Below, in pieces: positions 1 through 64,000 of a DNA stretch of 64,000 bases; position 1 is the first letter of the stretch; each line of letters opens with the position of its first letter. The stretch spans positions 1-64,000 of the forward strand of contig NZ_CACXTS010000001.1 in the NCBI RefSeq assembly GCF_902770715.1. The letters are read 5' to 3'. The translations under genes were made by a program, and so were the position numbers. This DNA comes from an uncultured Methanobrevibacter sp. Lineage in GTDB: Archaea > Methanobacteriota > Methanobacteria > Methanobacteriales > Methanobacteriaceae. A model generated the notes under the pieces. The model ran no database searches, was not told the DNA's origin, and saw nothing but the letters and a program-made list of their open reading frames with translations.

Positions 1-2
1 CC

Positions 3-68
3 GTAGAAAGCTGCCAACAAGCAGAAGAAAAATTCAAGGAGAGTGTCATGAATGACAAAAATGAATAA
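3..68 (+). CDS. C-terminal fragment of an early prophage protein (cut by window start)
   Basis: The frame starting at base 3 is open and ends with TAA at 66-68. It gives a 21-residue tail rich in Glu, Lys and Gln, like the helical C-terminus of a small phage protein. It overlaps the first 17 bases of the next gene, in keeping with the overlapping genes that follow. The other two frames give less protein-like tails. No function can be read from the fragment. Confidence 0.45.
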   Translation, partial: VESCQQAEEKFKESVMNDKNE

Positions 69-261
69 TTTAACAATAAATTCTAAACCTGAAACAATTG
101 AAGAGATTGACATTGATTTCCTCATATTTGATGTTATGATCATCAAAGCAGAGTCACTAAAAAATCGTAAACTTTTCGATTATGCAAACTACCTGGAAAA
201 ACAATTGTTGAAAATTAAGAACAGGGAAGCAACTTTAGATTTAGGAGTGCCATTAAAATGA
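52..261 (+). CDS. Small hypothetical early prophage protein
   Basis: Unrecognised 69-residue protein, acidic at the N-terminus and basic and helical at the C-terminus (a run of Lys/Arg/Glu around residues 34-58). The ATG at 52 has AAGGAG at 36-41, ten bases upstream, so it is preferred over the in-frame ATG at 61. Its stop overlaps the next start as ATGA at 258-261, suggesting translational coupling. Function unknown; likely an accessory early gene. Confidence 0.6.
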   Translation: MTKMNNLTINSKPETIEEIDIDFLIFDVMIIKAESLKNRKLFDYANYLEKQLLKIKNREATLDLGVPLK

Positions 262-401
262 TTTTAGAATTAGTTTTTATAATTGGATTAATCACCGGCC
301 TTGTGGCCGGTTTAATCGTTTTTTATCTTCTTTTCAGAGAAGATTTTAAAGCGTTGGATGAATTTGAAGAACGCCAAGAAAAGTATAGGAAGATGATATG
401 A
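258..401 (+). CDS. Small single-pass membrane protein
   Basis: A 47-residue protein. Residues 1-26 are hydrophobic with GxxxG-like spacing (GLITGLVAGLIVFYLL) and form one membrane segment. The remainder is a charged, Glu/Lys/Arg-rich cytoplasmic helix. It overlaps the preceding gene by ATGA, and its TGA at 399-401 abuts the ATG of the next gene at 402. Such mini membrane proteins are common in phage early regions. No function can be assigned. Confidence 0.6.
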   Translation: MILELVFIIGLITGLVAGLIVFYLLFREDFKALDEFEERQEKYRKMI

Positions 402-638
402 ATGAATTGTGGAGAAGCAATAGAATTGTTAAGTAAATTTCCGAAAGACAAGCCAGTTAAAATATTGGCTGCAGGTGTGGATAGTTATGACACTGAAGAT
501 ATTGATGAGATAGCTTACCCAGTGTATCATGATGATGAATGGGATGAGAACGGCAATCCCATTTTTGTCCAGGAAGACGATATGGTGTGCATTTTCACAA
601 AACCATATTCTGAGATAATGTTAATGAACGGAGTGTAA
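402..638 (+). CDS. Small acidic hypothetical protein
   Basis: A 78-residue acidic protein. The N-terminal pattern (NCGEAIELLSKFPKDKPVKI) followed by an Asp/Glu-rich stretch and a C-terminal beta-rich segment resembles small phage and plasmid proteins of unknown function that begin with a short helix and a strand. Its start follows the previous stop directly, with no gap. No catalytic motif is visible. Confidence 0.6.
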   Translation: MNCGEAIELLSKFPKDKPVKILAAGVDSYDTEDIDEIAYPVYHDDEWDENGNPIFVQEDDMVCIFTKPYSEIMLMNGV

Positions 639-640
639 TA

Positions 641-748
641 ATGGCTAAATCTTGTTTAAATTGTATGCATTGCTACAATAAAGAAATCTGCACATTGCTT
701 GATGATTTGATTTTAGGTTATTGCTGGATGTGGAGGCAAAGAGAATGA
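641..748 (+). CDS. Cys-rich 35-residue mini-protein
   Basis: Begins two bases after the previous stop and ends in TGA at 746-748, overlapping the next ATG at 745. Cys residues at 5, 8, 11, 17 and 28 include two CxxC spacings, suggesting a small metal-binding knuckle. The length is far below usual gene-calling limits, but the tight fit between two genes supports it. One of several Cys-rich mini-proteins in this region. Confidence 0.5.
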   Translation: MAKSCLNCMHCYNKEICTLLDDLILGYCWMWRQRE

Positions 749-1161
749 CTATTGAAGATTATACTCCCAAACCTGATTGGAACGCATTAGAAAAAGGATT
801 TGCAATTCATCAAAACCCTTACACAGACTACTGGTTTTGTAATAGTGTAGACTCAAACGAGGATGGTGAGTACCAGTTCTGTTTTAGGGACATGGATTAT
901 CAAGCCAAACAACTATGCGGATTATTAAACGGATTGTTAATCGAATACCATGCATTAAAAGAAAAATATGAAAAACTTGCAGGTCAAAAAATTAAAGATC
1001 TAAACGGACAGAAAGTACCTGTTGTTCCAGATAAAATGATACCTATATCAGAAGGTTTACTTGAGGACCTCAGGCATGAATTAGTAACATTAAACAAATT
1101 AAAAGCATTTGATGCAGCAGGTGAAAATACTGATGTTGAAAGGAGTGATTTGAATGACTGA
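745..1161 (+). CDS. Hypothetical early prophage protein
   Basis: A 138-residue protein (MTIEDYTPK...). The ATG at 745 is chosen over a TTG at 721 because GGAGG at 732-736 lies eight bases upstream and the ATG overlaps the previous stop as ATGA. The N-terminal half is aromatic-rich (Trp/Tyr/Phe). Residues about 55-90 look helical or coiled-coil (alternating Leu with Lys/Glu). Its last codons, Leu-Asn-Asp-stop, contain the start of the next gene, so the two overlap by 8 bases. Function unknown. Confidence 0.65.
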   Translation: MTIEDYTPKPDWNALEKGFAIHQNPYTDYWFCNSVDSNEDGEYQFCFRDMDYQAKQLCGLLNGLLIEYHALKEKYEKLAGQKIKDLNGQKVPVVPDKMIPISEGLLEDLRHELVTLNKLKAFDAAGENTDVERSDLND

Positions 1162-1369
1162 TGTTGAAATTAAATCAATCCAGAATGGTGTAAGTTTTAT
1201 AGAGTATTTGGGCGAGATATTTGTTGAATATGGTGTGGACTTTGCTAAAATGTTATGTGAGGACAAATTATGTATTGAAACTGAAAGAACTATCATTTTT
1301 AATTTAAAAGACCATTTAGATAATGATAGGCAGTTAAGAATTACATTGGAGGATATTTTGAATGACTGA
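1154..1369 (+). CDS. Small hypothetical early prophage protein
   Basis: A 71-residue acidic protein starting MTDVEIK. Both its start and its stop lie in the same 12-base junction, TTGAATGACTGA (1150-1161 and 1358-1369), so it overlaps each neighbour by 8 bases. The C-terminus again reads ...ILND. No recognisable domain; predicted mixed alpha/beta. A translationally coupled early gene of unknown function. Confidence 0.6.
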   Translation: MTDVEIKSIQNGVSFIEYLGEIFVEYGVDFAKMLCEDKLCIETERTIIFNLKDHLDNDRQLRITLEDILND

Positions 1370-1637
1370 AAAACAATATTATTTACGGAAGAAGTGTTTA
1401 AACTGCCAACATTGGCAACGAGAAACTATTGAAAAAATAATAGGACATTATAATAATGATAAACGATGTCCGAAGATAGGATATGAACAAATATGGATTT
1501 GCCAATTATATAGTAGTAGAAATCCACATAGTATTTGTGATGATTTTGTGTTAAGTGATTATATGAAGAAACAAATAAAATCTATGGGTTTTAGGAGTTT
1601 TGAAGTTAAAGAGGATATGGTGATTTTGAATGACTGA
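1362..1637 (+). CDS. Small Cys-containing hypothetical protein
   Basis: A 91-residue basic protein. Cys at 13 and 16 form a CxxC (KCLNCQHW), and two more Cys occur at about 36 and 47, followed by a Cys near 59. This is a pattern of a zinc-binding fold, as in the short phage proteins with CxNC(x)xW motifs. It ends ...ILND in the repeated overlap junction at 1626-1637. Function unknown. Confidence 0.6.
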   Translation: MTEKQYYLRKKCLNCQHWQRETIEKIIGHYNNDKRCPKIGYEQIWICQLYSSRNPHSICDDFVLSDYMKKQIKSMGFRSFEVKEDMVILND

Positions 1638-1821
1638 TGATGATTTTAGAATATTTCATTTATATTCAAGACTAAAAAAACTAAGAGAACAATATAAAGA
1701 CCATTTACTTAATTTTCAAGTGTCTGCGAATAAAATAAATGGCATACCAGTTTTAATTATTAAAGATGAGGGTAAAGTTGTTGAATGTATTGTTTTGCAA
1801 AAAAGTATGTATGAATGGTGA
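1630..1821 (+). CDS. Small hypothetical early prophage protein
   Basis: A 63-residue protein starting MTDDDF, overlapping the previous gene by 8 bases. The N-terminal half is a basic helix (LYSRLKKLREQYKDHLL), followed by a short beta hairpin (GIPVLIIKDEGKVVECIVL). It might be a small nucleic-acid- or protein-binding factor, but no family is recognised. Confidence 0.55.
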   Translation: MTDDDFRIFHLYSRLKKLREQYKDHLLNFQVSANKINGIPVLIIKDEGKVVECIVLQKSMYEW

Positions 1822-1825
1822 TAGA

Positions 1826-2014
1826 ATGACTAAAAAACGATTTAATACTCTACATAAATACAATCTACCATTCAATGTTACAAGAGCAGATAATCCATTA
1901 GCAGATAAAGAATTGTTGAAATCTGCCCGTAAATTAGGGTGGTTTGGCAGATGTGGATTTGTAAAAAGTCTTAATGATGCTGTGAATAATGCAAGATATG
2001 AGATGAAAAAATGA
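1826..2014 (+). CDS. Small basic hypothetical protein
   Basis: A 62-residue basic protein (MTKKRFNTLHKY...). The ATG at 1826 is four bases after the previous stop and is preferred over an upstream in-frame ATG at 1766 that would overlap the preceding gene by 56 bases. The first codons match those of the genes at 1362 and 2377 (ATGACTGAAAAAC-like). The stop overlaps the next gene as ATGA at 2011-2014. Function unknown. Confidence 0.55.
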   Translation: MTKKRFNTLHKYNLPFNVTRADNPLADKELLKSARKLGWFGRCGFVKSLNDAVNNARYEMKK

Positions 2015-2181
2015 GGAACTGTAAACATTGCAAATATTTACGTATAAGTATTGTTCCACCATCAAATCAACAATGGTGCAGCAGATGGGGAAAATATGTG
2101 GATATACGAATAAATTCATGTGAGGATTTCATTCATGATACGGAATTACAGGAACGATTTGAAAATGGGGAGTTAATATGA
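2011..2181 (+). CDS. Cys-rich 56-residue mini-protein
   Basis: Starts MRNCKHCKY with ATGA overlap to the previous gene and ends with ATGA overlap to the next (2178-2181). Cys at 4, 7, 23 and 37 (CxxC-x15-C-x13-C) suggest one zinc site, and the N-terminus resembles short CxxCxx[YF] phage proteins. Too short for standard gene callers, but framed by coupled genes on both sides. Confidence 0.5.
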   Translation: MRNCKHCKYLRISIVPPSNQQWCSRWGKYVDIRINSCEDFIHDTELQERFENGELI

Positions 2182-2336
2182 TCAGTGAAGAATGTAAAAA
2201 TTGCGAAATGTTAGACATGGAAAACAAAAAGTATCCTTGCAAATTAGACAACATTTTAAGATGCAACATACTTTACAGGTTTGTTAAACGTGAAGAATGG
2301 AAAATGGGAGCTATGACTTCAACGGATAATTGGTGA
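2178..2336 (+). CDS. Cys-rich 52-residue mini-protein
   Basis: Starts MISEECKNCEM. Cys at 6, 9, 21 and 29 give CxxC-x11-C-x7-C, which could bind one zinc ion. Coupled to the preceding gene by ATGA; its TGA at 2334-2336 is four bases before the next possible start at 2341. It resembles its neighbours at 641, 2011 and 2872 in size and Cys content, suggesting a family of diverged mini-proteins. Function unknown. Confidence 0.5.
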   Translation: MISEECKNCEMLDMENKKYPCKLDNILRCNILYRFVKREEWKMGAMTSTDNW

Positions 2337-2340
2337 TGGG

Positions 2341-2721
2341 ATGGCTAGGCGGAATAGAGTTTTTGATGATGATGTGATGACTGAAAAACGTTTTATTCGG
2401 AATATTGTGGGTCAAATTTATGATGTTGAAAACGATAAGTTTCTTGATGAAGATTATGCCGGCAAACCTATTGGATATGAAGATGAAGTGGTAGAGCGTT
2501 TGAATTATTTCCACGAAGAAAACTTACAATTACGCTGGAGCATACAAGTTAGGAATGAACTAATTTTAAAAGAAGTTCAAATCAACGAAACCTATCTTGA
2601 TAGAATAAAACACTTTGAAGATACTGTAAAAGAAGCTATCAAGCATGAAAAAACCGAGATGGGTCAAAGTGTATTGAAGAATCTAGCAGCTAATTTAGGA
2701 ATAGATTATGACAAATTATGA
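2341..2721 (+). CDS. Early prophage protein with RF-x-G-x-IYD N-terminus and helical tail
   Basis: Up to 126 residues. An alternative start at 2377 (MTEKRFIRNIVGQIYD, 114 residues) matches the N-termini of neighbouring early genes and may be the true one; neither start has a strong ribosome site. The N-terminal beta hairpin (RFIRNIVGQIYDVENDKFL), then EVVERLNYFHEENLQL, is a layout I associate with small Methanobrevibacter phage proteins of unknown function. The rest is a charged coiled coil. Its 3' end overlaps the gene at 2708 by 14 bases. Confidence 0.6.
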   Translation: MARRNRVFDDDVMTEKRFIRNIVGQIYDVENDKFLDEDYAGKPIGYEDEVVERLNYFHEENLQLRWSIQVRNELILKEVQINETYLDRIKHFEDTVKEAIKHEKTEMGQSVLKNLAANLGIDYDKL

Positions 2722-2875
2722 TGGTAAATGGATTGACAGTTTTGAAGTAGTAGTGATCCATGAAAACAAACATAAAAGGATACCTTCTAGGGTAATGTTG
2801 AGAACACCATGTATTGATTACTGCTTCAACAAAGAACAATGGATGGAATTTAAGGAAAAGGTGAATAGTGTATGA
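2708..2875 (+). CDS. Small hypothetical protein (55 aa)
   Basis: ATG at 2708 inside the end of the previous gene; stop TGA at 2873-2875 overlaps the next ATG (2872). The 55-residue product has a beta-rich N-terminus (KWIDSFEVVVIHENKH) and a short C-terminal helix (KEQWMEFKEKV), with two Cys near residues 37 and 41. No family recognised. Support comes from the tight coupling on both sides. Confidence 0.45.
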   Translation: MTNYDGKWIDSFEVVVIHENKHKRIPSRVMLRTPCIDYCFNKEQWMEFKEKVNSV

Positions 2876-3039
2876 TTGAAGAATATCATTTATGCAATGA
2901 CTGTGAATACAGGATATATGTTCCAACGGATCCTAAGTTTAGGAGTTGGGAAATTGCATGTAAGCATAAGCGTAGTGAGGTTAACAGTTCTGGTGGTTTG
3001 ACCAGTTGTCCAGTTTTCAAGGAGGATGTGAGAAGGTGA
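2872..3039 (+). CDS. Cys-rich 55-residue mini-protein
   Basis: Starts MIEEYHLCNDCEYR with ATGA overlap to the gene before and GTGA overlap to the gene after. Cys at 8, 11, 30 and 46, with a His at 32, fit one zinc knuckle. Its sequence also contains the AAGGAGG ribosome site (3019-3025) for the next gene. Function unknown. Confidence 0.5.
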   Translation: MIEEYHLCNDCEYRIYVPTDPKFRSWEIACKHKRSEVNSSGGLTSCPVFKEDVRR

Positions 3040-3329
3040 AGTTTAAGGATTGTACTTTTAACAATAAAAGTGAGATGCGGGAAAATGTTCGTAAAAAAAT
3101 TTTAATTGCTTGCAGGGAAAGTATTCCTATGTTTGATAGGTTCAACACTTTCAGGGTTGATGACTACCTCAACCTTTTAATTGAAGAAACACCTTATAAT
3201 CCTAACAGACATTATTTTTACGATGAGGATACAAAGGTCAAAATCAATTTAAAAGTATTTAAAAGCGTAGCAATAGAATATCTATTAGAACATATAGATG
3301 ACTTCCTACTAGAAAAATATAAAAGTTGA
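3036..3329 (+). CDS. Hypothetical early prophage protein
   Basis: A 97-residue protein starting with GTG at 3036, overlapping the previous stop as GTGA and preceded by AAGGAGG ten bases upstream; a TTG at 3006 is less likely. Residues about 12-50 form a helical segment with basic residues (RENVRKKILIACRE), and the rest is alpha-rich with many aromatic residues. No domain recognised. Confidence 0.6.
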   Translation: MKFKDCTFNNKSEMRENVRKKILIACRESIPMFDRFNTFRVDDYLNLLIEETPYNPNRHYFYDEDTKVKINLKVFKSVAIEYLLEHIDDFLLEKYKS

Positions 3330-3357
3330 ACATCACCTAATAATATGGGAGTGATAA

Positions 3358-3663
3358 ATGCTATATAAAAAAATACCTGGAGATCCACAAGCAAGATTCT
3401 ACACTAGCAAATGCAAATATTGTGGAAAACCATATATTAAATTCCAAAACGCAACAAAATTCTGTAGCGATACTTGCAGATACTATTCAGATTTAGAACA
3501 CACAGAAGAAAGAGTAAGAAAACACCGCAAAAACCACAGTAAAACAGACAATTATTGGGGTTTGGGTACGGGTTACTTACATGGAACACCAAAAAATGAT
3601 TTTGAAGATGAACATGCAGCAATACAATCTGAATACCGAAGGCTAAAAATACCTGCAAAATAA
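3358..3663 (+). CDS. Zinc-ribbon protein, C4 type
   Basis: A 101-residue basic protein. Residues 19-40 contain CKYCGKPYIKF...FCSDTCR: a CxxCG plus CxxxC pair typical of a zinc ribbon found in small phage DNA-associated and HNH-adjacent proteins. The C-terminal half is rich in His, Arg, Lys and Tyr and may contact nucleic acid. GGGAGTGAT just upstream is a good ribosome site. No HNH catalytic core is visible, so nuclease activity is not claimed. Confidence 0.6.
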   Translation: MLYKKIPGDPQARFYTSKCKYCGKPYIKFQNATKFCSDTCRYYSDLEHTEERVRKHRKNHSKTDNYWGLGTGYLHGTPKNDFEDEHAAIQSEYRRLKIPAK

Positions 3664-3682
3664 AACAACAAGGAGGATAAAA

Positions 3683-3994
3683 ATGAGAGCAAGCGATGAA
3701 CTACTAGGAAATTTTACAGAAGATGATATCAAAAACCATTTTGATAACTTAAAAGATGATGAATACCTATTAATTCTATGTACAGATTATCGAGACATTT
3801 ATCCAATACCACTATTTAAATCAGATAAATTGGATTTTGAACATTATTATTTAGCAGACGCAAGACCGGGTAGTCCTGCAGCTAAAAAAGCACATGTAAC
3901 TGTAGTAATAAAAAGAAATAGAAATGAATTTAGATTTCCTTTGATGGGTGTTTTAGGTTTGAAAATTAAAAAAGATCAACTCCCTCCCTCATAA
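3683..3994 (+). CDS. Hypothetical prophage protein
   Basis: A 103-residue protein with a strong ribosome site (AAGGAGG, about seven bases before the ATG). The predicted layout is a helical start, then beta-strand-rich segments (YLLILCTDY, KAHVTVVIKRNRNEFRF). Last gene of the early block; a T-run and a 28-base repeat (4066-4093) follow. No family recognised. Confidence 0.6.
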   Translation: MRASDELLGNFTEDDIKNHFDNLKDDEYLLILCTDYRDIYPIPLFKSDKLDFEHYYLADARPGSPAAKKAHVTVVIKRNRNEFRFPLMGVLGLKIKKDQLPPS

Positions 3995-4065
3995 ATTGAA
4001 GAAGATTAAAACTGAAAATACTCTCCAAATTAAAACTCTTCTTCGATATCCCCACTTTTTTTTTA

Positions 4066-4093
4066 AATTCGTTACAGAGTATATTGAAGAGGA
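4066..4093 (+). repeat. 28-base direct repeat, copy 1
   Basis: Identical at 27 of 28 bases to 10369-10396, beginning AATTCGTTACAG and containing GTATATTGAAGAGGA. Both copies follow a T-run downstream of a small gene. The internal GTATATT could serve as a TATA box; here the distance to the next gene (ATG at 4133) would allow a transcription start near 4108. The two copies bracket the TFIIB-ribbon, packaging and first head genes. Confidence 0.7.
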
Positions 4094-4132
4094 TATTTTT
4101 TTTAACACATTTCTTCATAAGTAGAGATTTAA

Positions 4133-4297
4133 ATGATTAATCAAGAGTATAACTACAAACACGTTCATTGGCGATGCTATGAATGTGGTGAAACAAAAGA
4201 AATACTCTATGATGAACATCATGGAATAATCTACTGCACAAAATGCGGATTAATACTCCATGATACAAATGTTTGTAAAAGAAATTCTGGTACATAA
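4133..4297 (+). CDS. Stand-alone TFIIB/TFB-type zinc-ribbon mini-protein
   Basis: A 54-residue protein almost wholly made of a zinc ribbon: Cys15-x2-Cys18-Gly, a central ILYDEHHGIIY strand pair, and Cys35-x2-Cys38-Gly-Leu-Ile-Leu. Spacing and the closing CGLIL match the N-terminal ribbon of archaeal TFB/TFIIB, which docks on RNA polymerase. The cyclin-fold core that binds TBP and DNA is missing. It sits alone in a non-coding region just before the late structural genes. By inference it could bind host RNA polymerase and change promoter use. It has a weak ribosome site. The fold call is fairly safe; the role is a guess. Confidence 0.65.
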   Translation: MINQEYNYKHVHWRCYECGETKEILYDEHHGIIYCTKCGLILHDTNVCKRNSGT

Positions 4298-4606
4298 TTT
4301 AGGAAAATATAATTACTTCGGTGTTGTTTAAAAACAAAAAAAACGATTTTATCAGCCAATGGTTAAAAAAAGGGCCACTGCCATATTTTTTTCCGTGAAA
4401 TCATTAATTAAAATTTTAGTTAAAAATAAAGGGAACATTTAAATCTCTCACAAGAATTAATACGTTAAAAAATTTATCCCTCTTTACAATGTAGGTAAAA
4501 AAATTTATCACTCCTAATTAAAAAAATAAGGGGGAATGTAAATAACCCCCACAAATACCTACAAAAAAATCTTCTTTTAAAAAAAAATAGATAGGTGAAT
4601 GTAAAA
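4298..4606 (+). promoter_or_regulatory. Structured non-coding stretch before the late operon
   Basis: About 300 AT-rich bases without a convincing gene. It holds a near-direct repeat (4464-4482 and 4495-4514, core AAAAATTTATC), an 8-base inverted repeat (TGTAGGTA at 4490-4497 and TACCTACA at 4556-4563), and within it a GGGGG/CCCCC hairpin (4530-4534 with 4546-4550). Placed between the TFIIB-ribbon gene and the first late gene, it is probably a promoter/leader or a regulator-binding region. Confidence 0.45.
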
Positions 4607-4792
4607 ATGGAATTCGACAACAAAACAATACTCATAACTGGATTAATAATAGGGGCAATCATTGCAATGCTAAACAACTATGAACAAATAGCACTAGCAA
4701 TAGTAGCAGGACTCGTAGGATACCTCAGTAAAGATGCAAACATCACAATAAACAACCAACCCGAAAATGAAGCTGAGGAAGATGAGCTCTAA
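4607..4792 (+). CDS. Small two-helix membrane protein, possible holin
   Basis: A 61-residue protein with two hydrophobic segments (about residues 7-21 and 27-41) joined by a short polar turn, and an acidic C-terminal tail. The ATG at 4607 is used; a GTG at 4595 is in frame. Small size, paired membrane helices and a following second membrane-protein gene fit a class II-like holin pair, although the lysin lies 24 kb away. The holin role is inferred only from shape. Confidence 0.5.
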   Translation: MEFDNKTILITGLIIGAIIAMLNNYEQIALAIVAGLVGYLSKDANITINNQPENEAEEDEL

Positions 4793-5123
4793 ACCACTAA
4801 AAGAAAAAATACCCTACCGGAGGACAGTTTGGGTGACAGGATTCCTAAAAACAACAATCTCAACATCATTAATATCAACAGGAGTAGTCCTACTATTCAA
4901 CGGCATAACCGAACATCCATTATTCAACGAATGGAACGAAATAGCAATAATAGTAGGAGCAATAATGATTCTACTCGCAATAATAGTTGTCGTGCTGATA
5001 GATCAATGGAAAGACAAAAAGAAAAAAGAAGAACTCGACATAATCAACAAACACATTGATGAAAGAGCAATCGAAATCGCAGAAGAAAAAATACTCGAAG
5101 CAATGAACAACATAAAAGAATAA
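4782..5123 (+). CDS. Membrane protein with C-terminal coiled coil, possible second holin subunit
   Basis: A 113-residue protein from the ATG at 4782 (an upstream ATG at 4767 lacks a ribosome site). It overlaps the previous gene by 11 bases. Two membrane segments (about residues 22-42 and 54-77) are followed by a highly charged helix (DKKKKEELDIINKHIDERAIEIAEEK). Such a layout occurs in phage holins and in membrane anchors of virion-assembly factors; no family is certain. It precedes the terminase genes. Confidence 0.5.
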   Translation: MSSKPLKEKIPYRRTVWVTGFLKTTISTSLISTGVVLLFNGITEHPLFNEWNEIAIIVGAIMILLAIIVVVLIDQWKDKKKKEELDIINKHIDERAIEIAEEKILEAMNNIKE

Positions 5124-5135
5124 AAGGTGGTTTCA

Positions 5136-5669
5136 TTGGGGGAAATCTGGGAAGAAAGACAAACAGATGAAAAAGGCACAGAAACAGCCAGAGCATTTGA
5201 AGTATTCACCCAATATTTATATCTAGAAAAACCTAGACTATCTTACCCCAAATTTGAAAAATGGTTGATTGAACGCTACCAGGAACTGCCGGACACTGCC
5301 ATAAAACCTGCAACTAAATCTAATATCGAATATTGGTCTAAAAGATGGCATTGGAAAGATAGGTGTGATTCATTTGATTTACAGCATATCGAAAAATTAA
5401 GAAAAGATAATAAAGTTCTTGTTGATGATGCTTTTGGCAACCAGGTCCGAACTCTCCTGGAACAAATTGATGATCTTGATGATGAAAGAAAATCTATAAA
5501 AAAATCCACTCTTAATAAGGATAAGAAGGTTTTATCTTTGAGACGTAATAGTGAGAATAAAGCAATTCTCATGAAAGAATTACGTTTAATCATGGGCATG
5601 TCTACTGATAATAATAAATCTGTAGTTGAACATAACGGTTTGAAAAGGTTAGCAGATGCTTTCAAGTAG
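5136..5669 (+). CDS. Terminase small subunit
   Basis: A 177-residue protein. The TTG at 5136 has AAGGTGG five bases upstream, better placed than a GTG at 5127 that lies inside that site. The N-terminal half carries a helix-turn-helix-like segment ending in SNIEYWSKRWHWKDRCDSFD, a pattern typical of small terminase subunits that recognise the packaging site. The rest is a helical oligomerisation region. It overlaps the large terminase gene by 14 bases, the usual arrangement. Confidence 0.75.
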   Translation: MGEIWEERQTDEKGTETARAFEVFTQYLYLEKPRLSYPKFEKWLIERYQELPDTAIKPATKSNIEYWSKRWHWKDRCDSFDLQHIEKLRKDNKVLVDDAFGNQVRTLLEQIDDLDDERKSIKKSTLNKDKKVLSLRRNSENKAILMKELRLIMGMSTDNNKSVVEHNGLKRLADAFK

Positions 5670-6945
5670 TAAACAATATTGGAATTGGGGAGAAACTAGT
5701 CCCAAAAGTAAAGATTTTTTCCATAATAGTGATGCTTGGATTAACATTATAGATGGTGCTGTTAGATCTTCAAAAACTATAACGTGCAGTGCAAGATGGT
5801 TAAAATTTTTAAGTGAAAGCCCTCATGATGAATTTCTCATGAGCGGTAAAACTATCAGTACACTAAAAAGGAATGTTTTAAATAATTTCTTTAAAATGTT
5901 AAACACTGAAGACATCTGGTATCATCATGACCGCTACGAAAATATCCTATATGTTGATGACAAAACTATTTACCTCATGGGTTTTAATGATGAGGGAGCC
6001 ACAGATGTTGTTGCAGGAATGACTGTTGGAGGATGGTATGGTGATGAGGTTACACGTAACCCAAAATCAACAATTGAAATGGCCATATCCCGTTGCAGTT
6101 TACCTGGAGCAAAAATGTTCCTGAACATGAACCCAGCAAGTCCATATCATTTTTTATATAAAGACTACATCAATAATAAAGACCTGTTAAAAGCAGGTAC
6201 AGTTAAAAGATGGCATTTTTTATTAGAAGACAATCCTAACCTTCCAAAACAATATGTTGAAGAATTAATCCGAGTAAATAAGAAAAATCCATTGTTCTAC
6301 AAAAGAAACATTCTCGGTCAATGGGTTATTGCTGAAGGTGCTATTTATGACATGTTCGATGAGGATGTTCATGTTTACAATGGATCATGTAAAGTCGATG
6401 ATATGAACATCACCTGTGACTATGGTGTTTCAACTGTAACAACATTCGGAGTAATAGGCATTAAAAAAGACCTGGTCGATGGGAACACATACTATCTGGC
6501 AGATGAAACATATTATGATGCTGAAGTAAAAGGAGTAACACAATCAGATAGTGATAGAGTAGACACGATCGTAAAACTTCAAGATAAATACCACCTTACA
6601 AAATACAATACTATTTTTCTCCCGCATGATGCAGCTTCACTAAAAGCAGCATGTAAAAAAGATAAAAGAATACGAATGAAGGTAAGAACCTATACTCCAG
6701 ACACTTATGAGGACATTACCACCATTCAAAATTTATTTGCTAATAATCGATTTTTCATAAACTCAAAATGCAAACATAGCATTACTCAAGCTCAATCTTA
6801 CTGTTGGGACACCAGAGCCCAACAACGTGGTGAGGACAAACCATTGAAAATTGATGATCACTGTCCAGACATGTGGCGTGGAGGCATACTAGGCCCACGT
6901 AAAAACAAAGGAACATCATTAAGAAAACGTAAAAAAAGGAGTTAA
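5656..6945 (+). CDS. terL: Terminase large subunit (DNA-packaging ATPase/nuclease)
   Basis: A 429-residue protein, normal for the family. The N-terminal ATPase shows a Walker A-like GAVRSSKT (residues 34-41) and a Walker B GGWYGDEV with Asp130-Glu131. The C-terminal RNase H-like nuclease begins near CDYGVSTVTTFGV (about residue 255), with further acidic residues in DHCPDMWRGG near the end. It drives ATP-dependent DNA packaging into the prohead and cuts the DNA. It overlaps the small subunit gene and lies just ahead of portal. Confidence 0.93.
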   Translation: MLSSSKQYWNWGETSPKSKDFFHNSDAWINIIDGAVRSSKTITCSARWLKFLSESPHDEFLMSGKTISTLKRNVLNNFFKMLNTEDIWYHHDRYENILYVDDKTIYLMGFNDEGATDVVAGMTVGGWYGDEVTRNPKSTIEMAISRCSLPGAKMFLNMNPASPYHFLYKDYINNKDLLKAGTVKRWHFLLEDNPNLPKQYVEELIRVNKKNPLFYKRNILGQWVIAEGAIYDMFDEDVHVYNGSCKVDDMNITCDYGVSTVTTFGVIGIKKDLVDGNTYYLADETYYDAEVKGVTQSDSDRVDTIVKLQDKYHLTKYNTIFLPHDAASLKAACKKDKRIRMKVRTYTPDTYEDITTIQNLFANNRFFINSKCKHSITQAQSYCWDTRAQQRGEDKPLKIDDHCPDMWRGGILGPRKNKGTSLRKRKKRS

Positions 6946-6953
6946 AAAGAATC

Positions 6954-8387
6954 ATGAAAGTTGTTACTAACCAATTTTTAAGACAAGCCGTAATCAAAAG
7001 TGTACTTAATGAATACGATATAAAATCACAAGAATTAAGTAAAGATGACTTACAATATGGGGATGAAGTAATCCAACCTCCATATGACCCGTTTAAACTT
7101 AATAAATTAAGAGAAGTTTCAGGGTTACATGATATTTGCATCACTACAAAATGTGAAGATGCTATCTTCAATGGTAAGAAACTAATTAGTAAAAACGGTA
7201 AAGACATACCTCCTGAATTGGATGAAATTTTAAATGATTTTAATTTTGATGAGGAAACCGAAAAGTTCACTGAAGACCTGGACACATTTGGTTATGCTGG
7301 CCTTGAAATCTTAAGAGAAGGTAATCAGTTCAAAAGCATTAATCATATCAGCAGTTTGTATCTGAGAATGTGTAAAGATAAGAAAAGAGTTGTTAACAAA
7401 GTCGGAACTAAAACCACTTATTTTAAAGTATATGACCCTAACAATAACGATGTCTTAAACAAAAATACTGGAAGATTTAATGAAGGCATAACTAGTGAAA
7501 ATATTGCAAATGAAATATTATGGTTTAACACTCATTCTTCAGATTCCAAAGTCTATGGAAAACCTAAATACTTATCAGAATTACCAGCAATCATAACAGA
7601 CAATGCAATTGTTGAATATCAACATTCACATTTCAGGGCAAAAGGAGTTCCTAACTATGTTATCACAATCAGCGGTAATGTTGAGGAAAAAGAAGATTAT
7701 TCTGCTGATGATTTTGAAAGAGACTTGGAAAGAGAATTTAAAGATGTGACTAATGAACCAGGAACTGCAATGTGCATTTTCTTACCTAGTGAAGATAACA
7801 ACCTTACGGTTTCTGTTCATAAAATTGGTGAGGAGAAAAAAGAAGGTAGTTTTCTTGAATTAGCTGAAAGTATTGGTGATCGTATACGTCGTGTTCACCG
7901 TGTACCTCGTGAGAGACTCGGTGACAGTGAAGGTTCAGGAGTAGGTTCCAATCGTACTGAAATGCTACTTAAAAATTACAGTAAATCCACTGTTGGAACA
8001 TTACAAAAAAGAATCGCAAACTTCATCAATAAAACCATTATCAAACATGAATTTGAAACTAATGATATTTTAATTGAATATTTACCTGTTAATTTTGAAG
8101 AGGAAGAAAACATTCTTGAAAGAGGCATTAAACTCTTACAGAATGGTGCTATGACTTTAGGTGAATTTGTTAACAGGTTTGGTGAACCTTTTGGTTTAAG
8201 TATGGATGAGAATAATGAGTATTATGATACTCGATATATGAATAATCAATCATTAGATACTGTGTTGTATGGTAATGATCCAATGGATGCTGAAGGTAAA
8301 TTAAATAAGATGATTGATGACATGGAAGAGGATATGAATAATCTTAATCCTTCTCAATTTGAAGAGGATGATGATTTAGAAGAATAA
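6954..8387 (+). CDS. Portal protein
   Basis: A 477-residue protein. Position directly after the large terminase, length, the motif-rich middle (GYAGLEILREG, RRVHRVPRERLGDSEGSG) and an acidic C-terminal tail all fit the phage portal family (SPP1 gp6/HK97-like). The portal forms the dodecameric ring at one capsid vertex through which DNA passes. The acidic tail (MIDDMEEDMNNL...EEDDDLEE) is typical of portal C-termini. Confidence 0.88.
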   Translation: MKVVTNQFLRQAVIKSVLNEYDIKSQELSKDDLQYGDEVIQPPYDPFKLNKLREVSGLHDICITTKCEDAIFNGKKLISKNGKDIPPELDEILNDFNFDEETEKFTEDLDTFGYAGLEILREGNQFKSINHISSLYLRMCKDKKRVVNKVGTKTTYFKVYDPNNNDVLNKNTGRFNEGITSENIANEILWFNTHSSDSKVYGKPKYLSELPAIITDNAIVEYQHSHFRAKGVPNYVITISGNVEEKEDYSADDFERDLEREFKDVTNEPGTAMCIFLPSEDNNLTVSVHKIGEEKKEGSFLELAESIGDRIRRVHRVPRERLGDSEGSGVGSNRTEMLLKNYSKSTVGTLQKRIANFINKTIIKHEFETNDILIEYLPVNFEEEENILERGIKLLQNGAMTLGEFVNRFGEPFGLSMDENNEYYDTRYMNNQSLDTVLYGNDPMDAEGKLNKMIDDMEEDMNNLNPSQFEEDDDLEE

Positions 8388-8407
8388 AACCTAAATTGGA
8401 GCATATG

Positions 8408-10108
8408 ATGTATACAAGACAACAACAATTAATTTATGCAAAACAATTAAAGAGATTGCATGAATTATATGTGATAAAGAGTAATATTCATCTAACTTAC
8501 AAATATAAGAATCAAAACAAAGCAATAAACAAAGCACAATCCTTGCAAGATAAAATTATCAATGCAATCATAGATGATGCTGTTTATGGAAATGCTTCCA
8601 GTATCCGAAATATTGATTCTATTATTGAAGAGTTAATGACTACTACTTTAGAAAATGAAAGAAAACGTATACATCATGAACCGGATAGATGGGTTGATCA
8701 TGCTGTCGAAGCTAATGCTGGAAGATATAGTGAAATATTAACTAATCGTATCAACACCGAGGCAATTAAATTAGAGCAGAAAATAGAATCTGAACTCCGC
8801 AGTGGCATCCATAATGGTTTAAGTGAAGCTCAAACAAAAAGAATTCTCAAAGAAAAATACGGCAACACTGCAAAAGCAAGAATCAGAAACATCATAAGAG
8901 ACAGCGTACACACAAACGAATCCAACATCAGTTTCATCAATGCCTTAAATGAAGGTTACTCTTTTAAGGTTTGGATGAATGGTGCAGGTAAAGGAAGAGT
9001 AAGGAGATGGCACAGAGCAAAAATTATTGCACCTGTACCAATTGAGGATTACTTTGATATCTACGGACCATATGGTCACAAAGAATCAATGTATCCTGGA
9101 GACTTATATAGTGGAGCAGAAAACGTGGCTAATTGCAGATGTTGGTTAAGATATACCAATCGCAGACCTGAAGGATTGGGCAAAACACAAAACGTCTTCA
9201 ATATTCCAACCACTTCATACCTACATCCATCAAATAAACCCGGCAATAATGGAAATACTACTGGTGCAAAAACAATATCAGTAGAAACCATTAAGACACG
9301 TATATCACAAACCCGAAAAAAAGTAACTTCCAAGATTAAAGGTATTGGTAAGAAACTCACATCAAAAATCAAAACACCAAAAGTACAATCCACAAAACAT
9401 GATCCAAAAAAGAAAACTCAAAAATCAAATTTAGGTTTCACTAATTTAAATCCTAACAATATTCCAAAAAAATTTAACAAAAAGATTTCTAAAGTTGATA
9501 ATTCCTCACCTCGAACAATAGAACAAATTAGAAAAGATATCTTAAATGATAAGTCTTTCACAAAATTCATTGATGAAATATTATACCACAATAATAAAAC
9601 AAAAGGAAACTTGATTGAATATTTAACAATTGTTGATAAATCACATAAAATTTTAAAAAGATTTATTAAAGGAATTAATGGGCATGTTAAAATCCCTGAA
9701 AAATTTAAAAATAAAAAACTTCATATGACTATTCATAATCATACTCATGGGGCAGTAATACCTTCACGTGGGGATATGGTTAATAATTTAAAACATGATG
9801 CTAAATATGGAGTTATCACTGCTGAAACTAGATTTGGAGTAATAAAATACAAGACAAACTTATCGTTAAACCAAAAAGAGTTAATTTTAGCCGTACATTC
9901 CACATTTGTATTCAAGATTTTCGATGATTTTGAAAAAGTTGAAAGTAAAAAAATTAAAGGTATGGATAAAAATTCCGATGAGTATACTATATTATTTAAT
10001 CAATTCGTTTCAAAGAATATTAATAAATATGTGAATGAATTTAATTCTAGACTAAAAGTTTATGATGTAGAAATTACATATATTAATATACAAAGGAGAT
10101 TCCGATGA
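8408..10108 (+). CDS. Minor head protein (SPP1 gp7/Mu F type) with C-terminal JAMM-like peptidase domain
   Basis: About 566 residues from the ATG at 8408 (GGAG six bases upstream; 8405 and a TTG at 8396 are alternatives). The N-terminal ~260 residues are a Mu F/SPP1 gp7 head-morphogenesis domain, ending with the diagnostic GAENVANCRCWLRY. A Lys/Thr/Pro-rich linker follows. Residues about 375-560 form an extra domain with HNHTHGAVIPSRGDM: His443, His445, Ser453 and Asp456 in the H-x-H-x7-S-x2-D spacing of JAMM/MPN+ zinc peptidases (compare RadC), and Glu404 39 residues upstream as the expected catalytic acid. This suggests a metallo-peptidase fused to a head protein. The gene overlaps the 81-aa gene that follows by 4 bases. 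Confidence 0.8.
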   Translation: MYTRQQQLIYAKQLKRLHELYVIKSNIHLTYKYKNQNKAINKAQSLQDKIINAIIDDAVYGNASSIRNIDSIIEELMTTTLENERKRIHHEPDRWVDHAVEANAGRYSEILTNRINTEAIKLEQKIESELRSGIHNGLSEAQTKRILKEKYGNTAKARIRNIIRDSVHTNESNISFINALNEGYSFKVWMNGAGKGRVRRWHRAKIIAPVPIEDYFDIYGPYGHKESMYPGDLYSGAENVANCRCWLRYTNRRPEGLGKTQNVFNIPTTSYLHPSNKPGNNGNTTGAKTISVETIKTRISQTRKKVTSKIKGIGKKLTSKIKTPKVQSTKHDPKKKTQKSNLGFTNLNPNNIPKKFNKKISKVDNSSPRTIEQIRKDILNDKSFTKFIDEILYHNNKTKGNLIEYLTIVDKSHKILKRFIKGINGHVKIPEKFKNKKLHMTIHNHTHGAVIPSRGDMVNNLKHDAKYGVITAETRFGVIKYKTNLSLNQKELILAVHSTFVFKIFDDFEKVESKKIKGMDKNSDEYTILFNQFVSKNINKYVNEFNSRLKVYDVEITYINIQRRFR

Positions 10109-10350
10109 AAATGAATAATATTGGTTTGGAAGCATATTATTTTAAATGTATTAAAACTATGTACTCTTTAGAGGACAATCCAAAAGAATTACTTAATTTT
10201 CAACGAAAATTAAAGGAAGAAAATTTAGAGAGATATATTGAAATATTAAATCTAAAAAAGAGTTTGGAATCTGAAATTGTCAATATTAAACAAGCAATGT
10301 TGTATGGTGATGATCCAATTATCAATGAGAAATTATTTTCTAATGTCTAA
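10105..10350 (+). CDS. Small helical protein coupled to the JAMM-bearing head protein
   Basis: An 81-residue protein, mostly helical with charged residues (LKEENLERYIEILNLKKSLESEIVNIK). It starts inside the end of the previous gene (ATGA overlap) after AAGGAGA. The close coupling to the JAMM-like domain suggests a partner, chaperone or inhibitor of that domain; this is inference from position only. No family recognised. Confidence 0.55.
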   Translation: MKMNNIGLEAYYFKCIKTMYSLEDNPKELLNFQRKLKEENLERYIEILNLKKSLESEIVNIKQAMLYGDDPIINEKLFSNV

Positions 10351-10368
10351 TTTTTATTGTTTTTTTCT

Positions 10369-10396
10369 AATTCGTTACAGTGTATATTGAAGAGGA
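10369..10396 (+). repeat. 28-base direct repeat, copy 2
   Basis: Second copy of the repeat at 4066-4093, with one difference (T for A in the middle). Again it follows a T-run after a small gene and is followed by AT-rich non-coding sequence up to the protease start at 10624. It may be a promoter (GTATATT inside) for the second half of the head genes, or a recombination scar. Confidence 0.7.
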
Positions 10397-10623
10397 GGTA
10401 AAATTTTTTTCAATTATATTTACACTTGTAATCTGTTTATGTTTTGTACGAATTTTTAGTAACCCGAAAAAACCAATTTTTTGACTCTATTTTAATTTTT
10501 TGATTAAACATTTTATTACATAAAAAAAATATTTTTGAAAAAAATTTAATTATCTTCTTCTCAATTTCTATCTTTTAAAAAAAATATAATAGACCTCAAA
10601 TGACTATTGGAGGCAATAAAAAG
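10397..10623 (+). promoter_or_regulatory. AT-rich non-coding gap within the head module
   Basis: About 230 bases without a gene in an otherwise packed late region. It holds two short AATTTTTTGA repeats and long A/T runs, and ends with a ribosome site (TGGAGG, 10607-10612) for the protease. A break of this size between minor head protein and protease is unusual and suggests an internal promoter/terminator or the edge of an inserted segment. Confidence 0.4.
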
Positions 10624-10968
10624 ATGATTGTTAAAGGACCAATTCTCATACCAGGTATTCCAGATATGTCAGGGGATATACTTGACGAGGAAACTGTTCG
10701 AAGAGCAGCTTTAATAATCGCTCGAAATGGTGTTCTAACTGATGTTCAACATACCCTACGAAATGTGGGCAAAATACTTGGATTATATGTTCTTGACACA
10801 CCAATGGATTGGAGAGGAGACATGCTACCTAAAGGCACCGTCATGGGGAGTATTGATGTAATCGATGATGATATACAACAAGGCATCCGTGAAGGTAAAC
10901 TAAACGGTTTCAGCATTCTTGCAGCTCCAACACGCACAATGGAAGAAATGAATAGGGGGATAAAATAA
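10624..10968 (+). CDS. Prohead protease, XkdF-like, N-terminal part
   Basis: 114 residues from the ATG at 10624 (TGGAGG 11 bases upstream; an ATG at 10600 overlaps that site). The opening KGPILIPGIPDMSGDILDEETVRRAA, then DVQH (His43), LPKGTVMGSIDV and GKLNGFSIL (Ser97), follows the XkdF-like putative serine protease pattern; His43 and Ser97 are the likely catalytic pair. The frame continues past a single TAA (10966-10968) straight into the next gene, so protease and scaffold look like one protein split by one stop codon. It would trim the scaffold during capsid maturation. Confidence 0.75.
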   Translation: MIVKGPILIPGIPDMSGDILDEETVRRAALIIARNGVLTDVQHTLRNVGKILGLYVLDTPMDWRGDMLPKGTVMGSIDVIDDDIQQGIREGKLNGFSILAAPTRTMEEMNRGIK

Positions 10969-10971
10969 ACT

Positions 10972-11610
10972 ATGGCTCTTGAATTTAAAGATATTGGTGA
11001 TTGGACTCCTTCTACAATAAGCATTGTTGATGTTCCATACCATCCTTTAGCATATTTTGAAGTGTATGAGAATGATGAGGAATTCGTTAAAAAATTTAGT
11101 GAATCGAAGAGGGATATAATGGCTAATAATCCAGATAGTGAAACTAACGTAACTATGAGTGAAGGTTTCTTTGAAAGACTGTTAAATACTCTTGTAGCTA
11201 AAAGAGCTCCAGAACCAACCCAAACCCCACAAAAACAAACTGGGGATGATGAAGTTACTAACGCTCAAATTTTAGAAAAATTAGATAAAATCGATGCTAG
11301 GGTAACCGCTATAGAAAATAATGTGGAACCTAGTGAACCAGACCCAGAACCAAACAATGATGATGATCCTGAAGGTGATGACGCTAATAACCCAGAACCA
11401 AACAATGATGATAATCCGGCACCACAAACTGTTGAATTACCATTAAATGAAGATGGAACACTCAACCTTGATGATGGTGTTGTAGCAAAATACCTTCCAA
11501 GAGGCACAAGTATTTCACAAGCATTAGATGTGGATCTTCAACGTGGAAATTCATCCGGTAAATCATTGAATGAACGTACTGGTAGAAATGAAAATGGTAT
11601 GAATTGGTAA
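10972..11610 (+). CDS. Prohead scaffold (C-terminal continuation of the protease frame)
   Basis: 212 residues, in the same frame as the protease and one codon after its TAA. The first ~40 residues (DIGDWTPSTISIVDVPYHPLAYFEVY) match the segment that closes XkdF-type proteases (SLVD-x-PA-like). Then follow a coiled coil (AQILEKLDKIDARVTAIENN), an Asp/Asn/Pro repeat tract (two EPNNDD units, residues about 120-150) and a basic tail, as in capsid scaffolds. The ribosome site is poor and distant, so translation probably restarts after the upstream stop. It sits directly before the major capsid gene, as expected. Confidence 0.65.
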   Translation: MALEFKDIGDWTPSTISIVDVPYHPLAYFEVYENDEEFVKKFSESKRDIMANNPDSETNVTMSEGFFERLLNTLVAKRAPEPTQTPQKQTGDDEVTNAQILEKLDKIDARVTAIENNVEPSEPDPEPNNDDDPEGDDANNPEPNNDDNPAPQTVELPLNEDGTLNLDDGVVAKYLPRGTSISQALDVDLQRGNSSGKSLNERTGRNENGMNW

Positions 11611-11648
11611 ACATCATATTTAAAGTCTTATTTTTAAGTGATTAAATC

Positions 11649-12965
11649 ATGTCAATAAATATTGTTGAAAACGAAATTAAAAATGCCGTAAAGCTCGGTA
11701 AAAAATTTGTAATTAAATTTGTAGACATCGGCGAAGGTGAAGGAAAACTTAATGATGGTATTCTTCAAGCAGAAAAAGCTCCTACTTACCTTCAAAAATT
11801 AGATGAAGAAGCAGTATTCCTTAACAGGACTAAAAGAATTTTATCTACTAACCATAAAAGGCAATTAGATAAAATGGAATTAAGAGTAGAATTAGAAGCA
11901 GGCAGATTAAATGGTGTGCCTCAAGTATTATCTGATTCTCAAGACCCTAACTTCTCAAGCAGGAATTTCGATGCTGAAGAACTCCGTGCATTAACAGGTC
12001 TTCATACAACTGTAATGAAAGACAGTATTGAAGGTCAAGGATTCATGAACACCTTAACTTCAAGATTCGCAGTTGCAAACGGACTTGCAGCAGAAAGAGT
12101 GTTAATTTTCGGAGATAAATCATCTAACAATCCACCATCCACCGCATATAAAGTAATCGACGGTATCTGTAAAAAAATGGGTGATGACGCAGATATTAAT
12201 AATGAAACTATTGATTTAACTGCTCAAGATTCAGATCCATTAACTGAATTCTACAGATTCTTAGACATGTTCCCAGATGTTTACAAAGTTGATGGAGGCA
12301 TGGCTTGTTTCGCTCCATCCAAATTTGTAAGAAGCGTAAGAAGATTCATCGTAGGCAACCATTACAAATTCAACATTGATGCTTCCATTAATCAAGATGG
12401 AATTCCTGTTGTTGAAGATGTTCCATTAATCGCTGTTCCACAATTTAGTCTTCCAACTGCTTCAAATCCAGTTAACGGTTTCACCAGAAAACCGATTATC
12501 TTAACTCATAAAGAAAACATCCAATGGTTAGCAGACCCAGATGACATTCTCGTTCAATCTGCATTCAACCTCAGAGCTAACGTGTGGGATATTGCTTCTA
12601 CAATGTATAATGATATTAACTTTGCTCAAGAAGATGGTTCTGCTTTAGCATGGTTAATTGAAGGATCCGCATCCACACCTGAAGTTACTCCAGGAGCAGA
12701 TGACCCAGAACCAGTAACCCGTAACATCTCAGTATCCGTAACCGATGGAACCGACCCAGTTGAAAATGTAGATGTGGTATTGGAAGATGCTGAAGAACAC
12801 CAATACACTGGTAAAACAGGTTCAGCAGGTGGTTGTACAATAAGTAATGTTCCAGAAGGAACCTACAGTGTTGCAGCTTCCGCAACAGGATACACTGATT
12901 ACACTGGAACATTTGAAGTAAGTGAAAATAACACTACACTTAGCATCACTTTAACTACACAATAA
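11649..12965 (+). CDS. Major capsid protein with C-terminal Ig-like (carboxypeptidase-regulatory-like) domain
   Basis: 438 residues. Residues 1 to about 338 are the HK97-fold coat protein, judged by position after protease and scaffold, length and the absence of other candidates. A Pro/Asp linker (about 340-354) joins a beta-sandwich domain (355-438) with TGKTGSAGGCTISNVPEGTY and DYTGTFEV, a pattern of carboxypeptidase-regulatory/CNA-B-like repeats. The same domain ends the tail tube protein at 14339. It would be displayed hundreds of times on the virion surface. Ig-like decorations are known in other tailed phages and may aid binding to surfaces. Confidence 0.82.
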   Translation: MSINIVENEIKNAVKLGKKFVIKFVDIGEGEGKLNDGILQAEKAPTYLQKLDEEAVFLNRTKRILSTNHKRQLDKMELRVELEAGRLNGVPQVLSDSQDPNFSSRNFDAEELRALTGLHTTVMKDSIEGQGFMNTLTSRFAVANGLAAERVLIFGDKSSNNPPSTAYKVIDGICKKMGDDADINNETIDLTAQDSDPLTEFYRFLDMFPDVYKVDGGMACFAPSKFVRSVRRFIVGNHYKFNIDASINQDGIPVVEDVPLIAVPQFSLPTASNPVNGFTRKPIILTHKENIQWLADPDDILVQSAFNLRANVWDIASTMYNDINFAQEDGSALAWLIEGSASTPEVTPGADDPEPVTRNISVSVTDGTDPVENVDVVLEDAEEHQYTGKTGSAGGCTISNVPEGTYSVAASATGYTDYTGTFEVSENNTTLSITLTTQ

Positions 12966-12984
12966 GATTACTGGGGTGTAGGTC

Positions 12985-13347
12985 TTGTATTGCACAGTTG
13001 ATGATGTGAAAAACTTATCCGGAATCAAAGCAAAAAGCTTAGGATTCAAAGATAACGAGAAGGATTTTGAAGAGTTAATCGAGGATTGGATAGAACAATC
13101 TGAAGGATTAATCAACTCCTATTGCAACAGAAAATGGGAATCTGATGTGCCTTTAGCTGTGAAAAATGTATGCATTAGATTAGTCTCCAATATGATTGCA
13201 TTTCACATTTCACGTGGTGAAAAACCAATCAAAAAAGTCAATGATTACACTACTAAAATTTATTCAAGTGAAGTTTTCACATCAGACCTCAAACAAGATC
13301 TCAAACCTTTTAAGAAATCATCACGAGTAAAAGTATTCAGAATATAA
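12985..13347 (+). CDS. Head-tail connector (gp6/gp15-like adaptor)
   Basis: A 120-residue protein starting with TTG at 12985 after GGGGTG. The sequence (CTVDDVKNLSGIK...LIEDWIEQSEGLINSYCNRKW...VKNVCIRLVSNMIAFH) has the helical pattern of the phage connector family typified by HK97 gp6/SPP1 gp15, which forms a ring beneath the portal. Its place right after the coat gene supports this. Confidence 0.75.
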   Translation: MYCTVDDVKNLSGIKAKSLGFKDNEKDFEELIEDWIEQSEGLINSYCNRKWESDVPLAVKNVCIRLVSNMIAFHISRGEKPIKKVNDYTTKIYSSEVFTSDLKQDLKPFKKSSRVKVFRI

Positions 13348-13357
13348 GAGTTGGTTC

Positions 13358-13789
13358 ATGATGGTTACAATACACATCAGACTTGAATCAAACATTCATC
13401 TTTCTGATAATGCTGCAGAATTTAAAAAAGCACTTTTAAACCAGCTAAGTAAAAATGCTAAAACTATTCTTGAAAAAAATACTCCAAAACAATCAGGTCG
13501 TGGGGCGAATAATTACAGGATTAATAAATCTGAAGACAAGCATGAAGTAACTAATGATGCTTCATATTTAGTATTCCCTAATGACGGTACTGGTATTTAT
13601 GGTGTTAGACATGCAGTAATAAGACCTAAAAGAGCAAAAGTATTGCACTTCACTTGGAAAGGCCGTGAATGGTTTCTTAAATATGTTAAAGGTCAAAAAC
13701 CTCAAAAATTCGTTGAAAGGAGTATTCCAGAAATCATACAATCTGTTGAAAGTGCTGTTGTAATTGCTAAGAAAGGAACATTAGAATAA
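13358..13789 (+). CDS. HK97 gp10-like neck/tail-completion protein
   Basis: A 143-residue protein. An N-terminal helix (AAEFKKALLNQLSKNAKTILEKNTP), then the basic turn KQSGRGANNYRINKS and a beta-rich middle with HAVIRPKRAKVLHFTWKGREWFLKYVKGQKPQKFVERSI, is the usual layout of HK97 gp10-family proteins, which join head and tail. It lies between the connector and the probable tail terminator. Confidence 0.72.
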   Translation: MMVTIHIRLESNIHLSDNAAEFKKALLNQLSKNAKTILEKNTPKQSGRGANNYRINKSEDKHEVTNDASYLVFPNDGTGIYGVRHAVIRPKRAKVLHFTWKGREWFLKYVKGQKPQKFVERSIPEIIQSVESAVVIAKKGTLE

Positions 13790-13807
13790 AAGATGGTGTG
13801 AAGAGCT

Positions 13808-14338
13808 ATGTTGAATATTATTGAAGGGCCTGAAGCAGTAACAAGAATGGTGAAACAATGCATCACTAAAGAGTTAACTCCAGAAGGCCTATTATCTGAT
13901 GTTGAAACTTTCGTTCCGAGTTATCGTTCCGATGATGAAATAGAAGAACCATGTATCTGGTTATTCGAACAGGAAACAACAAGTGCAAGTGGAAAAGGAA
14001 CACTTTCAGACAAATTAGAATTACAAACTCCTTTCGATTTTTATTGTATAGTTTATGATGAGGATGACATAGAACAATCTGAAATAAAAGGGAAAAATTT
14101 AGCAGCAAGAATAGCAGCATGCATTGCTAAAAATCATAATAGAGTGCTAAAAGAAGATACGATGATTCAAGGTTTAAAACCAGTATTTGAATCATTATCT
14201 CCTGTGGGTTTCATAGAAGATGAGGACTTGGGGGAAAAAGTACCTATTACAAAGCTAAGAATTAATTTCACTTATTATGTAGATTGGAAAATATGTTGCA
14301 GATTTCAAAATCAAAATAATAATATTAATGGTGATTAA
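13808..14338 (+). CDS. Probable tail terminator protein
   Basis: A 176-residue protein placed between the gp10-like gene and the tail tube gene, where siphoviruses encode the tail terminator. The alpha/beta pattern (N-terminal helix, strands PFDFYCIVYDEDD and KLRINFTYYVDWK, and a long helix between) fits that fold. Sequence similarity alone is not decisive. The stop abuts the tail tube ATG at 14339. Confidence 0.55.
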   Translation: MLNIIEGPEAVTRMVKQCITKELTPEGLLSDVETFVPSYRSDDEIEEPCIWLFEQETTSASGKGTLSDKLELQTPFDFYCIVYDEDDIEQSEIKGKNLAARIAACIAKNHNRVLKEDTMIQGLKPVFESLSPVGFIEDEDLGEKVPITKLRINFTYYVDWKICCRFQNQNNNINGD

Positions 14339-16246
14339 ATGGTAGATAGAGGATTTGGATTACAATTAGAAGATTCTGCTCACTACGGTGTTGTTGAGCC
14401 AATAACTGAATTTAATGAACATAATCTTGACTGGTGGAGTGAAGCAGATTCAGCTAACTTCAAATTAAATGATAAACCAGTCACTAAATCAGGTTCATCT
14501 AGAATGAACAAAGTATCACGTGCGGGAGTCATTAAACCAACTGGAAATACCAAAGCAGATGCAGATTTACAAAGATTTGCATGGTATTGGCGCGCATACT
14601 TAGACCATTACAAATATACTATTAACTCTCAGGATGTTCATATTCACGAATTCTGGGGCGGGGAAAATAAAAAACTCCAATCATTCAGAGCAGTATCTGT
14701 AGTGGATCAATTGAAAAAATATGTCTTCGGATTATTATGTGACAGCTTAAAATTTGAAGTATCAGATGAATCCATGAGCGTAGAAGCAAACTGGGTTTAT
14801 AAAACAGAACATTCTGGAATTATCGGTAGAAACGGTGAAACATTCACTAAACCAGCCCCATTAGAAAATGATTTATTCTTAATGTTCTATGATATCGGTT
14901 TAGAACTAAACAACCAACCAATGACCGGTATCGGAACCAACTTAACTTTTGAAGGTAAAAACAATCTAGCTGTGGACAATACTATTGGTTTCGGTTCAAG
15001 AGCACCGCAAGCATCTGCATTAGCACAAAAAAGAGAAAACACTCCAAGTGTAACTATTACTTTAACTGAAGAAACTATTGAATCTATATTAAAAGCCGAG
15101 TATGGTAAAGTAGGTTCATTTGAAGTAGGCGACAGCGGAGCTTATGAACCTGCAAAATGTACAATTCTTGAAATTCCATTCGGTATAAATGTCCGCCTGT
15201 GCGAATATCCAGATTTAGAAATGAAAATATTATTCCCAATGTGTACATTGGCTGTTGAATATGACATGTCCGGTGCAGACGCTATTGATGCAACTATCAG
15301 CATGGAAACATTAGGTTCAAATGAAGTTACATTAAATGATGGAATTACAAAAGTTCAAACTGACATGTATGTCTTATTAAAAAATAATCAAAGATCACTT
15401 ACAAAATCTGATGTAATATTTGATGGATCTTCATTCCAATACAATGAAGAGGGAGTAACAGTAACTTCTACTAGTGATGGTATTCTTGTCACCAATATTT
15501 CTGAAGAGGTCACTGGAAAAGTTTACAGTGCAAATAAACCAGGTACTGGAAGTAATGTCCATGACTGGGAAGCTCCATTTACAATCGAAGGGGATATTGT
15601 TGGTAGTACGAATAATGTTCGTTTACAATTATTTGAATCTAGTGAAAGTTATGTTTCACGTAGTTTGGAACAATTAGGAATCGCAAATGGCGGGACCTTT
15701 AAAATTACCTATGATGGTACTACTGTAAATTATTATGTTAATAATAGTATTGAACCAGTATATTCTGTTGAAAAAACTTTCTCTGAACCTGTTGAAATTC
15801 GTTTCCACATGTACCCTGAAGGAAGTTTCACTTACAGACAATTCGTAATTTATCAAGATGAGGATGCAGGTAACCGTTCTGTTCCTGGTGAAACAATGAA
15901 TTTAAACCTCAATAGGAACATTTCTTTAAACAATCCTTTTGAAGAAAATGAAGAATTAGACCTTGAAGAGGAAGATGATGACTCTCCCACTAGGCAGGTA
16001 AACCCTGAAACCGTCAATATCAGAGTATGTGTAACTGATGAAAATGATGATTCCGTAGCACGTGCTAATGTAAGCATTGATGAAATCACATCAACAACAG
16101 GATCAGCAGGAGGATGTACTCTTCAAAATGTACCTATTGGTAGTCAAACAATAACTGTTACCGCTGAAGGATTTGAAGATTACACCGAAACAATTGAAGT
16201 AACACTTGAAAAAACAGAATTTGAAATAACATTAACTGAGGTGTAA
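14339..16246 (+). CDS. Tail tube protein with lectin-like and Ig-like extensions
   Basis: 635 residues, about twice a normal tail tube protein. Residues 1 to about 340 resemble a phage major tail protein. Residues about 345-510 form a jelly-roll, LamG-like domain (APFTIEGDIVG...FKITYDGTTVNYYVNN...FTYRQFVIYQ) also seen in the tail protein at 21257. After an acidic linker, residues about 550-635 repeat the Ig-like domain of the capsid protein, including TGSAGGCT and DYTETIEV. The tube surface would thus carry two extra domains per subunit. Confidence 0.78.
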   Translation: MVDRGFGLQLEDSAHYGVVEPITEFNEHNLDWWSEADSANFKLNDKPVTKSGSSRMNKVSRAGVIKPTGNTKADADLQRFAWYWRAYLDHYKYTINSQDVHIHEFWGGENKKLQSFRAVSVVDQLKKYVFGLLCDSLKFEVSDESMSVEANWVYKTEHSGIIGRNGETFTKPAPLENDLFLMFYDIGLELNNQPMTGIGTNLTFEGKNNLAVDNTIGFGSRAPQASALAQKRENTPSVTITLTEETIESILKAEYGKVGSFEVGDSGAYEPAKCTILEIPFGINVRLCEYPDLEMKILFPMCTLAVEYDMSGADAIDATISMETLGSNEVTLNDGITKVQTDMYVLLKNNQRSLTKSDVIFDGSSFQYNEEGVTVTSTSDGILVTNISEEVTGKVYSANKPGTGSNVHDWEAPFTIEGDIVGSTNNVRLQLFESSESYVSRSLEQLGIANGGTFKITYDGTTVNYYVNNSIEPVYSVEKTFSEPVEIRFHMYPEGSFTYRQFVIYQDEDAGNRSVPGETMNLNLNRNISLNNPFEENEELDLEEEDDDSPTRQVNPETVNIRVCVTDENDDSVARANVSIDEITSTTGSAGGCTLQNVPIGSQTITVTAEGFEDYTETIEVTLEKTEFEITLTEV

Positions 16247-16250
16247 ATTT

Positions 16251-16694
16251 ATGGTATTATCAATATCTGAAATACTTAATGGGAGAGATGATTTTCAAGA
16301 GTATCATGTTAAATCATTAGGTGGTGAAATTTGCTTAAGACCTTTAACTAGTGGTGAATGGGATAGGATTGATGAAATCAAACAAAAAGACTTAGGTGAT
16401 TACACAATCAATGAAAAAACATTCACTAAAAAGAAAAGAAGAGTTAAAGGTGAAATGGAATCACGTGCTAAATTTAATATCAATGCATCATCTAAAGCCA
16501 CTAAAAAGGCAATGTATGAAGCAATCAGATTAAGTACGGCTAATGAGGGTAATCCTGAAAAATGGAGTCTTGATCAAATCAAAAGGTTGCATAAAAATGA
16601 GGTTCTTGAAATTTATGAAATAATTGAAGAAATCTCCGGTGCTAACGATGAAGATTTAGAGGATGAAATTGAAGACTTTCTTGAAAACGAGTGA
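16251..16694 (+). CDS. Tail assembly chaperone (gpG-like)
   Basis: A 147-residue acidic protein between tail tube and tape measure, the fixed position of tail assembly chaperones. The N-terminal beta segment (ISEILNGRDDFQEYHVKSLGGEICLRPLTSGEWDRI) is typical of these proteins; the C-terminus is acidic (EDLEDEIEDFLENE). An overlapping frame (16663-16830) can extend it, as in the gpG/gpGT frameshift system. Confidence 0.7.
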   Translation: MVLSISEILNGRDDFQEYHVKSLGGEICLRPLTSGEWDRIDEIKQKDLGDYTINEKTFTKKKRRVKGEMESRAKFNINASSKATKKAMYEAIRLSTANEGNPEKWSLDQIKRLHKNEVLEIYEIIEEISGANDEDLEDEIEDFLENE

Positions 16695-16830
16695 AGGTCG
16701 AAGGATTGTATGGCTTGATTACTGTGGTTATCCTTTATGTGATAAACAAAATGATTTAACTCCAGTTCAAGCAATTTTCATTGATAAAGGTAGAATAAAA
16801 TTATTTAAGGAGATGAATAAAGTAGAATAA
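16663..16830 (+). CDS. Second tail chaperone segment (gpT-like), probably made by frameshift
   Basis: Open in the +1 frame relative to the chaperone at 16251, overlapping it by 32 bases and ending in TAA at 16828-16830. It would encode 55 residues from an ATG at 16663, but AGAGG touches that ATG and leaves no spacing, so independent initiation is doubtful. A TTTC step at 16677-16680 (0-frame TTT CTT) could allow a +1 slip, giving a fused chaperone with the tail EGRRIVWLDYCGYPLCDKQN. Size, place and lack of another gene fit the T segment of other siphoviruses. Confidence 0.5.
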   Translation: MKLKTFLKTSEGRRIVWLDYCGYPLCDKQNDLTPVQAIFIDKGRIKLFKEMNKVE

Positions 16831-16901
16831 AACATCATATTATTCTTTTTTATTCATCTCCTTTTTTTTTATTCAAAAAATTAGTATGGGAGGTGAAAGT
16901 G

Positions 16902-19900
16902 ATGGTGTCAAAACAAGTAATCCGTGTGATAATAGAAGCAGAAGAAACAGTAAGTAAAGTTGCAAAACAAGCAGAAAAAGCCGTAAAAGACATGGGAGTA
17001 AAGGGAAAACAAGGGATGAATGGAATAAATCAAGCATCCAAATTACTACATCAAACCATGTCCAAGATGGAAAAAGTGGTAAAATCTGCACAAACAAAAT
17101 TTGACAGTCTGCGAAAAAGTGGATCCAATGCATTTGACAAAATCAAACAAAAAGTAGGAAATGCAGTCAATAGCATTGGTAAGATAACAAATGTTTCACA
17201 ATCTGCTTCTCAAGCAATGGAAAGAATCAAAGGTGTTTCAGATTCGATTAAAGAAAAATTTGATACAATTAAAAATTCTATATCCTCAGTTGGTTCAGAA
17301 AGTTCAAAAATGGGAACTTCACTTACAACTAGTGCTACATCTTCAAATTCAAGTTTATCATCAATAAGTTCAACAATTGGAAATGTTAAATCTAAATTAA
17401 TTGGTTTGGGTAGTGCTGCAAAGTCTAGTATTACTTCAGCATTCACAGGATCAATAACAAATGCAAAAGCAAAACTCACTAGTCTTGGTGGTTCAGTAGA
17501 TAAAATAAAAGCTAAACTTGCACAACTTAAATCAAGTTCTGCTGGAGCCGGAAAAGGGTTGGGTTTTCTAGGTAGTGCAGCATCAATGACTGCGGGAATG
17601 ATAGGATATGATCTTGTTAATGGTTTTGCAGAAGCAGCAAGAGCAAACATAAATGCTCAAGCAAACATCGATGCTTTTGGTAAAAGAATTGGTATGTCCA
17701 AGTCTGAAGTTGAAAGCTTCAAAAATAGTATGGGCGATTTACAAAGTGAGTTCAGAAAAGTAGATATGGATGCTGTTGGTGCTTCAGCACTAGAGATGGG
17801 AGTAAAACTTGGAATAAGTAAAGACAAGATGGTTGATTTATCCCGAACTACAGCTATTATGTCCTCTGCTTTCGTTAAAGAAGGCCGTACCCAGGAAGAC
17901 GCTATTCTTGCAGTATCTGATGCAATGGATGGTCAATTAAAAAGATTACTTGAGCTAGGTATTGATGAACAAAGATTAATAGATAACGGCTTTAAGGGAA
18001 ACTATGAAGATAAAGATAATCTTTTGCAAGCATTGAATCAGACATTAGGCACTATGGGTTTTGAAGAAACTGCAAAACAAGTTAAAACTTTAGACGATGC
18101 TTATGCAGCCCTTACTGTTAGTGGGGGACAATTATTATCTGCAATATTAGTACCTTTAACTCCTTACCTTGTTGAAATTTCAAATGGTTTTTATTATGCA
18201 GTTACAAAAGCAAAAGCATTTATCAAAGGAATTCAAGATGCTTGGAATGGTTTACCTGATTGGGCTAAATATGCAATAGGCATTACAGCAGTTGCATTAG
18301 CAATTGGAAGTATTGTTGCTGCAATGGGAGGATTAACTGCAATATTTGCACCAGTAATATTATCTATTGGAGCATTTGTAGCTGCGTTTAGTTGGCCGTT
18401 AGTGGCTATTGTTGCAGCAATAGGATTGGTAATAGCAGCAGTATATGAATTAGGCAAAGCGTTCGGTTGGTGGAGTGATGTAAGCAGTATGTTAGAAGCC
18501 ATTCAAGCCGGTGTAATGCGTTTATGGAGTGCTTTTATTCATCATCCAGATGTTGAGAATACTATTAAAACTATTGGTGCTGTTTGGCAATGGTTAGTTG
18601 AAGTCACTAAGCCAGTTGTTGATTGGTTACATGGAATTTGGGATGAAATGTTCCCTGCTTCAGCTAAAGATAAAGTTGATGGAACACGTGCTATTATTGA
18701 TGCTTTAGGGTTAGCATTTCAAATATTGTCCGCTCCAGTTAGATCTGTAATCACAGTATTGTCTGCTTTGTATAATTTCTGTTTACCTATAGGTCAAGGT
18801 ATTTATGAAGCGTTAAAACCTATTGTATGTATTCTTCTCGGTTGTAGTCCCGGTATTGTTCCGGCTTTACAAACAGTTCAAGAAGTTTTCATGACTGTTT
18901 GGAATGCTATTGTATCCTTGTTAAGTGGAATCATTCCTACTGTACTTAGTGCTATTCAACCAGTATTGGATTTGTTAACTTTAATTGGTACTTTCTTAAT
19001 AACTACATTCCAGTTTGCATGGCAAACAATGATTATGGTATTCACTACTGTGTGGAATCATTTACAAGTGATTATATTAATCTTTAGCCAGTTCTTAAGT
19101 GGTCAAATTACTTTACAGGCAATGCTTGGTCAAATATGGGTAGTTATTAAATCTTTGTTCTTTTCAGTATTAGGTTTGATTATTAGTAGGGCATCTACCT
19201 TTGCAACTCAACTTGTTACTCATGCAATTAATGCTGCTAGAGGATTTGTTAATGCAATTATTAATAGGATAACAAGTCTTCCAGGTAGAGTCTACTCTTT
19301 ACTTTTAACTGTTGTTAGTAGGATTGTGAGTGCTGGTGCAAGTTGGGCGAGTAATGCTGCAAGTTCTGCATCAAGAATGGTGTCTGGCGTAATCAATCAT
19401 GTTAGCCAGTTACCTGGTAAAGTTGGTCAGGAATTCATGAATATTGGATCAAGGATAATGAGTGCCGGTAGTGACCTTATCAACAAAGCCAAGAATATTG
19501 GTAAAAATATTGTTGATGGATTATTAGGTGCTATGGGTATTCATTCACCAGGTATTATTCAGACTAAAGTTGTTGATGAATTTAAGGATATGGTTGGTGG
19601 AATAGCTGACCAGATGAAACCTGCTGGTGAAATTGCTAAAGAATTTGGTGAAACATTAGTTGATGAATTTGGAAATCCATCACTGGAAGCTAACACTAGT
19701 CTGGTTCAGGATTTGGACGCTCCAAGTATGAACATGAATGTTGGTATGGACACTACAGACTTAAGTTCTGCAAATCAGGATGTTATTAATCAATACGGTA
19801 ATCTTGCTAATCTTACTGGAAACAGTCTTCAAAGTATGGTTTCACAGGATAAAATTGCATTTGACAGTATTAAAGCAAATGACACTACACAAATGAGCAA

Positions 19901-21254
19901 TATTGCTGCTACTGTTGGAACTAAAATGCAACAAATGACCAATAACGTTAAAACTAACATGGATAGTATTGTTAATAAAAACAAACAAGGTTTTGTTTCC
20001 GCTAAAAACAATACTAATATTCAATTAAACAACATGGTTAACAAAACCAAAACTGCTAACAGCAAAATGATTAGTTCCTGGAAAGGAATGACTAATGATG
20101 TTATTAGTTTTGCAGGTAAAATCAAAACCCAATCCAGCCAACACTTTGATCAACTAGGTAGTAAGATTGGAAGTTTTTATCGTAAACTTCAAAATCCTGG
20201 TGGTTTTGGTGCTGGTCCTTCAAGTCCAAGTGGCCGAGTTTCAACTGCTAAACGCAGTGGAACAAACGGTTTTAGAGCTATTACAAATGCTCTCAGAAAA
20301 TATCAAATGCCACAAACAATGACCTTAAGTGAAATACGTACCAATCCTTTCATATCAATGGATAATGTTGGATCATATGTCACTGGCAATAATAATAGAT
20401 TCAGTGTAGCGGATCTTGTCAGAGCAGGTAACTTCAAAATACCTATTGGCCTTGAAGATCCATTCAATAAAAAGAGCGGTGCAGGTTGGTTGGATGGTGT
20501 TGGTAAACACATCAATAAAATCAAATCCACATCCGACAAATGGAGAATGAAAGGCCCTAAAATCATTGGCAAATACGCTACAAGCATTGGGTTTAAAGTT
20601 GGTGATTTTGAAAACGGAACTCCTAATATTGATTTTGCTACCTTTAAACAGATTGCTGAAGATGTGTTCAGCCAATGCCATTATGCTTTCTACTTTGACA
20701 GTAACAAATGGGGTAGTTGGATGAATGCTTTCCAGCATGGAGATATGAACTGTAGTGATTCCTCAGATGCAATTATTGCGATGGCTCATAGTATGGGCTT
20801 ACCTGCAAGTAAAGTTCATGGTCATTGGGGAAGTGTAGGTCATTTCTGGGCTAATGTTGCTGGTCATAAGATGGACACTACTGGTTGGATGAATCAAAGG
20901 AATTGGACACCATCTGCTAGTCATGCGGGTCCTGCTCCAAGAGGATTAACATTTGGCGAGTTTATCGATGCAATTAACTCCAATAATGAAACTGCTCCTT
21001 TAGTATTGAATGAAGGCAGTAATGAACATGAGGTTAACGGTAAAGTTACTGTTGAGCATATTCATAAGTTCATTGATTTGCCGGATTCTGTTTCTGCTGA
21101 GGAAGTTGCAAGATTAATCAATGATGCTCCTGAAGATGATAATTGGTTAATCAAATTGATAAAATTATTAGTGAAAAATAAAGACTTCCAAAACTGGGAT
21201 TTAAGGGAAAAAGGCCGGTTGGAAGCTAAAAATATCCGTGCAGGAGGTGTCTAA
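16902..21254 (+). CDS. Tape measure protein with C-terminal transglutaminase-like peptidase domain
   Basis: 1450 residues from the ATG at 16902 (GGGAGG eight bases upstream). The first ~250 residues are coiled coil and low-complexity Ser/Lys. The middle (about 440-530) has several membrane-like helices, as in other tape measures; further amphipathic repeats follow. Near the C-terminus lies a cysteine-peptidase-like domain: Cys1284 (MNCSDSSDA), His1314 (GHFWANV) and Asp1325 (KMDTTGW), the Cys-His-Asp order of transglutaminase-like folds. It sets tail length, and the extra domain probably cuts the pseudomurein wall during DNA entry (inference). Confidence 0.88.
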   Translation: MVSKQVIRVIIEAEETVSKVAKQAEKAVKDMGVKGKQGMNGINQASKLLHQTMSKMEKVVKSAQTKFDSLRKSGSNAFDKIKQKVGNAVNSIGKITNVSQSASQAMERIKGVSDSIKEKFDTIKNSISSVGSESSKMGTSLTTSATSSNSSLSSISSTIGNVKSKLIGLGSAAKSSITSAFTGSITNAKAKLTSLGGSVDKIKAKLAQLKSSSAGAGKGLGFLGSAASMTAGMIGYDLVNGFAEAARANINAQANIDAFGKRIGMSKSEVESFKNSMGDLQSEFRKVDMDAVGASALEMGVKLGISKDKMVDLSRTTAIMSSAFVKEGRTQEDAILAVSDAMDGQLKRLLELGIDEQRLIDNGFKGNYEDKDNLLQALNQTLGTMGFEETAKQVKTLDDAYAALTVSGGQLLSAILVPLTPYLVEISNGFYYAVTKAKAFIKGIQDAWNGLPDWAKYAIGITAVALAIGSIVAAMGGLTAIFAPVILSIGAFVAAFSWPLVAIVAAIGLVIAAVYELGKAFGWWSDVSSMLEAIQAGVMRLWSAFIHHPDVENTIKTIGAVWQWLVEVTKPVVDWLHGIWDEMFPASAKDKVDGTRAIIDALGLAFQILSAPVRSVITVLSALYNFCLPIGQGIYEALKPIVCILLGCSPGIVPALQTVQEVFMTVWNAIVSLLSGIIPTVLSAIQPVLDLLTLIGTFLITTFQFAWQTMIMVFTTVWNHLQVIILIFSQFLSGQITLQAMLGQIWVVIKSLFFSVLGLIISRASTFATQLVTHAINAARGFVNAIINRITSLPGRVYSLLLTVVSRIVSAGASWASNAASSASRMVSGVINHVSQLPGKVGQEFMNIGSRIMSAGSDLINKAKNIGKNIVDGLLGAMGIHSPGIIQTKVVDEFKDMVGGIADQMKPAGEIAKEFGETLVDEFGNPSLEANTSLVQDLDAPSMNMNVGMDTTDLSSANQDVINQYGNLANLTGNSLQSMVSQDKIAFDSIKANDTTQMSNIAATVGTKMQQMTNNVKTNMDSIVNKNKQGFVSAKNNTNIQLNNMVNKTKTANSKMISSWKGMTNDVISFAGKIKTQSSQHFDQLGSKIGSFYRKLQNPGGFGAGPSSPSGRVSTAKRSGTNGFRAITNALRKYQMPQTMTLSEIRTNPFISMDNVGSYVTGNNNRFSVADLVRAGNFKIPIGLEDPFNKKSGAGWLDGVGKHINKIKSTSDKWRMKGPKIIGKYATSIGFKVGDFENGTPNIDFATFKQIAEDVFSQCHYAFYFDSNKWGSWMNAFQHGDMNCSDSSDAIIAMAHSMGLPASKVHGHWGSVGHFWANVAGHKMDTTGWMNQRNWTPSASHAGPAPRGLTFGEFIDAINSNNETAPLVLNEGSNEHEVNGKVTVEHIHKFIDLPDSVSAEEVARLINDAPEDDNWLIKLIKLLVKNKDFQNWDLREKGRLEAKNIRAGGV

Positions 21255-21256
21255 AT

Positions 21257-22900
21257 TTGGATAAGTTAATTTTAAATCCAGAAGGAATAAGAGGTTTAGG
21301 GAATATCCTCCCTAGCAAATCCTCTTCTGATTTTAGGAATTATCAATGTAAAGTGAGTTCAAGCACTGATACTGTAAATGGTGAAAGTATGACTGTTTTC
21401 TCATTATCTGCATTGAATGGTGCGATTTTGGAGATTAATAGTGGTAACTTTTTTAGTAGTGCAAGTAGTTTTAATGTGAGTTGTAAATTGAAAAAAGGTT
21501 CTACTGCTATTGGTTCTGCATCAGTAACTTGTATTGTAAATGATACTAATGTTTTAACAGGAAATACAAATAGTAGCGGTAATGTTACTTTTTCTATTCC
21601 AGTAGAAGTTGGTGTTGTTAGTTATTTCATTGAAGTAGCTTATGCGGGTACTAGTAGTGTTGCAGGTTGTGCAAGTTATATTCATGTAAACTGTGGAGAT
21701 ATTACTAATTTTGATTTGGATAGTGATAAAGAGATTATGCAAATCGGGGATGTGATTGATTTAATTGCAGATGTTGAACTTGATGGAATCAGTGATGTTA
21801 ACGGTTTAAATGTTGATTTCATAGAAAAACAGAAATTCCGGTATGGGGATAATGGTACTAATGCAGATAATACGAATATTTGGGAATTAAGTAATACGAC
21901 TTTATCTCGTGAAAATGGATATTCTGTTGTAACGGCTATTAATGATTCTTTAGCAAAATCAATTGTATTTTCACAGGATTATCTCTTTTCAGATGGAGAT
22001 ATTGTTGAATTTGACTTTAAACTAAGCAATGGTTCGAAAACGTACGGGTGTATTTATATTAGGGATCATACTAGTTCATCAAGTTTTGGTAATTTTTCAT
22101 TAAGTGATATGGGTAAAGAGACGGATGAATGGGTGCATATTAAACTTGTACCTAAGGGAAATACATTATATGTGTATGCTGATGGTAGTGACACTCTAGT
22201 TCAAAGGTCATTATCTAATACTGATGATGCAGGTTATCGTTTGATGTTTTATAGTGGAAAAACTCAAAACCCAACGTTTTACTTTAGGAATCTTCGTGTT
22301 TCACATGATGAAATTGTATCAACTGTTAAAACTAGTCATGGAAAAGCAATTGCAACTGTGGAAGCAAATCAGAATGGATTTACGGAGTATTCTGCAAAAG
22401 TGAATAATATAACTTCAGAATGTGACGTTTATGATGTTTTCATGTATGATGAAGGTACTTTGAAAAATAAAAACGAATCATGGTACAATTATAGTAATCG
22501 TGCGAGTATTAATGTAACTAATGAATGTACGAGGATTACTGGTGAAACTGTCCAACAATCATATTATTATGCACTGAAAAATGGTGTAACTGATGCTTCT
22601 GCAAGATATGCTTATACTGATTTTATCATTGAATGTGATATATTAGGTTATGGTGCGAATAATGATGGTTTTGTTTTCTATGATGGTAGCACCAGACAAG
22701 ACATTTATTTCCATAATATTGATGTCACAGAAGAAAGTCATGTGAAAATTGCTTTTTATGGATCACTATTCAGAATATTCGTGGATGGTGAAGAAAAAAC
22801 TTCAATTCCATGTACTTTCAATTCATTGATTAGTCTCGGATTCCTTGCAAGACCTAATTCTTTTGTTGAATACCGAAATTTCATGATTTACCAATTATAA
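21257..22900 (+). CDS. Tail protein with Ig-like and two lectin-like (LamG-type) domains
   Basis: 547 residues from a TTG at 21257 with GGAGGTG upstream. Residues about 60-155 form an Ig-like beta sandwich (VTCIVNDTNVLTGNTNSSGNVTFSIPVEVG). Two jelly-roll domains follow (about 200-355 and 400-547), each ending in an aromatic strand (FYFRNLRVSH, VEYRNFMIYQL) like the insert in the tail tube. It sits between tape measure and distal tail protein and may bind sugars or proteins on the host surface. Assignment rests on fold-like patterns. Confidence 0.6.
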   Translation: MDKLILNPEGIRGLGNILPSKSSSDFRNYQCKVSSSTDTVNGESMTVFSLSALNGAILEINSGNFFSSASSFNVSCKLKKGSTAIGSASVTCIVNDTNVLTGNTNSSGNVTFSIPVEVGVVSYFIEVAYAGTSSVAGCASYIHVNCGDITNFDLDSDKEIMQIGDVIDLIADVELDGISDVNGLNVDFIEKQKFRYGDNGTNADNTNIWELSNTTLSRENGYSVVTAINDSLAKSIVFSQDYLFSDGDIVEFDFKLSNGSKTYGCIYIRDHTSSSSFGNFSLSDMGKETDEWVHIKLVPKGNTLYVYADGSDTLVQRSLSNTDDAGYRLMFYSGKTQNPTFYFRNLRVSHDEIVSTVKTSHGKAIATVEANQNGFTEYSAKVNNITSECDVYDVFMYDEGTLKNKNESWYNYSNRASINVTNECTRITGETVQQSYYYALKNGVTDASARYAYTDFIIECDILGYGANNDGFVFYDGSTRQDIYFHNIDVTEESHVKIAFYGSLFRIFVDGEEKTSIPCTFNSLISLGFLARPNSFVEYRNFMIYQL

Positions 22901-22914
22901 GAGGTTGTATTATA

Positions 22915-25785
22915 ATGTCAAGTTTAACTAAATATCCAACAACAGTAAGCCAGAGTAGTGGAACTAATATCCGTGAGTTTAGTAGTCTTGCGAATGTGAA
23001 AAATGCAACTTCCTATGCAGTTTCAAATGGTAATGTTGCATCAAGCACAGGAACAAAAAAAAGACCTGCTACAATAACTGCTAAAAATTTCAAATTTAAT
23101 ATTCCAAATGGTTCAAAAATTACAAAGATAACAGTTGAATATGCAAATGCTTACACTGGAAATATTAGTATTGCAGGACCATCAGTAGACTTGTTAAATG
23201 TTAGTGCAAAGGCCAAAAAAGGTAAAGCATTAACTAAAACAGTTACTAAAACAAGTCTGTCATGGACAGGTAGTTTTAGTGTTGCCTCAGTGAATAGTAG
23301 TGCTTTCGGTGTTAAAATTAATTATCCTGCTAATACTAAAGCTGATGTTGGAAAAGTAAAAGTAAAATACGTCCGAATTATTGTTACTTATTCTACTCCA
23401 AATTTCACAATTTCTAGTTCAAAAATAAGCGGTGAATATACTGATGATGAATTTGAAGTGAAATTAACTTGTAATAATAAAGGTAAAACAAGCGGTGGTA
23501 CGAACGTGAAAATAACACTTCCAAGGGGGGTTTATTTTGTTCGTAAAAGCAGTGGTGATGGTAGTATATCTAATAGTAGTAGTTTAGTTTGGAATACTGG
23601 AATTGGTTCGAAATTAAGCGCAAGTGTAAATATTATATTGAAAATCACTACTGATGGAGATCATACTATTAGTTTAAGTGAAACCGCAACAAGCCATACA
23701 AATACCCTAAAAATAAAAACAACACAAGCCCCACCCGATACTGATGATGAAACTGGAGAAGGTACGCCAACTCATGGTGGTGAAGGCAGTATTCATAATT
23801 CAAATACTCAAGGCACGGCTATTCCAGTAACGGGATATGTAGGTTACCCTATTCCTATTTGTATAGATTTTGAAGATAATTATAATTCTCAAGTTATTTA
23901 TGTCAAAAGTAGTAAAGATTTGGAGTTAATAAGAGGCAGGTCAGAATACATAGATTGGACAGATGAGGATGGTGAATATTCTGATGAGACACTTTATTTA
24001 CAAGGGGGCATTCTTGAACAGGAAATCACTGATACCTGGTTTTATGTTACTAATGATGGGAAATTGTACCTTTTTGTAGGATATCCTGATTATGAAAAAA
24101 CTGAATTAACTGTCTATATTAGTGATTGGTATACTGGAGAAGAGGAGTATGAAGGACATTTCAGTATTGAAATAAAACCAAAACCTGAAGATATAGGTGA
24201 TAAAGTTAGTTTAACTGTTTTGAAATTAACTAGTGAAGAAACAGACAGGTTAAGTGATGGGTATAATTATATTGTTTCCTCATACTTGAAAGAAGTTACA
24301 AGTGATTATTATGTTCGGGATTGGGGTAAAAACTTCCGTATGGGAGTTTTAAATGGAGAATTACCATCATTGAATACTAATTATTTACCTACTCAAGATT
24401 TCAATAATATCACTGCTTGGAGTGATCCACTTAAAGAGCCAAATACTTTTGCTTTGGTTAGTTGTGAGTTTACTTATGATGATGACTATCCTGTATATAT
24501 AGTATTCACTGGTGATTATCCAAATTTTGGTGAGGATTTAAAGTTCACTACACCTACCATTAAAAGTAGTGAAAGTGAAGATAACCAATGTATTTTCCCA
24601 GTTCCATTCAAAAAAATTATAGCTGGTGATGGTTCTTTATCAGAACTAAGTTTACAACCTTTTGAATCTAGTAATGGTATTGAATTATTTGATTTTGAAG
24701 AAACTGACATTGAAACAAATAGTAATGTTAGTATACTAGGTTTTCAGGTGAATGTTACCCTTGATACTAATGATAATGTTTTCTTAATTGTAAAATTGAA
24801 AAATCAAAATGATGTTAGTGGCGAAAGAAGCATATTAGTAGAAAATACTGCGGATAATCGTATTGTTAGTATTGGCGGTACTTTTGATTCATGGGGATTT
24901 GATTTTGAAGATTGGGTTGATTTAGAAGATTGGCAAGTTGAACTTGTTGTTTCAAATGTTTGGAATAAAGAAGCATCTGTAACTATTGAAAATATTGAAT
25001 TATTATGGTATGTTAATGAACTCCAAGCAGCAGCGGAGAAATGTTTCGTGAATGGTAAAGACACTAGTCATTATGGTATGTTTCTTTTAGATGTGGATGT
25101 CCCTCAAGGTTTGAAAACTGATGTTAAATACCTTGAAAATGAGGGTACTGATACAAATGATGCCTGTAGGCAGAATATAACTAAAAAAGAAATTACCATT
25201 AAATTTGCTATTCATGGCTGTACAATTGAAGAAACAACAAGTTATCTTCGTTTATTAGGAAAATTATTTGTAAATAAAAGAGATGAATTAAACAGACCTA
25301 TTCTAAATAACATTGAATTTACAAATTATCCTGGTGAGTATTGGAGAGTTCTTATGACTGATCCAATTGATTCTAATACGGATAGTGTGGATTATGAATC
25401 TACTTTAAAATTAGTGTGTCCTGATGGCACTAGTTGGAGTACAGAAGAAACAGTAACCAGCAACAGTGGAAATTGCAATAGCATTACAAAAATCAATCCA
25501 ACAATAATGTTGATTCCACAAGGAGCACAGATTGTAATTCGTGAAGTCAAATCTAACCAGGTAATGATTATTAATCATACTGATTTTGAATCAGGTGATG
25601 TGATAACCGTTGATTGTAAAAATCAGAAACTTTACTTGGAAAAAGCAGGTCAGGAAGATTATGACACAACAGATATTACTGATGCTGTAGATTGGCATGC
25701 TGATTGGTTTAGTCTTAGTGGAAATTATAATTTTGAATGTGAAAACGGTCTTATTCAAACAGTAAGATTCAGAGAAAGAGGGTGA
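22915..25785 (+). CDS. Distal tail protein (Dit/Sipho_tail) with adhesin-like N-terminal domains
   Basis: 956 residues. The C-terminal ~250 residues (DTSHYGMFLLDVDVPQGLK...KEITIKFAIHGCTIEETTSYLRLLGKLF...YWRVLMTD...LKLVCPDG) follow the Sipho_tail/Dit pattern of the ring at the tail tip. Ahead of it lie a beta-rich domain with Ser/Thr/Lys (1-160), a DUF11-like domain (about 165-270: FEVKLTCNNKGKTSGGTNVKITLPRG) and several acidic beta domains. The N-terminal additions look like host cell-wall adhesin modules and may serve in adsorption. Confidence 0.72.
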   Translation: MSSLTKYPTTVSQSSGTNIREFSSLANVKNATSYAVSNGNVASSTGTKKRPATITAKNFKFNIPNGSKITKITVEYANAYTGNISIAGPSVDLLNVSAKAKKGKALTKTVTKTSLSWTGSFSVASVNSSAFGVKINYPANTKADVGKVKVKYVRIIVTYSTPNFTISSSKISGEYTDDEFEVKLTCNNKGKTSGGTNVKITLPRGVYFVRKSSGDGSISNSSSLVWNTGIGSKLSASVNIILKITTDGDHTISLSETATSHTNTLKIKTTQAPPDTDDETGEGTPTHGGEGSIHNSNTQGTAIPVTGYVGYPIPICIDFEDNYNSQVIYVKSSKDLELIRGRSEYIDWTDEDGEYSDETLYLQGGILEQEITDTWFYVTNDGKLYLFVGYPDYEKTELTVYISDWYTGEEEYEGHFSIEIKPKPEDIGDKVSLTVLKLTSEETDRLSDGYNYIVSSYLKEVTSDYYVRDWGKNFRMGVLNGELPSLNTNYLPTQDFNNITAWSDPLKEPNTFALVSCEFTYDDDYPVYIVFTGDYPNFGEDLKFTTPTIKSSESEDNQCIFPVPFKKIIAGDGSLSELSLQPFESSNGIELFDFEETDIETNSNVSILGFQVNVTLDTNDNVFLIVKLKNQNDVSGERSILVENTADNRIVSIGGTFDSWGFDFEDWVDLEDWQVELVVSNVWNKEASVTIENIELLWYVNELQAAAEKCFVNGKDTSHYGMFLLDVDVPQGLKTDVKYLENEGTDTNDACRQNITKKEITIKFAIHGCTIEETTSYLRLLGKLFVNKRDELNRPILNNIEFTNYPGEYWRVLMTDPIDSNTDSVDYESTLKLVCPDGTSWSTEETVTSNSGNCNSITKINPTIMLIPQGAQIVIREVKSNQVMIINHTDFESGDVITVDCKNQKLYLEKAGQEDYDTTDITDAVDWHADWFSLSGNYNFECENGLIQTVRFRERG

Positions 25786-25791
25786 TAAAAT

Positions 25792-28700
25792 ATGGTTTTA
25801 ACTGTTATTTTATTAGATGATAAAGAAGATTTTATCAGTTTCTTAAATCCTGAGTTAATTAGTGTAGAAGAGACTAATGAACAAAAGAAAATTCGTAGTG
25901 TTAATGTTGAATATCTTGTCACTGATTTTGAATCTGCGAAAAAAAACTTCAAAAATGGCAATAAACTCTACATCAGTGGGATACCAAACTCAACACCTTG
26001 TTTGTATGTTATAAATACTAATATAGAGGAGGATTATTTCAAAGAGAATAATATTACTTTTGAACCTGAAGAAGTATTGGTGGAATTAAATTATGCTCCT
26101 CCTTTCAGTCAGACAGACGTAACAGATGGCACCGGCAATACGGTGGACAATGGTTTTACTGTTACAAGTGATGGTGTAGTAACATTAGATAGAAATGCCC
26201 TCGGATACTGGTTTGGAGATTATTATAATATTGGAGTAATCCAAGACTGTTTAGATTCTAATCGCTTGAAGATTAATCCAAAAGGAACAATGACCTTAAT
26301 TGATTTATTAAGGTTTATTGAAGATGAAACGGGTAATGTTTTCATTACAAGATATGAAAAAGATGTGAATGAAAATATTATTCATCGTTACCTTGATTTT
26401 TTAAATCCTGACGATTTTGATAAATCCTGGGATGTGGTTATTGATTATGATTACTCTATTGAAGAAGATGTTTATCGTGTTCCTGCTGAAGATTTAGTTT
26501 TAAGATTATGTGATAAGGAAGATATTCTTTTTGAAGAAACAGCGGATAATCTTGGGTTTAATAGTAGTTTTACGGATTTTGAAATTACTTTACAATATCA
26601 AAAACCAAATCTTGCGATTTCTGTTAGAAGAGAAGTTGAAAATAATAATGTTTTAACTTCTGAAAAGATAGTTTATTCAACATTACAGGATCCCACAGTT
26701 GTAATTGATTTTCCACAACAAGTAGAATTACAATTATATGATACAGCTAATGAAAGAATAGTCTTCAAGTATATGATAAACACAAGAATTGGTGTAGTTC
26801 ATGAGGATATTCTCCAGTTATCATATAACACAGAGAATATTAAATTTGAAACTGATGAAACTGACACCTATAAAGGTATTGCACCAATCCTCACAGGTGT
26901 TGATGAGTTAACTCATAATCAATTAAACAGAGTTATTAAGGATTGGATTGAGCTTGAAGTTACAAAAGATACGTTAGTTCCTATGATTGTGCAAAGGATT
27001 AATTCAGCGAATTATCCTTCTAATGCACAGAATGTCCCAAATAATTACTGGCATAAACCTGTGAAAACAACTAATAATGATGGAAACAAGGAATATGATA
27101 AGGCAACTGCTTATTGGAATGCTCCATTCAGTAAAGTTTCAGGGGAGATTTTTGTTGCAGATGATACGGATACTGGAACTGAATATGATACAATATATAT
27201 GAGGCCTGACCTTGAGTTAGAAAAAGATGATGATCATCATGTGAAAATAGGCACCGTAGAAACATCTGACACAGATCCTTATGCGATTTTTAATGATGTT
27301 TGTATGAAATTAAAAGAAAAAAGAAATCCTACTGTAAATATTGAAGTTGATGTTGCAAACTTCCATGATGGAGTGTATAATGATTATAATCCGTATGATA
27401 AAGTGTCTGTGAAGATTCCTGGTTTTGAAGAGTTGATTGTTGCAAGTGTAAGTAAAACAGTGAAAAAAGCACATGATATAACAGCTACTAAAATTGAATT
27501 AACTAATTACAGTGTTAATACAAAAAATATTCAAAAAGAAACTCATTTACTTGCCGAGAATGTTGAAACTGAGTATCCTAATAAAGTAAATTTTACAGTA
27601 ACTTTAAAAGATGAGGAAGACAATGCAATACCTAATAAATATGTGAGTGTTACTGCATTGAAAGTTGAAAACGGTCAAAAATCATATACCGGAACTACAT
27701 ATAATCGTAAAACTGGTGATGATGGTAAAATTAGTCTTAGCATAGGTTACAAACCTGGAGAGTATGAATTAGAAGCTAATTTCGGTGGAGACACAGAATA
27801 CGAATCATCAACAACCACAGCAAAACTCACAATCACAGGAGTTTATTATAAAACAACCAATCAGAAAATCAAAACAGAAAATCTGAAATGGAGCAAATAT
27901 GGCGTTAGCCCAAAAGGAAAATATGTTACTCGTTCTGATGTAGGATTGAAAGATCAAGAATCTAAAGATAATCTGATAATTGCAATCGGAAAAGCGGTAA
28001 GAGCAGCGGATAAAAGGAAATATGGTAAAGGTTTCCTTGAAACTATTTTTGAAAGAAAATGTCCTCACTGCAATTCTGAAAAACTTTATTGGGGCTTTGA
28101 ATGGGTTAAAAAAAGAGATACTGGATATTTCAAAGCACTAAAATTAACATTATCCGGAGCTAAAACGGGTAGAATAATCTGTAAGAAATGCGGTGCAACT
28201 TACGATGTACTTGGAAATGGTGGAAATAAAAAATTAACTGTCAAAAGAGCAACTAAAAAATCCAGTAAAAGTAATTGCAGTAAACTTAAGAAAGGAACTC
28301 TTAAATTTGGTACAGTTAAAAAAATTGTGAGTAAAAAAGACAATGGTAAAAATAACGGACAAGTTATCTCTAGAAACACATTCCCAGTGTCTCAAACAGG
28401 TAAAGTTAGCAACAAAGTTAAATCCCGTGCTAAAAACCTTGTTGGAAGTAGAACAGGTGTAAGTGCAGTCAAAGAATTAGCAAACTGGATCAGTAAAAAT
28501 ATTAAAACCGAAGACCGTGAAGGTTTTTACCAATCCCCAAGCAAAACATTGGCCCGTAAAAAAGGTAATGATGCTTGTAAAACTGATTTGCTACTTCAAA
28601 TGTGTGATGCTGTAGGAATACAATCTTCTGGAATGGGTGTCTATTATGTTCGTACTAGCAAAGTAACTAAATCAAAGAAGAAAACAAAATCTAAGAAGAA

Positions 28701-28860
28701 AAAGAAGAAAACAAGTCATGTTTTCGCAAAGATAAATGGAAAATGGGTGGATGTCTGCAAGAAGTCACCTTATGGCCATTATCAAACAGGTTACGGGAAA
28801 GTTGGTAGTGCAACAATAACCCAATACCCTTCATTACCCGATATTAACAGAAAATATTAG
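25792..28860 (+). CDS. Tail-tip protein (Tal-like) with Ig-like domain, zinc ribbon and cysteine-peptidase domain
   Basis: 1022 residues. The first ~570 residues resemble the baseplate hub/prophage tail (Tal) family that follows Dit. Residues about 590-685 are an Ig-like domain like those of host adhesins. A CPHC (757-760) and CKKC (797-800) pair forms a zinc ribbon. The C-terminus is transglutaminase-like: Cys929 (GNDACKTD), His976 (TSHVFAKI) and Asp987 (KWVDVCKK), with a Lys-rich insert between Cys and His. It probably cuts pseudomurein cross-links at infection. Confidence 0.78.
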   Translation: MVLTVILLDDKEDFISFLNPELISVEETNEQKKIRSVNVEYLVTDFESAKKNFKNGNKLYISGIPNSTPCLYVINTNIEEDYFKENNITFEPEEVLVELNYAPPFSQTDVTDGTGNTVDNGFTVTSDGVVTLDRNALGYWFGDYYNIGVIQDCLDSNRLKINPKGTMTLIDLLRFIEDETGNVFITRYEKDVNENIIHRYLDFLNPDDFDKSWDVVIDYDYSIEEDVYRVPAEDLVLRLCDKEDILFEETADNLGFNSSFTDFEITLQYQKPNLAISVRREVENNNVLTSEKIVYSTLQDPTVVIDFPQQVELQLYDTANERIVFKYMINTRIGVVHEDILQLSYNTENIKFETDETDTYKGIAPILTGVDELTHNQLNRVIKDWIELEVTKDTLVPMIVQRINSANYPSNAQNVPNNYWHKPVKTTNNDGNKEYDKATAYWNAPFSKVSGEIFVADDTDTGTEYDTIYMRPDLELEKDDDHHVKIGTVETSDTDPYAIFNDVCMKLKEKRNPTVNIEVDVANFHDGVYNDYNPYDKVSVKIPGFEELIVASVSKTVKKAHDITATKIELTNYSVNTKNIQKETHLLAENVETEYPNKVNFTVTLKDEEDNAIPNKYVSVTALKVENGQKSYTGTTYNRKTGDDGKISLSIGYKPGEYELEANFGGDTEYESSTTTAKLTITGVYYKTTNQKIKTENLKWSKYGVSPKGKYVTRSDVGLKDQESKDNLIIAIGKAVRAADKRKYGKGFLETIFERKCPHCNSEKLYWGFEWVKKRDTGYFKALKLTLSGAKTGRIICKKCGATYDVLGNGGNKKLTVKRATKKSSKSNCSKLKKGTLKFGTVKKIVSKKDNGKNNGQVISRNTFPVSQTGKVSNKVKSRAKNLVGSRTGVSAVKELANWISKNIKTEDREGFYQSPSKTLARKKGNDACKTDLLLQMCDAVGIQSSGMGVYYVRTSKVTKSKKKTKSKKKKKKTSHVFAKINGKWVDVCKKSPYGHYQTGYGKVGSATITQYPSLPDINRKY

Positions 28861-28995
28861 ATGTGTTTAAAAATGTGTAAATTAGAATGTCAAGGTTGCT
28901 GTTACAGATATAATTGTGACGGTGACCTGGAAAGATGTTGTTACTTAGTGAAAGCTAAGTGTATAGTTGAAAATCCAAATGAGGAGGAATTTTAA
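28861..28995 (+). CDS. Cys-rich 44-residue mini-protein between the two lysin genes
   Basis: Begins immediately after the stop of the tail-tip gene and ends in TAA overlapping the lysin ATG (TAATG at 28993-28997). Nine of 44 residues are Cys (positions 2, 6, 10, 13, 14, 19, 26, 27, 34). It also supplies the GAGGAGG ribosome site for the lysin. Could be a disulfide- or metal-stabilised mini-protein, perhaps Fe-S or zinc. No family recognised, but position suggests a lysis-related role. Confidence 0.5.
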   Translation: MCLKMCKLECQGCCYRYNCDGDLERCCYLVKAKCIVENPNEEEF

Positions 28996-29855
28996 TGAAA
29001 TTTAAAGCAATTTATGAACTTGCAGTATTGGTTAAATCTTATGTTGAAAAACATCATGAGTTACCGGCTAAAATGTCTACAATAAGTAAAGCGGAGTACA
29101 GTTATTTATTTACAAAAACTGTTATGAATCCTGGAAAGGAAATTGCACAACTGCATTATAAAGACGCACCAAACCCAACAGGTGATGTTATCAATAAAGT
29201 GTTAACAAGAAAAGAATATCAAGATATAGCAAGTGATGTAAATAACTTCGTTTCACCAAACAAAAGGTTGCCTAATTATGATAAGTATCAGAATAAGAAA
29301 ATTAACATAAATCTTTGTGTTTATTGTTTCGCAAAGATCATTAAATTTTATGGGGAAAATCATCGTTTACCTAATACTTGCAAGTTTGACAGTAGTGTTT
29401 TCAAATCTAGTTCCCCATCCAAGTATACTACAAAAGGTGGGAAAGTATGTAAACAATTAATGAAACTTGCAAAAATGAGCATCAACACTTATAACGATGT
29501 GTATAAAGCAATTGCCAAAATCTTTACTTATGATTTTTATTATGATGATTTGCAAACTCAAGCTCAAACAATCGCAAGAAGAAAAGGCAATTGCACAGAT
29601 TTGAATCAAGTTGAAAGAGCAGCATTAAAGGAACTCGACTATGATGTCCAGATAGTCAGAGGTTTGGTCCGATGCAATGATGGTAAAAACTACGGTCATG
29701 TATGGTGCCGTATAAAAATTAATGGCAAATGGATTAATATTGATGCTTCCGCAGCTGCAAAAGGCAAACCGATTGGCAGTGTTATCTGTGCAAAAGTTGT
29801 TGAAATCACAAATATAAATCCTAGTTGGGCCGTCAGTGATGATGGGAAAACATAA
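28995..29855 (+). CDS. Pseudomurein endoisopeptidase (PeiW/PeiP/PeiR-type lysin)
   Basis: 286 residues. Two pseudomurein-binding repeats occupy about 1-60 and 95-150 (patterns such as VKSYVEKHHELPAKM and AKIIKFYGENHRLPNTCKFDS). The catalytic domain is transglutaminase-like with Cys200 (KGNCTDLNQV), His235 (YGHVWCRI) and Asp250 (WINIDAS), as in the lysins of Methanothermobacter phage psiM2/psiM100 and the M. ruminantium prophage. It hydrolyses the isopeptide bond in pseudomurein cross-links to release progeny. No signal peptide is visible, so a holin or another route is needed. Confidence 0.92.
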   Translation: MKFKAIYELAVLVKSYVEKHHELPAKMSTISKAEYSYLFTKTVMNPGKEIAQLHYKDAPNPTGDVINKVLTRKEYQDIASDVNNFVSPNKRLPNYDKYQNKKININLCVYCFAKIIKFYGENHRLPNTCKFDSSVFKSSSPSKYTTKGGKVCKQLMKLAKMSINTYNDVYKAIAKIFTYDFYYDDLQTQAQTIARRKGNCTDLNQVERAALKELDYDVQIVRGLVRCNDGKNYGHVWCRIKINGKWINIDASAAAKGKPIGSVICAKVVEITNINPSWAVSDDGKT

Positions 29856-30041
29856 ATATTATTTTTTTTTTTACGATGATGTAGATTCAAAAGTCTATCT
29901 AAGTAGTAACAGCGAATGTGAAGATTAGATGTAAAAAAAATTATTTTATGAAATATACACCTCGGTTTTATTAAAAATTTTTTAGACTCTCAGTTTTTGT
30001 AATAACTTTTGGATCTATTGAGTAAACGATTTGGTTTGTTG

Positions 30042-30073
30042 CCAGGAACATTATTTTTTTTTAATGTTCCTGG
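30042..30073 (+). terminator. Hairpin terminator closing the late operon
   Basis: A perfect 12-base stem (CCAGGAACATTA with TAATGTTCCTGG) around a loop of eight T residues, followed by TTTATTTTTTTTTT. This is far stronger than the T-run signals elsewhere in the window and marks the end of the prophage late transcript. Confidence 0.75.
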
Positions 30074-30097
30074 TTTATTTTTTTTTAAAGGAAAATA

Positions 30098-30117
30098 TTA
30101 CTTTTCAAATGCTCTCT
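30098..30117 (+). promoter_or_regulatory. Repair-associated element, prophage-end copy
   Basis: TTACTTTTCAAATGCTCTCT, identical over 20 bases to the copy upstream of mre11 at 38833-38852. A TATA-like AATTTATAG lies about ten bases downstream, as at the other copies. No clear gene follows on the + strand, so it may drive a short RNA that ends at the T-run near 30230, or a gene lost at the junction. Confidence 0.65.
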
Positions 30118-30254
30118 CTAAACATAATTTATAGACAATTATTTGTATGATTATGTTCATATGTTTATAACGTGAGGTCAAAAGTATATTATAATGTAAC
30201 ATATAAACAAATTATAGCTTTAAATTTCTTTTTTTTAAAAAATAGTGATGAAGA

Positions 30255-30740
30255 TTATTTGAATCTGTCATCTGACTTTTGTGATTTGGCTTTCTGGTGT
30301 TTGGTTTCAAACCAGCCTATTTTTAATTCATCAATTGTATCCTCATACAATTGCGGAACATAGGGCTTGATGTCCAGGAGAGGTGTTCCGTCTAGAATAT
30401 CTACATTTTCAACATGGACAGTGTTTCCTTCAACTTTGTCCACCTTAACCACGCTCATTCCAATGCGGTTTGGCCTTTTTGGTGATCTTGTTGCAAATAC
30501 TCCATGGGTATCATTGTCCATAAACGGTTTGACCTCCAGCATATATCCCTCTACTTTGTGAAGTAAATAAATTAAATGAATGTGTGAAAATCCGTCAAGG
30601 TCTTTAAGACCGTCAACATATTTATCCTTGATTTCTAGTGTTCCTTTTATTCCTTTTGCTCCGGTTGGCTGTATTGGCATACCTTCAATTTCTGTAAATT
30701 CTGTATGTATTGTGCCGATAGATTCCAATTCGATATTCAT
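30255..30740 (-). CDS. TrmO/TsaA-like tRNA methyltransferase
   Basis: 161 residues. The signature FATRSPKRPNRIGMS, the start ESIGTIHTEF and the closing DGTPLLDIKPYVPQ are typical of the TsaA/TrmO (UPF0066) family. TrmO N6-methylates t6A at position 37 of certain tRNAs using S-adenosylmethionine. First host gene right of the prophage, with its 3' end facing it. A single-gene unit; the promoter lies in the AT-rich gap at 30741-31105. Confidence 0.85.
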   Translation of the reverse strand: MNIELESIGTIHTEFTEIEGMPIQPTGAKGIKGTLEIKDKYVDGLKDLDGFSHIHLIYLLHKVEGYMLEVKPFMDNDTHGVFATRSPKRPNRIGMSVVKVDKVEGNTVHVENVDILDGTPLLDIKPYVPQLYEDTIDELKIGWFETKHQKAKSQKSDDRFK

Positions 30741-31105
30741 ATTACTATTTTTCGTTTTGTTTTTTAATATAATTTTTCTTTTTTTTCTTAATTTGGATAG
30801 TAACTATAGTTATATTAATTATTTAATCTATGAATTTCGATATATTCTGATAAAACAAAGTAATATGCATTGTATTATTATAAATATTATTATAAATTTT
30901 TAATATTAATATTTAACAATTTTTTATCTTTTATTTAAGTTTTAAATATTTTTTTATTAATATTTGTATTGAAAATTATGTAACTTATTTACGATATGAA
31001 GTAAATTCGGTAATCGATTTAAAAATTCTTTATTTCCTTAAAAACGAAACATTTATATACAATTCGATATAACTTATTATTATCAAAATAAAATGATGTG
31101 AAATT
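30741..31105. promoter_or_regulatory. Divergent AT-rich promoter region (TrmO and Mop genes)
   Basis: 365 bases between two divergent units, very rich in A and T. On the + strand CGAAACATTTATATA at 31045-31059 is an excellent archaeal BRE/TATA match, placing transcription start near 31083, about 23 bases before the first Mop ATG (31106). The rest holds no gene that I can support. Confidence 0.6.
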
Positions 31106-31312
31106 ATGAAACTTAGTGCAAGAAATCAATTAAAAGGTAAAATAACCGGCGTGGACAAAGGCGCTGTAATGGCAAACATTAAAATCGAAGTATCTGAACC
31201 TAATACAATCACTGCAGTAATTACCAAAGAGTCTGCTGAAAAATTAGGTTTAGCTGAAGGTGACGATGTTACAGCTATTATCAAATCTACTGAAGTAATC
31301 ATTGGAAAATAA
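31106..31312 (+). CDS. Mop-domain molybdate/tungstate-binding protein, tandem copy 1
   Basis: 68 residues, a single Mop (TOBE-type) domain: SARNQLKGKITGV...GAVMANIKIEV...ITAVITKESAEKLGLAEGDDVTAIIKSTEVIIGK. Molbindins of this size form hexamers that store molybdate or tungstate oxyanions, or hand them to cofactor synthesis. First of three nearly identical genes, with a strong BRE/TATA upstream. MoaE, a molybdopterin synthase subunit, lies just beyond on the other strand. Differs from copies 2 and 3 at a few residues. Confidence 0.9.
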   Translation: MKLSARNQLKGKITGVDKGAVMANIKIEVSEPNTITAVITKESAEKLGLAEGDDVTAIIKSTEVIIGK

Positions 31313-31339
31313 ATATAATTTGATAGGATGTGAAATAAA

Positions 31340-31546
31340 ATGCAACTTAGTGCAAGAAATCAATTAAAAGGTAAAGTAACTGGTGTAGATCTCGGTGCTG
31401 TAATGGCAAACATTAAAATTGAAGTAAGTGAACCTAACGTTATCACTGCAGTAATCACTAAAGAGTCTGCTGAAAAATTAGGTTTAGCTGAAGGCGATGA
31501 TGTAACCGCAATTATCAAATCTACTGAAGTAATTATCGGAAAATAA
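31340..31546 (+). CDS. Mop-domain molybdate/tungstate-binding protein, tandem copy 2
   Basis: 68 residues, about 93-96% identical to its neighbours (MQLSARNQLKGKVTGVDLG...). Starts 27 bases after copy 1 with GGATGTGA upstream, so co-transcription is likely. DNA identity is also high, including third codon positions in the second half, which points to recent duplication or gene conversion. Raises the dose of the oxyanion-binding protein. Confidence 0.9.
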   Translation: MQLSARNQLKGKVTGVDLGAVMANIKIEVSEPNVITAVITKESAEKLGLAEGDDVTAIIKSTEVIIGK

Positions 31547-31559
31547 ATGAGGTGAAAGG

Positions 31560-31766
31560 ATGCAACTTAGTGGAAGAAATCAATTAAAAGGTAAAATTAC
31601 TAGTGTTGATCTTGGTGCTGTAATGGCAAACATTAAAATTGAAGTAAGTGAACCTAACGTTATCACTGCGGTAATCACTAAAGAGTCTGCTGAAAAATTA
31701 GGTTTAGCTGAAGGTGACGATGTTACTGCAATCATCAAATCTACTGAAGTAATTATCGGAAAATAA
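31560..31766 (+). CDS. Mop-domain molybdate/tungstate-binding protein, tandem copy 3
   Basis: 68 residues, nearly the same as copy 2 (Ser for Ala at position 5, Ile-Thr-Ser for Val-Thr-Gly near 13-15). It follows copy 2 by 13 bases with GAGGTGA as ribosome site. The last gene of the tandem set; an inverted repeat (31783-31796) follows. Mixed hexamers of the three products are possible. Confidence 0.9.
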   Translation: MQLSGRNQLKGKITSVDLGAVMANIKIEVSEPNVITAVITKESAEKLGLAEGDDVTAIIKSTEVIIGK

Positions 31767-31782
31767 GTTTAGGGATGTTTTT

Positions 31783-31796
31783 GGGATTAATATCCC
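31783..31796. terminator. Short inverted repeat between convergent units
   Basis: GGGAT/ATCCC around TAAT, between the Mop genes and the convergent moaE unit. On the + strand TTTTT precedes it; it overlaps the stop of the small gene on the - strand. A weak, possibly two-way terminator. Confidence 0.4.
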
Positions 31797-31927
31797 ATCA
31801 ATCCTAACAATATTAAAATTATAAATATAACAATCCCTGCTTTTAATAAGGTCTTTAGGTTTTTGATTATTGCATATATTATTAAAAACAGCAATATTAA
31901 CCTTAAAATAAACATGAAGGTTATCAA
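31787..31927 (-). CDS. Tiny two-helix membrane protein downstream of moaE
   Basis: 46 residues, starting with TTG four bases after the moaE stop, with GGAGG inside the last moaE codons as ribosome site. Two hydrophobic segments (about 3-20 and 28-44: IVIFIILILLGLMGY) are joined by a short basic loop (IKNLKTLLKAG). Coupled to moaE by position. No family recognised; similar mini membrane proteins follow many archaeal genes. Confidence 0.5.
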   Translation of the reverse strand: MITFMFILRLILLFLIIYAIIKNLKTLLKAGIVIFIILILLGLMGY

Positions 31928-31930
31928 GAT

Positions 31931-32368
31931 TTATCCTCCAGCAAGAATGGTTTTTGTTCCTTCTTTAGAAATTTCTTCTTTTTTAAATTCAACGTCGTAT
32001 TTAACGGTTTCAATTACTTCTTTTAGCGCGTCAAGGGTTTCTCCCCTGTGAGCTCCTAAAACTGCAACCAGAAACAGCATGTCTCCTGTGTAAAATTCGC
32101 CTATATAATGTACGACGGATATTTCATGAACGTTATATTTTATTTTTGCGTTTTCAACGATCTTTTCAATTTCGCTTTTGGTTTTTTCTTTATCAGGAGT
32201 GGTTAATATTAACTTTTCCAAATTCATATTTTCTTCTTTTCCGCGCACTATTCCTTCAAAAGTGAAAATTGCTCCTGAATAATCAATTTTTGTACTCTTT
32301 TTCAAATCTTCTATTAAATCTGCTATTGTAATTTTATCTTCTTTTGCTTCAATGACTTTTACAATCAT
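31931..32368 (-). CDS. moaE: Molybdopterin synthase catalytic subunit MoaE
   Basis: 145 residues, the usual MoaE length. YSGAIFTFEGIVRG near the N-terminus, AVLGAHRGETLDALKEVIETVKYDVEFKKEE in the C-terminal half, and a C-terminal Lys-Glu-Gly segment are family hallmarks. With MoaD it adds dithiolene sulfur to precursor Z to make molybdopterin, needed by formylmethanofuran and formate dehydrogenases. The MoaD partner is not nearby. The tandem Mop genes next door suggest a molybdenum/tungsten locus. Confidence 0.9.
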   Translation of the reverse strand: MIVKVIEAKEDKITIADLIEDLKKSTKIDYSGAIFTFEGIVRGKEENMNLEKLILTTPDKEKTKSEIEKIVENAKIKYNVHEISVVHYIGEFYTGDMLFLVAVLGAHRGETLDALKEVIETVKYDVEFKKEEISKEGTKTILAGG

Positions 32369-32415
32369 TCTTTCATCTCCAAATAAATATTATATTTTCA
32401 TATTAATAACTATTG

Positions 32416-32958
<543 letters not shown>

Positions 32959-33669
32959 TTATGCCTCTAAACTATCTAAACATTTAATTAAATTGTCAGC
33001 GGTTTTCTGCTTTTGCATTAATGAATTGGTTATTGAAGTTTCCACAAGAAACGTATTGATCCCTTTTTTAGCTATCGGTTTTGTAACCTTTTCAGGGCTG
33101 GTTCCTTCATTAAACTCAAAGTCGACAAGATTTACATCACTGCACAACTTTGAAAGGTATGAATCGACTTTATCGCTTTTATTCGATAAGGTAAATATGA
33201 AATTTGAATATTCATAATCAGGATTTATTTCGTGAACGTCAACAACAATGAAAGGATTGTCCTTGGCGATATTCGGAACTACATATTTGTTGGCCAGCTC
33301 CTCACCGGCAGGCCTTGTATCTTCACGTGAAGTCAGATTGTCTTTTGTTTGGATATAATATATTGCATATTTCTTTGTAAGGTTATGTGTTCCGTTTTCA
33401 CATGTGATATTATATATTGTTCTGTTCACTGCTTCGTGAATTTCATGTTCTCTTGGATGGACTCCCAAAATAAGTCCTACTGTTTCATTTGAAGACATGT
33501 TTCCGGCTTCAATTTTATAGACAGTACCATTTGCATTCTTTCCAACAGTTGTAACATTGTAGATATTATCCGGAGTATCCATTATGGAACTAAGGATAAT
33601 AGCTGAATTAAATAATACAATTACTATTAGAACAGCAAGCAATATCTGATATTGTATTTTTTTATTCAT
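32959..33669 (-). CDS. Membrane-anchored M14-like zinc hydrolase
   Basis: 236 residues. A short basic N-terminus and one membrane helix (about 9-30) place the rest outside the cell, in line with the many Asn-x-Ser/Thr sites. GVHPREHEIHEA has the HxxE zinc motif (His-Pro-Arg-Glu), VVDVHE gives the third zinc His, and FLVETS near the end gives a likely catalytic Glu: the layout of M14 carboxypeptidase/aspartoacylase-like enzymes. Substrate unknown; peptides of the pseudomurein wall are possible (inference). Confidence 0.65.
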   Translation of the reverse strand: MNKKIQYQILLAVLIVIVLFNSAIILSSIMDTPDNIYNVTTVGKNANGTVYKIEAGNMSSNETVGLILGVHPREHEIHEAVNRTIYNITCENGTHNLTKKYAIYYIQTKDNLTSREDTRPAGEELANKYVVPNIAKDNPFIVVDVHEINPDYEYSNFIFTLSNKSDKVDSYLSKLCSDVNLVDFEFNEGTSPEKVTKPIAKKGINTFLVETSITNSLMQKQKTADNLIKCLDSLEA

Positions 33670-33773
33670 AGATTGACCTTATTTAAACTTTTTAATAATT
33701 AAATATCTAACTAAACTTATATTAAAGACTTTTTACTTATATTATATTAATTCAAAATTAAGGAGTTTTCTTA

Positions 33774-34439
33774 ATGGACAATAAAAATATAATTATGATA
33801 CTGGTTGCAGTTGTAGCCATTATTGCAATAGTGGGTGCCATATTTGTTTCTGGCATGTTTAATGGAACCAAAGAAACTGCAACAACACCATTCGAAACAG
33901 AATTCATGGATGGTGCTTTTGTTGGAAATGTGACTCTTAAAGATGGAAAGCAAAAATTCATGCACTCTTATGTGGATAAGAAGCATAAAATAACTTATAA
34001 CATTTCGACTGTCGACAATTCGACTGCTTTAATGGACATATATTCAGTTCAAGGCGTTACCAATCCTGAAGAAAGGTCATTCAACGGCAATGACTGGAAC
34101 ATCTATTTCACCGAAGCTATTCCGGGCAATGACTCTTCCGCAAAGGATAACAATACAATGAACATCATTATCTGTCAATCCCAAGGCAAAAAGCAGGGAT
34201 ATTTGATTTACATGATTATTGATAGTAAATCAAAAGTCAATTCAACCGGAAACGAATTCGGCCAAGCATACAAAGATTTTGCACAGCCGCTGCTTGAAAG
34301 CATTACCTTGAAGGAAAGCAAGAATGTTCCAAAAATCAATGAGGAATTCGGCCTAACTGAAGATCAATTCGCCGAACAAATGGATTTAATCCAACAGATT
34401 AAAGCAGGAAATACCTCTGCATTGGAAGGAGCTCAATAA
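33774..34439 (+). CDS. Membrane-anchored exported protein of unknown function
   Basis: 221 residues. An N-terminal membrane helix (about 6-26) is followed by a beta-rich outer domain (TPFETEFMDGAFVGNVTLKDGKQKFMHSY...) and a helical tail (about 175-221). The general plan matches the partial protein at the end of the window (63682) and other Methanobacteriales cell-surface proteins of unknown role. Stop TAA abuts the next ATG at 34440. Confidence 0.7.
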   Translation: MDNKNIIMILVAVVAIIAIVGAIFVSGMFNGTKETATTPFETEFMDGAFVGNVTLKDGKQKFMHSYVDKKHKITYNISTVDNSTALMDIYSVQGVTNPEERSFNGNDWNIYFTEAIPGNDSSAKDNNTMNIIICQSQGKKQGYLIYMIIDSKSKVNSTGNEFGQAYKDFAQPLLESITLKESKNVPKINEEFGLTEDQFAEQMDLIQQIKAGNTSALEGAQ

Positions 34440-34973
34440 ATGAAGATTACAGTTTTTCATGCAGATGAATGCGACAGAAAAAAATGCACTTCCATTAAAA
34501 TGGAAAAATTAGGCAAATGCAGATTGGTCTATGATTTAAATAAGATTCCCGGAGGTGCAATTGTCCTTAATCCATATGCTGAAAAGGCTGTATCATATGA
34601 AGACTATAGATATGTGCGTAGGAGAGGGATTGTAGGTTTGGACTGTTCATGGAATGAAGTGTCCAAATCCAAAAAATTCTTTTCCCTATCCAAATATCAC
34701 AGATCCCTTCCTTTCCTGATTGCAACAAATCCCGTAAACTATGGAAAGGCATGCATTTTGTCTACTGTTGAGGCAGTAGCAGCTACACTGTACATCACCA
34801 GATTTAAAGAAGAGGCCCGTGATCTCATGAACGGCTTTAAATGGGGCCACACATTCCTTGAATTAAATCATGAATTGCTTGAGGCCTATAGTGAAGCCGA
34901 CACCAGTGCGGAAGTTGTCGAAATACAGAATGATTTCCTTGCTGAAAAGGGAATTACTGATAATGATGATTAA
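34440..34973 (+). CDS. tsr3: Tsr3-type rRNA aminocarboxypropyltransferase
   Basis: 177 residues matching the Tsr3/DUF367 family: ITVFHADECDRKKCT at the start, GAIVLNPYAEKAVS, GLDCSWNEV, RSLPFLIATNPVNYGKACILSTVEAVAATLYI. It transfers an aminocarboxypropyl group from S-adenosylmethionine to a modified uridine of small-subunit rRNA. It is directly coupled to the preceding gene with no gap; L40e follows, a translation-linked context. Confidence 0.9.
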   Translation: MKITVFHADECDRKKCTSIKMEKLGKCRLVYDLNKIPGGAIVLNPYAEKAVSYEDYRYVRRRGIVGLDCSWNEVSKSKKFFSLSKYHRSLPFLIATNPVNYGKACILSTVEAVAATLYITRFKEEARDLMNGFKWGHTFLELNHELLEAYSEADTSAEVVEIQNDFLAEKGITDNDD

Positions 34974-35125
34974 TTTTTATTATTTAAAAAAAGATTGGAT
35001 ATCCATTAATTTGGGCCATTTTACTAAACCTTTAAATACTATTAAGTTAAAATAATTAATTAATAGTTATGTATAGCATAACATTTTATTATTATTAATT
35101 TTCATGATTATAGGAGGAGTTATTA

Positions 35126-35272
35126 ATGGCAAGATTCGAAGAAGCAGAAAACAGAATGTTCAATGTAAAAATCTGCTTAAAATGTAACGCTCGTAACCCT
35201 GCTGGTGCAACTACCTGCAGAAAATGTGGTTACAAAGGCTTAAGATTTAAAGCTAAAGAACCAAGAGGATAG
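35126..35272 (+). CDS. rpl40e: Ribosomal protein L40e
   Basis: 48 residues: [20 protein letters not shown], then [20 protein letters not shown]. Two CxxC pairs form the zinc site of L40e, a component of the large subunit. A strong TAGGAGGAG lies upstream. The length is normal for archaeal L40e, short enough to be missed by length cut-offs. Confidence 0.95.
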
Positions 35273-35386
35273 ACCTATTCTCTTAACTTTTTTTATTTAT
35301 TTTTTTATATTACTTTTTACTAATTTTAATTTTAAAACAATTAATTTAATATATTATCTTTTATATATCTTATTTTAGGTATTCTT

Positions 35387-36139
35387 ATGAAAGACGTTGA
35401 AAATTATATTAGAGACATTTTGAAGACTAGAAAAATACATTTTACTTTAATCGATCCTGATGAACAAACACCTGAGGAAGCTTTGGAGATTGCTACACAA
35501 GCTATTGAAGGCGGAACTGATGGAATTATGATTGGCGGATCAACCGTAAACGGCGATGAAGTGGACAACACCTGCAAAATATTGTCCGAAAACATTGCAG
35601 TTCCAATTATCATTTTCCCTGGAAATACAAGTTGTGTAAGTGAGTACGCTGATGCAATCTTTTACATGAGCTATGTAAACTCAAGAAATCCTTACTGGAT
35701 CAACGGAGCTCAGGCATTGGCTGCACCTGCAGTAAAGGCATCTGGAATGGAAATATTATCCATGCATTATATGGTTGTTTCTCCAGGAGGAACAGTCGGT
35801 TGGGTTGGAGATGCCAATCTGGTGCCTAGAAACAAACCTAAAATACCTGCAGTTTATGCGATGTCAGCTGAATTGTTCGGAATCAAGTTCTTCTATCTTG
35901 AAGCGGGTTCCGGTGCACAAGAGCCAATTCCAGTAGAAATGATTGCCTACTCCAAAAAGGCCGCTCCTAAAAACATTCTTGTTGTTGGCGGAGGAATTCG
36001 TGACGGCAAGGCAGCTTATATGGCGGCAAAAGCTGGTGGGGACATAATTGTAACCGGTACTGTTGTAGAAGAGGTTGATGACGTAAAAGCTAAAATTCAA
36101 GAATTGACCGGAGCCATAATGAAGGCTTCAATGGAGTAG
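35387..36139 (+). CDS. Geranylgeranylglyceryl phosphate synthase
   Basis: 250 residues, a TIM-barrel prenyltransferase. HFTLIDPDEQTPEEA, GTDGIMIGGSTV, PIIIFPGNTSCVSEYADAIFYMSYVNSRNPYW, YLEAGSGAQEPIP and VVGGGIRDGKAA are diagnostic. It forms the first ether bond of archaeal lipids from sn-glycerol-1-phosphate and geranylgeranyl diphosphate. Its stop abuts the repair-associated element ahead of nurA. Confidence 0.95.
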   Translation: MKDVENYIRDILKTRKIHFTLIDPDEQTPEEALEIATQAIEGGTDGIMIGGSTVNGDEVDNTCKILSENIAVPIIIFPGNTSCVSEYADAIFYMSYVNSRNPYWINGAQALAAPAVKASGMEILSMHYMVVSPGGTVGWVGDANLVPRNKPKIPAVYAMSAELFGIKFFYLEAGSGAQEPIPVEMIAYSKKAAPKNILVVGGGIRDGKAAYMAAKAGGDIIVTGTVVEEVDDVKAKIQELTGAIMKASME

Positions 36140-36154
36140 TTTTCAACTGCTCTC
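36140..36154 (+). promoter_or_regulatory. Repair-associated element upstream of nurA-herA
   Basis: TTTTCAACTGCTCTC, one base different from the other + strand copies (C for A). It lies immediately after the GGGPS stop, 50 bases before the nurA ATG. A TATA-like TTTATTATTAATTAA begins about 13 bases downstream. Orientation is toward nurA, as at mre11 and uvrD. Confidence 0.6.
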
Positions 36155-36204
36155 ACCATTCTTTTTTTTATTATTAATTAACATAATTATTAAACAGTGA
36201 TATT

Positions 36205-37278
36205 ATGTTAAATTCGTTATATGAAAAAGCCATCGCTAAAAGAGGATTCTTCCATGATATTGATTCAGATACCGATGTTGAATCTCAACTAGAATATAAC
36301 TGGTTTAATAGATTTATTGATGAAAGTAATGATGATTTTACTATTGCGGCGGGAGATGGAAGCTTCAATAAAAAGAAGTTTTTAACAAGCAATTTCTGTG
36401 CCGTAGGTGCGGAATCCATAATTTACGACGGTGAAATAAAAAAGATAGACGATTCAGATATTTTCGATATACCCAATGTTTCTTTTTTGGATGAACTTTT
36501 GGGTAATTACATGGCAATATATGAATTGAAATGCGCTTTAAGGGCTCTGAAAGAATATAATGTAGACTATTATATGTTTGACGGATCCATATTAGGGGAC
36601 TTGCAAAATGCATATCCGAGAGGAGCAAGCCTACCTCCTAAACTTAGGGATAATCTGGATGATGCCCTTTTGAATGAATTTGAAAGAAGATTGAATTTAA
36701 GGAAATTCGGATTGGTATTTCCCGAAATCAGAGATTCGCTGAAACTGATGGAGCTGCCCAAAAGCGATGATTTCAATAAGATGGAGGAATTCAACCTTCA
36801 GCTGGCGTCAATAGAAAAGATAATATTGTTAAGGGAAATCCTTAATTACAGGAAAAAGATAATTTCAATTTCGAAAACCTCATCGGATAATGAACTGTTT
36901 CATTGGAACATTCCGGACATTGCATTTCTGGATAAGTTTACCAAAAAACAGGGAATGTCCATAATCAAGTATAGGAAAGTCTTCAGCAAAGCGGCTTTTC
37001 CATTTTACAATGACTTTTTTAAGGAGTTGACATTCACAGTTTTTTATGTGCGTTTACAGGACAATAAAAATGTACTGAAAGTGGAATTGCCATATAAGGC
37101 TTCTAAAGAAGATGTATTTCGCATAATTGAAAAGATTAATGTGCTCTCAGTTCAGGGTTATCCTTATTTGCTTAATAAGGCGCATAATGACGTTGTAATT
37201 ACAGACAGGAATATTAAAGAATTATTGAAGATAGCAAAAATTTATGAAACAACCAATAGGGAAGTGATGTCATGGTAG
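36205..37278 (+). CDS. nurA: NurA 5'-3' nuclease
   Basis: 357 residues. AAGDGSFNKKKF near residue 50 is the NurA metal-binding Asp motif; VDYYMFDGSILG (about 115-127) and HNDVVITDRNIKE near the end supply further acidic residues of the RNase H-like nuclease fold. With HerA it resects DNA ends after Mre11-Rad50 to give 3' overhangs for RadA. Its stop overlaps the herA start by seven bases (37272-37278), so the two are coupled. Confidence 0.88.
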   Translation: MLNSLYEKAIAKRGFFHDIDSDTDVESQLEYNWFNRFIDESNDDFTIAAGDGSFNKKKFLTSNFCAVGAESIIYDGEIKKIDDSDIFDIPNVSFLDELLGNYMAIYELKCALRALKEYNVDYYMFDGSILGDLQNAYPRGASLPPKLRDNLDDALLNEFERRLNLRKFGLVFPEIRDSLKLMELPKSDDFNKMEEFNLQLASIEKIILLREILNYRKKIISISKTSSDNELFHWNIPDIAFLDKFTKKQGMSIIKYRKVFSKAAFPFYNDFFKELTFTVFYVRLQDNKNVLKVELPYKASKEDVFRIIEKINVLSVQGYPYLLNKAHNDVVITDRNIKELLKIAKIYETTNREVMSW

Positions 37279-38786
37279 TTGGAATTTGTGTTGGAGAAAC
37301 TTCACTTACAGAAGTCACATTCATTTCCGATAAAATGCCAAAAGTCGGAGAATATGTAACAATGGAATATGATGGAAAAAAGGTACTGGGAATGATTGAA
37401 AATCTAATTCGTGGAAATGATGCTTTAAATGTAGATATCAATGACTTTAAAGCTATTCAGAAAATTTCCAGCATTGGCGTTGAAGACAATTACATCAGGG
37501 GAAAAGTGAAGATTCTTGGAGATGTCAATGACAATTTGAAGCTGCCTAGGACTCCTGTTCTTCCAGGTACCGAGATTAGACTTGCCGATGGCGAAATTTT
37601 AAAGGAAATTTTTGATGTTAAAAACCCAGTGAAATTAGGCACATTGGTCAATCAAAGCGATGTAGAAGTAAATGTTGAAGCAAATCCAATCTTATCAAGG
37701 CATTTGGCTATTTTGGCTATGACAGGTGCCGGTAAATCAAACACAGTTTCAGTTTTAATAGACCAGCTTTTAGGATACAGCATTCCTATTTTCGTGTTTG
37801 ATATGCATGGTGAATATGTAGGTGCGGAATTTCCTAATGGTGATGTAAACGTCATCAAACCAAAAATAAATCCTAAATACATGGAATTTTATGAAATCAA
37901 GAAATTAATGAACATTCCAAGTAATGCGGTCATTCAGGAAAGACACTTTCGCGAAGCTTTCAATCATGCCAATGAACAATTAAGCAAAGGAACCGAAGAA
38001 ACAATTGATTTTTTAGATTTGATGTATAATTATCTCCACTCAAAATCAGGCATAGATGATGAGGAAAGCAAAATTGACAAGACCATAGTTGACGTGATGA
38101 ACAAGATCAATGATGCCAAGCTCAAATATTCCAAGCTATTCTATCAAAATGCTCCAAACATTATTTCCACTATCGAGTCAGGCAAGGTCAATGTATTGGA
38201 TTTAAGTCAGGTTGATGAATATGTCGCCAGTGTGCTTGTAAGCCATATTCTGCGAAATTCACTTCAAAGGTCAAAAGATGCGGCGCATACTGGAAATAAA
38301 GAGGATTTGATGAAGAATTCCGTATTTTTCATTCTTGAAGAGGCACATATTCTTGCCCCTAAAAAGCGTGATTCCGATTCAAAACGATGGATTCAAAGGG
38401 TTGCACGTGAAGGACGTAAATTCGGTTTGGGATTATGTCTAGTCAGTCAATCTCCAAAAACCGTCGACCATGATGCATTGTCTCAAATGAACAATATGAT
38501 TATTTTGAGGCTTGTAGAACCTGAAGACCAAAGGCATGTTCAATCAGCAAGTGAAAGCCTATCACAGGATTTAGTCAATCAATTACCTTCTTTAAACGTT
38601 GGTGAAGCTATTGTATTGGGTCTGATGAGCAAAGTGCCTACTTTAGTCAAAATCGATGAGTTCAAAGGTCGTCGCCATGGTGATGACATGGACATAGTTT
38701 CATTTTTCAAAAACATCAAAGAAAAAGAAGCCGAAGAGATTGCACGACAAGAACAAGAAACAATGGATATGGGATATGATTATTAA
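37272..38786 (+). CDS. herA: HerA DNA translocase/helicase
   Basis: 504 residues. An N-terminal HAS barrel (about 1-110), then a Walker A GAGKSNTV (about 152-159), IFVFDMHGEY, Walker B FILEEAHILAP and the arginine-finger region RVAREGRKFGLGLCLVSQSP fit HerA. It forms a hexameric ring that drives DNA into NurA during end resection. Coupled to nurA; mre11-rad50 follow after 168 bases that include their own promoter. Confidence 0.93.
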   Translation: MVVGICVGETSLTEVTFISDKMPKVGEYVTMEYDGKKVLGMIENLIRGNDALNVDINDFKAIQKISSIGVEDNYIRGKVKILGDVNDNLKLPRTPVLPGTEIRLADGEILKEIFDVKNPVKLGTLVNQSDVEVNVEANPILSRHLAILAMTGAGKSNTVSVLIDQLLGYSIPIFVFDMHGEYVGAEFPNGDVNVIKPKINPKYMEFYEIKKLMNIPSNAVIQERHFREAFNHANEQLSKGTEETIDFLDLMYNYLHSKSGIDDEESKIDKTIVDVMNKINDAKLKYSKLFYQNAPNIISTIESGKVNVLDLSQVDEYVASVLVSHILRNSLQRSKDAAHTGNKEDLMKNSVFFILEEAHILAPKKRDSDSKRWIQRVAREGRKFGLGLCLVSQSPKTVDHDALSQMNNMIILRLVEPEDQRHVQSASESLSQDLVNQLPSLNVGEAIVLGLMSKVPTLVKIDEFKGRRHGDDMDIVSFFKNIKEKEAEEIARQEQETMDMGYDY

Positions 38787-38832
38787 TCCCATCTTTTTTT
38801 ACTTATTTTAAATTTCTCAAAAGCAATATTGA

Positions 38833-38852
38833 TTACTTTTCAAATGCTCTCT
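38833..38852 (+). promoter_or_regulatory. Repair-associated element upstream of mre11-rad50
   Basis: TTACTTTTCAAATGCTCTCT, identical to 30098-30117. The TATA box TTAAATATA (38863-38871) starts ten bases further down, so the element lies where archaeal activators usually bind, just upstream of the BRE. Confidence 0.7.
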
Positions 38853-38862
38853 GGGAAAACCC

Positions 38863-38871
38863 TTAAATATA
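38863..38871 (+). promoter_or_regulatory. TATA box of the mre11-rad50 promoter
   Basis: TTAAATATA preceded by the A-rich BRE-like GGGAAAACCC. Transcription would start near 38895, leaving a leader of about 60 bases before the mre11 ATG at 38955. Confidence 0.55.
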
Positions 38872-38954
38872 CAGTGGAATATATTATTACACAATTAAAT
38901 ACTTTACATAGTGTTTAAATTGGTTATATACAAAAAAATAAAAAAGGTAATATA

Positions 38955-40166
38955 ATGAAATTTGCACATTTAGCAGATACTCATTTAGGTTATCGTCAAT
39001 TTGGTTTAGTTGAACGTGAAAAAGACTTTTATGAAGTATTTGAGAAGGTTATAGATAGAATAATTGAGGAAAAAGTAGATTTTGTAATACATAGTGGAGA
39101 TCTATTTGAAACCGCAAGGCCATCTCCAAATGCACTTTTGGTTTTCCAGAAAGGATTGCTTAAGCTAAAAGGTGCAGGAATTCCTATGTATGCAATAGCA
39201 GGAAACCATGATATGGTAATGCGTAAGGGAGCAATACCTCCGCAAGTGATATTTAAAAGATTAGGTCTAAAGGTAATCAGCCCAATCAACACAAATTACA
39301 CTCACGGAGACATTTTCATTGCGGGATTACCTTATTATCCATCATCACAAGTGAAAGTTTTAAAATCCAAATTAGCAGATCTGTCTAAAAAGGCAGCTGA
39401 TTATGAAAAATCAATTCTGGTGTTACACCAAGGCATTGACAAATATTTCGGCCATAATTATGAGTTGGAAATTGGTGAAATTCCAGACAATTTTGATTAT
39501 TATGCTATGGGCCACATACATAATTATGTAAATGACAGCTTTGGAAGGGGAAGACTAGTTTATCCAGGTTCTACTGAAATATGGAAAACCAATGAAGTCA
39601 AGGATTATAATGAAAACGGCAAAGGATTTGTTCTTGTAGACTTCAGCGGTCAGAAAATACATACCAAAAGGGTTAAAATCGATGCTTCACGTGAATTCAT
39701 CAGCAGGTCTCTTGAGTATGATAGTCTTGAAAGTGGAATTGCAGGCATTAAGGAACTCATTCAAAACTTTGATAAAAAACCTATATTGAATTTACAGATT
39801 AATAATGTTGAATCAGATACAGGAATGGTTTATGAAATGATTAATGAGGAACTCAGCGAGTTCGCATTGATGATTAGGCCAAAATTCAATATGGCCGATG
39901 AACCTATTGGCCCCGATATTGAAAATGACGCAACAATTGGTCCTGAAGAGCTCATCACAGAACAGCTGAAACATTATGGTTGCGATGAGCTAAACCAATT
40001 CGGTTTGGACTTATATGATTTCCTGTCAAAGGATAAAATTGATGAATCAAGAGATTTGGTTGAACAATTTTTCAGTGAATTTTATGACAAAAGTAAAAAA
40101 TACGAAAAAGCACCTCAAGAAGAATTAGAAGAGGTTCAAGAAACATTAGATGGGGTTTTAAAATGA
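38955..40166 (+). CDS. mre11: Mre11 DNA double-strand break repair nuclease
   Basis: 403 residues. Metal-binding motifs: Asp8-x-His10 (LADTHLG), Asp49 (HSGDLF), Asn84-His85 (AGNHD), then VLHQGI and AMGHIHNY. A capping domain and a helical C-terminus that binds Rad50 follow. With Rad50 it senses and opens broken DNA ends. It overlaps rad50 by four bases (ATGA at 40163-40166), so both are made from one transcript. Confidence 0.96.
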   Translation: MKFAHLADTHLGYRQFGLVEREKDFYEVFEKVIDRIIEEKVDFVIHSGDLFETARPSPNALLVFQKGLLKLKGAGIPMYAIAGNHDMVMRKGAIPPQVIFKRLGLKVISPINTNYTHGDIFIAGLPYYPSSQVKVLKSKLADLSKKAADYEKSILVLHQGIDKYFGHNYELEIGEIPDNFDYYAMGHIHNYVNDSFGRGRLVYPGSTEIWKTNEVKDYNENGKGFVLVDFSGQKIHTKRVKIDASREFISRSLEYDSLESGIAGIKELIQNFDKKPILNLQINNVESDTGMVYEMINEELSEFALMIRPKFNMADEPIGPDIENDATIGPEELITEQLKHYGCDELNQFGLDLYDFLSKDKIDESRDLVEQFFSEFYDKSKKYEKAPQEELEEVQETLDGVLK

Positions 40167-42910
40167 TTTTCACTAAATTAAAATTAAAAAATTTCAAATC
40201 TCATGAAAACACTAATATTAAATTTGATAAAGGAATTAGTGTTATTGTGGGTGAAAACGGTGCTGGAAAATCATCCATATTGGAAGCCATTAGCTTTGCT
40301 TTATTCAAACAACACACAGGTAAAAAAATAGATGATTTGGTTAGAAACAATGCACAATCCATGTCTGTTGAATTGGAATTCATGTCCAATGGAAGACAAT
40401 ATAAAATTGTACGTGAGAAGAAATCCAATCTAAAATCATCAATATTTAAGAAAACATCCGCTGACGGCAATTATGTTCATATATGCACAGGCGATAAGGA
40501 AGTTTCCAATGAAATCCGTCAGATTCTGGACATTGATTCTGATTTATTCTTAAATGCAATTTACATAAGGCAAGGTGAAATAGCAGAATTAGTTGATAAA
40601 GCTCCTTCCGAGAAAAAACAATTGATTGGAAAATTATTGGGAATTGATTCGTTAGAAAAGTCCTGGAAAAACCTTTTGCCGTTAATCAATGATTATGAGA
40701 ATCAGCTTTCAGAACTTAAGGGTAAATTGTATAATTCAGATAAGCTTGTTGAAGATCTCAATTTGAAAAGGGATGAATTGGATTCATTAAAACAAAGAGG
40801 ACATGAACTTGAAGAACAAATTGAGGATGTAAACGGGTTGCGCAATGAGATTTCTGAAAATAAAAGAAACATGGAAAGAGAAAAGGAAATCTATGACAAT
40901 CAGGTAAATAATTTAGAAACTGAAGAAAAGAATTTATCCAGACTTGAAGATGAAAAGAAAGTAATTCAGGAAAATCTCGATAAAATCAGGGAAGCTGAAG
41001 AGCAAATTAGCAGATTGGAGAAATATGTTTCTAAATTGGATGTATATCTGGATTTTGAAAAATCAGTGGATTCCATTCAAAATTTAAAAAAGCAGGAACA
41101 TGAAATCAATGAGAAACTCGATTCCATTTCCAATCAAAAACAGATTATTGAAGATAAAAGGGAAGGATATAATAAATTCCTGAATTCCGATGATGAGATT
41201 AACAAGTTGGATGCCCAAAAGGTCAGCTTTGAAAAAGAGTTAGCTGGCATGGCCAAACTTGAAAATGATAAGAAGGAACTTCTAAGAGACATTGAAACCG
41301 AAAGGAATGAAATTGAAAAGTTCTTTTCAAATGCCAAAAGGAAATTGGTCGACTATGGTTTAAATCAGGATGTTTTAGCAGAAACTGATGACATTAACCA
41401 TATTGAAAATGCTACAAATGACTTATTGGATGAAGTTTCTACAAACATTAAAGAGTTAGGTGATGATATAATTGCCAAAAATGAAGACATTGTTGTATTC
41501 AAGCAAAATATCAAATCCAACGAGAAACCTCTTGAAGACCTATATGATGCAGACAATAGGTGTCCTGTTTGCCAATCAGATATTGATGAAAATAAGAAAA
41601 GCGAATTGATTAGGCAATATACTGATGAAATAAATAAGAACACTGAACTGATTTCCGAATATGAAGAGAAGGTTTCCTCATTGTCTGAAAACAAAGAAAA
41701 CCTTGAAGATAAACATGACAAACTTCTTGAGTTATCAAAGAACATCATTGAATATAAGCACAAGTTCAATCACTTGCAGAATCAATTGGTAAAACTGAGA
41801 AAGCTAGACCAAGGTCTTGAATCTAAAGAGTTTATCAGCAATAAATTGGGTGAACTGATTTTAGTCATTGCAAATAAAAAGAATGACCGTGCATCCTATC
41901 AGGAGGATTATGATTTATATGTTCAGGCAAATGGTGCTTTGGAAGTTTTAGGCAGTGAATCCGAAACTCAAAACAAATTAAATCATATTAATAATGAGAT
42001 CGATGTTCATGTTAAAAACATCAAGCTTGCAATTGAACAGGACCCTCATTTAAGCAGTGATATAAGTACTGAAGAACTTAAGAATCGTATTGAAGATTTG
42101 AAAAAGAAAAATGAAGAATATAATCAACTTAAAGGATTTGTTCAAAGTAAACCTTCTTTCTTAACTAGATTAGATACTGTCAAGGAAGAAATTGGCATGT
42201 CCATTAATCAGATTGACATTACTAAAAATAAGATTAGCGTATCAGTATATGATAAAGAGAAATATGAATATATCATTTATCGGTCTGAACTCTATGAAAG
42301 AAGATTCAATACATTTAATACGGAATTGCATGAAATCAAGGGTAGGGCACGTGAAGTTATTGCTCAAGTTAAAGATTTAAGCGATAAGATCAACACTGCT
42401 AATAGATTCCAGCAGGAATATGATGATGTTTCAGATTACCTTAATCTGTTAAATCATATCAGAAGTTTATTCAGTAAAAATGGTATTCAAAAAGATTTAA
42501 GGAATATTTCAAGGCCTTTAATCCAAAAGTACACCAAGGAATTCTTCTCTGAATTCAACTTTGACTATTCCGATTTGACTCTTGATGAGGATTATGACGT
42601 CACAGTTTATGGTCCTGAAGGAGAGTCATCAATGAGCATGGTCAGTGGCGGTGAAAAGATAGCAATTGCATTAGCCTTAAGACTTGGTATTACTCAAGCA
42701 ATGGCAAAAGGCGAATTGGATACTATATTATTAGATGAGCCTACAATACATTTGGATAATTCCAGAAAACATGAATTAATCAATTTATTAAAAGAAATGT
42801 CTTTGTTGCCTCAAATGATTATTGTAACTCATGAGCCGCAACTTGAAAATGCTGCGAATAATTTAATTAAAATAGAAAAAGAAAATGGAATTTCAAAAGT
42901 AATAATGTAA
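40163..42910 (+). CDS. rad50: Rad50 ATPase
   Basis: 915 residues. Walker A GENGAGKSS near residue 33 and the C-terminal signature SGGEKIAIALALRLG with Walker B TILLDEPTIHLD form the ABC ATPase head. Long coiled coils (about 180-460 and 490-740) surround the zinc hook Cys467-Pro-Val-Cys470, by which two Rad50 molecules dimerise. Partner of Mre11 in DNA-end recognition and resection. A hairpin at its stop separates it from the convergent TIR-like gene. Confidence 0.96.
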   Translation: MIFTKLKLKNFKSHENTNIKFDKGISVIVGENGAGKSSILEAISFALFKQHTGKKIDDLVRNNAQSMSVELEFMSNGRQYKIVREKKSNLKSSIFKKTSADGNYVHICTGDKEVSNEIRQILDIDSDLFLNAIYIRQGEIAELVDKAPSEKKQLIGKLLGIDSLEKSWKNLLPLINDYENQLSELKGKLYNSDKLVEDLNLKRDELDSLKQRGHELEEQIEDVNGLRNEISENKRNMEREKEIYDNQVNNLETEEKNLSRLEDEKKVIQENLDKIREAEEQISRLEKYVSKLDVYLDFEKSVDSIQNLKKQEHEINEKLDSISNQKQIIEDKREGYNKFLNSDDEINKLDAQKVSFEKELAGMAKLENDKKELLRDIETERNEIEKFFSNAKRKLVDYGLNQDVLAETDDINHIENATNDLLDEVSTNIKELGDDIIAKNEDIVVFKQNIKSNEKPLEDLYDADNRCPVCQSDIDENKKSELIRQYTDEINKNTELISEYEEKVSSLSENKENLEDKHDKLLELSKNIIEYKHKFNHLQNQLVKLRKLDQGLESKEFISNKLGELILVIANKKNDRASYQEDYDLYVQANGALEVLGSESETQNKLNHINNEIDVHVKNIKLAIEQDPHLSSDISTEELKNRIEDLKKKNEEYNQLKGFVQSKPSFLTRLDTVKEEIGMSINQIDITKNKISVSVYDKEKYEYIIYRSELYERRFNTFNTELHEIKGRAREVIAQVKDLSDKINTANRFQQEYDDVSDYLNLLNHIRSLFSKNGIQKDLRNISRPLIQKYTKEFFSEFNFDYSDLTLDEDYDVTVYGPEGESSMSMVSGGEKIAIALALRLGITQAMAKGELDTILLDEPTIHLDNSRKHELINLLKEMSLLPQMIIVTHEPQLENAANNLIKIEKENGISKVIM

Positions 42911-42923
42911 AGTTACATTATTA
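42900..42923. terminator. Two-way hairpin terminator at the end of rad50
   Basis: TAATAATGTAA and TTACATTATTA form an 11-base inverted repeat around AG, covering the rad50 stop codon, followed by T-rich sequence (TCTTTTCTTATTTTTTTTT). It lies between convergent rad50 and the TIR-like gene. Confidence 0.6.
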
Positions 42924-42940
42924 TCTTTTCTTATTTTTTT

Positions 42941-43336
42941 TTACATGATTTCATTTGCATCTTTAATTGAATCAATGATGCAGTTTGCATTCCATCCTAC
43001 GATGGTTGCTGCCTTTTCCTCTAATTTTTCGGGAACTTCCTCAAGTCCCAAAGGCCTAACTAGAATAAGAGGAATATCGTATTTGTCACTGGCAGACAAT
43101 AAATCTTCAAACAGTTCCTTATTGTCATTATAAAGTCCGGCTAACAATATGATTCCGTCTATTTTCTGATAAAATTCTTCACCTGCTGTCGAATATGAAC
43201 CTGATATGGATTCTTTCCATAAAAAATCAACTTTTGAATATAATTTTTCGGTAAATTGCCCGTATTCATTGTTTTGATCAATGCCGTTGGTGATTATTAG
43301 ATTGTAGATTTTGTCGTTTCTTTCATCTTCGAACAT
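42941..43336 (-). CDS. TIR-like domain protein (MTH538/DUF1863 family)
   Basis: 131 residues: YNLIITNGIDQNNEYGQF at the start, IDGIILLAGLYNDNKELFEDLLSASDKYDIPLILVRPLG and a closing TIVGWNANCIIDSIKDA. The alternating strand-helix pattern matches the TIR-like family typified by MTH538. Some TIR-like proteins act in anti-phage defence or NAD+ cleavage, but the usual catalytic Glu cannot be fixed from sequence alone. A single gene convergent with rad50. Confidence 0.6.
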   Translation of the reverse strand: MFEDERNDKIYNLIITNGIDQNNEYGQFTEKLYSKVDFLWKESISGSYSTAGEEFYQKIDGIILLAGLYNDNKELFEDLLSASDKYDIPLILVRPLGLEEVPEKLEEKAATIVGWNANCIIDSIKDANEIM

Positions 43337-43453
43337 TTTCTCACCTTGCTTTTATTTTTACTATTATAGTATAAAATAATTTGTTTTACAAAATGTTTAT
43401 AAATTTTAAAGAAGTAACTTTAATATAAAGATTATTTTAAGGAATTATTTTAT

Positions 43454-44734
43454 ATGAAAGCTGCAGTAATAGGATTGGGTGTAGAAGGAAAAAAAGCTGT
43501 AAATTCCCTATTGGAGCATGGATGGGAAGTTTATGCAACTGATTTGAATATTAATGTTGATTTGGAAGGTTTAGATTTACCGTTGTTATCAATGAATATG
43601 ATTGATGAAAAGCAGACCATCTCAATTGTTGGAGAAGATATAACAGTTGATTTAGGTTTTACAAATCCCTATGCAATTGAACAGTGTGATGCAATAGCTA
43701 TTAGTCCCAGCATGTATGGGGGAGCATTTGCAACAAGATTATTGGAAGACGGCGAATTATTAAGTGATGTTGTAACTAAGCATAAGGATATTTTCACAAT
43801 CGGAATAACCGGAACCAATGGAAAAACCACAACAGTTCACATGTTAAAAGAAATCCTGGAAAATGCCGGCAAAAAAGTTTTAGTCGGCGGAAATGGCGGA
43901 GGAGGTTTTTCAGGTTATTATGACCTAATCCTTGAATCTAATGATGAGGAATATGACATTTTGCTTGTAGAAGTATGTGACATGACTCTTGACTTTTGCC
44001 GCTACTGTTTTGATTTTGACATGATTGGGCTTACAAACATAGGCAATGACCATATGGATGTTCACAAAACCATTGCAAATTACAAGGATTCACTGGTCAG
44101 GTTTTTCAAAGACAAGACAATTTTTACAGCATATAATCAGGATTTTAATGCTAACTTCAAGGAGGCTGCATCTCAGACAATTCATTATTTCGAATATCAG
44201 GATGAACTGAAGCTCTTTGGCAAATTCAATCTTCTCAATGCAGGGCTTGCAACTGCAATTTCAAGGGAGCTTAAGGTGCCTAAGGACGTTATAAAATCAA
44301 CACTCGCAGATTTTAATGCCGTTGAAGGACGTTTGGATGTTTATAAGATCAATGATGTTTTAGTTTATGTTGGAAAAACAGATAATTCAGATGCCTTGGC
44401 ATCTATTTTGTCTGAAAGAGACTTTTATGCATTATTTATAGGAACACCCCGACATAATGAAGTGCACCGCTTAGATATTTTGGATGTTGCCGTGAAATAT
44501 AATCCTGAAGTCATTGTCCTTTTCCCTGGTTTGGACGATACATTGGATATTGCAATATATAGGCTTAATGCATTAGGTTATATGGGAAATATCATCACAG
44601 TAAATACCCTTGATGAGATTATTGAATTGGTCGCTGAATATTCTCATGAAGATGCGATACTGATTGGTGGTAACGGTCAAGATGTTATTATAAATATTCA
44701 AGAAAGAATTAAGTTGATTTCTGAGAATTTATAA
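43454..44734 (+). CDS. Mur ligase family enzyme (pseudomurein synthesis type)
   Basis: 426 residues with the three-domain plan of Mur ligases: an N-terminal Rossmann-like domain (AAVIGLGVEGKKAVNSLLEHGWEVYATD), the ATP-binding GITGTNGKTTT near residue 118, GLTNIGNDHMDVH, and a C-terminal domain with VGGNGQDV. MurC/MurD-like ligases in pseudomurein-bearing methanogens join amino acids to the wall peptide; this is probably one of them, but its precise substrate is unknown. The VanW-like exported protein follows. Confidence 0.78.
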   Translation: MKAAVIGLGVEGKKAVNSLLEHGWEVYATDLNINVDLEGLDLPLLSMNMIDEKQTISIVGEDITVDLGFTNPYAIEQCDAIAISPSMYGGAFATRLLEDGELLSDVVTKHKDIFTIGITGTNGKTTTVHMLKEILENAGKKVLVGGNGGGGFSGYYDLILESNDEEYDILLVEVCDMTLDFCRYCFDFDMIGLTNIGNDHMDVHKTIANYKDSLVRFFKDKTIFTAYNQDFNANFKEAASQTIHYFEYQDELKLFGKFNLLNAGLATAISRELKVPKDVIKSTLADFNAVEGRLDVYKINDVLVYVGKTDNSDALASILSERDFYALFIGTPRHNEVHRLDILDVAVKYNPEVIVLFPGLDDTLDIAIYRLNALGYMGNIITVNTLDEIIELVAEYSHEDAILIGGNGQDVIINIQERIKLISENL

Positions 44735-44793
44735 CAATCTTTTTATATTACTTTGTTATACATTATATATGTATAATATATTAGGTGTATTAA

Positions 44794-45981
44794 ATGAGTC
44801 GTAGTTGGAGAAAGATATCTATTACAATTTTTGTTGCATTAATTGTTTTATCAGCATTATTCATGGTGTTCAATGCTGTTAATAGTACTCCTTACACTGC
44901 TCAATCCGTAACAGAGGATTATAACCTTCCTATAGGCCAGTCAATGTTTGAAAATCAGTCTATTTTGGGACAAAGAAGTCAGATTGAACTTCCATTGTTA
45001 TCAAATGCAGGTTTTTTAACCCATCAAATTTTAGCTCTTGACATTCAGGGCATCCTAAAGTCATTGTCGACAGGAATCGTTCCATTTGATTTTTCAACTG
45101 TATCCAGTGAAGGTATAGATTCCTATGGTAATGTGGTTGATGTGGAAGGACCTGGATTTTTGACTTTTGAGGGGGATAAACTAGCTGTAAAATCACCAGA
45201 TAATTACGTATGGGGATATAGTGCTCCATATAAATGGTTAGTTAAAACAGCAAATGGTGTTGATGTTGTAGAAAACGGTACAGTTATCAAATCTGTTCCG
45301 GTTGATGATATTAAGAACTTGGAATTTAGTAATGAATATTATAATAATGACACAATTGTCAGTTGGTACAATTATGATGCATCTGAAGGATCAATATTCA
45401 CATTGGAAAAAGGAATGGTTGGCTTTTCTGATGGAAGGAATAATATTAGTTCATCCGATGTGCCTGTGATATTTGGTCAGGATGTAGTGGATTATGCAGC
45501 AGAGTATCCGACTGGTTCTCCAATATTATTATACTCAGGTAATTATTCTGAACAAGCTGGTGAAGTTTATGGAACATCACTAGGTTCACACCCAGAATAT
45601 GGTGATTCAATTAGGGAAGTAAACGCTAGACAATTTGTTGAAGCATGGAACGGTACTGTCATACCTCCTAATTCAACTTCAAGCGGTAAAGATTATGTTT
45701 ACTTCGAATCTGCTACTGATGCTTCCGCTCCGGGTGGAAGTGCTGCACATGGTGTATGTCCATCTGCAAGAGCATTAAGAGCTGCTGTTACTGCAGAAGG
45801 ATTTGATTTGCCTACTGGTATGACCTGGGATGAAAATGCAGTATTGTTCGGTTTCAACCCAGCTCGTGATATTACAGTAACCAATAACCACGATTATCCG
45901 GTCATGATTAAAATGTGGACCGAAGGTGAAGGTACTGGAATGGGTGTTTATGGTCAAGTTGTAAGATATATTCCCCAATGA
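44794..45981 (+). CDS. Exported VanW-like protein, probable cell-wall role
   Basis: 395 residues. An N-terminal membrane anchor (about 9-29) is followed by a large outer region. The last ~90 residues (HGVCPSARALRAAVTAEGFDLPTG...NPARDITVTNNHDYPVMIKMW) resemble the VanW-like domain pattern: a Cys near the start, then a closing beta segment with NNxDYPV. VanW-like proteins often accompany wall-modifying genes; the neighbour is a Mur ligase. The enzyme activity is not known. Confidence 0.5.
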   Translation: MSRSWRKISITIFVALIVLSALFMVFNAVNSTPYTAQSVTEDYNLPIGQSMFENQSILGQRSQIELPLLSNAGFLTHQILALDIQGILKSLSTGIVPFDFSTVSSEGIDSYGNVVDVEGPGFLTFEGDKLAVKSPDNYVWGYSAPYKWLVKTANGVDVVENGTVIKSVPVDDIKNLEFSNEYYNNDTIVSWYNYDASEGSIFTLEKGMVGFSDGRNNISSSDVPVIFGQDVVDYAAEYPTGSPILLYSGNYSEQAGEVYGTSLGSHPEYGDSIREVNARQFVEAWNGTVIPPNSTSSGKDYVYFESATDASAPGGSAAHGVCPSARALRAAVTAEGFDLPTGMTWDENAVLFGFNPARDITVTNNHDYPVMIKMWTEGEGTGMGVYGQVVRYIPQ

Positions 45982-46010
45982 GTGAATATATCTCTTTTTT
46001 TACTTTTTTT

Positions 46011-46664
46011 ATGTCAATTTCAACCGTTATAACTGCTGCCGGAAAGAATTCCAGAATGAGAAGGGATCAACTTTCTCGAAATATCGAATTAAAAAATAAG
46101 CTAATTCTGCCGTTTGGGGAAAAGACAGTTATAGAGACAACTATTGATAATGCATTATCCGCAAATATAGATGAATGCATTGTGGTACTTGGTCACTATG
46201 CTAGTGAAATAAAAGAAGCTATTTTTGATAATTACAAAGGTTCAGTCAAATTCATTATTAATGATCCTGTTGATGTAGGTTTATCAGTATCACTTTACAA
46301 TGGTCTTTCAAATATCAGTTCTGATTTTGCATTGTGCATAACTGCGGACCAGCCAACTGTGTCAACCGAAACATTCAATAAAATGATTGATGTAAGTCAG
46401 AGTTCAGATGATCCATATAGAACAATTTCAATTTTAAGAAGAAGAAAAACAGGTTTGCTTGATACCGCTGAAGGTTTGGGAATGCCTTTTGTAGCGCCTC
46501 GTGAAAATCTGATGGGCTATCTGGAAAATGAGAACGATAATTTAAATCCGATATTGAGAAAGATTTTTGCTGACGGTTACACTTTTTATGGAATAAAAGA
46601 AAAAAATAAAAAAGAATTATTAAATATCAATCATTACGATGATTATTTGGCTCTTTTAGATTGA
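46011..46664 (+). CDS. MobA/MocA-like nucleotidyltransferase
   Basis: 217 residues from the ATG at 46011; an ATG at 45978 overlapping the previous stop would add an unlikely Phe-rich leader encoded by a T-run. ISTVITAAGKNSRMRR, KLILPFGEKTVIE and ALCITADQPTVS are the nucleotide- and metal-binding motifs of NTP transferases related to MocA (CTP:molybdopterin cytidylyltransferase). Specificity cannot be read. Its 3' end overlaps the convergent DUF169 gene by nine bases. Confidence 0.75.
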   Translation: MSISTVITAAGKNSRMRRDQLSRNIELKNKLILPFGEKTVIETTIDNALSANIDECIVVLGHYASEIKEAIFDNYKGSVKFIINDPVDVGLSVSLYNGLSNISSDFALCITADQPTVSTETFNKMIDVSQSSDDPYRTISILRRRKTGLLDTAEGLGMPFVAPRENLMGYLENENDNLNPILRKIFADGYTFYGIKEKNKKELLNINHYDDYLALLD

Positions 46665-47330
46665 TTCTAAGCCTGAAATAACTTCTTCAATTTTAGCTTT
46701 GCTAATTCCGACAGTCATTTCATTGTCTTTGATGTCAGCCGCTTTTCTGGAACCGTCACAACCTAAAGTGAAGTTAACTCCTTCTGAGAGGTAAGGGTTA
46801 GCAAAGGCATCTCCACATAATGATTGTATTCCAGCAAAGGATGGAGCAATCTTTTCGCCGGTTTTATAAACGATACTTTGAGCAAGTTTCATTCCACCGA
46901 CGGGTTCGGTTATGATTTGTATAACGTCCGCTTCAAAGTCAGCTTCATCCAAAGGAGCGTAAACCATTCCCCAGTGAATGTCTTTAACTATTGATAGTTT
47001 TGCTGTTAAATTTTTAGCGGTTTCTAAATCTTGGAATCTGCCTAGTGAAAAGTATTTTTCACCATTAGCCAGCTTTTCAGGCATGTCTCTAAGTCCAATA
47101 GCGCCTGCTCCTCCTAAGCACATTTGTTCTTCAATTGTAGAGTAAAACTTGTTTCCCAATGATGCTTTTCTGACCATTTCGCAATGTCTGATTTTTTCAT
47201 CAATTAATTCATAACCTTCAGGCAAATCATCTTCGGTTTTGATTAATTTCATTGCTACAGGCTTTGCATCGAGTTTGATTTTACTTTCAATTACTTCGCA
47301 GTATTTTTTGTTTGTTTCTAAATTAGTCAT
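46656..47330 (-). CDS. DUF169 family protein
   Basis: 224 residues. The pattern KPVAMKLIKTEDDLPEGYE near the start, EQMCLGGAGAIGL, SLGRFQDLETAKNL, and GVNFTLGCDGSRKAADIKDNEMTVGI fits DUF169, a family common in methanogens and anaerobes. Conserved Cys residues (about 49, 70, 171 and 190) could bind a metal centre. The function is not established. Confidence 0.82.
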   Translation of the reverse strand: MTNLETNKKYCEVIESKIKLDAKPVAMKLIKTEDDLPEGYELIDEKIRHCEMVRKASLGNKFYSTIEEQMCLGGAGAIGLRDMPEKLANGEKYFSLGRFQDLETAKNLTAKLSIVKDIHWGMVYAPLDEADFEADVIQIITEPVGGMKLAQSIVYKTGEKIAPSFAGIQSLCGDAFANPYLSEGVNFTLGCDGSRKAADIKDNEMTVGISKAKIEEVISGLESI

Positions 47331-47353
47331 ACAATCGCCTATTACTATATTGT

Positions 47354-48589
47354 TTAAGGAATTTTAAAGTCTTTTGCATTAACACTGTTATTTTTACAGA
47401 ATGTTCTGAAATCACATGCACTGCAGGTTCTTTCATCTGAATCCGCTTTCCATGCGTCCTGAATTTTGCATCCCTTCATTTCCTTGATTAATGAATTTTC
47501 AATATTGGCAACTACCCTATCAAATTTTTTAAGCGCATGTTCCTGTTCGGTTTCATCGACATTGATTATTCTGATTGACCTTGCAATCTTGAAGTCATCA
47601 CTCAAGTCGGGAGCCTTATCCTCTTCCTCCCATCCGTTGATTAGGTCAACATCATTTCCATAGCTTTGCCCGACATCGGTTAAATCATTATTCAATTCAT
47701 CCTTAATCAGGACAAGGTCCTCTTTTGATGGGACAAGCTCATTTAGATAAAAAATTATTCCTGCAACAATAGGCTTTGAATCTTCTTGCTTTGATCTGAG
47801 CCAGGAATATGTCAATATCTGCTGTTTGTGATTTTCCCATTTGTCCTCTGACTTTTCATCAGTCATTATATAAGGAGGCCTTTTCATTCCCTTATAGTCA
47901 ATTATGATTTCATAATCTTCCCCTTCATCATATTGGCTGATTGTCCTTTGAAAGTCAGGGTCCTTTTTGAGAAATTCGATAATCTTATTATCATAATTGT
48001 CCAGATTGCTTTGTTCTAATGTTTTATTTATTTTCATGGAAGTTAAGACATCCACAACACCATTGATTCCATAATAATTGGATCTGCTTATGTTTTCTTT
48101 GTAATTGGGCATTTCACGAATTCCCTTAATCAGCATTTCAGATGAATCTATCAATGGGAATAGATACTTTCCCCATATGTTTATTGCCTTTTCAGCTCTT
48201 GCGCTGGCCAGCTTCTTGTGGTCATGCTCATTCAAATCGTCGATTGTCATGTCGCTGTCCGGTTGGTTCAGGATGCTAAAGAACAGGTCCTCATCGTGAG
48301 GATAAAGCCCTCTGACCTGCAATCTCAAATCAATCCTATCTTCAATAGGCCTGATGTCCTGTTTCCAATCCCATGGAAATTCTGTCTGCTCATTTTTCCA
48401 TTGGATGAAAGCCTCTTCCAGCACTCCATGAATGAATTCACCAAACCATCTTTGCACAGGCTTTGAAGGCGGAAGGGTACCTTTGTTTTGGTATCTGTAC
48501 TGCAGATTGCATGTTAAGAATGATAGCAAATCTCCGGTTAAGCTGTATTCCGGAATTATATATGATTTTGATCTTGACGGTAATTTCAT
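47354..48589 (-). CDS. RecB/Cas4-like PD-(D/E)XK nuclease with Fe-S cysteines
   Basis: 411 residues. One Cys near the N-terminus (FLTCNLQYRYQ) and three near the C-terminus (RTCSACDFRTFCKN) form the four-Cys Fe-S arrangement of AddB/Cas4-type nucleases. The nuclease core shows VVDVL and EIIIDYKGMKRPP (the D...x-D-x-K motif). It lies 11 bases after the UvrD-type helicase and is probably co-translated, giving an AddAB-like helicase-nuclease pair for DNA-end processing. Confidence 0.85.
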   Translation of the reverse strand: MKLPSRSKSYIIPEYSLTGDLLSFLTCNLQYRYQNKGTLPPSKPVQRWFGEFIHGVLEEAFIQWKNEQTEFPWDWKQDIRPIEDRIDLRLQVRGLYPHDEDLFFSILNQPDSDMTIDDLNEHDHKKLASARAEKAINIWGKYLFPLIDSSEMLIKGIREMPNYKENISRSNYYGINGVVDVLTSMKINKTLEQSNLDNYDNKIIEFLKKDPDFQRTISQYDEGEDYEIIIDYKGMKRPPYIMTDEKSEDKWENHKQQILTYSWLRSKQEDSKPIVAGIIFYLNELVPSKEDLVLIKDELNNDLTDVGQSYGNDVDLINGWEEEDKAPDLSDDFKIARSIRIINVDETEQEHALKKFDRVVANIENSLIKEMKGCKIQDAWKADSDERTCSACDFRTFCKNNSVNAKDFKIP

Positions 48590-48600
48590 AGTATCGCTTC

Positions 48601-51042
48601 CTAAATTAGATATATCTCCTTGAATCCAACATACTCCTCATCCCTGCTCCATCCAAGAGCAACATTAGGTATGTAAAAGTGGTCGTTCTTTCTAGGGTAG
48701 CCTTCAATAGCTGAATTGAGACCAACTAGAAGCAAAACGCTTTCGGCTCTTGAAAATGCAACAAAATAGAGTCTTGTTAAGTCATCAAATAATCTGTCCT
48801 TTTCACTTCTTTCACTTTGGCCGAGTGTGCTGTGCTTTCTTATCGTGTCCTCGATGGTTACCTTGTCCTTCAGTGATTTAGGGAACCTTAGATGCTGAGT
48901 TCTCACATCATTGTTTTTGAATTTGGAGCCTACATCAACAATGACCAACGGGAATTCCAATCCTTTGGACTGGTGTATGGACAAGACGTTTACCCTATTG
49001 TCCGGCAATGTCTCAAGAAGGGATTCGTCAATTTTAACTCCTCCGGTGGATATCGGTACGAAAATATTCCATATCGCTTCAAGGATGGAGTCCCTTTCAT
49101 GAGTAGGGCTTATAAATGATATATTTGAATGGTACTCATTGAAAAATCCGGTTTGAGTGATGGATTTTGTAATCGCTTCAAGATATACGATTCCTTCAAC
49201 ATCATCCTGCAGTTCCTCTATCCATGTAGTTATCTTATATGCAAGCTCCATCAGGCTTGCAGACTTCGGCCATTCATCGTATCCCCTTGGTTTTCTAAGT
49301 TGCCAGGATGTGACAAATTGGGATAGTGAAATCGGCTCATGCGGTTCCGGATTCAGCTTTATGTATTCCCTGGCCTTGACTCTCCATTGGTTCATCTTAT
49401 GTATCGCCAGCTTTGGAATTGTCTTGTCCAGCTTTTGTACAGTGCCTTCGGGGTCAATGCATTCAAGTACCAGACCGCAAAAGATTTCAACGATTTCGAT
49501 GTCCTGCAGTTCAATTCCCCTTGGATTGAACATTTCAATCGGCTGCTTGTACCTTTTGAGCTGTTTTCTTAGGAAATATAGGAATGAACGGTTTCCCCGT
49601 TGACGTTCCTTAGGTGAATATGAGAGGATGGCAATATCTGAAGCGGAGCCGTAATCACTATCTAATTTAAGGCTTATCTTATCCATTTCTTTTCCCGCTT
49701 TCAGGTTTTCCTCTTTGATCTGCTGCAATTTGGCGATATCCACCTTGCCGTTAACCTTTTTGTAATAATCTTCATTCAAAACTTGCAGGACCTTCAATTC
49801 ACATTCGCCTTTGTTTACAAGTTTGTTTATCAGTATGGACAGGTCTTTAGCAAGCATTTCAGGGTTATTTCTAAAGAGTCCCAAAACGGGCATTTTATCT
49901 TTTTCAAAATCAGGCGCAATGATTTTAGGCTTGTTTTCCACCCGGGCATTCTGGTATTCCCTGTCCAACTCCGCAAATTGGTTGCAATGCTCGATAATAT
50001 TTTCAGTTGAACGGTAGTTGGTTCTTAAGTTTATCTCTTCAACATCAATGTCCAGACGCTCTTTAACACGCTTAGGGTAATTTGTGAAGAGGTCCACAGT
50101 AGCTCCCCTGAATCGGTAGAGGGACTGGTCGTCATCCCCCACAACAGTGATGCTCCCGTCATTTTTCAGTGCAGACTGTGCTATTGTAAAGTAGATGTCC
50201 TCCTGAAGCAGATTTGTGTCCTGATATTCGTCAATCAGAACAATCTTTATGTCGTCCAAAAATGATTTCAGATCTTTGTTCTTCAATTTGTTTAGAAACT
50301 GCGCTTCAAGCATGGCAAAGTCAATGGTATTTCTGTTTGAAAGGACTTCCTCATATTTTCTGATGCAATCGAGTGCAATCTGCTCTCCGCTTTCCGGTTC
50401 GGCATCTCGGTATAACTCCTCAAAGTCGACTTGGTCGTGATATATCCTGTTTTTTATCTTAAGTAGTATTTCGCTGATTTTTGATGGTTCGTTGAGTTTT
50501 TCAAGTCCTGTAAGCTCTTTAAGATATTCGACAAGTCTCTTATTGAGATATGTTTCGTCCTGTATTATGATCTTTATCATTGCGGAGTTCGCAACAAATT
50601 CTTCAATGACAATGGCTTGGTTTTCTCCAGGTTTTTTATAGTCTCTAAGCAGCTCTTCAGCTATGCTGTCTGTTGTACCGATTTTAATTTGGTTGAAATC
50701 AATTCTGTCAATTTGAAGCAGCTTGCTGAAGTCGTCGTCAATTGTGTCAATCAGATGATTTTTAATCTCGTCTCCCCAGCCCAGCACTCTTGAATAAAGC
50801 TCTTCTGCTGCTTTTCTGGTGTATGTTGTGGCAAGTATAGAATTCGGTTCGATGTCATCGACAAACAGGTATTTCAATATTTTGAGAACCATAACTGTTG
50901 TTTTGCCCGAACCCGGTCCGGCCACAATGAAAAGGGACTTGTTGCTTGGAGATAGTATAGCGCTTCTTTGGTCATTATTTGAGGAAATATCTCGGTTTAA
51001 TATTTTCACTACAATATCTTCAAATTCTTCATATGAAATCAT
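48601..51042 (-). CDS. UvrD/Rep/PcrA-type superfamily 1 helicase
   Basis: 813 residues. Walker A VAGPGSGKTT (42-48 core), ATTYTRKAAEEL, DEYQDTN, VGDDDQSLYRFRGA, NYRSTENI, VLSIHQSKGLEFPLV and LFDDLTRLYFVAFSRA cover the SF1A helicase motifs. It unwinds DNA 3' to 5'. Partner of the RecB/Cas4-like nuclease downstream. Its promoter region contains a copy of the repair-associated element on the same strand, 61 bases before the ATG. Confidence 0.93.
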   Translation of the reverse strand: MISYEEFEDIVVKILNRDISSNNDQRSAILSPSNKSLFIVAGPGSGKTTVMVLKILKYLFVDDIEPNSILATTYTRKAAEELYSRVLGWGDEIKNHLIDTIDDDFSKLLQIDRIDFNQIKIGTTDSIAEELLRDYKKPGENQAIVIEEFVANSAMIKIIIQDETYLNKRLVEYLKELTGLEKLNEPSKISEILLKIKNRIYHDQVDFEELYRDAEPESGEQIALDCIRKYEEVLSNRNTIDFAMLEAQFLNKLKNKDLKSFLDDIKIVLIDEYQDTNLLQEDIYFTIAQSALKNDGSITVVGDDDQSLYRFRGATVDLFTNYPKRVKERLDIDVEEINLRTNYRSTENIIEHCNQFAELDREYQNARVENKPKIIAPDFEKDKMPVLGLFRNNPEMLAKDLSILINKLVNKGECELKVLQVLNEDYYKKVNGKVDIAKLQQIKEENLKAGKEMDKISLKLDSDYGSASDIAILSYSPKERQRGNRSFLYFLRKQLKRYKQPIEMFNPRGIELQDIEIVEIFCGLVLECIDPEGTVQKLDKTIPKLAIHKMNQWRVKAREYIKLNPEPHEPISLSQFVTSWQLRKPRGYDEWPKSASLMELAYKITTWIEELQDDVEGIVYLEAITKSITQTGFFNEYHSNISFISPTHERDSILEAIWNIFVPISTGGVKIDESLLETLPDNRVNVLSIHQSKGLEFPLVIVDVGSKFKNNDVRTQHLRFPKSLKDKVTIEDTIRKHSTLGQSERSEKDRLFDDLTRLYFVAFSRAESVLLLVGLNSAIEGYPRKNDHFYIPNVALGWSRDEEYVGFKEIYLI

Positions 51043-51103
51043 TTTTTCCCTCTTAATCTAATATGCTTTAATCTATGTAATTAGGTTATTAATAAAGTAA
51101 TGT

Positions 51104-51122
51104 AGAGAGCATTTGGAAAGTA
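51104..51122 (-). promoter_or_regulatory. Repair-associated element upstream of uvrD-recB
   Basis: Read on the - strand: TACTTTCCAAATGCTCTCT, 18 of 19 bases as in the copies at 30098 and 38833. A TATA-like TTTATTAATAA lies about nine bases downstream toward the helicase start at 51042. Third copy in front of a DNA repair operon. Confidence 0.65.
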
Positions 51123-51187
51123 TTCATTATTTTTAGTCAATTAATGTTTAGCATACCTTTATTATAATCAAAAATTAGAATATGATT

Positions 51188-51249
51188 GTGAAAGATTTCT
51201 TCTTTCATGATATGCATAAATAAGTTAGGAACAATTTTGTTTCTAACTT
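51188..51249. promoter_or_regulatory. Two inverted repeats upstream of the Hrq1/MrfA-type helicase gene
   Basis: TGAAAGA and TCTTTCA (about 51188-51207), then AAGTTAGGAACA (51222-51233) and TGTTTCTAACTT (51238-51249) with a 4-base loop and one mismatch. Both lie upstream of a TATA-like TTTAAATA (51273-51280) for the + strand gene. They are likely binding sites for a dimeric regulator. Confidence 0.45.
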
Positions 51250-51328
51250 ACTGTTTTTAGATTTACAAAGACTTTAAATAGTATTTAAACTTAAAATATA
51301 ATTGTTAATTTTAATTTTAGCTGATATT

Positions 51329-54193
51329 ATGTCTGAGGTCAACAATATTGATATGTTCAAAAATGATGTGAGATTTAGGGAAAATATCGCCCACATCGAA
51401 ACAATACCGGCTAAAGAAGCTAGTTTCAAGAAAGTTGACAATTTAAATGACAGACTAATTGATTATTTGGATTCCAATGATGTAAAGTTGTATAAGCATC
51501 AGGCCGATACATATGAGGCCATTAAGGATGGTGAAAATGTAATCATCACAACACCGACTGCCTCCGGAAAAACCCTGGCTTTCAACTTGCCTATTTTAGA
51601 GACAATGATTGAGGATCCGGATGCGACCGCCCTTTACATCTATCCGGCAAAGGCATTGTCCAACGATCAGCTGCATGTTCTTGAAAATCTTGAGGAGCAG
51701 CTTGAAATAACCGTCAATCCAAGAACCTATGACGGAGACACCCCCCGAGGCGAGAAGAAGGGCATCCGCGAAAAATCCAGAATTGTCTTGACAAATCCCT
51801 ACCAGCTGCATCTGATTTTGTCATGGCACCATCAATGGACAAGGTTTTATAAGAATCTGAGGTATATCGTAATCGACGAATCACATTACTACAAGGGCGT
51901 ATTCGGTTCGAACGTCGCATTTCTTATAAAGAGACTGAAGAGAATCGCCAATTTTTACGGATCATATCCCCAGTTCATCCTCTCATCAGCGACGCTGGCA
52001 AATCCCCTGGAGCTTGCCAATAGATTGACCGGAGAGGATTTTGTTTTGATAGATGACGATACCTCGCCAAGCGGCGAAAAGGACTTTATCCTGTACAATC
52101 CCTTCAAAAATCATCTTCGAAACAAGGCCTATTCTCAAAACGCCCCTTCCGTGCACATGGCAACTGAAAACATTTTCATGTATATGATGCTGAAGAATAT
52201 CCAGACATTGTGCTTTACGGTTTCCAGAAAGACTACCGAACTGATTGCGATGTGGGCTAAAAAGGACATGACACAGGTCAAGGGAAAGCTGGCCCATAGG
52301 ATTGCAGCATACAGGGCAGGGTATAGGCCTCAGGAAAGGCGTGAAATCGAAGAAGGCTTAAAGAATGGAAAATATTTGGGCGTTACCTGTACAAACGCAC
52401 TGGAGCTTGGAATAAACATCGGTTCGCTTGATGCCGTAATCATCTCAGGCTATCCGGGAACCATGATTTCCACATGGCAGCAGGCAGGAAGAGCGGGCAG
52501 AAGCAACCAGAAGTCCTTGGCCATTTTGATAGCGTTTGAAAATCAGCTGGACCAATATTTCATGAACAACCCTAAATTTTTCTTTGACAAGCCCCATGAA
52601 AACGCAATCATCGACTTGACAAACCCTATTTTGCAGGAAGCCCATTTGCTCTGCGCAGCCAAGGAATTGCCGCTTAAGCGTGGAGAAGCAGAAAAATACT
52701 TCGGCATTTCCCAAAATGTGGTAGACTGCTTGGTTTCAAAAAAGGACCTCTATGAAAATCACAGGGGAGACTTCATGTATCCGTATGATGACAATCCTGC
52801 CATGGACCATTCACTGGACCAGATTTCATCAGAAGAGTTTAAGGTGATGAATAACGGAAGGCTTCTCGAAACGATGGAAAGGTCTCAGGTTTATAGGGAA
52901 GCTCATGAAGGAGCCATCTTAATCAATAAGGGTGACACTTACGTGGTCAACAGCGTCAATCTCAAGAGAGGCTATGTCAACGTTTCACAAAAGACAATAG
53001 ATTATCATACGATGGTCCTGAACAAGACTGAAATCAACATCAAGAAGAAGCTGTCAAAGACAAGATACGGCGATTTGACAATTAATTTCGGAGAGCTGAC
53101 TGTAAGCGAAGACTACTTCAAGTATAAGAAAATGCACTTTTCAAAAGCTATCGGAACATATCCTTTGGATTTGCCTCCACTGAAATTCAATACTAAGGGA
53201 TTATGGTTTACAATTCCAAAAAAGGTCATGGATACATTGGAGGACATGTTTCCTAATGAGGAGGAGGTGTTTGCAGGAGGCCTTCACGGTGCCGAACATG
53301 CCCTAATTGGACTTTTCCCGCTCCATACGATGTGTGACAGGTTTGATATCGGAGGACTTTCAACAAATTATCATGAAGACACTCAGGAAGCTACAATCTT
53401 CATCTATGACGGCTATGAAGGTGGAATTGGAATAACTGAAAAGGCGGTTGACGTATTTGTCGAATTGCTCAAGTCCACAATTGACCTTCTGAACAACTGC
53501 CAGTGCAGAAGCGGCTGTCCATCATGCATATACTCCCCTAAATGCGGAAACGATAACAAGCCACTCCATAAGAATGCAACCAAGTATATCCTTGAATACA
53601 TGCTTAAACTAATTTCAAATGATTTCGATGGTGAAAAGGAGGAAATAATCGATATTGAAACTCCTGTCGAAGAAGCGGATGAATTCGATGAAGCCTATGA
53701 ATTATATGAGAAGGGAGACTACTCATCATCCAAGGACATCCTGAACAATATTCTGGCAAATGATAAAAAACATGTAAGGGCATTGGCATTGATGGCTCAA
53801 ATACTATATAATCAGGACCAGAATGACATCGCATTGCTGTTTGCCAAAAAGGCTTTGGCCATAGATAAGTCTAATGAGATGGCAAACGAGCTTGAAGTAT
53901 TGCTTACAAACGGGCCTAATGAAAAAGATTCAGATTTCAGTTCATTGGATGATGTAGAAGCATTGTATGAGGAGGCATATGATTTATATGAGCAGGGAGA
54001 TTTGGAAACCTCCTTGGAGATTCTAGAAAAGCTTCTGGACTTCGATGATAAAAACTCTGAAGCATTGGCATTGGTGGGTTTGATTTATTATCAGTCAGGA
54101 TTTTTCCCAAAGGCCATTGAATATTATAGAAAAGCAATAAAAATAAATAAAAATGGTGAAATGGTTAAGGAATTGAAGATGAGAATTTCATAG
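51329..54193 (+). CDS. Hrq1/MrfA-type DEAD/H helicase with DUF1998 and C-terminal TPR repeats
   Basis: 954 residues from the ATG at 51329. Walker A TPTASGKT (75-82), DESHYYKG, SATLANP and QQAGRAGR are helicase motifs. The four-Cys DUF1998 region is CQCRSGCPSCIYSPKC (about 724-739). These features define the Hrq1/MrfA group, which acts on DNA cross-links. After an acidic linker, residues about 790-954 form four to five TPR-like repeats (for example AYELYEKGDYSSSKDILNNIL), unusual for the family and perhaps a docking arm. Confidence 0.88.
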   Translation: MSEVNNIDMFKNDVRFRENIAHIETIPAKEASFKKVDNLNDRLIDYLDSNDVKLYKHQADTYEAIKDGENVIITTPTASGKTLAFNLPILETMIEDPDATALYIYPAKALSNDQLHVLENLEEQLEITVNPRTYDGDTPRGEKKGIREKSRIVLTNPYQLHLILSWHHQWTRFYKNLRYIVIDESHYYKGVFGSNVAFLIKRLKRIANFYGSYPQFILSSATLANPLELANRLTGEDFVLIDDDTSPSGEKDFILYNPFKNHLRNKAYSQNAPSVHMATENIFMYMMLKNIQTLCFTVSRKTTELIAMWAKKDMTQVKGKLAHRIAAYRAGYRPQERREIEEGLKNGKYLGVTCTNALELGINIGSLDAVIISGYPGTMISTWQQAGRAGRSNQKSLAILIAFENQLDQYFMNNPKFFFDKPHENAIIDLTNPILQEAHLLCAAKELPLKRGEAEKYFGISQNVVDCLVSKKDLYENHRGDFMYPYDDNPAMDHSLDQISSEEFKVMNNGRLLETMERSQVYREAHEGAILINKGDTYVVNSVNLKRGYVNVSQKTIDYHTMVLNKTEINIKKKLSKTRYGDLTINFGELTVSEDYFKYKKMHFSKAIGTYPLDLPPLKFNTKGLWFTIPKKVMDTLEDMFPNEEEVFAGGLHGAEHALIGLFPLHTMCDRFDIGGLSTNYHEDTQEATIFIYDGYEGGIGITEKAVDVFVELLKSTIDLLNNCQCRSGCPSCIYSPKCGNDNKPLHKNATKYILEYMLKLISNDFDGEKEEIIDIETPVEEADEFDEAYELYEKGDYSSSKDILNNILANDKKHVRALALMAQILYNQDQNDIALLFAKKALAIDKSNEMANELEVLLTNGPNEKDSDFSSLDDVEALYEEAYDLYEQGDLETSLEILEKLLDFDDKNSEALALVGLIYYQSGFFPKAIEYYRKAIKINKNGEMVKELKMRIS

Positions 54194-54198
54194 GGCTT

Positions 54199-55338
54199 TT
54201 AACTGTAAGGAGTAAAGCCGGTCTCGAAATGCTCACACACTTTTTCCAGTTCTTCCGGAATGTCTATTTTTTGGGTGCAGTAATCAAGACATGTTCCGCA
54301 ATATGTGCATTCGTCTGCAGGAACCTTTTCGTCTGCCAGCTTATCGTAATACAATCTGTAGATATCTGATTCAGGCTGGTTTTTACTGGTATTGTACAGA
54401 TTGAAGTATTCTGGAATTGGAATCATTTCAGGGCATGCATCCACACAGTATCCGCATTCGCTGCATGGAACGGCAAGGTTTTCGGAAAGCTTTTGAGCCA
54501 TTTTCTCTAAAAACTCATTTTCCTCATCGCTCAATATTTCGAAGTTTTCATAGGTGTCAATGTTATCGAGAAGGTCATCCATTTTGCTCATTCCGCTCAA
54601 TACGATTTTCACGTGTTCAAGTGATGCACAGAATCTTATGGCCATGCTGGCTATTGACTTGTCCGGATTGAATTGCTTGAAATCATTTTTAATCTCATCT
54701 GAAGGGTTTACAATAACTCCCCCTTTCAGTGGTTCCATTACATAGACGTCAAGGCCATGTTTAGCGCATAGATCATAGCATTTGTGGGCTTCAATGGATG
54801 GATCTTCCCAGTCGAGGTAGTTGAGTTCAAGCTGGACGATGTCAAAGAGGTCTCCGTACTCATCAAGAACCTTTTCAAGTAAATCTGCCTTGTCATGAAA
54901 GCTGAAACCAATCTCTTTTGCAATCCCGTCCTCTTTCATCTTTTTAACATATTCGAAGGTATTTGCGTTCACTGCATTTTTAAACCATGGGCCGTTAATG
55001 TTATGGATGAAAAAAACGTCAAAGTAATCTATTCCCAGCCTTTCAAGCATTTCTTTTACGAATTTGTCGTTGTCCTCTTCGCAGGTCAATGCCCATGTAG
55101 GCATTTTATCACAGATTTTAAAGGATTCGCGCGGATATCTCTCAACAACTGCCTTTCTGATTGCAGTTTCACTGGTGCCGTTGTGGTAGGCGTAGGAAGT
55201 GTCAAAATAGTTGAATCCTTTTTCCATGTAAATGTCAACCATTTCATTAAATAGGTCCTGGTCAATTGATGTCGGGTCATTTGCATCAGTTAGCGGAAGC
55301 CTCATGCATCCGAAACCGAATTTTGATTTGTAAGTCAT
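54199..55338 (-). CDS. Aldo/keto reductase with C-terminal ferredoxin-like Fe-S domain
   Basis: 379 residues. The N-terminal 260 residues are an aldo/keto reductase barrel (FGFGCMRLPL, FNYFDTSYAYHNGTSE, DYFDVFFIHN, VYVMEPLKGG). The C-terminus has two Cys clusters (CSECGYCVDACP and CTYCGTCLDYC) that could hold two 4Fe-4S centres. Such fusions are common in anaerobes; they are predicted oxidoreductases of unknown substrate. A single gene on the - strand. Confidence 0.9.
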   Translation of the reverse strand: MTYKSKFGFGCMRLPLTDANDPTSIDQDLFNEMVDIYMEKGFNYFDTSYAYHNGTSETAIRKAVVERYPRESFKICDKMPTWALTCEEDNDKFVKEMLERLGIDYFDVFFIHNINGPWFKNAVNANTFEYVKKMKEDGIAKEIGFSFHDKADLLEKVLDEYGDLFDIVQLELNYLDWEDPSIEAHKCYDLCAKHGLDVYVMEPLKGGVIVNPSDEIKNDFKQFNPDKSIASMAIRFCASLEHVKIVLSGMSKMDDLLDNIDTYENFEILSDEENEFLEKMAQKLSENLAVPCSECGYCVDACPEMIPIPEYFNLYNTSKNQPESDIYRLYYDKLADEKVPADECTYCGTCLDYCTQKIDIPEELEKVCEHFETGFTPYS

Positions 55339-55539
55339 AATACTATCTCCTTTAAATATAAATATTAATGTGTTACGTATTTAAATGTTGCCAATATCAA
55401 CATTTTGTAGTGTATTGCAAGGATGATGGGAGCTGGGTTTAAACTGATTTGAATAGGATACATTTAATTATATAGTGAATTAAATACAATAATATCTATT
55501 TAATTATAGATTAAATAAAATTGTAATTTGGGTGATAAC

Positions 55540-55836
55540 ATGATTATGGTATTGGCAAAAGCTATTCCAAACGATGAAGAAGCAAAAGCAAAAGTCATTG
55601 AATTTGCACAAGATTTAATCGAAAAATCTAAAGCGGAAGAAGGAAACGTCGACTACAATTTATTTGAAAATACCGGCGACGGTTCATTAATGTTTGTTGA
55701 ACAATGGGAATCCAAAGAAATTTTAGGAAAACATTTGCAAACCGAACATTTCATTAATTTCGGAGCTAACATTGACGGACTTCTTGCAGGCGACCTTGAA
55801 ATTAATGTTTTCGATGCAGAAGCAACCGATTTATAA
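55540..55836 (+). CDS. ABM-domain (antibiotic biosynthesis monooxygenase-like) protein
   Basis: 98 residues from the ATG at 55540, with GGTGAT five bases upstream (the TTG at 55528 is less likely). The ferredoxin-like alpha/beta pattern IMVLAKAIPNDEEAKAKVIEFAQDLIEKSKAEEGNVDYNLFEN...FVEQWESKEILGKHLQTEHF is typical of ABM-family dimers. These may be oxygenases or stress proteins; the reaction is unknown. A strong hairpin terminator follows. Confidence 0.85.
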   Translation: MIMVLAKAIPNDEEAKAKVIEFAQDLIEKSKAEEGNVDYNLFENTGDGSLMFVEQWESKEILGKHLQTEHFINFGANIDGLLAGDLEINVFDAEATDL

Positions 55837-55841
55837 ATTTG

Positions 55842-55874
55842 ATATTGGTTAGACTTTAACCAATATTTTTTTTA
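55842..55874 (+). terminator. Hairpin terminator after the ABM gene
   Basis: ATATTGGTTA and TAACCAATAT form a perfect 10-base stem with a 5-base loop (GACTT), followed by eight T residues. It ends the single-gene ABM unit. Confidence 0.7.
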
Positions 55875-55986
55875 CTTTTTTTTATTTTCCGATGTATTAC
55901 TTCCAGTTTTATAGATTATTAAATACTTTTATAAATCAACAAAACAATAATTATAATATTAATAATTATATAAGAGGAGTAGTAAA

Positions 55987-56364
55987 ATGCACGAATTATC
56001 TATGGCTCAGGGCATTATTAATGCAGTTTTAGAAACTGCCGAAGCCAATAATGCAACTGAAGTTAATGAAGTCACCGTTGAAGTCGGCAGATTAGCTATG
56101 ATTAATCCGGAACAATTGCAGTTCATATTGGGCGTATTAGTTGAAAATACCCTAATGGAAGATGCAGAGATAAAATTTGAAGAGATTCCTGCTGAAATCC
56201 AATGTTATGACTGTGATTTTAAAGGTGAAGCCATTTTGGATGATAAAGATCATTATGCTCCTATGGTCAAATGTCCGAAATGCGATAGTCTTAGTGTAGA
56301 AACTTTAAACGGTAAGGATATTGTTGTTAAAAACATTGTTATAGAAAAACCTGATGATACATAA
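55987..56364 (+). CDS. hypA: Hydrogenase nickel incorporation protein HypA
   Basis: 125 residues. MHELSMAQGI at the start supplies the nickel-binding His2; the zinc site is CYDCDF...CPKCDS in the second half. HypA delivers nickel to the [NiFe]-hydrogenase large subunit together with HypB, whose gene follows 18 bases later. Length is normal. AGAGGAG is the ribosome site. Confidence 0.95.
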   Translation: MHELSMAQGIINAVLETAEANNATEVNEVTVEVGRLAMINPEQLQFILGVLVENTLMEDAEIKFEEIPAEIQCYDCDFKGEAILDDKDHYAPMVKCPKCDSLSVETLNGKDIVVKNIVIEKPDDT

Positions 56365-56382
56365 ATCATAGGAGATGAAAAA

Positions 56383-57036
56383 ATGCACATGATTGCTGAT
56401 GTTGAAGTAGAAAAGAATATAATGGACGCTAATAAGAAGTTAGCTCATAAAAATTTACATAAATTGGAAGATAACGGAATATTCTGTGTTGATTTTGTCG
56501 GTGCAATAGGTTCCGGTAAAACAACTCTCGTAGAAGAAATAATTGATAATACTGATTATAAAATCGGCGTATTGGCCGGAGACGTCATCTCAAAATTCGA
56601 TGCAGGACGTATCGAAAAGCATGATGTTCCTGTCGTCGGATTGAACACAGGCAAAGAATGTCACTTGGACGCTCATTTAGTCGGCCACGGACTTGCAGAC
56701 TTGCCATTGGAAGACTTGGACATGGTAATCATTGAAAACGTAGGCAACTTGATTTGTCCGGTTGACTTCGAGCTCGGTTCCCATTTGAGAATCGTTGTTG
56801 TCAGTGTCACTGAAGGTGACGACACAGTAGAAAAGCACCCAATAATTTTCCAAACTTCAGATGTTGTTGTGATCAACAAAGTTGATTTGGCAGATGCCGT
56901 TGGCGCTGATGCTGACAAGATGGTGGCAGACGCTCAAAAATTAAACCCTAAAGTCAAAGTAATCAAATCCAGCTTAAAAGAGGGTTTAGGTTTGGATGAA
57001 ATTATAGCTGCAATCGAAGAAGCTATGAATAATTAA
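56383..57036 (+). CDS. hypB: Hydrogenase nickel incorporation GTPase HypB
   Basis: 217 residues. A P-loop GAIGSGKTTLVEE, then VLAGDVISKFDAGR, ECHLDAHLV with the metal-binding Cys/His pair, IIENVGNLICP and NKVDLADAVG, are HypB motifs. The N-terminus lacks the His-rich stretch of some bacterial HypB proteins, as is usual in archaea. It uses GTP to drive nickel transfer to hydrogenase. Same operon as hypA. Confidence 0.95.
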   Translation: MHMIADVEVEKNIMDANKKLAHKNLHKLEDNGIFCVDFVGAIGSGKTTLVEEIIDNTDYKIGVLAGDVISKFDAGRIEKHDVPVVGLNTGKECHLDAHLVGHGLADLPLEDLDMVIIENVGNLICPVDFELGSHLRIVVVSVTEGDDTVEKHPIIFQTSDVVVINKVDLADAVGADADKMVADAQKLNPKVKVIKSSLKEGLGLDEIIAAIEEAMNN

Positions 57037-57057
57037 ATGATATAATCAGGTGGTTTC

Positions 57058-58089
57058 ATGAAAGTATGGATTGATATCTCAAATGCGCCTCATGTAAGGT
57101 TTTTTAAGGATGTAATCAAGTATCTGGAAGCTGAAGGCGAGGATGTAATTGTTACTGCTAGGCAGTTTGGAGATATCCATAAGTTAATGGACATGTATGA
57201 TATTGATTTCATATCTGTCGGAAAGCATGGTGTAAGCCTTTATGACAAGTTGAAGGAAAGCACATCAAGAGTCTATAATCTTGTTGATGTTATACATGAC
57301 GAAAAGGTGGATGTTGCCCTTAGCAAGCATTCCATTGAACTTCCTAGAATCAGTTTCGGTTTGGGAATTCCAAGTTTATACGTTTTGGATAATGAGCATG
57401 CATTGGCCGCCAATAAGCTCACTCTGCCATTATGTGACAGAATCATTACTCCAAAAATCATTGACATGTGGAAACTGATGAAATTCGGTGCAGATCCAAA
57501 CACTATCATTTCATATGACGGAACCTCTGAATTGATGCATTTCAAAAGTTTCAAATATAACGATAACGTTTTTGATGATTTAAGTCTTGATTTGAAACAT
57601 CCGAAAACAATTCTGATGAGACCTGAACCTTCACTTGCGTCCTACTTGGATGCGGACTGCAGAAAATCAGTTCTCTCTCCAATCGTTGATGAATTGAAGA
57701 ATGTGGCAAACATTCTCATTCTTCCAAGATTCAAGGAACAGGCTGAAATCTTTGAGGGAATCGATAATGTTTCAATATTGAAACCTCCTGTCGACACTTC
57801 AAGTCTGATTAAGAAATGTGACCTTGTAATAGGTGCCGGTGGTACAATGAACAGGGAAGCTGCAATCTTGCAGACTCCGGTTATTTCATGTTATCCTGGT
57901 GAAACATTGTCTGTAGATCAGTATTATATCAATCATGGATTGATGTACAGGTCTAATGATACCGATGAGGTTATCCACAAGGCTTTGGAGTTCATAGTCA
58001 ATCCTCATGAGCAAATCGATATCAAGACAGATGACTTGTTCCAAATTATTATAGATAACTTATACGATTTAGCTAAAAATGGTAAATAG
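57058..58089 (+). CDS. DUF354 family protein (glycosyltransferase/epimerase-like fold)
   Basis: 343 residues. MKVWIDISNAPHVRFFKDVIKYLEAEGEDVIVTARQ and the later GAGGTMNREAAILQTPVIS match DUF354, which resembles UDP-GlcNAc 2-epimerase/GT-B enzymes. Probably acts on surface sugars, but no substrate is known. It starts 21 bases after hypB and may be read from the same transcript. The tRNA-Ala follows. Confidence 0.85.
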   Translation: MKVWIDISNAPHVRFFKDVIKYLEAEGEDVIVTARQFGDIHKLMDMYDIDFISVGKHGVSLYDKLKESTSRVYNLVDVIHDEKVDVALSKHSIELPRISFGLGIPSLYVLDNEHALAANKLTLPLCDRIITPKIIDMWKLMKFGADPNTIISYDGTSELMHFKSFKYNDNVFDDLSLDLKHPKTILMRPEPSLASYLDADCRKSVLSPIVDELKNVANILILPRFKEQAEIFEGIDNVSILKPPVDTSSLIKKCDLVIGAGGTMNREAAILQTPVISCYPGETLSVDQYYINHGLMYRSNDTDEVIHKALEFIVNPHEQIDIKTDDLFQIIIDNLYDLAKNGK

Positions 58090-58138
58090 TTTTTTATAGT
58101 ATTACTTTTAAATATTTTATACATATGTATATTTTATT

Positions 58139-58211
<73 letters not shown>

Positions 58212-58251
58212 CTTATTAATTTTTAAAATAAAAGAGAATTGTGATTAAATT

Positions 58252-59334
58252 ATGTTATTAATTGCTCAGAACCATTTACAATTAATTGTAGAAGTCGGGT
58301 TAATGCTGTTTGTATCTTTGGTATTTTTCCTTAACCTGATTCCGTTATCACTGAGTGTAGTGACCTTCTTATCATTGTTCTTAATGGGAGGTTTCACACT
58401 TCTTTTCGGAGCGGATATTGCACTTCTTGTAATATCTTCAAGTCAGGCGGAATTTACTCACCCATTCGGGCCATTGGCATTGCTCGGTGCAGTAACTGCA
58501 CTTGCTTCGCTGAAAGTGATGAAGGAATCGGGAGTGGACATACGACCTCTTAGAAGATTTGTCATACTCTTCATCGGATGTATCACCATATTCGGTGGAT
58601 TGATGCACAGGTCATTTTTAGTCTTATGGTTATTGGGATTATTCTTAGGTTATCTGATGATTTCCAAATCATTCAGGGAAAAGTCCGTATTCACCCTTAG
58701 AAGAGTTTTAATATTCATCGGAGCAGCCTGTGTAGGTTTCATCCTTCTGGAAGTAATTGCACGTGTAAGTGGAATGACAATTTTCTCTCCACTCTTGAGG
58801 ATGGGTAGGATTGAACAATACTCTTTATCAAGTATCAAAACTGTATTAAACAACATTCAATTGATTGGACATAATGCAAAGGCTTCCTATTGGGGTGCTG
58901 AAGGTACGGCATTTGCTGAAGGGTATATTACACTGCCGATGCAATTCGTACTGTTCTTCGGTCTTCCGTTCCCAATGTTTTTCGGTGTATTGGTTAACCA
59001 AAAGGATACAATCGATTATATGCTTCCGGGTATCTTCGGTTGGGGATTCGACTTCGGTATTTTAGGTCTTGTAGGATTGATGGTATTTGTTCTTGGAACA
59101 ATCCTTATAGGATTTAAGATATTGAACATCTACAGAGAGAAAAGAGAAAAGAACAACAAGAAATACTTAGGAAGGGAAGTATTATTAACTGGAGCATTAG
59201 CAGCATTCTGCGCACAGGCATTAATCGGTATGTTTGTATTCAACAGGTCCATCAACGGTATGGCTCTTTTGACATTCATATTTGTAGGCGCACTGATACT
59301 GGCTAATGTCGTCACACTTAAATCAAGAGAATAG
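58252..59334 (+). CDS. Multi-pass membrane protein of unknown function
   Basis: 360 residues with about nine to ten membrane helices spread through the sequence and few long loops. One outer or inner loop at about 200-240 contains SYWGAEGTAFAEGY, possibly a functional site. The general layout recalls polymerase/ligase-type wall or polysaccharide membrane proteins, but no motif fixes this. Six bases upstream is GTGATTAA. It begins the cluster that leads to DUF1890, DUF1894 and MesA. Confidence 0.7.
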   Translation: MLLIAQNHLQLIVEVGLMLFVSLVFFLNLIPLSLSVVTFLSLFLMGGFTLLFGADIALLVISSSQAEFTHPFGPLALLGAVTALASLKVMKESGVDIRPLRRFVILFIGCITIFGGLMHRSFLVLWLLGLFLGYLMISKSFREKSVFTLRRVLIFIGAACVGFILLEVIARVSGMTIFSPLLRMGRIEQYSLSSIKTVLNNIQLIGHNAKASYWGAEGTAFAEGYITLPMQFVLFFGLPFPMFFGVLVNQKDTIDYMLPGIFGWGFDFGILGLVGLMVFVLGTILIGFKILNIYREKREKNNKKYLGREVLLTGALAAFCAQALIGMFVFNRSINGMALLTFIFVGALILANVVTLKSRE

Positions 59335-59344
59335 AGGTAATTAT

Positions 59345-59803
59345 ATGAAAGCTTTGGTATTGCTTGGATGCCCTGAAACTCCATCACAAACTCCAATGGC
59401 AGTTTATGTATTCAACAAGTTAACAAAAATTGGTTATGATGTAACAATCGCAGCCAATCCTGCAGCTTCCAAATTAGTAAGGATATCAGACCCTGAAGGT
59501 TTTTACAAACTTAACCTTGTCGATTTGGAAAGGGCTTTGGGAGACATTAATGAAGGCGATTATGATTTATTAGTAGGATTCGTACACAAGGATGCGGCCG
59601 CTTCATTCTTCGTAACATTCGATCAGATTTTACAGACCAAATCATTGGCATTGGTATTTTCAAGAGATGCTGATGAGGTTGCGGAATTCGTCAACATGAT
59701 TGAAGAGAGTGGAAGCAATGCTAAAATAGCAGCTGTCAGAGCTTTCCATAATCCTTCACCAATCAAAGTCAAATTCGACAAAGCGATAAAGGAGTTTGAA
59801 TAA
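59345..59803 (+). CDS. DUF1890 family methanogen protein
   Basis: 152 residues from the ATG at 59345 (AGAGGT upstream). MKALVLLGCPETPSQTPMAVYVFNKLTKIGYDVTIAANPAASKL and the later DYDLLVGFVHKDAAASFFVTF match DUF1890, found in methanogens. The alpha/beta, flavodoxin-like layout suggests a nucleotide- or cofactor-binding protein. Coupled to the DUF1894 gene, whose ribosome site is in its last codons. Confidence 0.85.
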   Translation: MKALVLLGCPETPSQTPMAVYVFNKLTKIGYDVTIAANPAASKLVRISDPEGFYKLNLVDLERALGDINEGDYDLLVGFVHKDAAASFFVTFDQILQTKSLALVFSRDADEVAEFVNMIEESGSNAKIAAVRAFHNPSPIKVKFDKAIKEFE

Positions 59804-59804
59804 G

Positions 59805-60119
59805 ATGTCATTCTGTTTAGATACTTATCTTCAACAATCTGATAACTATGAAATTCATGCAGCAAGAGCTGGTTTTAAAGACTGTGCAATGATTATCCGT
59901 TTCAAGGCTAATGATATTGTCTACATTAAACCGGGCGATGAAGTCTTGGGAGTTAGAGTCATTGGCATTCCTCCAATTCCAATTGGATTTGACCATGAAA
60001 AGGGAACTGTTTTTTTACCTTACACAAAACCTTGTCATGGGACTTCCGTTGTGGAGCTTCCAATTGACGAAGAGGAAATTGAAAAAATCAGAAAGTTAGA
60101 CACTGGTAATAAAAAATGA
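59805..60119 (+). CDS. DUF1894 family methanogen protein
   Basis: 104 residues from the ATG at 59805, with AAGGAG about ten bases upstream. FCLDTYLQQSDNYEIHAARAGFKDCAMIIRFKANDIVYIKPGDEVLGVRVIGIPPIPIGFD fits DUF1894, a partner of DUF1890 across methanogens. It overlaps the methionine synthase start by four bases (60116-60119), suggesting a role linked to methyl transfer (inference). Confidence 0.85.
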   Translation: MSFCLDTYLQQSDNYEIHAARAGFKDCAMIIRFKANDIVYIKPGDEVLGVRVIGIPPIPIGFDHEKGTVFLPYTKPCHGTSVVELPIDEEEIEKIRKLDTGNKK

Positions 60120-61060
60120 AATCAACTGTTGTAGGTAGTTTTCCGGCCGAGGAAAGCTCACCATCTAATTTTAAGGATAAGCTATTGAATACTTTCGGGT
60201 CTTATGACCCGTTCAAGGAAGCTATCAGAACTAGCGTAATAGCTCAGCTTGATGCTGGAGTCGACATCATATCCGACGGCCAGGTCAGAGGCGATATGGT
60301 ATCCATTTTCACTGAATATATTCCTGGAATGAAAATTGAAGACGGAAATACATTCATTGTAGGCAAAATAAGAAATCCGACTCAAGAAATTTCAATCAAG
60401 GACCTGCAATATGCAAAGAAAGTGATGGCAGAATATTACGGCGGAAAGATTCCTGAAGGAAAAGGCATTAAGGGAATAATCACCGGACCGAATACTATTG
60501 TCCATTCATCCAGAATAACCTCTTTTTATAAAAGCAAGGAAGATGCGATAATCGATTTGGCGCATAGCCTGAAGGTTGAAGCCGATGCAATAGCCAAAAA
60601 GGTAAAGCCCGCTTACATTCAGATTGACGAACCTTTCCTGTCAACAGGAATGGTTGATATGAATACCGCACGCGAAGCTATCGGAATCATCAAGGACGGT
60701 CTTGAAGTGCCTTTGGGAATGCATGTCTGTGGCATATTAAAGGATGCCTTTAAGGACATTGCCAAGTTCAATGTGGATATCCTTGATTTTGAATTCGCCG
60801 GAAACAATGTAAATTTAGGCGTTTTGGAAGAAAACGCTTCATTGATTCGCGATAAAAAACTGGGTTTCGGTTGCGTTGATTCTTCTGTAAATACTGTCGA
60901 TGATATTGATGACATCGAAGAGTTGGTAACCAAAGCCATTGACATAGTCGGAAAGGATAACCTGATTCTAGATCCTGATTGCGGACTTAGAAGAGCTCCA
61001 AAAGATGTTGCCTTTGAAAAGTTAAGGTTAATGAACGAAATTAAGGATAAGTACTCTTAG
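60116..61060 (+). CDS. Core methionine synthase (MesA-type, corrinoid-dependent MetE homologue)
   Basis: 314 residues, the length of the catalytic half of MetE. VVGSFP at the start, ISDGQVRGDM, YIQIDEPFLS, MHVCG (His203, Cys205) and DPDCGLR (Cys289) supply the homocysteine and zinc sites. Proteins of this type in methanogens (MTH775/MesA group) take the methyl group from a methylcorrinoid rather than folate. Last of the coupled DUF1890-DUF1894-MesA set. Confidence 0.9.
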   Translation: MKSTVVGSFPAEESSPSNFKDKLLNTFGSYDPFKEAIRTSVIAQLDAGVDIISDGQVRGDMVSIFTEYIPGMKIEDGNTFIVGKIRNPTQEISIKDLQYAKKVMAEYYGGKIPEGKGIKGIITGPNTIVHSSRITSFYKSKEDAIIDLAHSLKVEADAIAKKVKPAYIQIDEPFLSTGMVDMNTAREAIGIIKDGLEVPLGMHVCGILKDAFKDIAKFNVDILDFEFAGNNVNLGVLEENASLIRDKKLGFGCVDSSVNTVDDIDDIEELVTKAIDIVGKDNLILDPDCGLRRAPKDVAFEKLRLMNEIKDKYS

Positions 61061-61065
61061 ATAAA

Positions 61066-61518
61066 ATGAATTTCGGTTTTTCTCCTGTCGGCTTGCTGTT
61101 TTTATTGATGCTTTTTGTTCCAAATATCATATGGTCAAAAAACCAGCCTAAAGATTATGAGCAATATTCCAAAAGTGAAAATAGGTTATTGCTTGCTTTT
61201 GAAAGAATCGGTGAAGTATTGGTTACTGTGCTTTCTCTGTTCTGCGGTGTTGGCTTTCAGTTTTCCTTTCTGCTGATTTTAGGATTTATCATTCTGATTA
61301 TCTATGAGCTTGCATGGATGAAGTATTTCAGAAGCGATAAGACAATGAAGGATATGCTCGCCAGTTTTCTTAGGATTCCAGTCCCTATTGCTTGCCTGCC
61401 CGTTTTGGCATTTTTGATATTGGGGATTGTTTCAGGCAACATATTTTTGATAGCATCTTCTATAATTTTAGCTATTGGCCACATAGGCATCCATCTGGAC
61501 CACAGAAGAAATCTTTAA
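61066..61518 (+). CDS. Small multi-pass membrane protein
   Basis: 150 residues with four membrane helices (about 7-23, 48-64, 66-83 and 108-145, the last a long or split pair). A conserved-looking N-terminal loop (NIIWSKNQPKDYEQYSKSENR) lies between the first two. It starts five bases after the MesA stop and may share its transcript. No family recognised with confidence; the His-rich C-terminus (GHIGIHLDHRRNL) could face the cytoplasm. Confidence 0.65.
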   Translation: MNFGFSPVGLLFLLMLFVPNIIWSKNQPKDYEQYSKSENRLLLAFERIGEVLVTVLSLFCGVGFQFSFLLILGFIILIIYELAWMKYFRSDKTMKDMLASFLRIPVPIACLPVLAFLILGIVSGNIFLIASSIILAIGHIGIHLDHRRNL

Positions 61519-61586
61519 TCATTAATTTTTTGTAATTATATTTGATAAACAGTTCAGTATAAAAAAAGAAAAAAGGAAAAAATAAT

Positions 61587-62780
61587 CTATTTATAAATTT
61601 TAGAAGTTACTTTTCCTTTTGTAAAGTAGATGTGGAAATTATAATAGTTCTTTTTAGCTATTTTTGTAATCACGATTTTTGCTGTTGCAGAACCTTTATA
61701 ATTTTTGCTTGTTGGAGTAATTTTAACTTTATGTGTTCCTACAGAGTATTGGTTTGTCAAAATTCCGGCAATACCGTTCTTTTTATCATCCGGATCATAG
61801 CCTGTAACAAGCTTTACGGTCTTGTATTTTTTGCCGGTATATATTTTCAAGGTTAATCCAACTCCGTTAAGTCCTTTTTTGCTGGATTTGTCCTTAACTT
61901 GAATGTCCACGCATCCGCCGGCAAAATCACGGGTTTTTATTTTATAGCTTTTTGTTTTAATGGTCAGGGACCTTGGCTTGATGACAACCTTTGAAGTCTT
62001 TTTGGTTGCCTTTGCATTAACGGCGCTGATTATTATCTTATGTGTACCCTTAGATAGTGTTGAGGCCTTATATTTGGCATTACCATAGGTGTTGGTAGTC
62101 AGTGTAACTGTTTTGGACTTTTTGCCAGTATATACCTTTAAAGTCAGCCTTACGCCTTTAACCCCCTTATTGTTGGAATCGACAACTTTGATGTTAAATG
62201 TTTTTCCTGACTTGTAAATGGTTGTCAATGCTTTCGGATTGATTTTAACGCTTTGCTTTGAAACCTTGACGTTTTCAAAAATCACATCTTCAAAGTAGGT
62301 GTCATAGCAATTGAATTCCACGTTATAAGTGCCGGCAGGAAGTTTTTTGTAATTCCATTTGTATGTAGCCATTCCATTTGCATTGGTTTCCAATATGCCC
62401 CAATCATAATTGGAACTGGTGTCGGAATAAATGAAATAGTTAACTAGGTTATTTTTCATTGGAGTGCCGTTCAAATCAGTTAATGTAATTGTGTATGCCT
62501 TATCATGGATGTATTTTCCTGATTGTTTGACTGTGATTTGAGAGTCATACGAATCATCTTCCTCATCACTTTCATCTTCATAGGTTTCGTTGGTGTAATC
62601 AACTTCAACATTTCCGTTTTCAGCCTCTGTGTCAGGGGCATCGTCAGTCGTTATTTCAGTATTGGTGTCTGTATCAACCGTTTCATCCGTTGCATTAACG
62701 TCACTTGCGCTGACGGAGGAAATGGCTGCGATTGCTACAATTACCAATATCAGTATTGGTATGTGTTTCTTCCTAAACAT
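61587..62780 (-). CDS. Adhesin-like exported protein with Ig-type repeats
   Basis: 397 residues. A signal peptide (about 1-25, ending SVSASDVNA), a Thr/Asp/Glu-rich acidic stretch (30-75), then about three Ig-like beta domains (80-175, 180-275, 280-385) with repeats such as GKTFNIKVVDSNNKGVKGVRLTLKVYTGKKSKTVTL and KKGLNGVGLTLKIYTGKKYKTVKL. This is the pattern of the adhesin-like proteins abundant in Methanobrevibacter, which coat the cell. No C-terminal membrane anchor is seen. The Ig modules resemble those in the prophage tail proteins. Confidence 0.85.
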   Translation of the reverse strand: MFRKKHIPILILVIVAIAAISSVSASDVNATDETVDTDTNTEITTDDAPDTEAENGNVEVDYTNETYEDESDEEDDSYDSQITVKQSGKYIHDKAYTITLTDLNGTPMKNNLVNYFIYSDTSSNYDWGILETNANGMATYKWNYKKLPAGTYNVEFNCYDTYFEDVIFENVKVSKQSVKINPKALTTIYKSGKTFNIKVVDSNNKGVKGVRLTLKVYTGKKSKTVTLTTNTYGNAKYKASTLSKGTHKIIISAVNAKATKKTSKVVIKPRSLTIKTKSYKIKTRDFAGGCVDIQVKDKSSKKGLNGVGLTLKIYTGKKYKTVKLVTGYDPDDKKNGIAGILTNQYSVGTHKVKITPTSKNYKGSATAKIVITKIAKKNYYNFHIYFTKGKVTSKIYK

Positions 62781-63011
62781 TTCAATCCCTAATTTTCCTT
62801 TATAAAAAGTTGCTTGTACTTAATAATATGTTTTCATATTATTTTAAGTTATTCAAAGCAAAAATTACATGGGTATGAGAATTTTGCTAAACGAAATTGT
62901 TTAATTTAACAGTTTTTCTGAAAATTTTATAAATAGTTGTGTGAAATGAACGGAAAATTAATGTAGATATTCTTTTTCAAACAGGTTTGTTTTTAAAATG
63001 AAGCCTCTTGC
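62781..63011. other. Non-coding gap after the macro-domain gene and before the adhesin gene
   Basis: 230 AT-rich bases. The portion near 62790-62870 should hold the adhesin promoter on the - strand. I see no RNA gene or clear hairpin. Confidence 0.4.
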
Positions 63012-63536
63012 TCATCCGTAGAATTCATCCAATGCATTTTCACCCATATCCTTGGACCCGTCACTCATCACGGCAAAGGTGATTCTTATGGAATAATCTG
63101 GATTGTCGTTTATAAAATCATCGCATGCCTGAATAGCCTTTTGCCATGCCTGCCTTTTAGGGTATCCGTATATGCCTGATGAAATCAATGGAAAGCCAAT
63201 TGTATGGCAGCCGTTTTCCTTAGCCAAGGCCAATGAGCGCCTATAGGCATTTGACAGAAGTTCCGCTTCATTGCTATCTCCGCCGCTCCAGATTGGCCCG
63301 ACTGCATGGATGATGTATTTTGCCTTAAGATTAAATCCGGGGGTGATTACGGCATTCCCGGTTTCACAATGTCCGATTTCGGAACAGGCATCTGCAAGCT
63401 CGTTTGCTCCTGCTTTTCGAAATATTGCTCCGCATACTCCTCCGCCTTCATGAAGCCTGCTGTTAGCGGCATTTACAATCACATCAACGTCAAGGTCGGT
63501 TATGTCTATTTTTTTAACTTCAATATTTCTTTTCAT
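63012..63536 (-). CDS. Macro-domain O-acetyl-ADP-ribose deacetylase-like protein
   Basis: 174 residues. [46 protein letters not shown] and [17 protein letters not shown] are the ADP-ribose-binding motifs of the YmdB/MacroD group, including the catalytic Asn-Ala-Ala-Asn and the GGGV loop. It removes ADP-ribose or acetyl groups from ADP-ribosylated targets. A single gene on the - strand. Confidence 0.92.
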
Positions 63537-63681
63537 TTTAATCAGTCCCTATTAAATCATTTTTGTTAGCTATTATTTATTTTTAGTCATTTTTATCTAA
63601 AATCCAATAAAATTTAAATAATTATTCAATCTAAATATAATTAATACATATTTTATTTAAAAATAAAAGGAGGGATAGGTC

Positions 63682-64000
63682 ATGAATAGGAGTTCCATAA
63701 TTGCAATTTTGGCAGTTCTGGTCATTGCTTGCGTTGCTGGTTTCTTATTTTTCGGAGGATCATTTGGCGGTGATGTGATTAAGGTAGGTTCAACTGAATT
63801 CAAGGCACCTGAAGGATATCATCAAGGTGCTCCCAATAAATTGGGTCATGTCTCCATGTCCAATGGTACTAATGAGATTTACTTAACCGAATTAAACGGA
63901 ACTGACGTCAATGTACACATCAAGGGATATCAGGATTACCTTAAAACACAGAATCAATCAATAAAAGTTTCAAACATGAACATTGATAATGTGGACATAT
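63682..64000 (+). CDS. Membrane-anchored exported protein (cut by window end)
   Basis: Open from the ATG at 63682 (AAAGGAGGGA upstream) to the window end, giving 106 residues. An N-terminal membrane anchor (about 6-27) is followed by a Gly-rich turn and a beta-rich outer domain (KVGSTEFKAPEGYHQGAPNKLGHVSM...). The plan matches the protein at 33774 and similar exported proteins of Methanobacteriales. Function unknown. Confidence 0.75.
   Translation, partial: MNRSSIIAILAVLVIACVAGFLFFGGSFGGDVIKVGSTEFKAPEGYHQGAPNKLGHVSMSNGTNEIYLTELNGTDVNVHIKGYQDYLKTQNQSIKVSNMNIDNVDI

What the first reader, a model, noticed from the sequence alone, without database searches (positions are those of the whole stretch)
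8408..10350. JAMM/MPN+-like peptidase domain fused to the minor head protein, with a coupled 81-aa partner
Seen: after the Mu F/gp7 domain, HNHTHGAVIPSRGDM gives H-x-H-x7-S-x2-D with Glu404 39 residues upstream, the full JAMM metal-site set as in RadC-like proteins. The next gene overlaps by 4 bases. Known: minor head proteins of this class can enter the cell with DNA and often carry variable C-terminal effector domains. Inference: an injected peptidase (perhaps against ubiquitin-like SAMP conjugates or a defence protein) with a partner or inhibitor, or a maturation protease.
Basis: partly seen in the sequence, partly recalled or inferred. Interest (0 to 1): 0.76.

Follow-up and report, generated by a model that had tools for sequence, protein, structure and literature searches.

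The report
Virion toxin–immunity pair in archaeal virus
A virus of gut methane-making archaea carries a zinc-peptidase-like toxin domain on a minor head protein, followed by a small gene that most likely protects its own host; relatives of both parts are swapped between viruses and kept as gene copies in host chromosomes, some of them in unusual CRISPR-like arrays with gene-sized spacers.

Summary
The gene at 8408-10108 has a MuF-type minor head domain, a basic linker and a C-terminal domain with Glu404...His443-x-His445-x7-Ser453-x2-Asp456. AlphaFold2 gives a confident JAMM/MPN fold (pLDDT 91.9); the best solved match is P. furiosus JAMM1. An 81-aa helical gene overlaps it by 4 bp. The best reading is a MuF polymorphic toxin with its immunity gene, in a Methanobrevibacter provirus. 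Related viruses keep the MuF part but swap the C-terminus (ADP-ribosyltransferase, GNAT-like, HExxH), each with its own small downstream gene. JAMM genes are followed by a small gene, mostly of one family; 22 JAMM/partner pairs have correlated distances (r 0.66, 0/5000 permutations). Partners also occur without JAMM, and two fixed host loci keep intact partners beside broken JAMM genes. Entry into cells, catalysis, toxicity and neutralisation are inferred; the substrate is unknown. In passing: solo Cas1-Cas2 loci in this genus adjoin 37-nt repeat arrays whose "spacers" are 0.3-4.3 kb. Four spacers in one genome are 99-100% full-length copies of its own chromosome; others carry these toxin/immunity modules. 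I found no description of this in the papers held.

The parts
8408..10108 (+). MuF-JAMM fusion gene (566 aa from ATG 8408; 570 aa from TTG 8396)
   Evidence: homologue in G006 starts at the equivalent ATG
8777..9148 (+). MuF (Phage_Mu_F) domain, portal-associated minor head part
   Evidence: PF04233 E 3.8e-4 in genome search, phrog_2468 2.9e-18 over residues 70-257
9221..9493 (+). basic, K-rich linker within which homology between related viruses ends
   Evidence: tblastn matches of vir075 and MSTV1 end at residues 344 and 330
9494..10105 (+). JAMM/MPN-like domain with C-terminal helical bundle, predicted toxin domain
   Evidence: AlphaFold2 pLDDT 91.9; Foldseek PDB JAMM1 5ld9/5lda; homologues in 35 of 139 family genomes
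9617..9619 (+). predicted catalytic Glu (Glu404)
   Evidence: invariant column E42 of the domain
9734..9775 (+). metal-site motif HNHTHGAVIPSRGD (His443, His445, Ser453, Asp456)
10105..10350 (+). 81-aa all-helical partner, predicted immunity protein
   Evidence: overlaps by ATGA; homologous small genes follow JAMM genes; model of five helices pLDDT 81
6954..8387 (+). portal protein gene directly upstream (context that defines MuF genes)
   Evidence: homologous to annotated portal genes of vir075 and MSTV1
5127..6945 (+). TerS and TerL genes of the packaging module
   Evidence: same order in vir075 and MSTV1
10600..12965 (+). following head genes (small head gene, protease/scaffold-like gene, major capsid protein)
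   Evidence: same order annotated in vir075

Best explanation
The gene pair is a MuF-type polymorphic toxin and its immunity gene in an archaeal tailed provirus. SHOWN by sequence and model: a MuF minor head part joined by a basic linker to a JAMM/MPN domain with a complete metal site, and an overlapping gene for a helical partner that belongs to a family found behind most JAMM genes of this kind and also on its own. INFERRED: a few copies of the fusion sit at the portal vertex and enter the next cell with the DNA; there the JAMM domain, a Zn metallopeptidase (His443, His445, Asp456 as ligands, Glu404 as base), cleaves a host protein or isopeptide bond and disables or reprograms a cell that lacks the partner; in lysogens and producer cells the 81-aa protein binds and silences the JAMM domain, and hosts that keep a chromosomal copy of a matching partner are protected. 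The substrate is unknown; ubiquitin-like (SAMP/MoaD-type) tails are the natural first candidate because the closest solved fold is archaeal JAMM1.
For: Swapping: viruses and proviruses with the same packaging module keep the MuF part and exchange the C-terminus: window and G006 JAMM; MSTV1 ADPrib_exo_Tox 6.8e-12 and G156 3.4e-10; vir075 and G056 GNAT-like; IMG/VR contig L046 HExxH; each followed by its own small gene, while G038's MuF, which stops at 321 aa, is followed only by a probably spurious 66-aa ORF. Partner rule: JAMM genes, whether MuF-fused, orphan cassette or chromosomal, are followed by a 60-110-aa gene. Co-variation of 22 pairs, Mantel r 0.66, 0 of 5000 permutations. 33 of 65 partner hits lack an adjacent JAMM hit, some of them on short contigs. 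At two fixed host loci the JAMM gene is split, stopped, deleted or cut down in about seven genomes while the partner ORF is intact, and no reverse case was seen. One genome carries JAMM and partner as one 340-aa ORF. JAMM partners lie near small genes homologous to those of the ART and GNAT-like toxins, like heterogeneous immunity loci (PMC3482391). 89.4% of bacterial MuF toxin genes are followed by such a small ORF against 25.5% of short MuF genes (PMC5576092). Fold.
Against: No measurement of toxicity, neutralisation, virion content or injection. The partner shows no similarity to a known immunity protein by sequence or fold. JAMM activity and substrate are untested; PMC3482391 argues that toxin-type JAB domains may be nucleases. 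Broken JAMM beside intact partner is partly expected because the JAMM gene is about 2.7 times longer (chance of seven out of seven about 0.11 by length alone). The divergent partners share little identity (16-29%), so the single family rests on position, length and an HMM.
Confidence: 0.75

Rival explanations
1. Injected anti-defence effector: the JAMM domain enters with the DNA and removes a host defence protein or an ubiquitin-like modification that guards against the virus; the partner is a chaperone or a brake during assembly rather than an immunity protein.
For: JAMM enzymes act on ubiquitin-like tails and the best fit is archaeal JAMM1; host has two MoaD/ThiS-type proteins ending in GG and a Prok-JAB protein.
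Against: The C-terminus is exchanged for enzymes with other chemistry, each with its own small gene; partners persist on host chromosomes without the effector, which a virion chaperone would not explain.
Confidence: 0.13
2. Virion maturation protease or structural decoration: the JAMM domain processes a head protein or serves assembly.
For: It is fused to a head protein and lies upstream of the capsid genes.
Against: Dispensable: G038's MuF ends at 321 aa and other relatives have ART, GNAT-like or HExxH domains instead; the virus has a separate protease-like gene in the usual place, annotated serine protease in vir075.
Confidence: 0.04
3. Entry enzyme: the JAMM domain cuts isopeptide bonds of pseudomurein during DNA entry.
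For: Host cell wall peptides contain isopeptide bonds (general knowledge); JAMM enzymes are isopeptidases.
Against: MuF proteins sit at the portal, not the tail tip; stand-alone copies exist in host chromosomes with no obvious signal peptide by eye; an immunity-type partner would not be needed.
Confidence: 0.03
4. The JAMM-partner unit is mainly a host toxin-antitoxin or defence module that viruses have picked up.
For: Stand-alone JAMM plus partner at two conserved chromosomal sites in many species.
Against: Toxin-first order, many decayed copies, absence from most genomes, MuF-fused forms in other genera of the family and structurally similar phage minor capsid proteins point to virus-to-host flow; no rooted tree was made.
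Confidence: 0.05

Closest known systems
MuF polymorphic toxins of temperate phages (PMC5576092; MuF delivery in PMC3482391)
   Same: MuF part directly after portal, variable C-terminal enzyme domain, small ORF immediately downstream, temperate context
   Different: Archaeal tailed virus; JAMM/MPN toxin domain and a partner family that I did not find described there; the PMC5576092 text does not mention archaea, PMC3482391 lists Euryarchaeota for MuF only in a table
Tox-JAB-1 and Tox-JAB-2 polymorphic toxin domains (PMC3482391)
   Same: JAB/JAMM superfamily toxin domain with E, HxH, S, D and a neighbouring immunity gene
   Different: No hit to DUF4329 (Tox-JAB-2); different delivery (MuF, which their table does not list for JAB toxins) and a different, all-helical partner
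Pyrococcus furiosus JAMM1 and AF2198 (PDB 5ld9, 5lda, 1oi0)
   Same: Core MPN fold and metal site; best structural matches
   Different: JAMM1 is a stand-alone cellular deubiquitinase homologue; here the core carries a C-terminal helical bundle and is fused to a head protein; sequence similarity is weak (E 0.7)
Minor capsid proteins of siphoviruses and myoviruses in BFVD (e.g. A0A8S5P082, A0A8S5TVZ9, A0A8S5MT14)
   Same: Proteins named minor capsid protein, mostly 500-614 aa, that match this JAMM domain by fold with probability 1.00, so the same architecture probably recurs in bacteriophages
   Different: Hosts and downstream genes not examined; not found by sequence search

Membership tests
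JAMM/MPN+ metallopeptidase | MPN/JAB1 fold | tested here: met
   AlphaFold2 pLDDT 91.9; PDB neighbours JAMM1, AF2198, Rpn11, CSN5, BRCA1-A/BRISC JAMM subunits
JAMM/MPN+ metallopeptidase | Glu plus HxHx7SxxD metal site | tested here: met
   present; E, both His, Asp invariant in 13 homologues, Ser replaced by His in two groups
JAMM/MPN+ metallopeptidase | zinc-dependent peptidase activity | not testable with these tools
   needs biochemistry
MuF polymorphic toxin | MuF domain encoded directly after the portal gene | tested here: met
   phrog_2468 2.9e-18, PF04233 sub-threshold E 0.0019; portal 6954-8387
MuF polymorphic toxin | variable C-terminal domains on a conserved N-terminus | tested here: met
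   JAMM, ART, GNAT-like, HExxH or none
MuF polymorphic toxin | small immunity-type ORF immediately downstream | tested here: met
   81-aa gene overlapping 4 bp; same in relatives
MuF polymorphic toxin | toxic to a cell lacking the partner | not testable with these tools
   needs expression assay
Tox-JAB-2 (DUF4329) | match to the DUF4329 profile | tested here: not met
   no DUF4329 hit at E 10 or E 1
RadC | match to RadC family models | tested here: not met
   window domain none; one homologue E 0.012-0.08, far below cut-offs
Immunity protein | cognate pairing with the toxin (co-variation) | tested here: met
   Mantel r 0.66 over 22 pairs, 0/5000 permutations; shared descent of linked genes would give this too
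Immunity protein | occurs without its toxin | tested here: met
   33 of 65 partner hits without adjacent JAMM hit, some on short contigs
Immunity protein | binds and neutralises the toxin | not testable with these tools
   one natural JAMM-partner fusion ORF is suggestive only

The most novel reading that the evidence does not exclude
Methanobrevibacter hosts keep heritable, gene-level immunity against virion-borne toxins: solo Cas1-Cas2 loci copy whole DNA pieces of 0.3-4 kb, from viruses and from the chromosome itself, into arrays between 37-nt CRISPR-like repeats, and the captured viral immunity genes (partners of the JAMM, ART and GNAT-like MuF toxins) are expressed and protect against infection by viruses carrying those toxins.
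Probability: 0.35. Interest if true: 0.95.

Novelty: new variant of a known kind. Interest (0 to 1): 0.7.

Why it matters
It carries the virion-delivered polymorphic toxin idea into viruses of gut methanogens, adds a JAMM/MPN toxin clade with a partner family that no library used here recognises, and gives an explicit prediction: host-kept partner genes should decide which viruses or lysogens can harm a cell. One such virus (MSTV1) and its host are in culture, so virion content and host protection can be tested directly. The linked Cas1 arrays with gene-sized spacers, if they behave as the sequences suggest, would be a form of CRISPR-type adaptation that stores whole genes rather than short guides.

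Tried and rejected
The search for related loci with the broad alignment A1 failed for lack of conserved stretches; the narrower A3 gave six Methanobrevibacter loci in genomes and none in IMG/VR; three further virus scans found nothing. Pfam, NCBIfam and PADLOC do not recognise the window's domain or partner. Sequence search of the PDB reaches only E 0.7, to JAMM1. The partner's predicted fold matches nothing. A 2019 review of archaeal toxins is not held and a search did not return the primary MSTV1 paper. A first tally of array spacers had a parsing error for minus-strand genes and was replaced. Rejected: RadC membership, maturation protease, pseudomurein hydrolase (reasons in rivals).

Full report
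WHAT IS THERE. The window holds the late genes of a tailed provirus (about 1-29.9 kb) followed by host genes. Order: TerS, TerL, portal, the gene in question, an 81-aa gene, then head genes, the order annotated in Methanobrevibacter viruses vir075 and MSTV1. Related genome contigs are titled Methanobrevibacter. The MuF match is weak in Pfam but firm in PHROGs.

IS THE JAMM DOMAIN REAL. A genome search with the C-terminus found homologues in 21 of 150 relatives, and with a profile in 35 of 139 family genomes; a phylum-wide run of 152 genomes added no other family. Glu, both His, the Asn between them, Pro and Asp are invariant in 13 sequences. AlphaFold2 with six sequences gives pLDDT 91.9. The PDB neighbours are mostly JAMM/MPN chains, first P. 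furiosus JAMM1 alone and with SAMP2 (probability 1.00), but E-values are only about 3e-3 and TM-scores modest (0.35 by query), presumably because the domain has a long helical addition. In predicted viral structures six of 27 matches at E<=0.001 are named minor capsid protein (291-614 aa, five of them 522-614), so this architecture probably recurs in bacteriophages.

SWAPPING. The MuF part is conserved while the rest changes: vir075 matches only residues 5-344 (74%) and MSTV1 2-330 (40%). MSTV1's C-terminus is an ADP-ribosyltransferase toxin domain (E 6.8e-12, above cut-off), that of vir075 looks GNAT-like (sub-threshold) and that of L046 has HExxH by inspection. Searching the family with the MuF part gave 11 genomes; those with a full gene show the same pattern, and a provirus whose MuF ends at 321 aa is followed by a 66-aa ORF that looks spurious and then by the usual head gene. 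This is the defining behaviour of MuF polymorphic toxins (PMC5576092, PMC3482391).

THE PARTNER. Behind the JAMM genes, MuF-fused, in orphan cassettes or alone in host chromosomes, comes a gene of about 60-110 aa; most match one profile built here. In 22 pairs the distances of JAMM domain and partner correlate (r 0.66, 0/5000), as expected for linked, co-inherited genes. Of 65 partner hits 33 have no adjacent JAMM hit; most JAMM hits without a profile-type partner are at contig ends, belong to a more distant family, or have another small gene. At two fixed chromosomal sites (next to a gatA-like gene, and between valS- and pheT-like genes) several species have an intact pair, others a JAMM gene broken by stops, frameshift, internal deletion or insertion beside an intact partner; no intact JAMM with a broken partner was seen. 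The length difference explains part of this. One genome has both as a single ORF. Partners of the ART- and GNAT-like toxins cluster with JAMM partners in the same islands.

HOW IT LIKELY WORKS. See best explanation. The steps from virion packaging to toxicity are inference from MuF biology (PMC5512222, PMC5576092) and from the genetics above. Peptidase or isopeptidase action follows from the closest fold; PMC3482391 proposes nuclease action for toxin JAB domains that lack the ubiquitin-tail groove, and that is not excluded. Host genome: two MoaD/ThiS-type 67-aa proteins ending GG and one Prok-JAB protein.

THE ARRAYS. Looking at a locus with two JAMM modules (L041, one-contig genome G011) showed 12 copies of a 37-nt repeat, 11 of them identical, with 0.4-2.6 kb between them, next to Cas1 (5.7e-70) and Cas2 (4.6e-7), with no effector cas genes recognised nearby. 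The repeat far from Cas1 is degenerate, as in CRISPR arrays. G034, which carries MSTV1, has the same locus with different contents. Four G011 spacers (529, 499, 483, 414 bp) are copies of the genome's own chromosome over their full length with 4, 1, 0 and 3 mismatches, the perfect one nearest to Cas1. One G011 spacer carries portal 3' end, MuF-JAMM and partner; a G034 spacer starts inside the same gene and is 99% identical over 834 bp. Other species have other 37-nt repeats beside a similar Cas1 (G029, G021, G010, G056, G063); stretches beside the other Cas1 type in some of the same genomes show short-spaced repeats of ordinary CRISPR kind. Over eight arrays 16 of 47 spacers (335-4299 bp, median 891) hold a recognised toxin/immunity module, and no module was found outside the arrays in those stretches. 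Five of the eight stretches were chosen because they contain a module; in the three chosen by Cas1 alone the count is 1 of 11. That DNA pieces are copied into these arrays is strongly suggested; that Cas1 does it, and that captured immunity genes protect, is not shown.

NOVELTY. The toxin-immunity pair is a new variant of a known kind. I found no paper in the held library on MuF toxins in archaeal viruses beyond table entries, on JAMM MuF toxins, or on Cas1 arrays with gene-sized spacers; the library is partial, so this is weak evidence of novelty.

Noticed in passing
L041:3157-14359 (G011:C1:93157-104359); L162:10320-16655 (G034): Solo Cas1-Cas2 next to arrays of a 37-nt direct repeat with gene-sized spacers (0.4-2.6 kb); four G011 spacers are full-length 99-100% copies of the genome's own chromosome, others carry MuF toxin 3' ends and immunity genes; contents differ between the two genomes.
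   Followed up: partly
L175, L176, L177, L178, L180 (G029, G021, G010, G056, G063); L126 (G037); L042:8121-9133 (G044): Other 37-nt repeats with kilobase spacing beside a similar Cas1 in further genomes (no Cas1 found for G037; not checked for G044); in L042 two such repeats flank an orphan JAMM-partner cassette.
   Followed up: partly
L095, L130, L131, L136 (G150, G151, another genus): About 22-35-nt repeats (TTCGTAAAATAAGGGTTTAAAGAATTAAATTAAAC type), up to 15 copies 0.35-3.8 kb apart, between many orphan immunity-type genes; no Cas1 check made there.
   Followed up: no
L099, L100, L101, L102: A second, more distant family of about 240-aa chromosomal JAMM-like proteins (VASVHNHxxGxxSxPS type), most of them followed by another small gene family (57-73 aa, one duplicated).
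   Followed up: no
L033:7937-8959 (G002): Natural single ORF joining JAMM and partner; a good target for structure prediction of the complex.
   Followed up: no
window 28995-29855: Last provirus gene looks like a pseudomurein endoisopeptidase (PeiW-type) by eye; host genes begin at about 30.2 kb on the minus strand.
   Followed up: no
window 12600-12965 and L043:12770-13063: Ig-like or carboxypeptidase-regulatory type domain at the end of the major capsid protein ORF in the window but a separate overlapping gene in related viruses.
   Followed up: no
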